A stretch of 64,000 nucleotides of DNA from Hypomesus transpacificus. Taxonomy: Eukaryota; Chordata; Actinopteri; Osmeriformes; Osmeridae. Below are positions 1 through 64,000 of this stretch, piece after piece. Where the stretch lies: positions 62,001 through 126,000 of the forward strand of contig NC_061066.1 of the NCBI RefSeq assembly GCF_021917145.1. Direction: 5' to 3'. The position numbers and the translations under genes were made by a program. Every line of letters starts with the position of its first letter. Position 1 is the first letter of the stretch. The notes under the pieces are model-generated. The model saw nothing but the letters and a program-made list of their open reading frames with translations, made no database searches and was not told the origin of the DNA.

Positions 1-834
1 ATTTTAACAGCTAGGGGAAAGAGCCTGCCTCAATTATTCAAATGATGTACCAGCTGCTTAAAAAAGAAGACTTATTTTTTGTAGCACATGAAGTTGCGAT
101 GGGGATATTTGTGGGTGCGGATCGTTGTGTGTGTGTGTGTGTATGCTATATGTGCATGTTCTCATGTGTAGGCGTGATTGCACTTTGAAAAGGTGATGAC
201 AGTATGTTGCTTGATGAGAACAGGGATAGAGGTAGCGTTCAGCGTCATGCTGCTGGTGCTGATAATACCATGATTGTAGCATCGAAACTTAGCTTTGATG
301 CTAACTTTCCGTCAGTCTATCACCTAGAAACAAAATCTTCACAGTATAGCCTGCAGGCATAATTGGAAGTCTTCTAGTCTACTGGTTTCCCCTGTGGTGG
401 GCTGAGCTATACTTGTATCTTTCAATTTGTGTGCTTTTATTAGATTTGGCAAAAGTAGGAGATTTAAAATTGCAACACAGAAAGAGTGCCATTGGATTTC
501 TAATCCAATATGCTCCTAACAGATGCAATCTCTCCCTCTGTCACACACACACACACACACAAACATACACATCTCTCACTCTGTCACACACACACACACA
601 CACAAACATACACATCTCTCCTTCTGTCACACGCACACAAACATACACATCTCTCCCTCTGTCACACACACACATTCACCCAAAAAGAAACACTACTCAC
701 TGAGCCCTACAACCTCTCCTCTCCAGTAAACCCGTCGTCCACACAGACAACATGCACTCCTATCAGCACAGAGTGTATCCAGGTCTTGTGTAATACTGTT
801 ATTAGGTGAGCTGTTTGTGGTTCTGTCTCTACTA
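1..834. other. Non-coding DNA with CA-rich microsatellite
   Basis: No exon is recognised here. Positions 541-680 hold four interrupted CA runs separated by a repeated block that contains ACATACACATCTCTC. The short open frames across this block are repeat artefacts. The stretch may be upstream of usp6nl or inside its first intron; the sequence does not decide. Confidence 0.6.
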
Positions 835-934
835 NNNNNNNNNNNNNNNNNNNNNNNNNNNNNNNNNNNNNNNNNNNNNNNNNNNNNNNNNNNNNNNNNN
901 NNNNNNNNNNNNNNNNNNNNNNNNNNNNNNNNNN
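835..934. other. Assembly gap (100 N)
   Basis: Exactly 100 N bases. A round 100 is the usual placeholder for a gap of unknown size, so real sequence, possibly including the first usp6nl exon, may be missing. Confidence 0.98.
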
Positions 935-1109
935 AGTGGAGCCAGCAGTAGAGGAATATCAAAGAAGATAAAAATGCCAGTGCTTGGGTCTTTGCCTGGA
1001 AACATGGATCATCTCCCAACATGAACACACACACAGACCATTCCCATTTCACATTGCTACGCCGTGTGCCAACCAAATACCTAACTACCTACCGGTAGGA
1101 TTTGGTAGG

Positions 1110-2998
1110 AGGCTGAAGCCAGGTTAGAGAAGCTGCCTGTAGGTGCTCTCTGTGTCCAGGGTTCTAGATCAGGTTAGAGAAGCTGCCTGTAGCCTCTCTG
1201 TGTCCAGGGTTCTAGATCAGGTTAGAGAAGCTGCCTGTAGCCTCTCTGTGTCCAGGGTTCTAGATCAGGTTAGAGAAGCTGCCTGTAGCCTCTCTGTGTC
1301 CAGGGTTCTAGATCAGGTTAGAGAAGCTGCCTGTAGCCTCTCTGTGTCTAGGGCTGTAGATCAGGTTAGAGAAGCTGCCTGTAGGTGCTCTCTGTGTCCA
1401 GGGTTCTAGATCAGGTTAGAGAAGCTGCCTGTAGCCTCTCTGTGTCCAGGGTTCTAGATCAGGTTAGAGAAGCTGCCTGTAGCCTCTCTGTGTCTAGGGT
1501 TCTAGATCAGGTTAGAGAAGCTGCCTGTAGGTGCTCTCTGTGTCTAGGGTTCTAGATCAGGTTAGAGAAGCTGCCTGTAGCCTTTCTGTGTCCAGGGTTC
1601 TAGATCAGGTTAGAGAAGCTGCCTGTAGGTGCTCTCTGTGTCCAGGGTTCTAGATCAGGTTAGAGAAGCTGCCTGTAGCCTCTCTGTGTCCAGGGTTCTA
1701 GATCAGGTTAGAGAAGCTGCCTGTAGCCTCTCTGTGTCCATGGTTCTAGATCAGGTTAGAGAAGCTGCCTGTAGCCTCTCTGTGTCCAGGGTTCTAGATC
1801 AGGTTAGAGAAGCTGCCTGTAGCCTCTCTGTGTCTAGGGCTGTAGATCAGGTTAGAGAAGCTGCCTGTAGGTGCTCTCTGTGTCCAGGGTTCTAGATCAG
1901 GTTAGAGAAGCTGCCTGTAGCCTCTCTGTGTCCAGGGTTCTAGATCAGGTTAGAGAAGCTGCCTGTAGCCTCTCTGTGTCTAGGGTTCTAGATCAGGTTA
2001 GAGAAGCTGCCTGTAGGTGCTCTCTGTGTCTAGGGTTATAGATCAGGTTAGAGAAGCTGCCTGTAGCCTTTCTGTGTCCAGGGTTCTAGATCAGGTTAGA
2101 GAAGCTGCCTGTAGGTGCTCTCTGTGTCCAGGGTTCTAGATCAGGTTAGAGAAGCTGCCTGTAGCCTCTCTGTGTCCAGGGTTCTAGATCAGGTTAGAGA
2201 AGCTGCCTGTAGCCTCTCTGTGTCCAGGGTTCTAGATCAGGTTAGAGAAGCTGCCTGTAGGTGCTCTCTGTGTCTAGGGTTCTAGATCAGGTTAGAGAAG
2301 CTGCCTGTAGCCTTTCTGTGTCCAGGGTTCTAGATCAGGTTAGAGAAGCTGCCTGTAGGTGCTCTCTGTGTCCAGGGTTCTAGATCAGGTTAGAGAAGCT
2401 GCCTGTAGCCTCTCTGTGTCCAGGGTTCTAGATCAGGTTAGAGAAGCTGCCTGTAGCCTCTCTGTGTCCAGGGTTCTAGATCAGGTTAGAGAAGCTGCCT
2501 GTAGCCTCTCTGTGTCCAGGGTTCTAGATCAGGTTAGAGAAGCTGCCTGTAGCCTCTCTGTGTCTAGGGCTGTAGATCAGGTTAGAGAAGCTGCCTGTAG
2601 GTGCTCTCTGTGTCCAGGGTTCTAGATCAGGTTAGAGAAGCTGCCTGTAGCCTCTCTGTGTCCAGGGTTCTAGATCAGGTTAGAGAAGCTGCCTGTAGCC
2701 TCTCTGTGTCTAGGGTTCTAGATCAGGTTAGAGAAGCTGCCTGTAGGTGCTCTCTGTGTCTAGGGTTCTAGATCAGGTTAGAGAAGCTGCCTGTAGCCTT
2801 TCTGTGTCCAGGGTTCTAGATCAGGTTAGAGAAGCTGCCTGTAGGTGCTCTCTGTGTCCAGGGTTCTAGATCAGGTTAGAGAAGCTGCCTGTAGCCTCTC
2901 TGTGTCCAGGGTTCTAGATCAGGTTAGAGAAGCTGCCTGTAGCCTCTCTGTGTCCAGGGTTCTAGATCAGGTTAGAGAAGCTGCCTGTAGGTGCTCTC
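1110..2998. repeat. 48/50-bp minisatellite with higher-order structure
   Basis: About 39 head-to-tail copies of a unit that begins CCTCTCTGTGTCCAGG and ends AGAAGCTGCCTGTAG. Two unit lengths alternate: 48 bp (starting CCTCTC) and 50 bp (starting GTGCTCTC). The order of the two types itself repeats: blocks starting near 1143, 1629, 2359 and 2845 are offset by 486, 730 and 486 bp, which fits higher-order blocks of 486 bp (seven 48s plus three 50s) and 244 bp (three 48s plus two 50s). The open frames of 67-88 residues inside it arise because 48 is divisible by three. Confidence 0.95.
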
Positions 2999-3493
2999 TT
3001 TGTCCCTGTGATGCAGTCTCTCAGCCCTACGTGCCTCTCACCCTCTAACCCTGAGTAAACACGCCGTACACTTACAGTACAGTCCCTGCCAGCTTTGTTA
3101 ACCTGTTTCCTGTGTTTGGAACTGGTCAATTCAGGAAGTGTGTTTGCGTACATTTGTGTGTGTGTGTGTGTGGGGGGGGGGGGGTTGTGTTGGTAATGCC
3201 TCATGCATGAATTCCTTACTAATGATGCCAGTGTCTCTCTCCCTCCCTCTCCCCTATAATGATGCCAGTGTCTCTCTCCCTCCCTCTCCCCTCGAACAAA
3301 TATTGTCTCTCTATCACACCTTTATTTCCCCAGAAAGAAAATGTGAAGACATTTTTCAAAGACAATACAGAAAGTTTACTACTAATGTTTCTCTCTCTCT
3401 CCCCCTCTATCTCTCTCTCTCCCTCCCTCTCTTTCTCCCTCTCTCTCTCCCTCCCTCTCTCTCTCCCTCTCTCTTTATCTCTCTCTCTCACAG

Positions 3494-16839
<13,346 letters not shown>

Positions 16840-18652
16840 GAGAAAGGCAGAGGAAAAGGGGGAGAGAGACACTGAAAGTGTAGTCACTGACACTGTGGCA
16901 AAGACAAGCAGCAGTCCTAGCGTTATAAGGTATTTTTTTGTGCTTTCTGTGTGACGTACGTATTGACTAACAGTCATACTGCATCCAAGTTGCAGGATAC
17001 CAGCTTCTGACATTTTTACTGATCACTTTTAAAAACTGATTATTATTTGTTTTGAATGTTAAATGATTAACAACAGGCATTGCAGAATATATCTTCTTAG
17101 AGTCTAAAATGTACAGTTAAAGATTTTTTTGTTTATATACTGAGTTATTTAAACTATAATTAGCAGGGGACTCTTCTCCTGGCGAGACATACTCAGTAAT
17201 GTATTTTTCTTTGATCCACCTTTATTTTTTTATGCATTAGATCCAAATATCTACTTTAGAGGTCAATTGACTCTATATGCTTGTGAATATCTTATTTTTC
17301 AAAGAGAAGAAACAAAGCTATGTCAAAAAAAAATATTATGTGACAGTGAAAATTTAATCACTGTAATATATAAAAAATTATGTTCACTTCAATTCAATTT
17401 TGAAGCTGCTCAACTGTACAACAGTGAGTTTTTAAATTTTGGAATTTATATTTTGTTGAGATTATTTTGCAGTCGATGACAGAACTATGACGATGACAGA
17501 AATTACAGATCACTGCAACTTCTTTCTGTGTCCCTCGTGAAAAACATATGTTTGAGTCCTTACGGTCAGTTTAGGCTTAAGTCTAAATCCTATGTTAAGC
17601 GATAAAGTCCAAACAACAGTGACCTTGTTTGTTGCTCCTGAATTCCACCATTGTTCCATTTTGAATCTAGTTCTCTTCTGTAAAGGTTTACAAAAACATA
17701 GATTTAAATATTTCGGTAGTTGACAGTATTTTCCAGTCTTTCAGCCCATTGGAAGTGGCAGCCAGCATTATGGGATAGATGGGGATTGTGCTGATATTAA
17801 AGCACTACTATTACTTGTACTTATCAGATTGACATCATTATCATTCACAACAGGTCAGTGGCACTTTCACTCTTATATTAAGTCATTCCATATATACATA
17901 CCTTTGCGCATTTGTGTGTAGTCACATAATTCAATTCTTAAACAGCTACTACCTTTTTGGCTGTACTTTTTTAATACACTCCATACAGAAACAGTAGTGA
18001 TACTGTTTTATTATTTAAACATGCATTCCCTGAGGCATTCCTTTTTTTTGTTAAAGAACTAATTGCAAGATGATTGTCAGGTCATTCTTCAGAAACTTTA
18101 CTTAATAAAACGTATGGGGTTTTAGCTTCTGATTGCCTGTGTGTCAATGTATGTGCGGTAACAGGGCTGTGGTGGTTATTTTACATACTGAATGTTCAAA
18201 TTTTGGTCTTTTGATGCCAACAAATGTATTGTGGTTCTATAGTAGTCCCTTTCTCTCACATTGCTGGGTAGCCTTCCATTCTCCATCTTTTAGGACACTC
18301 CTCCCTCTAGGGGTGAGTCTACTCACTCTCATCGAAAGTCGTAAGAGAGGATTTGTTCTTTTATTTTGAAATCTGGAAGGATTCGGAAGTCATGTTTCCC
18401 GAAGAACACTGTGCTTGCGTTTCTTCAACCTTGTCATATAGTATTTATTATAATATTGCCACCACGTGGCGTTTAAGTGAAACTTGCGACGTAGTGACCG
18501 AGTTCCCACGACCTCTAGGTAATCATTCCATGCACAACATCTAATAAGCAATATGGTATGAGTTCACTTAACCATGAAACTATGGTTTAGGTAACAACCT
18601 TTAAATAAACAGGCACTAAACACTGTTCATTTATCTTTGGCAGTACAAGTAG
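16840..18652 (+). other. usp6nl 3' UTR and downstream DNA
   Basis: No coding exon is seen. An AATAAA at 18104-18109 is a candidate poly(A) signal, giving a 3' UTR of about 1.3 kb. The region is AT-rich, unlike the GC-rich last exon before it. Confidence 0.55.
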
Positions 18653-19128
18653 TAGGGGTGGGAATCTTTACAGAAAGGGTTTGTAGCGCCATGAAAGTTT
18701 GCACAGACAAGGAATTTACTTTGGCAGGAAGGTGCATTCATTCAACATATAAAAGTAAATATTAAATAGGTGGTGCAAGTTTAAACAAGTCAAAGTATAC
18801 TATATAAAAGATTCAAAGTCAGGTATGTAAAATAAACATATATATATGACTTAACTGATCTCAGTTAAATGATCAATTGGTTTAAGCGAGATTTGATCCA
18901 AGGGTACTATATTTGTCTGTAGACTTAATGGTACACATACTTACCCACTGAGCCAGAGGGTTTCTGCAAAGTTTATTCTGCAAAGTTTATAGCTTATACA
19001 AGACAGCGTAATTGCCCCCATTTTGATTCAATATATGCTTACATATTTTATTTCTTTTTCAAAAAATTGTGAATCGCTAGAAGACTGAAATGCAATTCAT
19101 ATGTGAATCGATTTTTTCCCCACCCCTA
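18653..19128. mobile_element. Non-autonomous hAT-type transposon with intact 8-bp target duplication
   Basis: The ends are TAGGGGTGGGAA on the left and the reverse complement of TAGGGGTGGGGAA on the right. The element is flanked by a perfect 8-bp direct repeat, ACAAGTAG, at 18645-18652 and 19129-19136, the target-duplication length of hAT elements. It is 476 bp long with no transposase frame. It also contains a stretch (from 18706) shared with another site near 49022. Confidence 0.85.
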
Positions 19129-19592
19129 ACAAGTAGGCCATTGCTATGTTTCCTATTTCAATGAAATGTAATAGAATGCAACTCTTACTCAAATGCAGAC
19201 GTGTTTCCTTTGATTTAATAATGCACTCCATTACCTTCTCAAAGATGTATTTCCTTCCTTCTACTCACACATTACAGAAAGTGCAGCAACACCCTTGGTA
19301 CAATAGTAATCAGCAGCAATTGAATCAAAACAGATCCCATCTTAAAACATCTTGAGCCAGTGGACTGATGGCTTACTCTACTATTACAGTAAATGATGAT
19401 TCAATAAGACCACAGGAACAAAACCTTTAGTCTACATATGTACAGCTGAGTGTTGACATAATTTGTCCCCATGTTCTGTATGTCAAAACCCTTCAATCAG
19501 AAAATGTGGTGCACAACCCTAGGGCATCAATGGCTGTCTCCCTCTGTTGGTGGACCCAATGATGGAGAATTCTAGAACCCACTCGGACACCA

Positions 19593-21524
19593 TCACTCGT
19601 GAGCCTTGTCCATGCTGTTCGTCCACACGGGTTTCCGTTTCTCGAAGAAGGCGCGTATGCCCTCCTGCCCGTCTATCAGAGACAGGTTATCCACCATGAC
19701 CCTGGAGGCGGTGGCATAGGCAGCCTCTCGACCCTGGGCCATCTGTCTGTTCCAGCAACACAAGCAAGATCATGTACAACCATAGTGTATGGAGCATTTT
19801 TGTGTCATGTTGTGTGAAAAAAACATTTCTAAAGGTTTAGCAAATATGTTGACAAAAAGGTTTTTAAATAAAAGTTTAGAAAGGTTTAAAAAATATTTTG
19901 GAAAAAAATACAAATACTTTGTTACTGTACTTCAGTAGATTTTTCTGGTATCAGTACTTTTTAAACAAAAACGTTCTGACAAGTTTTTACCAAAAGACTA
20001 AAACAGGTAGTAGTAATGACTACTTTTTCAGAGCCACTTCATTACTTTAACATAAGTAAAAAAGTGTAGTCAGTCCTTTTTTAAACATGAGTATCTGTAC
20101 TTCTACTTGAGTGAAGGATGTGTGTACTTTTGCCATCTCTATTGTTAGCAAGGTTTGATAAGATTTAGGAGAGAACATTGGAAGACTGAAAGGCATACAT
20201 CAACACACCTATAGAAAGTAGCCTTGCCAAGCGCTACGACAGGACGGCTGGTCTGACACACAAGTCTGGCCATTTCCATTGTCACCTCCTCCAGACGCTC
20301 CTCGGGAACCACCTTACTGACCAGCCCATGCAGCAAAGCATCCTGGGCCGAGATTGGACTTCCTGTGAACAGCATCTCCATTGCGACCTGAAGCAAACAC
20401 AAATGTACAGTGTCTTTAGAGACCAATGAGAAATTAATTTCCTTGATTCCAAAGGAAATGAAAGTGTAACATTGTTGTGAGTCTTAGCATGTGTATGTGT
20501 ACTCTTAAATTTACCTTCTGGGGTACAGCCCTCCCTATGGCCACAGCTGGTGTAGAGCAGAACAGACCCACGTTGACTCCTGGAGTAGCAAAGGTGGACT
20601 TCTCTGTTACCACGGCAATGTCACAACTTGCAACAAGTTGGCAACCTGCTGCCGTGGCAACCCCATTTACCATCGCAATAACAGGCACAGGGATCTCCTG
20701 AATTAAAGTCATAACCTGAAACCACAAAGAGAGACGGTGTGTTTGTAGCTTTTGCAGTCTTGTGACACACACACACAGACACTACACCTCACCTCTGAGC
20801 AGGTCTGGAACACGTTGTTGTGGTACTCTCTTCCCTGTGCTGACGTCAATTCCTTCAGGTCATGTCCAGAAGAAAACACAGGGCCCTTTGCTGCAAGAGG
20901 AACATCAGAATAGAGACCCACAACACTCACTTCCAATAAAGGCCCGTCCAGTAAGCAGAACCAGCTGAGAGAGAAAGTTGTTCTGCACCGTTCATACTAC
21001 CCTGCTGCTCCTAATGGAACGGCTTTATATGCGGTCATACCAGAAATGATGATGACCCTGAGGTCTTCGCTGTCGATGTCAGCTAGAATGTCCTCTCGCA
21101 GGGAGTCCAACATTGCAAGGGATAAAGCATTCCGCTTCCTGGGATTGTTCAGCGTAATATTCCTAAAGAAAAAAGACTCTTAAGTGAAATTCGACAGATC
21201 CCATCATTAGTGGATCATAGAACGGCCAGTATCCAAAACTATGATTCCCCATAATGCAATGCAATGGTTAGTTTACATACGACTCGAGCAGGCAAACTCA
21301 CGAGTAAATCATCAACAAACTGGCAAACTAGCTACCAACATGGCATGACTAAACTTTCGGTCAGCGCAATTCAATCTTCCTCCTAACCTTATTCCATTTT
21401 TTTGGAGCCTGACAGTAAGCGGATCCATTTGGGTTTGTGTGCTTAGGGGACGTGCCCCGGTCAGAAGTGTCGACCTGCAGAGCTGGACGACATCAGCAGC
21501 TCGGTATAACAAGTTTCTAGCCAT
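19593..21524 (-). CDS. echdc3: Enoyl-CoA hydratase domain-containing protein 3, mitochondrial
   Basis: Six exons in transcript order: 21388-21524, 21041-21162, 20793-20890, 20515-20715, 20209-20387, 19593-19746; phases match and give 296 residues, close to the human protein (about 300). The N-terminus (MARNLLYRAADVVQLCRS) is Arg-rich and lacks acidic residues apart from one Asp, as in a mitochondrial targeting peptide. The crotonase fold is marked by FSSGHDLKEL and by ATAAGCQLVASCDIAV, which form the oxyanion hole. Active hydratases have a catalytic Glu in GCEL and a second in a PE motif; here these read GCQL and PGVNVGL, so both are replaced. As far as I recall the human orthologue does the same, so classical hydratase activity is doubtful. 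The family is linked to lipid and insulin responses, but its reaction is not established. Divergent from proser2. Confidence 0.95.
19905..20141 (-). mobile_element. Tol2-like hAT MITE fragment
   Basis: Read on the minus strand it begins AGAGATGGCAAAAGTACACA and continues with ACTTGAGTAGAAGTACAGAT-like blocks and TACTGTA/AAGTA motifs. This is the pattern of Tol2-related non-autonomous hAT elements that are common in fish. The lower-coordinate end is not clear and looks eroded. It sits in the last intron of echdc3. Confidence 0.65.
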
Positions 21525-22864
21525 GTTTAGACGGACGGTCCACTGTCATGCAAGAAATTGTATTGGACAGTATTGACTTCCTAACTGCGGCTTTCACAAT
21601 AAAGGTTTTCCACAGGACAGTGTTCACACATAGTTAATTCTGCCCTTTAAAGAGACCATATTTCTTTCAGACCGATAATTGCAGGAGGCGTGCAATGTAC
21701 TGACTTTACCTAAAGTAAGGGTATCTCGTGCAAAATGTATGGCATGGAATTACGTGAGTGGTATTCTGTTTATACTAACCTCCCTTGAGAGATAACTTTG
21801 TTAATTCAGCTGCTTGTATTATGATTTTTAATTTATAAACTGGGGCAGAGGGAAGCCTCAATATACCTGCATAAAACAACGCAAAGCCTATGTATGGGGT
21901 GGAGTTCTGTACGCTCATGTCGCCTGGAGTAAACGTACGTGCCACATTACGCACAAGGAGTTCGCCAAGTAGGTTGTGCTCACGCTGCTTGTAGCCTACT
22001 GGGATTTTTTTTCTTCAGATTTTTAGTCCATAACGTTTTTTGTCAACAATTTAATTTTGACGGTATTTCTGTCATTTTTGGTGTGGGAAATGTGATGAAC
22101 AAACATTTTGTGTAGGCCTACGTGTGCCTAATTCGGTTGAATACGCTACAGGTAAGTTATTTTATTAAGACATTTATTGTTTTAAAACAGTAACTTTATT
22201 ACAAAGTTACATTAAAGTCTTAAGATAGTCTGTAAATCATTGGACAAATTGCCCTTATTTAAAGGCCACTCTTCAACAAGGAAGGATTGTCTAACAGAGC
22301 TTGTTTAGTACCAGACCTGATCCAGAATAACTCGTCGATCAGCTTAGGAGCTGTCGTGATGCTGTGCCATTGACTACCCGCAGCGACATCTCGCAAAGCC
22401 TTGTCATTAGAGTGTAGTGTTGTGACAGTGATAGATTAGTACAGGTGTAGCTTACTCGGAGAACAAGTAGACTTTACTGGTAGGTGCTGCTCAGTTTTGG
22501 AGAGATGAGGTATGTAACTTGGTACCATATGACTTTGGTGAATTTGTTGGCATTGACATTAGGCATATTGGTTGATTGAAAGGGTATGTTATAGAGCTGT
22601 CATTTTGCTTAGTGTCCTAGTGTTCTATTGTATCACCTCCTTTAAATTTAGACAAATTGAAGTTATTTACTTATTATTTGCTTTTCATTCAGATCTAGGA
22701 CAGATTGTGAATGTAGTCTCGTGAAATAGGGTGATTTTTATTTGAGCTTTATTCCTCTCTTCCCTGACCTTGTTGACAGACACAGTAGTAGATGAGTAGA
22801 TGATTCTTCAGAGTGAGACTGGAAACATTTCTGGACCTTTGGGGAAAGCCAGAACCTCCATGAG
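21525..22864. other. Intergenic region between divergent echdc3 and proser2
   Basis: About 1.3 kb separates the two divergent starts, so it should hold both promoters and the 5' UTR exon(s) of proser2. No clear TATA box or CpG-rich stretch stands out, and no other gene is seen. Confidence 0.5.
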
Positions 22865-24290
22865 ATGCCCACAAGTGGCACCAAGTCTCAGCCAGTAACC
22901 ATGGACTTCCACCTTAAGGCCAATCCTCATCTCCAAATCGAGGTCAACGGTGGTCATGATGGTGGCCGGAGGAAGTCTCAGAGCCGGCCCAGAAGTGTGA
23001 GTATAAGAGATCATGTTAGTAGAGAATGTACTCTATGTAATTACTGTAGTGTAACTTTGCACCTTGTTTTTTTTTCCCTTGAATTGTGCTCTCAAGTTGT
23101 GTGTGGTTGACAGCTGTTAGTTAAACCCTAACCCATGTAAGACCTGACAATGAAGCGTTCACTTTCCTTGTGTATCAAGTTTAGAACTGAATCTTTTTGC
23201 ACTGTATTTCTGTCGCTATACACAAGCCTTGACAGGTACACTAGGTTCTGTTTATACAACAAACTAATGTCTTCCTGCTTCATCTGTGACACTGGTCTAA
23301 GTACTGAATCCAGTCGCATGCCTCAGGGGTGACATTCTCATAGTCTTAAGAGTCAACCCGGTTAAGCTGCAGTTTTCTACCTGAAAGTAATCACTCATTG
23401 CACAGAAATCTCCAAGTCAGTTTGGTTTCAGTAGGGTGTTTTTGCAACAGTGAGTATGTGGGTGGGTCTGTGTGTGAGTATGTGGGTGGGTGGGTGGGTT
23501 GATTTTTGTGTGTGCTGATAGATATTGAGAAAAACAGGTTTTTTATGTCACTACGTCACTACTCAAAGTGGTAAAGCATCCAGCTACCAAGGCAACCCTG
23601 TTCACAATGGCAGTCCTGGGATCTATATAAAGCTATCATCCGACTATCTGGGGCCTCGTTGTGCATGCTGTGAGGGTAAATGCCTATTTCCTGAACCCAT
23701 CAGGTCTGAATTTAAACTGACTGCTGCAACATTTTGGGCCTTTTGATTCTGCGTATTATCTTGACTGAAACAGACCCCAGGGTGCAGTGGAAAAATCAAT
23801 AGTCACCCAGCAGCTAAGGCAGTGCTGTTACTGGATACCCCATTGTGTTGTGTTCAGGGGCTGTGCTCTGTTAAGTGGACCAGGTAGAGATGTAGGTTGA
23901 AAGGGGGTGGGACAAGGGGTGGGACAGGGGGTTTGGTCGGGAGGGGGGGGGGGGTGCTCAGTCCCCTCCCTATGGGCGGGGGTCTTTGAGCCAAGTGGAA
24001 GAGGGGAGAGAGCTGTGAAACCAGGGTTGAGGGAACAAGAAGCCCTGTGTTCTCACTGACGTGCGTGGCTCTAACACACATACACAGACACACAGACACA
24101 CCTGTGAAAGACAGCAGCCAGGAGGGGGAATTTATAATGAAGAGAGAGGCCAGGACTACACGAAGCAGGGTCTTCTGGTGTATGTGGCATGGTATGAGAA
24201 TGTGTTTGTCATTGCAGTAGATATTACATAGACAGCAGTCGTTGGCAAAAAGACTTTGTCATTCACTGATAGTTGTTGACCTGTACTGTA

Positions 24291-24339
<49 letters not shown>

Positions 24340-26187
24340 ACAGGAGGACCAGGCACTAAAGTTCTTGAGCCAGGAGGAGCAGGAGTGCATCCTATTCTTT
24401 GAGGAGACCATTGAATCACTGGAGGAGGAGTTTGAGGAGGGGGAAGCGCACAAGAGGCTAGAGGAGGCAGGTAGCCCCATGGACAGGTGTGATGGACCCC
24501 CCACTTTAGCATCCACCCCCAGGTCCCACCCCAGCAGCTTGCCCCCCTTCAGCCGCGACACCATGCATTCCAACCCCAAAGACCAGGACATTATAGACCT
24601 GGTCCGGCCAGAACCAGGGCCAGCCCAGGCCAAAGAGAAGATGTTCAACCCAGCTATGCCAGGTACACTAGTCTACCTCAATCTATAGATAATCCTCAGA
24701 AAAGGTATTGAACCACCCATTCTGGAATTTAGAGAACACATTTCTTTATGTTAACTTATCCATCTTTCTGCCTTCCAGATTTCCAGAGCATGGCTGTGAA
24801 TCCTCAGAGCCATATTGAGATGAAACCACGACGTGAGCCAATAGACAACTTCCCTGCAGAGTACAACCCTCCCCTGCCCAGCGGCAGCCAATTAGGGTCT
24901 GCAGATAACTATGGCCACTCCCAGTACCACCCTGTGGGCTCCATCCCCACCCCTGTCCTTATTGCTCAGAAGATCGCAGAGAATCAAGGAGGCGGAGCCA
25001 CTAATATTGACCCCTCCCTTCTCCGTCGTAGAAGTCTGGACTCCGAGAGAATGCCCACCTCTCTCGACCACCATGTCAAACATGGTCCGCCCACATCCGC
25101 CAAGCCCAGCCGCTTTCCTGGCAACATTAGTATGATAATGGGCAGCAAAGAGCACCATGGCCAATCACTGACCAGCGTGAACCTCCATGAGAGGAGGGCC
25201 CAGATGCTGGCTAACCTATCAGGGACAGCGCACCCTTTGGAGACGGAGCAGCACCATTTGACGTCCCAGCCGACTGCCCGCAATGTTCCCACTCGCAGTG
25301 TCTCTTTCAGGGACCCCACCCCAGATAAGTCCAGGATGGAGGCCCTGTCCAAGCTGGGCCTGACCCGAAACAGAGCTATGTCTGGGGACGGCAGCACTGA
25401 GGCCAGAACCAAAGTCCCTGTCCTCACCTCCACCCCTTCGCCTTCCCCAGCACCTGCAAACCCCTCGCCTCCTGCAACAGTCAGCTCTGAGCCAGTCCAC
25501 CATGAGCCCAAGTCTGCTTCCCCTCCATCTGAAATCATCTCGCTGGACTTTAACAGCTATGGCGGGAAAAGCATTGTGGTCCACCCTTCTACAGCCCCTA
25601 GGAGTGATGTTATTGTGTCCAACAGCCATGATACTAAGATCCAGCCTGCGGTGCTGGCCACACCTAGTGACTTCAACAGCTATGGTGGGAAGAGCAAGGT
25701 CATGACCCCTGGGCCTGAGGTCAGGAGTGACCTCCCAGATATCCTGAGTTCCCACAAAGCTGTGCTGGCCCCAGCCTCAGCCCCAACCCCAGCCTCAGCC
25801 CCAACCCCAGCCTCAGCCCCAGCCCTAGCCCCAGCCAAGCCAGAAGCCCTGCCTTATGAGCTCAACAGCTACGGTGGCAAGAGTAGAACCATGACCCCAT
25901 CCTCTGCAGCACACTCCACCCCAGATGTGTCCACACACTGTCCAGTGAAGACCTCCAGAGCTCCAGCCCCTTCCCCGGCCCCCAGGCCTACCCGCAGCCA
26001 AGCTCCCCCTAGCCCTCAGAGAAAGCTGTCACTTCCCGCCTCTCCAGAGCCCCGGAGGAGGTCCATCTCCAAGCCCCCCTCGTTCCGTTCCCAAGGGATC
26101 ACCGTGCAGTTCTCTGGACAAGGAGCGACGGATGAGTCACGCAGGGAAGCCCTCCGGAAACTAGGACTGCTGAAGGAAACGTTCTAA
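22865..26187 (+). CDS. proser2: Proline- and serine-rich protein 2
   Basis: Three coding exons: 22865-22996, 24344-24662, 24779-26187; joined they encode 619 residues, longer than the human protein (about 435). The start at 22865 is the first ATG of the exon (MPTSGTKSQP). Exon 2 encodes a conserved acidic helix, FFEETIESLEEEFEEG, followed by the IIDLVRPEPGP block. Exon 3 is largely disordered, rich in Pro, Ser and Ala, and ends with RREALRKLGLLKE, echoed earlier by RMEALSKLGLTRN. A block ending NSYGGKS occurs three times (DNA near 25546, 25669, 25858), and a PASAPT run covers 25767-25836. Position between echdc3 and upf2 matches mammalian PROSER2; the related gene SARG shares the acidic motif but not this neighbourhood. 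No biochemical function is established. Confidence 0.88.
24292..24325. repeat. Poly(C) run of 34 next to a splice acceptor
   Basis: Thirty-four consecutive C bases followed by (CA) repeats lead directly into the proser2 exon 2 acceptor at 24341-24343. The run supplies the polypyrimidine tract; its true length may be poorly determined. Confidence 0.9.
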
Positions 26188-27521
26188 CTCTAGACCGTCA
26201 CCTCCATGTTCCCCTTCTTGGAGTCCCACTGTTTGATGGACTGGAGTTTTCGAAAAGTTTCTATCTTGTGACACGTGGCATGAGACCTACTTTATCCATA
26301 GAGTGAATGAAACAGGATCTTGTATGTACTGTAACCTGAACAGCTGCCTTTCAGTTCCTGGCCATTGGGAATGCTGACAAACAAGTTTAACAGTCTCACA
26401 TGGTGCGGTTGCAGACACATGCACACACACACACACACACACACAGATCAAACACACAAGCTTACACAAATCACTCCATTCACCCTGTCTTGGCTGTCAT
26501 ACAGGTCTTTATTGTTCTGGAACATTTACTTTTCCTCTTATTCATAACACACTGAATACCTCTAAGATCATTTGAACCAAACTGACTTGATGGTGGAGCA
26601 TACAAGTTCATCAAGCAATGGAGGGACCACCTAAATGTGTTGGCACATTTGGCAAGAACATATTATCACCTGGATGTCTAGGAATGCTTACAGTACTCTT
26701 ATTCTCCAAAGAAAGCATGATATGATGAGGTTTGCTCTATATGAAAGTGACATAATGTTGTACAGTTAACGTTGGTAATGTCTTAGCCCTTGTCTTAGCC
26801 CTAATAACTGATAGCCATGTTTTCATTGGTTTGTTTACTGACTTGGGCAGTTTGCCGCTATGCAACATTTAAGAACACGAGCAATAATGGACTTTCAAGC
26901 ACTTTCCTAGTGTTTGAAGGTTTCCTATAACATCAGGACAGTATATGATAACTATATCTGTGGTGAATAGATCCAAGTAATTTACTCACACATATCGCTC
27001 TGGATAAGAGCGTCTGCTAAATGACTACATGTAAAATGACTAAATGTAATATCATACTTGCAACGTGCTGTAATTGAGAGTTTCAAAGACAGGTAATCAG
27101 TAATAAGAATGATGATTTTATCATGTTGCAATTATGCTTTTGGTATACCTAATACATCTCATATGAGGTAATCCTATTGTGCTGGGTTATATATAGGGAA
27201 TAATGAAATATTTGACATTGTTACGGAAATGTATTAGATGAACTCAAATGCCATTTGAGTGACATTGTGTCACTAAGAAGACACTAGACTTGAGTTTTGT
27301 TGAGCAGTGAAGGACATGACTGTGGTAGCTCCCCAGTTGGCTGAGGGGTATTTTTCTTCCCTCTTGCCTCCCACACCAAACCAGACCATGAAATGTGGGC
27401 TGAATTTTACTACTTAGTTGTTGGGAAAGAAAAATAATATTCTTTAGCCATAGAATCCATAAATACTTAGATAATAATACTTGCTTGTTGTTTTGCTGCT
27501 TTGTTGTTGATGATGTTCCCC

Positions 27522-27554
<33 letters not shown>

Positions 27555-30500
27555 GTGTGTGTGTGTGTGCGTGTGTGTGTGTGTGTGTGTGTTAGAGCCT
27601 GTGTGTTTGTCTGTGTGCATGTGTAGGTGTGAAAGAGAAAGAAAGATAGACGTATGGTTTTGTTGATGTATATGGGAGTGAAAGCTGTCCATTTCCATGC
27701 TGTCTGTATTTCTCATAAGACTCCGGTTTTTGTAGTTAATCTACAGTCATTTTGAAGTATCCTGAGTAACTAAGAGTTACAAGGACGTTTATTGTTTTCA
27801 AGACTCCGGTTTTGTAGTGTAATCTACAATTACTATCGAAGGATCCGATGCAGCACATTGTGCTACATACATTGTTTTTGCACACACACAAAAACACACA
27901 AAAACACACACACACACACAGGGGATGTGCAAGAGACAGTTTGCAGGCTCTGAATATTCAAGGTGCGTATGCTACGAGTCCAAATGAACAGTTCTATATT
28001 GTCTTTTGAGTGCTTTATCATCCAATGTTGCTGCTATCATGGTAGACCCAACATCTTTCCTTTCTATACTTCTTTCTTAACTCTGAAATGTCAGTTGTTT
28101 TGTTCAGTATGATATGCACACATGCACACTTAATGCACATTTGTAACTAAATAAAGAGACTAATATACATGAACTCAGTCAAATGAGATATTTGAGTTAC
28201 TCGTCACAGGTCTTTTAATATGGAATGTAATGCACCATTAGATGGCTTATAATGATTGACCATGTGGAGAATGATTCACCATGGCTTTCACCTCCAGTGG
28301 ATCAGCTAGTATATAGGTGGATGAGATTAGAGAAAGAACACAGGACGCAAACAAGCTTCCTTTGAGTACAATATCTCATCTTAGACTGGTATCTGTAGTT
28401 GTAGGCTATATTTGGTAGTTTCAACCTCAATCCATTCTGCTGAGACAGCTGTGGGTGTAACACTTCTTGGACGTTTTATAGTGGGAGAGCTTTCTGGCTG
28501 CATAGCATTTCACCCAGATTCTTCAGAGAACCTCTCTCCCAAAGAGTGTGAAGTAATGTGTGTGTTTCAGCAAAAAGAGAGAGCTTCTGGAATCTATACT
28601 CTGGGAGTGTGAATGAAGGCAACTGACGCTGGAGTTTTCAGGGTGTGTATATTCGTGCTTATATGTGTATGTGTAAGAGGTTGTTCTGCAGACAGGAAGT
28701 GAGGAAATGAGCATGTTTGGGGCCACATAATTAGAAACAGACAGACACACCCACTCAAGAGTGCCCTCTCACACAGAGTCCCATCTCCCTGTCAAACAAA
28801 CACACAATAGAATTCCTATTAGGCCGTAGGTCAGGCAAATCCTCAACACAGTAAAAGGAAGCAAGGCAAAATGTACTCATTAACAAACATTTTATTAATA
28901 ACACTAGGCAGAATGGCGTACAAAGCTGGTGCAGAATGGCCCATGCAGTAGAATACAGATTACCTACAGACAGTAAAAATCAAACAAGATATAGGAAGTG
29001 AGTTTCACACTCCAGAGGCAGCTTATAGTATCTTATCTATTTGTCCAAAAGCTTTACCACAATACAGCACAGAAACCCAAATCAACACAAAGTCTAATAT
29101 CATCAAAAATAACTCCATGGGAAACTAAAATGGAACACCTAGAATGCTAAATGCTGGAAAAATAAAGACTATATACTCATTATATATTCTTATTTCTGAT
29201 GATGAAACGCTGGTCAGTCATCGCTGGTCTCTTGCTAAGACCCCCTGTCTGGGTCATCACCACGGCAACATAATGCAACAAGTTATTCCAACAGGGATAG
29301 CGTTAAACAGGGGGAAACACAGTAGTCCTCAGGAACACACACACTGTCCTCCCTCTGTACAGCTCCTGGCTCCTCCCTAGACTGCCTGTTACAGCGTCTC
29401 ATCAGTAGCTTGGTGACTCCATCCCCCCTCCCCTCCCCTCTCCCTTATTTCTCTCAGTCTTGTGACATACAGTGTGTGATGTAGGTAGACAGAGGGGAGA
29501 AAAAAAACACTGAATAACAGATGTTTCCAGTAAGTGAAGCACAGTCAATCTCAAAATCCCCCTCCCCACCCACCCACCCAGCATTTCATGTTCTCCCTCT
29601 CTCTCACACACACACACATTCAGCATATTCTCTCCGCTTCTCTGGCGCATGTGTGAGAGCCCTATCCATGTCTTTGAGGGAAGCCTGTGGCCCTGTCTGG
29701 ATGCCTGACTGGCTGTCTATCTGGGATCATGTCTGTCCATCCGGCCAGTCAGCTGGTCATTCGTTTCAAGGTCTTTTTCCCCCACTGTTTGAGCTTCTCC
29801 TTCAGACAGGTGGTTGGTTTGTGTGCTGGTGACGTGCCCGGTGGCAGACAGAAAGGAAGGGGTGGCCTGGGCCCCCTAGACTGGGCGAAAGGGGTGAACC
29901 CTGCCCACCCATCCTCCCTCCCTCTTCCTCCTGCAGCAGCAGGGTTGGGTGTCAGGCGCTTGCGTCAGTGGGGGCGGCTGGCGGCCTTGCTCCCTGGTCA
30001 AGCAAGACCGGTCCTCCACACGTCTCTCTCTCTCTCTTTCTCTCGTTTGCGCTCGCTCTCTCACTCGCTTGTTTGCTCCCTTGGCCAGACTCCATCAGCG
30101 TCTCCTGGAGGAGAGAGCGGAGAGCGGCAGGTTACTGTAGCAGCTGCCTTCCACAGCAGCCTCCTCTACGCCTCCAGCTCTCCATCACCTCCTAGACAAC
30201 AACACAACTTGTTCACCATTTGTTTTAATTCACTGTCCTTTCTTAAACCTTCAGTCACTTGTTCATACCTCCAGCCCTCCCACCTCTCTGCCCCAGACTT
30301 AAAAACCATGCGTTGCTATTGAACAGAATATCGTAATGAACAGATTAGCCCCCACCGTGAACGAAAGGACTGTTACATACAGATTTCTCAAACCACAGTT
30401 GTGCCTGACTGCTTGGTATTATGCATACATTCCTGGGAGGCTAATGTGAGAGTTTAAATATCCACTCTGCTTTTGTCACACTAATTATTTCATCAAAGGA

Positions 30501-30742
30501 CACACAAAAAACAAGCCTCTGTCGTTGTGTTTTCTTTTTTCTAAAGCAATCTTTATTTTAAACTTTTTCCTCATTTTTACACAATAATAAATAAGAGAAT
30601 AAATGCGTGAGAAACACAGCATTTGGAATAAAACACAAATGGCAGAGTTCAGGAGGGACATCTGCTTCAAACAACTTAACTAAACAACCTAAGGTCCTCA
30701 TATCATCTGGTGGGAGCAGTTCTCTGAGGCACGGCCGGCTTA
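26188..30742. other. proser2 3' UTR and convergent intergenic DNA
   Basis: No coding exon is recognised. Candidate signals are AATAAA at 28150-28155 (plus strand, proser2) and AATAAA on the minus strand at 30552-30557 (upf2). A (GT)n tract occupies 27522-27592. Two imperfect direct copies of a block starting GACTCCGGTTTT lie near 27719 and 27801. The rest shows nothing I can name. Confidence 0.5.
26995..27050 (+). mobile_element. SINE 3'-tail fragment
   Basis: CGCTCTGGATAAGAGCGTCT followed by GCTAAATGAC and short ATGTAAAATGAC repeats. It is the same tail as in the two longer SINE copies near 50.5 and 57.7 kb, here without the tRNA-like head, so 5'-truncated. Confidence 0.85.
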
Positions 30743-30890
30743 TGCTCTCTTGCTCCTGGATCTCATATCTCTCTGCTCTCTTGCTCCTGGATCTCATATC
30801 TCTCTGCTCTCTTGCTCCTGGATCTCATATCTCGCTGCTCTCTTGCTCCTGGATCTCATATCTCTCTGCTCTCTTGCTCCTGCTGTCTGT
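30743..30890. repeat. 31-bp tandem repeat in the upf2 3' end
   Basis: Four full copies and a partial one of a 31-bp unit containing CTCTCTTGCTCCTGGATCTC. It lies just downstream (in transcript sense) of the inferred upf2 stop codon, so probably in the 3' UTR. Confidence 0.9.
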
Positions 30891-30909
30891 CTTGCCTTTC
30901 TTGTCTCTC

Positions 30910-33900
30910 TCATTTCTCAAGCCTTCTGTTCAGGTGTAGAGATCCCCACAAGGCAGAGTCAGTTAGGTGACCGGCACATGACATGAGATCCACTCTAATG
31001 TCCACTGTCTAATGTAAACCCCCAGCTGTTAACACTGTATGTTGTGTGTGTTCTCTAGCTAGTCTCTGTGTGTGTGTGTGTGTTCTCCAGTTAGGATGGA
31101 GTCTCACCTTCCTCCAGTCTTGAAGATGAGGTCGGCGTTAGGAGCACCTTTAGGGTGCTGGTAGCGTGGCCGACGCTCGCGGTTGGTGTTGGCCGGAGCC
31201 GGACGCTGGGCCAGGGACTGCATCATCTCTGCACACACACACCCAGGGTTAACACAACCACACAAAAGCCCCTCATGTCCTCATTCCGTGTGTGTGTGTC
31301 CGTGGTGTGTGTGTCTGTGGTGTGTGTCCCCGTGGTGTGTGTCTGTGGTGTGTGTGTGTCCGTGGTGTGTGTGTGTCCGTGGTGTGTGTCCTACCCTGGT
31401 AGTCCTCCTGTTCCTGCCTCTCGTTGATGTCCAGGGTGAGCTTCTTCATGCGCATGCGCTCCTCCTGCTCAGCCTGCTGCTGGTTGAAGTGATTGGCCGC
31501 CAGGTGAGAGGACAGCGGCACGTTCAAGATCTTATACTGCAGGAGGGGGAGAGAGGGAGGAACGTTCAAGATCTTATACTGCAGGAGGGGGAGAGAGGGA
31601 GGAACGTTCAAGATCTTATACAGCAGGAGGGGGAGAGAGGGAGGAACGTTCAAGATCTTATACTGCAGGAGGGGGAGAGAGGGAGGAACGTTCAAGATCT
31701 TATACAGCAGGAGGGGGAGAGAGGGAGGAACGTTCAAGATCTTATACAGCAGGAGGGGGAGAGAGGGAGGAACATTCAAGATCTTATACTGCAGGAGGGG
31801 GAGAGAGGGAGGAACATTCAGAGTCAACAGCTGGGAGTCGAAGCCATACTCCCAGTCTACATAAATGTAGAGGGCCAAACACTATTTCGCAAAAACCATT
31901 CCATTCATTTAATGATTCCATTCTAGGCTTTGAAGTGTGTTTTTCTGAGAAGCCCTCTGGAGAAAGCATAAAGGGCACTCCCATCGGAATGTGTGTGTGT
32001 GTGTGAGAGAGAGTGAGAGAGAGAGTGAGAGATGGGTGGGTTAATTTGAGCTGGGATCCAGGTACATCACGTAACAGACATGTTCCTGAACTTAGACAGG
32101 AGCCCCTTCTCCAGGGCCCACCCCAGGATTCACTCAGCCAACGGCTTCCAGCTGTGCGTAGAACTAAAACGTCATCCCTCCTTCATAACAACTCTAAATA
32201 TCAACAATGACGGGATGTGTCCCAGTCCCTGACGGAGTCTGTCTCTGAGTAAATAACAGTAATGCTGTTTGCATAGAGGTCGTAATTCAGAAATGTTCTG
32301 TCTAAAAGTCTTGTGTGTAGAGTGTAGAATACTTTTCCAAAACTCTCTGGATAAAAACTGGACACACCCTACAGTACATGAGCTGGTCTCTGCCCCCAAA
32401 CCACACATTCCACCCTTGGAGGGTGCCTAAATACACACACGGCTGCAACACATGAGTCAATATTATCGCAGAGGCTGTCTAACACTGCCCAATCTGTGGA
32501 GAGAGCTAACTGACCCACTATGGAAGAAAATAGGGCATATACGTGTGTGTGTGTGTACCTGCTGCTTGTTGCCCTTGCGCGTGAGCATGACAAACTGCAT
32601 GGTGTCGGAGCCGTCGGCGTCGCCCTCCCCAGTGCATGCTGGTTCGGGCCCCTTCTTCAGCTGGCTCTTCAGCTGCAGGGGGATGGCTACGTCCAGCTGG
32701 TGCACCTTGACCGCCTCGCCGCTGCGCTGCTAAACAATGGACACACACAGTGAGACCTCCTGAGGGGGGGGGGGGGGGGGGGGGGGGGGTGTCGGCCTGG
32801 GCAGAAGCCAGGGGAGGGAGGAGCAGGAGTGGGTTACCTGAAGGTTCTCCAGCATCATCTTATCCAGAGCCTGGATGAAGTCCTCGTCCTCAGCACAGGC
32901 CACGTGCTTCAGCCCTCCCCCACGCAGGGTCACCTCCTGCCATGGGTCAGCACCGGGCGGTTAGGAACACAGCACACACACAAACACACCCACGCTACGG
33001 ACAGATAAACCCCGCATCTTACATTGCTCTCGTCGTCAGTTTCGTTCTCCTTGTTGGAGTCGGTCAGGTAGTCAGTGTTCTCCTCCTCCTCTTCCTCCCT
33101 CTCTTCCTCCTCGTTCTCCGACCCTTCCTGGAACACACAGGGGATTGGTGTGTTGTGGTTCATGTCTTTACCACACAGACGTGTTAGCTGAAGCAGGCAG
33201 GCAGCACTGGAGGCTGTGCCTGGATCAGCTGAAGCAGGCCAGCAGGCAGCACTGGAGGCTGTGCCTGGAGGGGAGCGATGGTCTCACCTCCTCCTCTGGC
33301 TCGTTCATCTCGCTCTCGTTGCCTGACTGTTCCTCGGTCTCCGCCCCTCCCTCCTCATCATCATCGTCGTCCTCCTCATCCAGAGCCTCTCCTTCTCCCA
33401 AGGCACTGGAGCACCGGCCGTCCTTCTCCATGGCCAGACCTGCGGCGGGCGGGGACACACATACAGTTACACACACATACAGTTAGTACAACTGCAAATA
33501 CCAGCAAACGTTAAGAGTTGCAGGCACTTTCTTCTTAAGAACAAGCTAAGCCTTTTGCATAATAGCTACTGATTGTTATGAGAAGGCTGTCTGGTGAGCA
33601 ATATCCCCACAGACTGAGCTGGCTTTGCTGCTCCCAGGTTCTGAATAGTATGATTACAAGCAAGCCAGGAATATAATGACAGATTATATCCTAGACCAAA
33701 AAAAACTTTTATGTTCTTCAAGCTTAAGATACAGGGGCCTAATTGAGCTTAACTGGGACAGGTGGGGTGGTTTGTACACAGAACCTAGAGAGCAAGTCTC
33801 TCTGGCCTTCCAGCTGGTCTGACAGTGCTGGGGTAGGACGAGGGAAAGGGGACGAGGCCCTGGCTGGAAACAGCAGGCCTCGGTTCAGCAGAGGACTGAG

Positions 33901-34535
33901 GAATGCCTTATCCAGGTGATTGGATGAAAGGTAGGAAACAATGGGCCAGTGTTCAGCCAGGGCCCACCGTCACCCTCATCAATCACTCTCCCCTCTTCTT
34001 CATCCGATACACACACACACACACACACACAGATCCGACACGCACACACAAGGTAGGGCTATCAGGAGCAGTCCCGCATGTTTCCGATCAACACCTTGAA
34101 ACCCAGAACAATGCTTTGTGTCTGTGCATTTACAAGGGCCTGTATATTTACACAGTGACTCAACACATTACACCTGCCACAGGAATGCCTGTCTGTATCT
34201 CCTGGTTCTCCTCTTCTGCCTCTTTCTCTTCCCTAGCGCAGGCAGATCCCCTCTTCTCTTCCTCTGCTTTCTCTCCGCTCTGTCTCCCTGTCCTCATCCG
34301 CCTCTCCAGCGCTTTGATTTCCAATTCTACTGCAGCAAACTCACTAGCGTTAGTCGAGGGGAATCAGTGTACATGCTGAGATAGCGTATGCTGGCAATGT
34401 TTCACATAGTGTAGATTGTGGTGCAGGCTGAAACCCGATTGCTTAAGCCACACTACACCGCTGCCAAAAATGACAGAAGTATTTTAGGCATGCGGGTTTT
34501 AGTACCAGTTTATGGCTGTGAGCTGGTTTGGCTAC

Positions 34536-34567
<32 letters not shown>

Positions 34568-37500
34568 GGGAGAGTGAAGAAACTCGTCTGACAGAGAGAC
34601 AAAGGGCAAAAAAGGTGAATCCTCCCACGCAAGGAGGAATGCCGTTCATCAGGGCCAACAGAGAGCAGGAGTGGGCCAACCAGAGGAGCTGCTCCACCCT
34701 CTCTGTATGTGGGGGGGGGGGGTGTCTGTGTGTGTGTGCACGCATCGTACCTAGTTTGACCAGGACCTCCCTCTCCAGCTCAGCCACCTGTTTGATGGCC
34801 TCTTCCAGGGAGCAGCTGAGCCTCATCTTGGGCCGGAGCATCTCCAGGGTGTCACTGATCATGTAGTCAATGTCTATGGGGAAGGGATGGTCGGCACTCC
34901 ACAACTCCACACTCTTCTTCCACCAGATGTACCGCTGGAGAGCACACACACACACACACACCTTAACAAGCTGTTCACATTATCACTCTGGGAAGTAGAG
35001 TGCCAGAGAACCTGACAGAGCTAAGCTGATAAGAGCAAGTTATTTGAGCAGCCATACCTGAAAGTAGATCAGGAAGCAGTCCAGCTTCCTCTTGCTGGAG
35101 CCTCGGTCAAAGTACTGCCCGCAGGTGTCCAGCAGGGTGCACACCATGCGGATGCGGAACAGGTGCTCGGGGGGGTCCAGGGGGCTGGGGATGCCGTCGG
35201 GGTTCACCCCGAACGAGATGAAGGAGAACAGGGTGCGGAAGATGACGGCAGACTCCACCATGCGGTAGTTGTAGAGCTCCCCCAGGAACTTGGCACTGCT
35301 GATCCTGCGCTGGTTGAACTTGGGCTGGTTCACCTGCAAGGTGGAGAGAGGGATGTGCGGAGGTGAGGGGGAGCTGTCCTCTAAAGTACCCCATTTATCT
35401 ACCTCGATGTTATGCTGGCCCACCATCCTGGTTCCACAGCAGTCTTTCCTAATCCTGGGCTTGTTTTCCCCAGTGTCCTTCCTACCTCCATGCCCAGGGA
35501 TAGCTCCTTATTCTGGGCTTGTTTTCCCCAGTGTCCTGCCTACCTCCATGCCCAGGGATAGCTCCTTATTCTGGGCTTGTTTTCCCCAGTGTCCTGCCTA
35601 CCTCCATGCCCAGGGATAGCTCCTTATTCTGGGCTTGTTTTCCCCAGTGTCCTGCCTACCTCCATGCCCAGGCGGATGTCCTCCAGAACACCATCCACCA
35701 CATGGATGCCCACATCCTCCTGGTAGGCCACCAGGCCGGCCAGCAGGTTAGCCACACAGTGGATGCTGTTGTACTTGACGTTCCAGATGTTGACCATGCA
35801 GCAGATCAGGTAGCTTTTGCTCTCGGGGTCCTGCCAGGGCAGCTTCCTCATCTGCCTCAACACCTGGAGGGGGGAGGAGGAGGAACACATCCAGGGTGTA
35901 ACCAAGAGGAACCACAGATCATGTGACTGATCACGTGGACAAGCTTTTAAAGCCAACCTGCTACAGACACTCCTCACCGGGAGTGGATTGACACATTTTT
36001 AAAAGGCTTTCCGAGCAGGCCAGGATGCAGGGTGATCGGGTCACGTGATGCGTGTCTAACCTTCTCCGTGGTGACCTTGGACAGGTCCTTGTAGAGCAGC
36101 TTGCGGATGTACTCCTGCAGGGGGGGTCTCTTCTTGCGCACGGTCTTCTCCATGGGCGGCGGGTTGCAGTAGTAGTAGGCGTTCTCCACCATGGTCACGT
36201 AGCGGGCGTCCAGGTGCTGAGCCTGCTTCTTACGCATCATTTGTTCCTGAAACACGCACATGACATATGACACTTGGTGAGTCCCAACTCACGATAAAGA
36301 TTGAACCAAATATGGCGACACACTATCTGTGGAATTTAATTGATAAATCAGGTGAGAAAAACATGGGTGGGTTGAGTTTATTTTAGGCCTAGTAATATTC
36401 GATCTGTGAGCGGTGGCTGTGGATGATAACTCTTCACCTTTTGTCTGAGCCTTAAAACCTAGATTCAAGACAAATGGTGACGTCTCGCTTCTCCCAGTTA
36501 GCCACTTAGCCATGAATAGCTCCTGAGTCAGTGGCTCTGAAGACCTGAATAGCCTAGTCCCAAAGCCGTTTAGGACCATTAATTCCAGATTAATAGCCAG
36601 ATTAGACCAGGATTGGCCTCCGGAAGTTCTAAAACCAGAAATCTCTGCAGGATTCTGGGCACAGGGAGTTCTGGGGGAGTTGCGCATATGCTTGTAGGGG
36701 TGTATGGATGTGTTTTAGTGTGTGCGTGCCTGTGTGTGTGTGTGTGTGTGTGTACCAGGAGGACGCTGGTGCGTAGGTGGGAGTCGGGGGATCTGAACAG
36801 GAAGCGTCCGCAGGTCTCCAGCAGGGTGCAGGCCATCTCGATGTGGTGGTGGGAGAAGTCAGACAGCAGCATCTGCAGGGACGCTCAGACGGGTCAAACA
36901 CACACTGACGTGATGTCAGGGCAGCAGCCCACACCTCCACGCCTGGCCGTCATACACCACTTACCTTCAGACAATGAAGCGTGTCTGTTTTGGTAAACAT
37001 CTTGAACTTGGCCAGCTCTCCAATGAACCTAACGGTTTTATTTTTTGTCTCAATATTGATCTGGTCTTTCTTCCGAATCTATGGGGGCACAAGAGGAAAG
37101 TATTTTGAAGGATAAGCACAGACCTGGTATCAAATGAATCGGTTTAGAAGTGACAGAGAGCGTTAGCATTGCTAGGTGCAATAACAAAAGGAACCTACAT
37201 GGAACCTGAAGTCCCCTTTAAGCATGGAGCACAGGTCCTCAGCCACGTCTGACATGCAGGGGTGGAGGGTGGCCACCAGGCGGGAGTAGAAGGGCAGAAG
37301 ATCCAACCTGCAACAGAACAGGCACAGTGAGAGCCACTGACAAGACTCAACCTTCAAATGAGGGACAGGAGCGCCCTCTGCTGGAGACACACACACAATA
37401 CAATGATAATCAGCCAGGGGGAGACAGACCTCTGTCTGGGGACTGTGAAGAGAGCTCGGACCAGCTTCCTCCTGTTGGACTTGGTGTTCATGTTCATGCA

Positions 37501-38592
37501 GAAGTCCATGGCAGCCTGTCACGCACATACAGTCAATGTTGTTAGAAGATTAAAATATGTCAATATGGTGCTACTGGAAGGCCTTACTCCTTCAGTATGG
37601 AAGAGTTGTCTTGCCTTGTCTATGAGGTCTCTGTTGACACAGTTAGGGAGTTGCTGGATGAAGGCGTCAACTATAAGCTTCAGGTGGGAGCCGGTGCTGG
37701 CTTCCTCATCCTCTTGTTCTGCAAATACAGACATGACAAACCATTAGCTGCGGCATGTGCAAGTCCAAAACCCTGGTGCAGAGCCCAGAAAGAAGCCTGC
37801 GAATTCAATATTTAATTGCCATGGTACATAAACATGGAATAAAAAATGATTTAAAATACATCCCGTGTGGATTATTGTATGGCGTTCTCAATGAAACACG
37901 CGTCTCCACCTTTCAAACATACCTGAGCGGCCCATTGCCGTCTTTCCCTGACCTTTCCCTGACCCTAACCTGAAGCCTGCAAAAGACAGCATGCGCATCA
38001 CACACTTCAAGAACAGCCATTCGACTCTCTCTCTCACTCTATCATCTTTATCCTCACACTCTGATAGCTCACTGGGAGCAGTTTGAACCACGCTGGTCCA
38101 CGTGGCTCCGTCTCTACCTTGATCGTCCAGCAGCTTCTTGGCCAGCTCTTCGTTCTCCGCCTCGTCGGTTCCCTCCAGCTCCAGAGGGTCGTCAGTGATG
38201 TCCAGGGCTTCCAGCTCCAGCTCCAGCTCCTCTGTGCTGGCCGCCTCCTTCCCAGCATCTGAGGACAGGACGCCGTGTGGGGGTTAGTCCACGGGCATCG
38301 ATCGCGGACAGAGCCCGAGGGGGGAAATGAGCGCGTGTGCCTGTTGGACCACGTACCTTTGGCCTCTTCTTTGTCTTTAGCCTGGTTGCTCTTTTCGTTG
38401 TCCTTGAACAAGATGGCGGGGACGAAAGCCTTGAGGTCCACCATGTTCTCGTAGAAGTTGCGGGCGTCTTCGTCCTCCCAGATGCCCCCCTCCAGGTCGT
38501 ACTCCCCAGGCTTCCCAGGGGTGAAGATGTCAATGCCAGGGCCATGCTCTACCATCCAGAGAGGGGGAAAAAAGTGTTACGTGACACTCACT

Positions 38593-38623
<31 letters not shown>

Positions 38624-40321
38624 TAAGACACTGACCCAACAGTGCCCACACACACACTAAGACACTGACCCAACAGTGCCTTATAGAAATGTTGTTACTT
38701 TGTCTATATGAAAGCCCTTACCCTCCTGTACAGTTTTATCCTGGGGGAGTTCTGGCATGTTCTCATCAAGCAGGTCCGCCAGTGACTGGGTATTTGCCAG
38801 AAGCTTCTGGTAGGAGGTAGCAAACTCTTCATATTGCTTGTGTCTGTCCTCACTCAGCTCTCCTTTGGAGTGGAGAATACGTCTGGAGGAGAGACACACA
38901 GAGGTCGTCCCAGTCAGTGCGTGGAGAGACACATTCGGAAAAACATCTCATTTTGCTCCCCTCACCTGTTCTGCCGCTCGATGTTCTGGAGCTCCCGGTG
39001 GTCCTTCTTCAGGTGCTTGGTAAGCGAGGTGAAGTACTCCCTCAGAAGATTCTGGAAAGGTTGCTGCTTCTCCGTGTTGATGATCTCACTGGGAGGGAAA
39101 GCCAGACCAAATTTCTCTGCTGCCAGCTTCATCTTGCGAGGTACCAGGCCAGCGATGTCATCCCCGCAGTGCTTACAAAAGCTGATGACCACTGACACAT
39201 GTGTGTGCGTCTCCCGGTCTGTTCCGATTATATTCTTCAGCTGCTCGTAGATGAGAGATAGGCCCTCTTTGTCGGTGAAGAGGCCCACAATGGTGAGCTC
39301 AGCGATGAACCGGAGGTCTGTGCGCAGCTTGCTCACGTTGGGGGCCTTCTCCTCTTTACGGGCCTCAAAGTGCTTCTTCCAGGCCTGCAGAAGCAGTGGG
39401 GCGAACTCTGCATAGCGCTGTGGAAGAGAGAGCACAGGTGCACAGCACAGCCCACATCCGAGATCTTCAACTTGGCCTCCACCACAGAACTCACAGCCTC
39501 GCCGATGTACTTGCTGAGGTTGAGTGAGCCAAAGTCGTTGGAGAGAGAGTCCCGCTGTTGCTCGGTGAGGGTGCGCAGCTTCTTGACGAAGGCTGTGTTC
39601 TTTTTCAGGCTGGAGTCCAGCCGGCTGAAAAAGGACTCTTCAGGTCGACCCTCGTGAACATTCTGGTTCTTACTGCGCAGCTCCTTCCTGGACTGGTGAC
39701 TTTTCCAGGCCTCCTGATGCAGCTGGTGGCTCTCCTCTTTCTCCCTGTGCGGGGAAGAAAGTCATAGCATGAAGGTTTATTCACAGGGTTCTGCTATTGT
39801 GAGGTGTTGCGTGTATCATAAAAATTAACCACAATTGATCTATGCATGTTTGTGAACATCAGCTAAACTTTCTCTCACACTAGTGAACTCTGTGTAGGAT
39901 CTCGAGTTAGCAGGAGCTAGTAGTGAACTCTGCGTATGATCTCTTACTTGAGTTGTGCAGCCTCCTCTTCTCGTTGCTTTCGGGCTTCTTCCTCCTGAAG
40001 CTTCCTCTCCTCTTCTTCCTGCTGCTGTTTTTCTTCTTCCTCTTTCTTCTTTTGCTCTTCTTCTGCCTTGAGTTTCTCCTCCTCTTTCTTTTTCCGCTCC
40101 TTCTCCTCTTTCTTTTTCTTTTCTTCTTCCAACCGCCTCCTCTTCTCTTCAACAGCTTTACTGCTGTCCTTCTTACCACTCATTTTGGTCTCATCTTTTG
40201 ATTTATCCCGGGAAGAAGGAGGCCGCCTTTCACCTTCTCTCTCTTTTTCTTTCTCCTTATTAGTGAATGAGCAAACTTCTTTCTCATCCATGTTTACCGA
40301 TCGCTTGCGTTCAGCAGGCAT
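30910..40321 (-). CDS. upf2: Regulator of nonsense transcripts 2 (UPF2)
   Basis: Scaffold of nonsense-mediated mRNA decay, bridging UPF1 and UPF3 in the cytoplasm. Twenty-one coding exons in order: 39948-40321, 38966-39744, 38722-38882, 38357-38548, 38118-38258, 37615-37718, 37430-37515, 37199-37307, 36965-37078, 36756-36872, 36061-36246, 35660-35863, 35058-35333, 34751-34934, 33288-33439, 33023-33127, 32838-32936, 32559-32729, 31395-31536, 31108-31228, 30910-30925. About 1,277 residues (human 1,272). Order: a Lys/Glu-rich charged N-terminus, three MIF4G domains (exons 2-3, 6-11, 11-14), an acidic stretch (exons 15-16, EEEEENTDYLTD), and the UPF1-binding C-terminus (MRMKKLTLDINERQEQEDYQ). Exon 6 uses a GC donor. 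One base appears missing near 39420 in exon 2. The tiny last exon (ending RRLEK) is less certain. Confidence 0.95.
31525..31820 (-). repeat. 42-bp tandem repeat that copies a upf2 splice acceptor
   Basis: Seven copies of a 42-bp unit, plus a partial eighth. Each unit (minus strand) holds a pyrimidine tract, CTCCTGCAG or CTCCTGCTG, then the start of upf2 exon 19 (TATAAGATCTTGAACGT). The copy nearest the exon is the real acceptor (exon from 31536). Four copies keep CAG and three carry CTG. The unit is 14 codons with no stop. Confidence 0.93.
32764..32789. repeat. Poly(G) run of 26 in a 108-bp upf2 intron
   Basis: On the transcribed strand this is a 26-base poly(C) inside the short intron 32730-32837, upstream of the exon 18 acceptor. 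Confidence 0.9.
35456..35680 (-). repeat. 58-bp tandem repeat that copies a upf2 splice donor
   Basis: Four copies at exact 58-bp spacing (TTGTTTTCCCC at 35461, 35519, 35577, 35635). Each includes, on the minus strand, GGGCATGGAG followed by GTAGG: the last bases of upf2 exon 12 plus its 5' splice site. The copy bordering the exon (donor at 35659-35658) is the real one. Confidence 0.92.
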
Positions 40322-43300
40322 CCTAGACGGGAATAGATTATTAGTTCATATAGCTACATTTCACCTAAAAGGCAACTATGATCACAGTTACTGTGCTATT
40401 TGTAGCCAATCTATCATCGGATGACAGTTATCTAGCTCTAACTACTAGCTTAGCTCCAGACTACTCCTTTAGCTAATTTTGTGCAATCTTGTATACACTT
40501 GTATAGTTACGGAAAGTCTGGTCGCTGCTAAAAAACGCATTAGCAACTTGTCATGTTCAAATAGCACCAATTATCGAAGCATTATGAACAATGCATATGA
40601 ATATGTATACAGAAATTAGCCGTTGATGAAAAAAGGTCTCGAGAGATGTTAACCAACATTCCAGAGAAGAAACAAGGAATTAACTTAGCTAGCTATCTAT
40701 GTCAAATGCGTTGGCGCGTTCACCATTGTAACTTAGCAATGTGGCTAAGGAAGATAGCCAACGTAAGGTTTGTTAGCTTGATAGCTAGACTAACTTTATG
40801 TATTTATTAAATATTGATACGTCAATATTTATTCAAAAAAACATACTTGGCTGATTAGCTAAGTAAGCGCCGAGGGATTGTCATCTCACTGCACCCATGA
40901 TGTAAAAAGTTGGATACTGCAGAGCTGTGTACTGTAGCTTTGCTGCTGTGTGCTAACGACGTCGAGGTAGCTCTATCTAACTAGTACTGTAGCTAACTAA
41001 CGCTAGGTGGCCAGAGCTAACCCGTCCCTACTGAGCTCGACACTGGTTTCCATACATATAGCTCTGTATCAAATTGCGAATGATGACAGTGAAACTCTGA
41101 AATTGTTATTTTCCATTGATTTCAGCTGACTACATCAAATATGAAATTTAGCATTGGGTTGGTAAAAATACAGAAGCTGTTATGCTAGGTATAGGTATGC
41201 TAATGCAAAACGCTAGTAGGCCTCTGCATGAAGCATTTGAGGTAAACAAATAACTGAACAGTGCACGAGCTTTTATCACAGTGGCGCTGATACGCCACAC
41301 ATTGACAAAACAGCATATGCAACATATATGTGTATTATACAAGTGTTCAATGAGAAAAATATCAATAGTGTTGTTACCTTCGATTTCTGACAACATAAAC
41401 ATAGGGCTTGAGCGACGGGTAAAATTTCCCCCTGTGATCATTTGGACCAAAGGACCATAACAATTAGGTCTCGAGAATTTTGCCTGATACAAATTTATAT
41501 AATTATTTTCGGTTCTAGTCTGCTCGTGCTAATTGTACGTTGTTTATTGTTCTAAAATCTGCACTGTGATATACTACTAATGCATTTAAGCAAACTTGAA
41601 TGTATAAAATTACGGGTCATAGAAATTTGAACAGGCAAAGTTACAATTGACACGAGGGAGTGTGTCTTTGGGATCCAACCTCAGAACTAGCCAGGCAAAA
41701 ATGGAAGTGTGTGAACTCGCGCTGATAGTTGTTTTTGGCTCTTATTGGTTGTAGCAAACGAATATACCGTATGTTTATATCAATGTCACTGTTTTACTAT
41801 AAATATATCCATCATTAGATATAATGTCTGTATTGTTAAACTGGGTAGTTGAGAATGATACAAGGTTAAATACCGGACCAAGTTATTTGTAGTTTAATAA
41901 AAAGTTTAATAAATACACGGACTATAAATGGGCTATTTAGATTCCAATGTAAGTTCCTGGGGAGATCATGGCGATTCCAGGTTTAGCATCCCCAGTTGCA
42001 CTATAGTGCATTTGCTTATAAATAAACATTCCCAAAATTAATAGATCTTAAAATTTGCTTATTACTCCCTGCACCCGCGGTAAAATCGCTTATGAACAGG
42101 ATTATAGGGTTAGTTTTTTTGTTGTTATTTTTATAGACTAAACGTAATGACTTTGAGAATGAAAGATTGTGATAACAAATAGCTAAATCTTAAGGAAACA
42201 CAGTAAAATGTGTTTTATGTGGATGAGATAATCATCTTAAGATGCTGAAATAGCAAAACACACCCTAAATGTGAAGCTAATTTAGCTTGGCATGATGCTC
42301 GCTTTATAAATAATCCTCAATTCTAATGGAAGTCAACACACAGTTTGCTGACAATATTTACTATTCAGTTGAAGGATTGTGATCAATTATTTGTTCAATT
42401 TAGTTCTAAGGCTAATTAACAAACGCGCTCGTGTCCATCAAGCTAAAATGGCTTTAACTATCAGCTGTCTACGTGGCAAGTAGCAGCCAATCGGATAACC
42501 GTGATGAGCTGTCGCGTTTTCACCACAAATTCTGTTTCAAATTTTAGATTGGGGCAAATACTACTGTTTGTTGTTGTTAGCCAACCACTTGCGAGTGCGA
42601 TGAGCTATGTACCATGAAGTCATCTCCCAAAAAATGTTCTGCTGAAGTGGACCAATCAATGTTCGAGGTGGTCTGCATGAGCAACCTCATTGGTTTATAT
42701 CTGGAAACTGACTGTAGGAAACGGATTGATGCTTGGTTCTGGAGTCGGTGGACATCAGACGTGTGAAGGCTTAAAACGTGGTCTTATCATTAATGTGGAA
42801 TAATCAGTAAGGTAGGTAGATCTGTTATAATGATGTAGTAACAGCACTTTGACAGCCAGTGTTATATTGAGCGTAACTCTTTTTCCCTGAGTGAGCTACT
42901 TGTCGCATTCCTTGAGACCAGCTGATCTGTGAGCTTGCGGGCAGACATGGGTGTCAAGGATAGCCACTTTAAATATAGTTTAAAATGTGAATACAATTTA
43001 TTTAACCGAACTTAAAACGTTGAATTTTCTATTATGGAATAATGCAAAATGCAGTAAACGTAATAGTTGAGATATTAATGTTTCTTTCCATGTTCGGCTA
43101 CTGACTGTTCTTGTGGGAAGTTAAATGCTTGTAACATTGAGGCAATTCAAATGACCAACTCATGTTGATTAATATTTCGTCATCATGCATATTTCAAAAT
43201 TCCAAGTATGTGTGGATAACATCCCAGCAATGTCAGTCTCCAAAACGAACTTCTTAGCATGCACTTTGGGTCCTCATTTAGATGTGTTGAGATGAGAGGC

Positions 43301-43404
43301 TTCTGTTTACATCCTGTTAGACCCTCAAACAGTGTTGTATGGTAAACAGTACTGTTGTAGGTTTGTTGTGTCTCTCAACAATCTTCTCCTCTCTTGTTAA
43401 CAGA
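40322..43404. other. upf2 / calumenin intergenic region
   Basis: Divergent genes with about 3 kb between coding starts. The upf2 side is rich in TAGCTAGCTA-type sequence. Near 42640-42700 there are CCAATCA and inverted ATTGG boxes, and a possible non-coding calumenin first exon ends at a donor (AATCAGTAAG then GTAGGT) near 42812. No further gene is recognised. Confidence 0.5.
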
Positions 43405-45034
43405 ATGATCCGGCCACTGCTGATGTGCTTTGCCCTCTGTGTGGTCTACGCCACCAGCAAGCCCACAGAGAAGAAGGAGCGCACTCACCATGAGGCTCCG
43501 CTGAGCAGCCGGGAGCATGTCGACGCTGAAGGCTTCGAGTACGACCATGAAGCTTTCCTGGGCAAGGAGCAGGCCAAGACCTTTGATGACCTCACTCCGG
43601 AGGAGAGCAAACGCAGACTGGGGTGAGGAAAGAAAATGCACTCACTTAAAATGCACAATTCTGTTTGAACAAAAGGGAACCATGTATTAAGGAAGTACTG
43701 TACATGGAATTGCATGGGAGGTAATTAACTCCCCCATCCTCAGGCATCATTCTGCCAGGCACCAGGGATTGTACCTGGGCTGTGTATTTTGTACGTTAAT
43801 GATATTGACATGATCACTTCCTCCAGGATAATTGTGGGTAAGATTGATGGTGATGGGGATGGTTTTGTGACTGAGGCTGAGTTGAAAGCTTGGATCAAAA
43901 AAGCTCAAAAGAAGTATATCTATGACAATGTGGACCGTCAGTGGAAGGACTTTGACATGAACAACGATGGGATGATCTCATGGGAGGAGTACAGGAATGT
44001 CACTTATGGCACCTATCTGGGTAAGCAGGGCCACTACACAAATACTGGCCCAGTAGATGAACTCCTTGGGGCATTATGAAAGGCCTTTTACATGTATGTC
44101 TTCCAATGATTGACTTGACATAAACAAGACTACTTCCTGTCAACCAGATGACCCAGAGCCAGACGATAGCTACGACTATCAGAGGATGATGGCTAGAGAT
44201 GAAAGGCGGTTCAAAATGGCAGACAAAAATGAAGACCAGATCGCTAACAAAGAGGAGTTTACAGCTTTCCTTCACCCTGAGGACTATGACCATATGAAAG
44301 ATATTGTGGTGCTGGTAAGTTTGAACATGCTACCTGCTGGAAAGTTTTTAAAATGTAGTAAAACTAGACCACCTTGTTCTAAATAATTTCTCCCCCTTCT
44401 GCTTCAATGAAAGGAAACCATGGAAGATATTGATAAGAATGGTGACGGCTTTATTGACCTGGAAGAGTACATTGGTAAGACCAGAACAGTTGAATTTACA
44501 ACTGTAGCACTGTGAAAAAGCAATACACAACATTGAAAAGGAGCATACAGTAAGCCTGTCATAAAACAACACACATTATTCATGTCTGGCGCATACAACA
44601 CGTTTCCATGTCCATTTTCCATCCTCCTCCTCTCCTAGGTGACATGTACAACCATGAGGATGAAATGGAGGAGCCGGAGTGGGTGGCAACTGAGCGCGAG
44701 CAGTTCTCAGAGTTCCGGGACAAGAACAAAGATGGAAAGATGGATAGGGAGGAGACCATGGACTGGATCCTGCCATCAGACTACGACCACGCAGAAGCCG
44801 AGGCCAAACACCTAGTTTACGAGTCAGACTCCGACAAGGTGAATTTGCTCTCTCACTGATTACAGTGTGTATTGCATGTGTCTCTGTTAACAGTTTAATC
44901 AGAGTGGTTTGACTTCCTTCATTCTTTAGGATGGAAAGCTAACCAAGGAGGAAATCCTGAACAAGTATGACCTGTTTGTCGGGAGTCAAGCAACTGACTT
45001 TGGAGAGGCGCTAGTACGGCATGATGAGTTTTAG
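43405..45034 (+). CDS. calu: Calumenin
   Basis: Calcium-binding EF-hand protein of the ER lumen and secretory pathway (CREC family). Six coding exons: 43405-43622, 43827-44020, 44148-44314, 44414-44474, 44639-44838, 44930-45034; phases agree and give 314 residues (human 315). The N-terminus [20 protein letters not shown] is a signal peptide. EF-hand loops are visible as [36 protein letters not shown] and [12 protein letters not shown], and a loop in [12 protein letters not shown] is weaker at its Gly position. The C-terminus is HDEF, the calumenin-type ER retention signal (reticulocalbins end HDEL). The first coding exon starts one base before the ATG, after an acceptor at 43401-43403, so a 5' UTR exon lies upstream. 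Adjacent to SWS1 opsin as in mammals; which teleost paralogue (calua or calub) is not decided here. Confidence 0.96.
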
Positions 45035-46785
45035 GTAATTTTGTGTAGTTAGACAAACCAATTTTAAACTTAATTTGATAAGTAATATAATTTATTTTGT
45101 ATGAAACCTATACTAACACTACAATTTCTATAGATAGTCTATCCATGATGGCATTTGATACAGTAGTCTGGTGTGTTTACATTGTATGGCTTCCATTTAA
45201 GCCTTTTCTAATTGGGAATGTGTTACATTTTCTAGTTTTATGATAGGACATACTGGTAAAAGTCTTGATGTTCTTTATTGTTGACTTTGAGATTTGACAT
45301 GATACACTCAGAAGCACTGAATATTCATTTTAGAAATTATCTTGGACTGTTTTCCCCCTGAAACTATTAATAGGTATGAGGAAAGCATTAGTTGTTTTTA
45401 CAGGTTTACACATGACCCCTATTTAGTAAAGAACAACCCATTGTGTGCCTTTCAAAATATACATGTGACTGAAACATCAGATCACCTCAGAATTCCTTGA
45501 GGGTGGTATCCACCAGTCTTTTTCAGAAGCAAAATTTGGCTGGTGATATTACACCCACATATGTGGTCAATGGAAGTCGTGTGTTGGATTCTGCACGCTA
45601 GTATGTGATTAGAGCCATGGAAATACATTTCTCTCTCTGGCGACACCTAACGGCACATAGAAGCTGCCCTAAAATAGAAGCAAATCATATTTATACACAG
45701 TAATGTTCAGTTCCTATCAAAGTGTTAATGCTACCTTAAATAAATAGTTAAGATATTATTGTTAGCAAAATGTTTAAAATAAATGGATGGTGAAACATAT
45801 TGTGTTCACGGCACATTATGAGTTTGTCCATCTCTCCTTTTACTAAGGCATTAGCTGATTAGCAACATCCATATGGAAAAGTCAAACTACATACACAGCC
45901 AGCATTTAGACAACCATGAGTTCCATCAGGCCACCCACAATATGCACAAAACCACCAGCCAGGAGAGCCTTAAGCAAGGGTGAATAGAGTGCTACCGCCT
46001 TACAGCCACTATTTCCATTCACAATTAAAATGGTGTAACCCGTTTCAGACCAAAACATGTTTGTCTTACACAAGAATTTTGAAAATATATGGGCTATTAC
46101 TTCACGAGTTAAGCATAAACATTAATTAGACTGGTTTTGTTTTAATTCAGTTTTCTCAAGTAAATTATTTCTCATCTATCAATGCCTTGCAGAACTGCCA
46201 CTACATGTTATGTTTCTTGCGCTGTCATTTAAAACTGTTATTTCACATAAACAGCACATTCTTTTTCCATGCACAGAATGTACAGTTTATGTTTTGGTCA
46301 AAATGCTGTATTGTAGTACACAGCCTGTTTCTTAATAAAAATCTAAATTGGCAAATGTACTTTGTGGCTGCAATTATACTGTACATCTTGTGCATACGTC
46401 CTTGTGAATATGTGTGTTAAATGTTCAAATCATGAATTTCCCCCACAACGTGCATGCTGCTTCAATATATACATCTTTATTTAATTCGATATGTAGTGAT
46501 TCCTCAGAATACATAAAGAAGTAGAGTCAATAAACCTATTCTATTTCTCACACTCAAGTCACACTTGACAAATAATCTAAGTGATTCATTAATTGATCCC
46601 AATCAGATCAAAATATAATTGAAAATATACATTCAGAAAGATAGCAAAATTACATATTTTGGGAAAATTACATTTTTTGAGAGCCATAAACAACTGGAGA
46701 CTTATTACCAATACTGGAAACAGAGAGCCCAGTTTTGAAAACCCGGTGGTTTTCAAATGCCTTTATACACCACTGTTTGCAGGCC
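45035..46785. other. calumenin 3' UTR and convergent intergenic DNA
   Basis: Calumenin and opsin A converge here. The DNA is AT-rich with several AATAAA-like hexamers on both strands. No exon or clear mobile element is seen. Confidence 0.5.
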
Positions 46786-48618
46786 TCATGCAGTGGAGAC
46801 TGTGGAGGTTTCAGTCTTGGAAGAAACCTCAGATGACTCATCAATCTTCTTCCCAAACACTGTCTCCATGATACACGCATTGAACTGAGAAAAAGAGACA
46901 ACATTGATTATTCTAATGGTGGTTCCGTTAACAGTCAGATTGACAGATGAATTGATTGATGGATATATTCACCTGTTTGTTCATGAATGCGTAGATGAGA
47001 GGGTTGTAGACACAGGAGCTCTTAGAGAACATTGCTGGGATGGTGACCAAGCGGTAGTCTTTGTCCTCGTTGGTTGAGAATGCAAAGTACAAGCCTGCTA
47101 TGGCATAGGGGGCATAGCACACTACAAAGGAGCCCACCATCACAATGACCATCCTGGAGACTTCCTTCTCAGCCTTCTGAGTGGAGGCTGATTCAGCCTG
47201 CTGAGCTGCCACCTACAGAAACACGTGACAAAACCAACACTGTGCATCATGAAGAAGAATAGGTAGTTCAAAGCCTGCAAAGTGATTGGCTAAAATCCCC
47301 AATTTGCACCTTTTCAAATGTTCACACTGACAGTTTGTTTTTGTACTAGAACAAACACATTGGATTTGCACGGTAACCTTAATAAATAGTTTAATGACAT
47401 TTCGGTTTAATTAAAACTAGTTTCATGTCATGTCCTCGCACCAGTATGATAATATCATTAATGCAATATTGTATGTGAGTAATTTCACTTACAGCTCGCA
47501 GTGCACCCAGAAGTTGTGAATAAGACACGATAATGATGGATAGGGGCATCATGAAGCAGGTCACGATCAGGAAGTAGGTGTAGCTTGTGCAGTGGTACTC
47601 TTCATTGTGAGTGTACCAGTCAGGTCCACAGGCGCAACCCAGACCTTCAGGAATGAACCTGGAAAACCAAGACTGGTTGACTCATGCTGGGAGTGGGGAG
47701 GGGGGGGATTGTTGAAATGTTCAATTGATACACCAAACTCTTCAAACTTAAACAGTTTGGAAAGGATCACATCTACAACAAGAAAGACATGTTAAGCCGG
47801 GTTATTATACTAACAGTTCAACAACAATTATTTAAAAAAGGTTTCAAAAGTTGTTCTAGACAATCTTATTATACCATATATCTGAGCCTGATTTAAAACT
47901 TTAAAATATATCCAGGTGTAATTTCTGGAAATGTAATGATTTAATTGTGTATGGAATGGTTCCAAACTGTGGTACAATGATATAATCAGATTCTTAGTTA
48001 CCTGCTCCAGCCATAGAGTGGTGGGGTGGAACATCCAACTCCCATGAACCAGGTGAAGCCCACTGCTATCCCAGCCTGGGTGCTCCCAAACTTGAACTGG
48101 CCAAAGGGTTTACAGATGACCACGTATCTCTCAAAGGCAAGGACAGCCAGCGACCAACCTGTCACCAACCCTAAGAAGGACAGACATATTTAGAAACATC
48201 AGGAAACAAATTAAAAGCATAAACAAGATTTCAAAATCAAATGTTTGATAATATAGCTGGATCTACAGTGCATTTTACCTGCTATTGATCCCATACATGC
48301 TTCTAATGCACATAATGTAGGGCCCAGGAAATAGTATCCTTTTAGACTTGCGACAAACACTTGACTCACAGAAAACGTAGCAAAAATAAAGCCTGCGAAC
48401 GAGATGTTGACCAGAATGTAATTCAGAGGCTGCCTTAGTTTCTTGTATTTCGCTGTCACTAATAGAATAACAAAGTTTAAAGGTGTTCCAGCAAAGAACA
48501 CAAAGCCCATGAACGCAGCCTGCAGATAGAAAGCCCACACCGGAGCCAAATAGTACTGTGGTCCTTCAAAGGGGTCGATCTTGGAGATGTTCTCATACAA
48601 ATGGAAGTGCTTCCCCAT
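46786..48618 (-). CDS. opn1sw1: SWS1 cone opsin, copy A (UV-type)
   Basis: Visual pigment G-protein-coupled receptor of UV/violet cones. Five exons: 48279-48618, 48002-48170, 47493-47658, 46973-47212, 46786-46884 (340, 169, 166, 240, 99 bases), total 337 residues, the standard SWS1 plan. Diagnostic residues: Glu113 counter-ion in CALEA, Cys110 and the ECL2 Cys ([10 protein letters not shown]), ERY at the end of helix 3, retinal-binding Lys in [13 protein letters not shown], and a Ser/Thr-rich tail ending VSTA. The start [13 protein letters not shown] carries an N-glycosylation site (NIS). Using bovine rhodopsin numbering, Phe46, Phe49, Thr52, Phe86, Ala114 and Ser118 match UV-sensitive pigments, with Gln at 93. 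Tail-to-tail with calumenin and in tandem with copies B and C. Confidence 0.96.
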
Positions 48619-48675
48619 CTTAACTCTTTGTCTCCACAGAGTGTCCGTCTGAGAGTGCCATGTCTGGGAAGATCC

Positions 48676-48683
48676 TTTTTATA
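48676..48683 (-). promoter_or_regulatory. TATA box of opsin A
   Basis: TATAAAAA on the minus strand, 58 bp upstream of the ATG. A similar box lies at nearly the same distance in copies B, C and relic D. Further upstream, GGATTAAGG (near 48771) contains a TAATCC-type OTX/CRX site on the minus strand, expected for photoreceptor genes. Confidence 0.75.
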
Positions 48684-49198
48684 AGATCATAAACCAATTA
48701 CATATGCTAAAGATCAAGCCTCCGGAGCCTCCGGAGACGATTTTCTTGATCTGGATGAGAGTAAATCGGAGGATTAAGGTGCACATTCCTCCACCACGTG
48801 TAATCCGCATTTAGAGGAGCCATGAGGGAAGAGCAGAGTAAAAAAAAGTTTCACTTTTTGTATGATGAAGGAGGTATATTGTATCTAGGTACAATATACG
48901 TTCTGCTAATTGGGGAGATACAGAATATGAAGAGGGGGAGCAGACAAGATCGGTTTGGGAAAGATTACCAAATCTGAATCTTAAACAGAATAGCGTTTGA
49001 TCGGCAAGTAAGAGGTCACAAACAAGGAATTTACTTTGGTGGGCAGGTGCATACAGTAAACATAATAAACAAGATAAAATGTTGAAAATGTACAACAAAA
49101 TACTGGCAGAGCTAAACAATATAAAATACTATAAAATAATATAGAATAAAATAATATAGAATACAAATAAAATATTATAGAATAAAAGATAATACTGA

Positions 49199-49268
49199 AT
49201 GTACTCAATGTAGTCAATGTAGTCAATGTAGTCAATGTACTCAATGTAGTCAATGTACTCAATGTACT
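49199..49268. repeat. Short 9-bp tandem repeat
   Basis: About eight copies of TCAATGTAG/TCAATGTAC, next to a long AT-rich tract. It follows a stretch beginning ACAAGGAATTTACTTTGG (49022) that also occurs inside the hAT element near 18706. Confidence 0.85.
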
Positions 49269-49630
49269 TAATACAAAACAGTACTGTTGTTGAACCAGCA
49301 GACAAAGTTGTGCTTATTTCACTCCTGTGCTATATCCTGAGGTTGTGCTGTTTAGTTTCAAAGGGAAATCAATGCTTGAATATTTAACAGACAAGAACAT
49401 TAAGATAAAGGTTATTATTTACTATTATTATGCTAATAATACTCATTTAAATCACTGTAATAATTTCAGACTTTGTCTATTGTACATAAACATGTTAAAA
49501 CATTATTTGATAATTATCAATTAATTGTGTACAATTTATTGTTACAAATGCAAAAGTAGCCATGTATTGAAAAGTATTGTATGAGAGGTTTAACAGTTAT
49601 GGTGAAAATCATCTTCTAAGTATAACATGC

Positions 49631-49877
49631 TTAACCCTTGAGTTATCTTCGGGTCATTCTGACCTATCAGTCATTGTGACCCACCGTCGTATTGTGACAA
49701 CTTTACCGCATACAAAAACAAAGTGAAGCATTTTCTTTTAACCGTCGGGCTGTTTCATACCCCCCACATTGCGAAGGTTCAAATAAAATCCTTTTTATTT
49801 GTTTTTGTATTTGGTAAAGTTGTCGCAACACAACGATGGATCGTTGTGAACCTTTGCAAAGGCAGCACAAGGATTAA
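49631..49877. mobile_element. piggyBac-like MITE (TTAA ends)
   Basis: About 247 bp bounded by TTAA on each side. The left half starts TTAACCCTTGAGTTATCTTC and the right half, reverse-complemented, starts TTAATCCTTGTGCTGCC. Inner blocks (GACAACTTTACC then ATACAAAAACAAA) are inverted copies of each other. TTAA targets are the mark of piggyBac elements. It has no coding capacity. Confidence 0.72.
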
Positions 49878-50513
49878 TTTAGGGCTGATGGTCTTACCAT
49901 TGACCAGTCCAATTCCTGCCTAATCTTACAGGGACTTACACTTGTTTTAACGTCATACCACATGGCAGGCTGAGGACATTAGGTGGTCATCATTACTGAC
50001 TCTTCACATAGTAACAGGGTTTGTTTAATACATGTATTGTGTTATTGTCTTATCTGGGATTCAGTTTGGACAGAGGTGGTGGTCATCATGGACAGCATCT
50101 CTCCTGACACCCTGGGCAGGGTACAGAGCACTGCAGCTACAACCTTCATGTGTGGCTGGCCTTGACTGAGTTGTTCCGAAGGTTGTTACCGGTTTGCTAT
50201 TCAACGCATCCGGTGGAAGAAATTGAATTTCCTATGTGCTCATGTTAATCACTATCAGATATTCATTTATCATCTGTTCAATATTCGTATTATTATTAAT
50301 TATTAATAAGATTATTACTTAGTCTTATTATCCATTCACGTGTGTGTTCCTACTGTAATGTACTGTGTTCTGATGACAGTCACAGTTCTATGATGTAGTA
50401 TCCACCTGCCTATGATAAGAAACAGCTATGGGCTGTGTGTTATCTTTATTTTCCATCATTCACTATAATCACCGTCCTCTGAAATTCAGAGCTAAGAGAG
50501 ACTTGATTGGGGA

Positions 50514-50706
50514 GTCAGATGGCTGAGCGGTGAGGGAGTCGGGCTAGTAATCAGAAGGTTGCTGGATCGATTCCCCGCCGTGCCAGATGACGTTGTGTGC
50601 TTGGGCAAGGCACTTCACCCTACTTGCCTCGGGGGGAATGTCCCTGCACTTACTGTAAGTCGCTCTGGATAAGAGCGTCTGCTAAATGTAAATGTAATGT
50701 AATGAT
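50514..50706 (+). mobile_element. tRNA-derived SINE
   Basis: The head GTCAGATGGCTGAGCGG holds a Pol III A box, and GGATCGATTCCCCG a B box, as in tRNA-Leu/Ser-like genes. A body follows (GGCAAGGCACTTCACCCTAC), then the tail CGCTCTGGATAAGAGCGTCT and ATGTAA repeats. Two other copies lie in this window. Confidence 0.88.
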
Positions 50707-50860
50707 TGAGACCTAAGATGGGTGTTGTGTTGTAATTTAGGTCTTGTTTTCTCTCCAATTCGGCAGATTGATAATAATCCAGAACTCAACTGGATTTAGT
50801 CAGTCCGTTAATGAATAGTCGGACAAAAACTTTCCTCATCCATCCCATGACTGTCTTGAC

Positions 50861-51965
50861 ACCATGGACTCAAATCTGTTATCTACTGTGGACACTTAAC
50901 AGATACCATGGACTCAAATCTGTTATCTACTGTGGACACTTAACAGATACCATGGACTCAAATCTGTTATCTACTGTGGACACTCTACAGATACCATGGA
51001 CTCAAATCTGTTATCTACTGTGGACACTCTACAGATACCATGGACTCAAATCTGTTATCTACTGTGGACACTTTACAGATACCATGGACTCAAATCTGTT
51101 ATCTACTGTGGACACTCTACAGATACCATGGACTCAAATCTGTTATCTACTGTGGACACTTAACAGATACTATGGACTCAAATCTGTTATCTACTGTGGA
51201 CACTTAACAGATACCATGGACTCAAATCTGTTATCTACTGTGGACACTTAACAGATACCATGGACTCAAATCTGTTATCTACTGTGGACACTCTACAGAT
51301 ACCATGGACTCAAATCTGTTATCTACTGTGGACACTCTACAGATACCATGGACTCAAATCTGTTATCTACTGTGGACACTCTACAGATACCATGGACTCA
51401 AATCTGTTATCTACTGTGGACACTCTACAGATACCATGGACTCAAATCTGTTATCTACTGTGGACACTCTACAGATACCATGGACTCAAATCTGTTATCT
51501 ACTGTGGACACTCTACAGATACCATGGACTCAAATCTGTTATCTACTGTGGACACTCTACAGATACCATGGACTCAAATCTGTTATCTACTGTGGACACT
51601 CTACAGATACCATGGACTCAAATCTGTTATCTACTGTGGACACTCTACAGATACCATGGACTCAAATCTGTTATCTACTGTGGACACTTTACAGATACCA
51701 TGGACTCAAATCTGTTATCTACTGTGGACACTCTACAGATACCATGGACTCAAATCTGTTATCTACTGTGGACACTCTACAGATACCATGGACTCAAATC
51801 TGTTATCTACTGTGGACACTTTACAGATACCATGGACTCAAATCTGTTATCTACTGTGGACACTTTACAGATACCATGGACTCAAATCTGTTATCTACAG
51901 TGGACACTTTACAGATACCATGGACTCAAATCTGTTATCTACTGTGGACACTTTACAGATACCAT
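50861..51965. repeat. 44-bp minisatellite, about 25 copies
   Basis: Highly uniform 44-bp units containing ATACCATGGACTCAAATCTG; variation is mostly at one spot (CACTCTACAG, CACTTAACAG or CACTTTACAG). Because 44 is not a multiple of three and the unit has no stop on the plus strand in any frame, long artefact frames run through all three plus frames. It lies between opsin A (5' side) and opsin B (3' side). Confidence 0.96.
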
Positions 51966-52971
51966 CGTGTTGCACACAGTTGGGCATGTTTTGCATTTAC
52001 CAGGATTGTGTCCAGCTAATTTCCAATATTTTGTTTATTGCATATTAATGCGGCTTTAACAGTCATTTCCTCCTGGGATCCAAAACGTTTCGCTAAACTC
52101 AAGTCCACTGCACTCTACTCCATTCTGTTCTGTTTTACTCTACTAAATAATAAATCAGGGTTTTTTATAATCCAGTCTGATGAATGAAATCTGCATATGT
52201 CTTGTGTTCACTTTTTCATAGTTGCATGTGACATTTGAAGTTCATAATGATACCATAAATTAAAGAAACATTGAATTATGAAAGATATGTAGGTTACATA
52301 GGGGATGTCCACAAATGGAGAAAGTGCAATGAAACTATTTATTCATTAATGATTCAATCATTCATTAAATATGAACATTGGATAACCTACCATTTCCCAT
52401 TAAGTGCCATGTATTTAAAGCCTGGCAGATAAAAGGTTTAGAGACTCACAAGGGATTTACATCTTAATGATCGAACTGGGTAAACTGACCTGGTGAATGC
52501 TATGTATCACAAAGCTTATCCTGTAAAGAAAAACTTTTTTTTTTAAAGATATTGGCCTTCAGTTTCAAATGGACCGACAATGTACATACACAAACAACAT
52601 TTATTTTTGCATAAGGCGATTACAAAAGGTTTCACAGACTAAGTTTCCACAATATGATTTTTCTTGGTGTTTCTCATGTACTGCTTTCTGTGAAAGTAAA
52701 AGTTATTGAAACATAATTCTTCTTTTCATTTATTTAATTTTGACCTTTTGCTTTTTGACCTTATTGACATTTGCAATGTATACTAAGCTTTAAAAGTAAC
52801 AGAATATATCAAGCAATATTATCATCTTGATAGCAGCATTTTTGTGGGAAAACGAGGCATGTATAAGGATATACTGTAGACTTATATCAGACATTGAGTA
52901 TGTGGGAGAACTGCATGTTGGGAAGGATCATGCCTGTTGCCCGTTTTACATAGCAACTCAGCTGGCAGGCC
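51966..52971. other. Opsin A/B intergenic remainder
   Basis: AT-rich DNA between the minisatellite and the opsin B stop codon. No gene or repeat is recognised; part of it should be the opsin B 3' UTR. Confidence 0.5.
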
Positions 52972-54867
52972 TTATGCAGTGGAGACTGTGGAGGTTTCAG
53001 TCTTGGAGGACACCTCAGATGTCTCCTCCATCTTCTTCCCAAATACTGTCTCCATGATGCACGCATTGAACTGAGGGGGGTGGAAATACACGCGTTATGT
53101 GCATGTGTGTCGGTGCATGCAATCATAAGTGCAAATGTGTGTGTATGTCTGTGACAGTAATACATACCTGTTTGTTCATGAAGGCATAGATTAGAGGATT
53201 ATATACACAGGAACTCTTCGTAAAGAATGCTGGGATGGTGACCATGCGATAATCTTTGTTTTTATCATCCGCAATGCCAAACCACATTGCTGTAATAGCA
53301 TAGGGGGCATAGCACACTACAAAGGAGCCCACCATCACAATGACCATCCTGGAGACTTCCTTCTCAGCCTTCTGAGTGGAGGCTGATTCAGCCTGCTGAG
53401 CTGCCACCTACAGAAACACGTGACAAAACCAACACTGTGCATCATTACGAAGAATAGATTGTTCAGAGCCTGCAAAAGGATTGCATTTGACTGCAATTTA
53501 CAGTCAATCATCAGATTTAGACTAGCGACCCATATTCCCCACTTGCACAAAAGTTAAATAAAGGAAAATGCTAAAGGTATTGAAAATTTATTTAAGACTT
53601 GTATCTTCTGATATTGGATACACTACAGGGAAACCAAATGATTAAGCTACCCTACAACATAATGTCTTTAAAAATACAATTATAAAAAATAGTTTCTGTC
53701 CACAGTATGTTATCAAAGTAATACTAATAAATAGTTACATCTCATTTTAGTTTAATTTAAATCAATGTCATGTCATCACACCAGTATGGTAGTATCATAC
53801 ATGGATAGTGATTGTACTTACAGCTCGCAGTGCACCCAGAAGTTGGGCGTAAGAGAAGATAATGATGGTCATGGGCATTATGAAGCAGGTCACAATCAGG
53901 AAGTAGGTGTAGCTTGTGCAGTGGTACTCTTCATTGTGAGTGTACCAGTCAGGTCCACAGGAGCAACCCAGACCCTCAGGAATGAACCTGGAAAACCAAA
54001 AGGTACAACTTATAGAAATTGACACACACCGCATAGTTCAGGACTTGCTATTGAAAATAATTTGTGTAAATAAGTGTTATCATTATAAAGATAGTCAGTT
54101 GTATGGTTTATGGCTATCATCATAGCTCTTGTACACCCTGGACTACACCTACACCACAGTTCAACTGAATTACATCCTAAATGTATCCAGACTAAGGTAC
54201 AAAGTCAGATGGCAAATTAAGCTTGGTTACCTGCTCCAGCCAAAGAATGGTGGGGTGGAACATGCAATTCCCATGAACCAGGTGAAGGCCACAGCTGCCC
54301 CAGCCTGGCTGCTCCCAAACTTGAACTGGCCTAAAGGTTTGCAGATGACCACATATCTCTCCAAGGCAAGGACAGCCAAGGACCATCCTGTCACCAATCC
54401 TGATGAAAAGGAAGTTTTAAAACACAAAATAAAGAAATAACAGATGTTCACATGAACGTTGATTTCATGGTCCTTAGAATAATCTTAGCAGTAAATAATA
54501 ATAAAAAATAATAAAAAAAGGTTTTACCTGCTACAGATCCAATCCATGTTTCTACACCACAAGCAAAAGGGCCCTGGAAAAAGTATCCTCTGCAACTGGC
54601 AATGAACACTTGAAACACTGAGAATATCAAGGCTAAGAAGCCAGCAAAAGAAATATTGACCAGGATGTAGTTCAAGGGCTGCCTCAGTTTCTTGTATTTC
54701 ACTGTCACAAGTAGAACAACGAAGTTTAGAGGTGTTCCAACAAAGAAGACAGTGCCCATGAAGGCAGCTTGCAGATAGAAAGCCCATAAAGGTGCCAAGT
54801 AGTACTGTGGCCCCTCGAAAGGGCTGATGTTGGAGATGTTCTCATACAAGTGGAAGTACTTCCCCAT
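52972..54867 (-). CDS. opn1sw1: SWS1 cone opsin, copy B (altered tuning sites)
   Basis: Five exons: 54528-54867, 54231-54399, 53822-53987, 53168-53407, 52972-53070, with the same sizes and phases as copy A; 337 residues. All functional landmarks are intact: Glu113 (GVETW), Cys110, [12 protein letters not shown], and Lys in [13 protein letters not shown]. It differs from copy A at known tuning positions (bovine numbering): Thr46 in MGTVFF, Ala86 in AGFLALIFS, Thr114 in VETWIG; Phe49, Thr52 and Ser118 are kept. Exons 1 and 5 are closest to copy C, whereas the start of exon 4 and adjoining intron 3 are identical to copy A. Expected role: short-wave cone pigment, probably longer-wave than a UV pigment. 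Whether it is expressed in the same cones as A cannot be told. Confidence 0.95.
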
Positions 54868-54933
54868 CTTGAATCCTCCTGTCTGACAAGACTCTCTGAC
54901 TAAGACGGTGTGTTTTTGAATCTAGAGAGGATG

Positions 54934-54941
54934 TTTTTATA
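54934..54941 (-). promoter_or_regulatory. TATA box of opsin B
   Basis: TATAAAAA on the minus strand 67 bp upstream of the ATG, within GTGACAGTATAAAAACATCC, which is also present upstream of copy C. Confidence 0.75.
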
Positions 54942-56498
54942 CTGTCACTTACCAATTACCACTAAAACGGTGACCAACAAGATTAACGTGTCCAATTTCC
55001 TAGACAATGGATAAAGGCTCACCCTTCAGTTTAGCACCATGACGCAAGCACTTGCAATCTGTCCCACTGTGTAATCTCATTCTTTGTAATTAGTGAATTG
55101 GTGATTTTCAAAACTATGGATGTTTTCATTTGAGCTTATGCGGTAGGCATATAAGATTTGTTGGTATTATTGCATATATACTATTCTTAAACACATCCAT
55201 GTCTTGGATGGATGAAAACTGAGAAAAGTTGTAAATGTAGAAGGGAGTTCACATTCCATGTGAATGACTCTGTGTAAACAATCTTTTGGCTTCTTTTATT
55301 AGGAATTAACTGTCTTACCCATGAACCAATTACAAACTAAAATAATTAGTCAATCTTGTTATAAAAGGACCTTGACATTAAGGTGCACCTGCTGGTGTAG
55401 TATTAGGGGGGGGGGGGGGGGGGGGGGGGGTGAGTGAAAGTAGGTGGGGCAGTGTTTGGCTGCAAATCCAGATTTCAATCTCCTTGGGTATGGTTCCACC
55501 AAAATGCAGACCTGGACAGATTCTACAATTCCTCGTTGCAGATTATCTATAATAAAATATCAGGACGCCTGGTTGAATTTTGTATTTATGTTGTCAATCA
55601 TCAGTTTGGAATATGTTTAAATTAAATTCTATATAGAAGGAAAATCCACACATGGACAAAGTGCAATTAAGCTATTTATTCCGGTTAAATATTATACAAT
55701 ACATTCCATGGAACGCTTTTGGTACAATGTTACCTATGATACGGCTGACAGAAATCCATTTTAAATTTGAACATTGGATGATATGATCAGTCATGTCATG
55801 CATTACGTCATTTGTTTTTTCATGTCATGCATACAGCAAAGTTGCCTTGGAAACATGACCTGCCATTTCCATCAAGCGTTCAAAGCTTAGCAGTCACAGG
55901 GTTAGGGGACTCACATACAGATGTATGACTTCAAGATGGGACTGGGACTGGGTATGTTGACCTGGTTTAGGCTGGGTATCATATGGTTTTCAGCCTGTAA
56001 AAAAAAACTGTATTTTTGAAGATATATCTAACACAAGGTTTTAGCATAAGGTGAAGATAAGTTGTTTAAAATAAGATGTTTTCACAACATTCTGAGGTCC
56101 TGGAGGATGGTTTAAATTAGTATTTAATTTACATGCAGAGAAAGTCAGTTGTACACCTGCTGAACCTTTTAGAAACATAAAATAACTGTTCTTTGTTCTT
56201 TCTTTGGGACTGCTTATTACTAGTAAAAATGCTATCAAAACTAAATTTTTCTATTATGTTTCTTCTTTATTTTGCTTTGCACATTTGCAATACAGACACT
56301 GCTGTAAAAGTAACTGAGAAAACCAGGCAATATTATCCCCCTGATTATAGCATTTCTGGTCAAATAATAGGTATTTACAAGGATATGCAGTACTCTTCAT
56401 ACCTATCCAACAAAAGGTATGTAGAAGAAGTATATGATGGGGATGAGCATGTGTGCTGCCTGCTCAAACTAAGTACACAGCAACTCAGCTGGCAGGCC
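54942..56498. other. Opsin B upstream region and opsin C downstream region
   Basis: A block with ACCAATTACA (near 55323) and ATTAAGGTGCAC (near 55378) resembles the proximal promoter of copy A and, more loosely, a block near 58880-58995 upstream of copy C. A 25-base poly(G) run lies at 55406-55430. The remainder up to 56498 is AT-rich, with no gene seen. Confidence 0.5.
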
Positions 56499-58459
56499 TT
56501 ATGCAGTGGAGACTGTGGAGGTTTCAGTCTTAGAGGACACCTCAGATGTCTCCTCCATCTTCTTCCCAAATACTGTCTCCATGATGCAAGCGTTAAACTG
56601 AGGAGTGGAGGAACGGAGGCACCGTTATAGAACATGTATATGTGTGTGTGTGTGTTTGTGTGTGTATATGTGTGTGTTTGAGTGTGCGCACCTGCACATG
56701 CATACAAGAGTGCATGTGTGTGTTTGTGTGTGTGTGTGCATGCCAGTCCTTCCTACCTGTTTGTTCATGAAAGCATAGATGAGGGGATTGTACACACAGG
56801 AGCTCTTAGTAAAGAATGCTGGGATGGTGACCAAGCGGTAGTCTTTGTCCTCGCTGGTTGAGAGTGCAAAGTACAGGGCTGCTAGGGCATAGGGGCAGTA
56901 GCACACTATAAAGGAGCCCACCATCACAATAATCATCCTGGAGACTTCTTTCTCAGCCTTCTGAGTGGAGGCTGATTCAGCCTGCTGAGCTGCCACCTAC
57001 AGAAACACATGACAAAGCAGAGTCTCTCTCAAACAGTACGGCTTGAGCGCTTGATTATACGACTTCATCATTATTCTGCAACTGTTATTCCTTCATTTAG
57101 ATTTTCATACAAATCACATTTTAGTTAAAAGTCAAACCTTTTTATGTCATTTCATCACACCAGTTCGATAATGCAAAATATTCAATAGTGTTTTTTATGG
57201 ATGTATTAAAGCGTTGAACTTACAGCTCGCAGTGCACCCAGAAGTTGGCCATAAGAGAAGACAATAACGGTAATGGGCATGACAAAGCAGGTCACCATCA
57301 GGAACCAGGTGTAGCTTGTGCAGTGGAACTCTTCATTATGAGTGTACCAGTCAGGTCCACAGGAGCAACCCAGACCCTCAGGAATGAACCTGGAAAACCA
57401 AAGAACAACAATGTACATATTGACATATGCATTGACATATTGAGAGGTGTACAGTTTTGAGAACTTGACACCACCTCCATCGCATTTTTCAGAATGTGTG
57501 ATCACAGTTGTTATCTGAACAATATCCTGAACAAGATCAACTGTGTGGTTACCATTACCCAGCTCTTGTGGTGCAGCAAATGGTCATATTCTAAGGTACA
57601 AGGGGGTCAGATGGCTGAGCGGTTAGGGAATCGGGCTACCAATCAGAAGGTTGCCATTCGATTCCCGGCCATGCCAAATGACGTTGTGTCTTTGGGGAAG
57701 GCACTTCACTCTACTTGCCTCGGGGGAATGTCCCTGTACTTACTGTAAGTCGCTCTGGATAACAGCGTCTGCTAAATGCCTAAATGTAAAATGTAAATGT
57801 AAGTCAGATGGCAAATCAAGCTTAGTTACCTGCTCCAGCCAAAGAATGGTGGGGAGGAACACCCCAGGCCCATGAACCAGGTGAAGGCCACCGCTGCCGT
57901 AGCCTGGCTGCTCCCAAACTTGAACTGGCCAAAGGGTTTACAGATGACCACATATCTCTCAAAGGCAAGGACAGCCAAGGACCATCCTGTCACCAATCCT
58001 GATGAAAAGGAATTGAAGAAACAGAAAGTAATAACAGAAATTCACATACATTTAGATCTAATGATCCTGAGATTTGTGCATTTGATACGAAAGTTATTCT
58101 CATTGTATACTCTTTTTACCTGCTACGGATCCCATCCATGTTTCTAAAGAACAGGCCATGTGGCCCATAAAAAAGTATCCTTTGCAACTGGCAAGGAACA
58201 CTTGAAACACTGAGATTAACAAGGCCAAGAAGCCAGCAAAAGAAATATTGACCAGGATGTAGTTCAAGGGCTGCCTCAGTTTCTTGTATTTCACTGTCAC
58301 CAGTAGAACAACGAAGTTTAGAGGTGTTCCAACAAAGAAGACAGTGCCCATGAAGGCAGCTTGCAGATAGAAAACCCACACAGGTGCCAAGTGGTACTGT
58401 GGCCCCTCAAAAGGGCTGATCTTGGAGATGTTCTCATACAAATAGAAAACCTTCCCCAT
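56499..58459 (-). CDS. opn1sw1: SWS1 cone opsin, copy C (altered tuning sites)
   Basis: Five exons: 58120-58459, 57830-57998, 57224-57389, 56757-56996, 56499-56597; 337 residues with intact frame. Landmarks: Glu113 in [17 protein letters not shown], and Lys in [13 protein letters not shown]. Tuning positions match copy B: Thr46, Ala86 (AGFLALLIS), Thr114, with Phe49, Thr52 and Ser118 kept. The N-terminus [13 protein letters not shown] differs from B. Exon 4 is distinct from A and B in its second half ([18 protein letters not shown]). Intron 2 carries a SINE absent from copies A and B. The start is the first ATG, placed 65 bp downstream of a TATA box as in the paralogues. Confidence 0.95.
57602..57803 (+). 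mobile_element. tRNA-derived SINE in intron 2 of opsin C
   Basis: Same family as the copy at 50.5 kb: head GTCAGATGGCTGAGCGGTTA, B box in ATTCGATTCCCGG, tail CGCTCTGGATAACAGCGTCT, then ATGTAA repeats. It is antisense to the opsin. The equivalent intron of copy B reads straight through (GGTACAAAGTCAGATGGC), giving an empty site. Confidence 0.9.
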
Positions 58460-58523
58460 CTTGAGTCCTCCTGTCTGACAAGACCCTCTGATTGAGATGT
58501 TGTGTGTGAATCTGGAGAGGATG

Positions 58524-58531
58524 TTTTTATA
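58524..58531 (-). promoter_or_regulatory. TATA box of opsin C
   Basis: TATAAAAA on the minus strand 65 bp upstream of the ATG, in the same sequence setting as copy B. Confidence 0.75.
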
Positions 58532-59339
58532 CTGTCACAAAACTATCACAAACTACAAGATCAATTACCCTAATGGTTTACATTTCCTAAAAGTAATCGG
58601 CTTAAGATACATCTGACATGGTGGTGCCCTGACAACCAGCCAAACTCTACCCTGTTCGTTCCATTTAGTCAGAATGAGTGATTCATGAAGAGGACATTTG
58701 GTTAATATTTGACTATGCAGTAGGCATTGAGGTTGTATTGATATTTCACATATCTTGGTCTTGTATATCAGTATGGTGAATTAATAATAAATTGTGAAAG
58801 TAAGCAAGTCTATACACCATGGAATTGCCTCAGCATTACCTCAATTATTTAACTGACGTAGTGTTTTGGGGACGGTCATTAGCTGTCTTACCCCTGTTGT
58901 AAAGGAATTACAAATTAATCTAATTGGATTTATTAGATCGTATTTGAAATAAACTAAAGTTAAGGTGTTTTCTGCTCCTCTAGTTAGGGGAGAAAATGTA
59001 ATACTTTGTGTCTAAAAGATTTACATGACTAGACAGTCATGCTTTGTAGAAGCTCTTTGGCAGCCAGTACATTATTGTATCATTTGCGACATGCTTCTAC
59101 CTGCATTGTACATGTTTCCCTATTATTCCTTGCAGGTTTTATTAAATCAGAATAAATAGAAAACAAGTGTGCCTGTCGACTGATTTTCTCTTGGGGTTGT
59201 GAGCTTTAGGTTGTCATGCTTTAAGGTGAATCTTTGCCTCAGTCGGAAGTTCTGTGCACTCTGTAGATTTTCTAAGAGGATATCTCCATATTTTTGGTTT
59301 ATCCTTCCATTATTCCCCTCAGTCTTCTAAACCCGGCTG
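58532..59339. other. Opsin C upstream DNA
   Basis: About 500 bp of it resembles the opsin B upstream region (shared CTGTCTTACCC, AATTACAAA and TTAAGGTG motifs), so the duplication that made B and C included flanking DNA. No gene is seen. Confidence 0.5.
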
Positions 59340-60045
59340 CTAAGCAGCATCACCATGGAGGGCCGTCATGTTCACCTGAGTGGCTTCCATCCAGCCAATG
59401 TACTTTGAAGTCCGACTGATGGAGTACTGCAGGGATGGTTTCCCTTTGCAAGTCCTGCCATATCTATAGAGAAACAAAAGTGACAATTGGGATTTGATCT
59501 TCCTGACTGCAGACATCCCAACCTGCAGAGACTCATTTCCGGGAGGTGCCTCCCCCCCCCACCCCCACCCCCACCCCCCAGCCCCCCTCCGGGACTCAAT
59601 CAGGACGCGCGATATGCACCAATTTCTACTATAAATAACCATTGCATCTTGCGCTCGCTCTAAATACAAAATTCTTTTTTTATAGACCTATATTTTGTTT
59701 GTAAACATTCGGGATGCGCGCGCAATGTGGTTGCAGAAAACCGGGAAAGGATAGCATTTATAATGGCAAAAGGACCACACGGATAATACAAATTGTTAGA
59801 TTTAAAAAGACCAAAAGGGTCAGGAGGACAGCCTTTAAGAGAGAAAGTGATTCCTAATTGATCTGTCACATCAGAATTTTGATTTGGGTCTCGAAGTCTC
59901 GAAATTTGAGTGAGAATGCCGCTAAGAATTTCACTGTCAACATCATCAAAAGGCCTTACAAGCGCTCCAGAGGACTTGCGGGCCTCCACTCTTTTCCATC
60001 TCTTAAAGGCTTCCTGTGCGACCGTAATTGCCTTCCATAGACAAA
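59340..60045 (-). other. Unidentified segment with open frames
   Basis: Two minus-strand open stretches stand out: one within about 59660-60045 (containing QEAFKRWKRVEARKSSG and DSEILSGILTQISRLRD) and one at 59340-59465 (containing GKPSLQYSISRTSKYIGWME), the latter preceded by a fair acceptor (TTTGTTTCTCTATAG). A C-rich microsatellite lies between them near 59545-59590. I do not recognise either peptide. They could be exons of an unknown gene, a domesticated or dead transposon, or chance frames. Confidence 0.25.
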
Positions 60046-60109
60046 AGTACCTGTGTTACATCTTGGTCAGGGTATTTAAAGGTATCTGGGTCTAGTGACT
60101 TTTGTGTTT

Positions 60110-61640
60110 TTGACAGGGAAAACACAGACCCTGTCCTGCCCCCCCTACTCCCAACGGACTCCTCCCCGGTCCTGAGCACACATGAGGTGAGATGTGTCTT
60201 CCGCAGAATTAACATTAGGAAAGCACCTGGACCAGACGGAGTGCTGGGCCGGGTGCTAAGAGACGTCTTTTCCGGCATATGTAACATGTGGCTGGCTACA
60301 TCATGGGTCCCAGCCTGCTTCAAGGCCGCTATAATAGTCCCCATCCCCAAACAGTCTAAGGTCACATGTCTAAATGACTACAGACCTGTGGCACTCACCT
60401 CCATTCCTGCAAAATGCTTAGAGACTAGTCATCAAAGATTTTAAAGCAGCTATCTCAACCATCACTTGATCCATATCAATTTGCATTCAGGGAGAACAGA
60501 TCAACTGAGGATGCCATTGCCATTGTGCTCCACACACTACTGGAGCACCTGGAGCAGAAGAACACCTCTGCACGGCTCGTCTTTGTGGACTACTGTTTGG
60601 CTTTTAACACCTTCCGGCCATTCAAACTCCGGCCCAAGTTAAATAATCTTGGATTAGACACCATACTGTGCAACTGAATTGCTGACTTTTTAACTAATGG
60701 CACGCAGAGGGTCAGAGTGGAAAAGAACACCTTCTCCACCCTTTTCATTATCACCTGGGCCCCCCACGGGTGTTTGCTGAGCCCCCTGCTCTATACTTTG
60801 TAGACGCATTACTGCCTTGCCTCTTCCTCCTTCAATCTCATTGTCAAATTTGCCGACGACACCACAGTGCTCAGTCTCATTAACAACAACAATGAGACTG
60901 CCGACAGGGATGAGGTGCAACACCTGGCGTCATGGTGCCACTGCAATAACCTGGTGTCGAACATCAACAAGACCAAGGAGATCATTATAGATTTCCGCAC
61001 ATGCGGAAAAAATAACCATCCGACACTCTCTATTGGCGCAGACGAGGTAGAGAGGGTGCCCAACTTTAAGTTCCTTGGGGTGACTATGACTGAAAACCTG
61101 TCCTGGGGTACTCACACTGCCTTAGCTGTGGGAAAAGCCCAACAACGCCTCTACTATCTGAGGAAACTGAGGAGCGCCAACATCCCGAAACCACTGATGG
61201 CAAACTTTTACAACTGTGCCATCAGCAGTGTGTTAACCTATGGTTTCTTAGTGTGGTTTTCCAGCTGCACTAAGGCTGAACAGCAGGCACTCCAACGGGG
61301 GGGAAAAAACTGCGGCGACAATCATTAGGACGACTCTCCCCGAGATCAGTACCATCTACGCCACCCGCTGTCTGAGGAGAGTGCACAACATCCTGTGGGA
61401 CCGTCCCCACCCAGCTCACCATCTGTTCCTCCTGCTGCCCTCAGGTAGAAGGTACAGGTCCATATGGGCCAGAACATCAAGACAGACCAACAATCTGTAT
61501 CCACAGGCTGTGAGGCTTCTGAACAGTGCCCCCCCCCCCCTCCCCCCTTTCTGCCTCCCTCTCATGGACAGTAACCACACCCACCAATTACAATAACAAT
61601 AAACTGAACTGAGCATTGTTGCACAAATAACAAAATGGCC
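60110..61640 (+). mobile_element. Degenerate non-LTR retrotransposon (reverse transcriptase relic)
   Basis: Conceptual reading shows reverse transcriptase motifs in order: KAPGPDGVLGRVL, IVPIPKQ, NDYRPVALTS, then FADDTTVLSL (the catalytic Y/F-ADD box) and NKTKEIIIDFR, followed by FKFLGVTMTENLSW and a thumb-like region. At least two in-frame stops (near 60675 and 60800) and frameshifts near 60440 and 61310 break it. The end is close to CAATAACAATAAACTGAAC. Motifs suggest a fish LINE of the L2/Rex1 type; the endonuclease half is missing, so it is 5'-truncated. It is antisense to the opsins. Confidence 0.88.
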
Positions 61641-61830
61641 CTAAACCCTTGGCCTGTATGATGATGCTTTTCATACCCTGAATCTAGTTGGTTGGTTGAG
61701 GGCGAGTTCACATGCGGTATTACCCTTGTTCAATGTGTAAACAATACCACTGAGCACTATGAGCTCAGCACACAGTGCTCAGTGTTCTCATAAGTAAGTA
61801 AATTCATCCCCTTCTACAATTCCCTTTATC

Positions 61831-61993
61831 TCAGAGAGACTTGTTAGCACTCATAACCAGAATAAGCCCAGTAGCCAGTACAACAAAACCCATAATGACA
61901 GCTTCCATGTAGAAGACCAATAACCAAGTGTTGGTATTGCTCAAATCGATCCACCTTAGAGATGTTCTCCTACAGCTGGAATAACTTCCCCAT
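61831..61993 (-). pseudogene. SWS1 opsin exon 1 relic (copy D)
   Basis: The minus strand from 61993 reads MGKLFQL, stop, ENISKVDRFE, matching the opsin N-terminus [13 protein letters not shown] and following residues. A TAG replaces the Tyr8 codon. After a frameshift, a second stretch VFYMEAVIMGFVVLATG matches helix 1 ([17 protein letters not shown]). The relic then ends in a stop, and exons 2-5 are not found between here and copy C. It marks a fourth SWS1 gene that decayed; the LINE relic occupies part of where its other exons would be. Confidence 0.88.
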
Positions 61994-62059
61994 CTTCTCT
62001 CCTGTCTGTCAGCTCTGCTACTCTCGACTGAAAACCAAATGATGTTACAGTGGCTACTG

Positions 62060-62066
62060 CTTTATA
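62060..62066 (-). promoter_or_regulatory. Conserved TATA-like box of the opsin D relic
   Basis: TATAAAG on the minus strand about 67 bp upstream of the relic ATG, the same spacing as in live copies. Together with the start-codon context it shows that the promoter was part of the duplicated unit. Confidence 0.6.
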
Positions 62067-64000
62067 AAGTGTCTTAAAGCTTTCATAAACCTCTTAAAGA
62101 TCATGACGGACAAAGACCATCTAAAGAAAAAAACGGATCGTCCGGATGAAACGTATAAGCATCACACAGCAGTTAAGCTCCACCTGAGACCATGACCTCC
62201 TGCCATTGCAGATCTGTTTATGCATCAATGATCAAGTCAGTGGTGAGTGTATGTAGAGCGGGGGTACAGTGTGTGGAGTATTGATTGTGGATCATTTGGA
62301 ATACACGGCATGCTTGAGATAACTTTTAGAGAAATATGAACGTATATATAGTATGAGGGGAATGTTGATGGGCTGCTTTCTGTCTTTTTTGTGAAATGAG
62401 AATGATCTTCTTTTGAGATTGGACACATGGATTGCGTTGTGTGACTGAAAGGAGCAAGGTAGCTTTTGGTACGGCATGACATGTACGATAAAGCCTATGC
62501 TGAAGTAGCACATGCATCTACCTGTAATTTCTAAAACCAATAAAGTTAGTTAGCATTATCTGTATATGATGTTCAGTGTTATACAAAAAAAATGTTTTTA
62601 GGTGCTCCTTATCTGGGTGACATGAAGGTTTTAATTTCAGGTGATGAAACGCTTGTTGAAACCATTGTTTCCTTTCTGAAAATACTGTATCTCGCTGTCT
62701 GTGTACGTATAGTGTGGTACACTATACATTCTAAGGATATTAATACGTATGGAAAGCAAACAATATGGAAAGGTAAATGTTTTCATAGTTTATGTTTGAA
62801 ATATGCAAACACTCATGGCAACATATGTACTCTGTAAAGCCATGTCACTGATAACATTTTCCCCTTTTCTTAAAATTTACAGTGATTTGTCCAGATGTTT
62901 CCCCTACAGGCACTAAAAATGATATATATAACAAAGAAAACAAAGAAAGACCATTTTTGGAAACAATACTTGAAAGCAATACTTCACCAGCATCAGGGTA
63001 TTTAATACATCATGGCATTGGATAGTGGATTTACTCCCTGAAATTCATAGAAGGACAGTAGATATGACAGGTGTTCTCCAGGTAAGTGGCCTAGGTTTGT
63101 CGTCATGCTCCTCCCTCTTAGTGTCCTGCCATGTGAAGCCTTCCAACTTGACAATGCCATGTCTATCAGGCCAATGTCACAAACAGGACACAAGAGTCTT
63201 AGGATGCCACAAGCTCAGGGATCAGCCTTTAATATGGTTTAACCTGAAATATACCTGGCCAATCCTCCTAATCCCAACAAATCCTGGGATAAGCACCAAA
63301 CTACAGGTTTATCCCATTAGTGTAAATTTTGATTCTGTGTCAGGTTAGCTAATCTCAGGATGGGACAAAGAGTTCAATCTCCTCCTCTACTACTTACCAT
63401 AACACCCTCCTTTTATATACCTCCCCTCTGTCCCTTCTGTTTTCTTTGGTAACTCTTCACTTTCTGTGTACTTTTGTCTCGCTATCTCTCTCTCCCTTTC
63501 CCTATCTCTTTCTCTGTCTCTGTGTTGGTAGGTCAGTACAGACTAAAAGGTGTGCCAGGTAAGGTGCTGGTTCAGTTACTTTGATGAATCATATCTCACA
63601 TGAGGCAAAGGCTCTCCTGACACACAGGTATGTTTCATTTTTTTAGTTCACCATTTGTAAATGGAACCTTCCAAGTGTGGTTGTCTTTAAATGTGTTCTG
63701 TAAAAACCTTTTTGATTTAAAGAAAATTAAGGGATATTTTTTATTTTCAAACTGACTGTTTATATTGAAATAAAAAATGGAATATTATTTTAGGACTGTT
63801 CTTCTAACAGTCAATGGTCACTCTGGTTAATTTCTTTGATTTGCGCAATGGTATAATATTTACAAGACATCGGTCATTTATATTTATTGGAAGGGAAACA
63901 TCAAACTTTCAAGTGTTTTTGTGGAATGTAAGTTACAAAAAACATGAATCTAACCATAATTGCATGTGTATGTGTATCTTGTTACAATCTGCTTGCTCTA
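62067..64000. other. Non-coding DNA, nothing recognised
   Basis: AT-rich sequence with a CT-rich tract near 63480-63520. No opsin exon, known gene or clear transposon end was found. Short open frames here look like chance. Confidence 0.5.

Follow-up and report, generated by a model that had tools for sequence, protein, structure and literature searches.

The analysed window, 64,000 nucleotides of DNA from Hypomesus transpacificus, contains three intact SWS1 opsin genes, all on the minus strand, each with five exons and a product of 337 aa. Copy A occupies 46786..48618 (exons 48279-48618, 48002-48170, 47493-47658, 46973-47212 and 46786-46884), copy B 52972..54867 (exons 54528-54867, 54231-54399, 53822-53987, 53168-53407 and 52972-53070) and copy C 56499..58459 (exons 58120-58459, 57830-57998, 57224-57389, 56757-56996 and 56499-56597). 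The interval 52972..58459 of the preliminary description spans B and C only, A lying outside it. When spliced from the window, each copy displayed GT-AG borders at all four introns, an open frame and a stop codon. Residues are given in bovine numbering (protein index plus 7); residues 15-336 of B match residues 22-347 of rhodopsin chain 1f88. Coding DNA differs by 10-15% among the copies. Copy B, the only PDB query, found human SWS1 as its best match (E 1.1e-145, 488 bits; rhodopsin 334, MWS 284), and A and C are 83% and 87% identical to B, respectively. The nearest solved relative of B, the 7tm_1 domain and the retention of the counterion E113, of C110 and C187 and of the retinal lysine K296 in all three copies, together with the five GT-AG exons, place A, B and C in vertebrate SWS1.

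A zebrafish SWS1 sequence, not taken from a database record, agreed with B at 255 of 336 sites and with C at 249. Assignment of B and C to SWS2 was rejected, as a zebrafish SWS2 sequence of the same kind was only 35-56% identical to their exons. The conserved neighbours of SWS1 are TNPO3 on one side and calumenin on the other; an EF-hand gene ending in HDEF at ~44.1-45.0 kb is a candidate calumenin, and a Pfam scan of one ORF from this gene gave no match. Synonymous change proportionally exceeded nonsynonymous change in all three pairs of copies (Fisher P 2.9e-16, 5.7e-15 and, for B-C, 6.1e-8), so the copies do not appear to be decaying. A fourth SWS1 exon 1, of the F46 type, survives as a relic at 61873..61996 (minus strand); it has a stop at codon 8 and matched A by tblastn (E 3e-5) and A, B and C by blastn (best E 1e-9). 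No further SWS1 copy appeared among the 120 best candidates scored in the assembly search, and the 20 kb outside the window gave none at a threshold of E 1e-4; only the relic at 61.9 kb was added. Three intact copies exceed the teleost complement of 'one, at best two' SWS1 genes stated in the available part of PMC9627706.

The residues reported in the preliminary description, F46, F86 and A114 in A and T46, A86 and T114 in both B and C, were borne out by the codons of the spliced genes (positions from exon coordinates). Codon 46 is ACT (Thr) in B (54751..54753) and C (58343-58345) and TTT (Phe) in A (48502-48504); codon 86 is GCC (Ala) in B (54631..54633) and C (58223-58225) and TTT (Phe) in A (48382-48384); codon 114 is ACA (Thr) in B (54547..54549) and C (58139-58141) and GCA (Ala) in A (48298-48300). 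The codons of B and C are the same at all three sites and differ from those of A by two, three and one bases, respectively. A fourth change, S295T, is common to B (ACG, 53219..53221) and C (ACT, 56808-56810), A having TCT (47024-47026), the S295 of a UV-type pigment. UV pigments of the SWS1 class have an unprotonated Schiff base, whose state is controlled by hydrogen bonds in a network that comprises sites 86, 90, 113, 114, 118 and 295 and two waters (Yokoyama 2016, PMC4802639; this paper and PMC8294118 are cited throughout from the available part of their text). Three of these six sites are therefore altered in B and C relative to A. Around the retinal pocket B and C also share I85L, A87L, S92F, L109A and C115W, while F49, T52, S90, Q93 and S118 of A are retained. 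Overall, 29 of the 337 sites carry one residue in both B and C and another in A. Against the whole protein such sites were enriched in the network (3/6, hypergeometric P 0.0097) and among UV/violet sites (4/13, P 0.018). The enrichment was lost against the high background of residues 46-118 (2/5 network sites, P 0.21; 4/13 UV/violet sites, P 0.17).

Divergence among the copies is unevenly distributed along the gene. Exon 1, which holds tuning sites 46, 86 and 114, showed a dS of 0.83-0.86, against 0.15-0.25 for exons 2-3. The block most diverged from A comprises codons 61-113 (bovine sites 68-120, TM2 to TM3; 54529..54687 in B, minus strand), where pS was 0.61 for A-B and 0.67 for A-C, against 0.14 for B-C. 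The observed excess of exon 1 pS over the rest of the gene was reached by 4/10000 codon shuffles for A-B and 1/10000 for A-C, against 9617/10000 for B-C. At the opposite extreme, the start of B exon 4 (53298..53407, minus strand; A exon 4, 47103-47212) belongs to a 134-nt run of coding identity with A, a length reached by 0/10000 shuffles. This identity extends into the end of intron 3: a set of 100 columns that spans the intron 3/exon 4 border (A 47148-47247) contains no mismatch. In the same stretch A and C share a 71-base identical run (16/10000 shuffles), and conservation of the stretch therefore contributes to the A-B tract. The pattern of these alignments suggests that the later exons have been partly homogenised by gene conversion and that the tuning block was spared. 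SWS2 was discounted as the conversion donor of the B/C block after a comparison by eye with the zebrafish SWS2 sequence used above.

Violet-blue vision in fish is normally served by SWS2, while SWS1 stays ultraviolet. The assembly (437 Mb) was searched with the same zebrafish SWS2 sequence, which is not a database record, and no SWS2-like match was present among the 119 best candidates that were scored; the best was RH1 at 50% identity and none exceeded 59%. By tblastn on extracted loci the same query reached at most 62.5%, in one RH2 exon. The ancestral gene order is HCFC1-SWS2-LWS (PMC5686071), and no match to SWS2 was found in the gap-free stretch of 8356 bases between the LWS array and an HCFC1-like gene (best E 0.44). 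Absence of SWS2 from the assembly is not proof that the animal lacks it. Three RH2 genes carry Q122 and are probably blue-shifted.

Loss of F86, which the preliminary description regarded as the classic route from UV to violet, is present in B and C as A86. By itself the route is not a sure one. Measured in ancestral UV backgrounds, the shift was 0 nm for F86L, 2 nm for F86M, 14-17 nm for F86S, 19 nm for deletion of F86 and 48 nm for F86Y (Yokoyama 2016, PMC4802639), and F86V in goldfish gave +1 nm (as cited in PMC8294118); single F86 changes in UV pigments thus often shift absorption by 0-17 nm. Ala at 86 is uncommon, as had been supposed: among 59 fish genomes it was found in spotted gar only, and the effect of F86A was called unknown (Lin 2017, PMC5686071). 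PMC8294118 gives Val at 86 in its examined teleosts, whereas Lin 2017 (PMC5686071) gives F86 in all but gar.

On balance, the sequences make it probable that A is a UV pigment and that B and C are old, maintained SWS1 paralogues, violet-shifted and partly replacing SWS2. The earlier proposal that the array supplies two spectral classes is the best-supported reading; loss of F86 is insufficient to carry it alone, and it is strengthened by the failure of the search to turn up an SWS2 gene. All three genes would encode functional SWS1 opsins, presumably expressed in cones. A single old duplicate would have been the ancestor of B and C, its retinal pocket rebuilt by F46T, F86A, A114T, S295T and neighbouring changes, such that site 114 would gain a hydroxyl, the hydroxyl residue at 295 would become a bulkier one and site 86 would lose its ring. 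The three network changes would most likely stabilise a protonated Schiff base and move absorption from ~360 nm into the violet, by our estimate to roughly 390-430 nm. Given that no SWS2 was found, B and C, with the three Q122 RH2 genes, would cover the band normally served by that class. Gene conversion would have exchanged stretches of exons 2-5 between copies, the tuning exon having been kept distinct, probably by selection against any conversion that would erase the spectral difference.

It is possible, but not probable, that B and C still absorb in the UV, the substitutions compensating one another with the Schiff base unprotonated and the copies differing in expression, stability or kinetics. 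Epistasis in UV SWS1 is strong, as the small effects of F86L, F86M, F86S and goldfish F86V indicate (PMC4802639, PMC8294118), and S90, S118, F49 and T52 are unaltered. Regulatory divergence would also fit the 5' flanks: in the 100-column window adjoining the gene, identity was 0.50 for A-B and 0.46 for A-C against 0.71 for B-C, and exact CRX-type motifs were present in A at -188 and -158, with none within 500 bp of B or C. However, three network sites and site 46 have changed together and been kept in both B and C, and exon 1 remains apart although much of the rest is close. It is distinctly unlikely that B and C are little-used, weakly constrained duplicates, the changes at 46, 86 and 114 having arisen by drift in an old paralogue that had escaped gene conversion. 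Exon 1 of B-C, taken alone, has a dN/dS of 0.55, which is not significantly below 1 (P 0.16), the fourth copy of the array is already a relic, and several other fish that carry an SWS1 pair express just one of the two genes or neither (PMC11019301). Against this, no copy has a broken frame or splice site, E113, C110/C187 and K296 are retained, and over the whole gene nonsynonymous change between B and C is well below synonymous change (P 6e-8). An assembly artefact, with alleles or misjoined copies placed in tandem, is highly improbable; tandem arrays do lie between A and B, including 1.1 kb of a 44-bp repeat, but the 10-15% difference in coding DNA, the poor alignment of the upstream flanks (their twelve outermost windows have identities of 0.29-0.62) and a single run of N in the window (835-934) argue against it.

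An unlikely alternative concerns the age of the tuning exon, which in B and C may belong to an ancient line of SWS1, separate from that of A since before the zebrafish-euteleost split; what survives of it would be mainly a TM2-TM3 block shielded by selection, most of the gene having been converted to match A and the product having taken over the lost SWS2 role. In an exon 1 protein tree, with a zebrafish row that was not taken from a database record, A joined zebrafish and not B/C (SH-aLRT 95, bootstrap 71), and the AU test rejected A+(B,C) for exon 1 (p 0.036) and for codons 61-113 (0.020). For exon 1 the order ((A,B),C) fell just inside (AU 0.054), B/C joined to human fitted equally (AU 0.56) and the SH test rejected no tree (0.228 for A+(B,C)). 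Removal of 18 tuning and neighbouring sites made ((A,B),C) the best tree, and A+(B,C) was then no longer rejected (AU 0.086). A deep origin was therefore not accepted from the protein trees, its AU support being present only with all exon 1 sites, and convergence explains the exon 1 tree equally well, since A+(B,C) is not rejected without the tuning sites. If such an ancient lineage is real, teleosts would possess a hidden second class of short-wave opsins, and the A86 gene of gar may belong to that lineage too.

Under the favoured reading, of a UV copy A with violet-shifted B and C, the genome appears to reverse the usual fish pattern: SWS2 was not found, SWS1 is tripled and two copies are rebuilt at the chromophore. 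It would offer a natural test of the effect of F86A, of the rebuilding of a lost opsin class from another and of selection shielding one exon from gene conversion. The titles and abstract openings surveyed contained no description of this array or of SWS2 loss in smelts. In ayu (Plecoglossus altivelis), also a smelt, SWS1 is likewise duplicated, according to the available part of its source. The duplicated SWS1 alpha and beta of anemonefish resemble the present array in their differing estimated maxima, but both copies remain UV (356-360 and 367-370 nm, estimates; PMC11019301). Human SWS1 (414 nm) became violet via F46T, F49L, T52F, F86L, T93P, A114G and S118T (PMC4802639); B and C are altered at three of these seven sites and have the identical residue at 46 only. 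As in B and C, human sites 46, 86 and 114 have all changed from the UV state, and T46, L85, F92, C99, F103 and V119 are shared with B/C and not A; human SWS1 differs in L86 and G114 and in its additional changes at 49, 52, 93 and 118 (PMC4802639). The SWS1 of the scabbardfish (Lepidopus fitchi) has also lost F86 and was measured as violet, at 423 nm (Tada 2009, as reported in PMC4802639), but there F86 is deleted, not replaced, and no paired UV copy is described in the available part of that report. Spotted gar (Lepisosteus oculatus) has, like B and C, Ala at 86 and a tandem SWS1 duplication, and violet sensitivity was proposed for its A86 pigment (Lin 2017, PMC5686071); gar differs in having retained SWS2 (PMC5686071).

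Three SWS1-type opsin genes, A (46786-48618), B (52972-54867) and C (56499-58459), were identified on the minus strand of the window, which comprises positions 62001-126000 of contig C7 of the assembly (437 Mb, 376 contigs); the coordinates of the preliminary description take in only B and C, and copy A falls outside them. When spliced from the sequence, each gene encodes 337 amino acids and has four GT-AG introns and a stop codon. All three products contain the 7tm_1 domain and C110, E113, C187 and K296 (bovine rhodopsin numbering, codon index plus 7), and the best solved-structure match of B was human SWS1 (488 bits; rhodopsin 334, green cone pigment 284). The motif TATAAA occurs at -65 to -74 in each of the three upstream stretches (48619-49118, 54868-55367 and 58460-58959, minus strand). 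A relic, the first exon of a fourth SWS1 copy, lies beyond copy C at 61873-61996 on the minus strand; a stop interrupts it at codon 8, and site 46 is Phe.

A 44-bp unit is repeated in 25 tandem copies between A and B (50861-51965). Two similar SINE-like insertions of tRNA-derived appearance were seen by eye (50510-50710 and 57605-57810), one of them in intron 2 of copy C, as was a decayed reverse-transcriptase-like element in the interval from C to the relic (60100-61600). The Pfam match at the latter is ALKBH8_N, a model often matched by such elements. Open frames at 24733-26187 (plus strand) and 38965-39639 (minus strand) matched Pfam SARG (E 2e-11) and MIF4G (E 1.6e-8) respectively.

It had been proposed that B and C were changed at tuning sites 46, 86 and 114, possibly giving two spectral classes, and the codons confirmed these residues: F46, F86 and A114 in A, and T46, A86 and T114 in both B and C, the B codon being identical to the C codon at every one. 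At 29 of the 337 positions B and C share a residue that A lacks, L85, L87, F92, A109, W115 and T295 being further cases. In UV SWS1 pigments the Schiff base is unprotonated and is controlled by a hydrogen-bond network comprising sites 86, 90, 113, 114, 118 and 295 and two waters, as described by Yokoyama and colleagues in the available text of PMC4802639. Half of these six sites (86, 114 and 295) are changed in B and C. Single changes at F86 in ancestral UV pigments are given there as 0 nm for F86L, 2 nm for F86M, 14-17 nm for F86S, 19 nm for deletion and 48 nm for F86Y, and goldfish F86V is cited in PMC8294118 as +1 nm. As F86 changes by themselves can do little, a spectral shift in B and C is probable rather than certain, and any figure for its size is our own estimate. 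Extracts from Lin 2017 (PMC5686071) report F86 for every SWS1-bearing fish in a set of 59 genomes apart from spotted gar, where the residue is A86, and describe the effect of F86A as unknown. The F86 report conflicts with PMC8294118, where Val is given at 86 in the teleosts it examined.

Over the whole protein, B and C carry the same changed residue at three of the six network sites (P 0.0097) and at 4 of 13 UV/violet sites (P 0.018). Within residues 46-118 alone the values were weaker (network sites 2/5, P 0.21; UV/violet sites 4/13, P 0.17), because the whole of this region has diverged; the tuning sites are therefore not singled out inside their region, but the region itself is. Synonymous distance in exon 1 was 0.83 for A-B, 0.86 for A-C and 0.15 for B-C, while exons 2 and 3 gave 0.15-0.25 for all three pairs. 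As a rough yardstick, valid only for a smelt relative, the available text of PMC12083275 gives synonymous distances of 0.95 between pike and Hypomesus and 0.13-0.15 among three smelts. Between A and B/C, pS was 0.61-0.67 over codons 61-113 (sites 68-120, TM2-TM3) and 0.16-0.20 over codons 114-225, and the exon 1 excess was matched by 4 (A-B) and 1 (A-C) of 10000 codon shuffles. A and B share an identical run of 134 coding bases that takes in the start of exon 4 (0/10000 shuffles), and all 100 aligned columns across their intron 3/exon 4 border match. Exon 4 is also generally conserved at its start, where A and C share 71 bases (16/10000 shuffles). The end of exon 4 shows the opposite pattern, B being distant (pS 0.75 to A and 0.64 to C) and A and C closer (0.26). 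Gene conversion between old paralogues best accounts for this mosaic of near and far segments. It would have left the tuning block separate, and selection against the loss of that block would be a natural reason.

In the exon 1 protein tree A joins the presumed zebrafish sequence and B/C fall outside. For exon 1, the AU test rejected A+(B,C) (p 0.036) and the SH test did not (0.228), and ((A,B),C) survived the AU test (0.054). Over codons 61-113, AU gave 0.020 for A+(B,C) and 0.003 for ((A,B),C). For exons 2-3 these same two trees were the best. After removal of 18 tuning and neighbouring sites from exon 1, A+(B,C) was no longer rejected (AU 0.086) and ((A,B),C) was the best of four trees. These data do not separate great age of the B/C exon 1 from convergence.

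A is most likely a UV cone pigment, as predicted from its residues, and B and C read as maintained paralogues with a probable violet absorption. Nonsynonymous change was proportionally well below synonymous change in all three pairs; in B-C exon 1 taken alone it was not significantly below (dN/dS 0.55, P 0.16). The chief alternative has B and C still absorbing in the UV and differing from A in regulation; the changes at network sites in B and C stand against it. In its favour, identity in the alignment window adjoining the gene 5' end was 0.50 for A-B, 0.46 for A-C and 0.71 for B-C, and lower further out, and exact matches to what we take to be the CRX-type consensus were found upstream of A at -188 and -158 and not in the 500-bp upstream stretches of B and C. 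As PMC11019301 cautions in its available text, fish with duplicated SWS1 often do not express both copies.

The opsin inventory covered the best-scored candidates of assembly searches, two regions beyond the window and nine others that hold an opsin or flank LWS. Apart from SWS1, class names were assumed from hallmark features. Among the best-scored candidates on contig C18 were one intronless RH1 and one rod-type gene with introns. Three tandem RH2-type genes have Gln at 122 (G000:C9:6184876-6194560, assembly and contig), a single one has Glu (C22:7032229-7034343), and three LWS-type genes with very similar exons are in tandem (G000:C9:7652692-7665334). SWS2 was not found among the best 119 scored matches of a presumed zebrafish SWS2 query to the assembly, of which the top was RH1 at 50% identity and none exceeded 59%; tblastn of the same query on the opsin loci reached at most 62.5%, in one RH2 exon. 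A kelch gene, presumably HCFC1, follows the LWS array on C9 and matched kelch relatives. The gap-free interval of 8356 bases that separates this gene from the array (G000:C9:7665335-7673690) holds no SWS2-like stretch. In the consulted text of Lin 2017 (PMC5686071) the ancestral order is HCFC1-SWS2-LWS, SWS2 is lost in 6 of 59 species, with SWS1 lost as well in three named ones (two catfishes and the electric eel), and E122Q in fish RH2 gives a blue shift of about 20 nm. Violet B and C, together with the Q122 RH2 genes, could serve the spectral range of the SWS2 that was not found here.

Nothing in the literature searched, the primary ayu and gar papers apart, combined these features: F86A, A114T and S295T carried by two SWS1 genes out of three intact ones, a tuning exon that conversion seems to have left separate, and an SWS2 that was not found. 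Available text gives teleosts one SWS1 copy, at best two (PMC9627706), and a duplication is on record in ayu (PMC1664589, PMC2696081). The kind of change is already known, namely SWS1 retuned through pocket residues following duplication. The human UV-to-violet route is given as F46T/F49L/T52F/F86L/T93P/A114G/S118T (PMC4802639, in part); three of these seven sites are changed in B and C, with the identical residue at 46 only. The human violet pigment has L86 and G114, unlike B and C, but shares with them, and not with A, T46, L85, F92, C99, F103 and V119.
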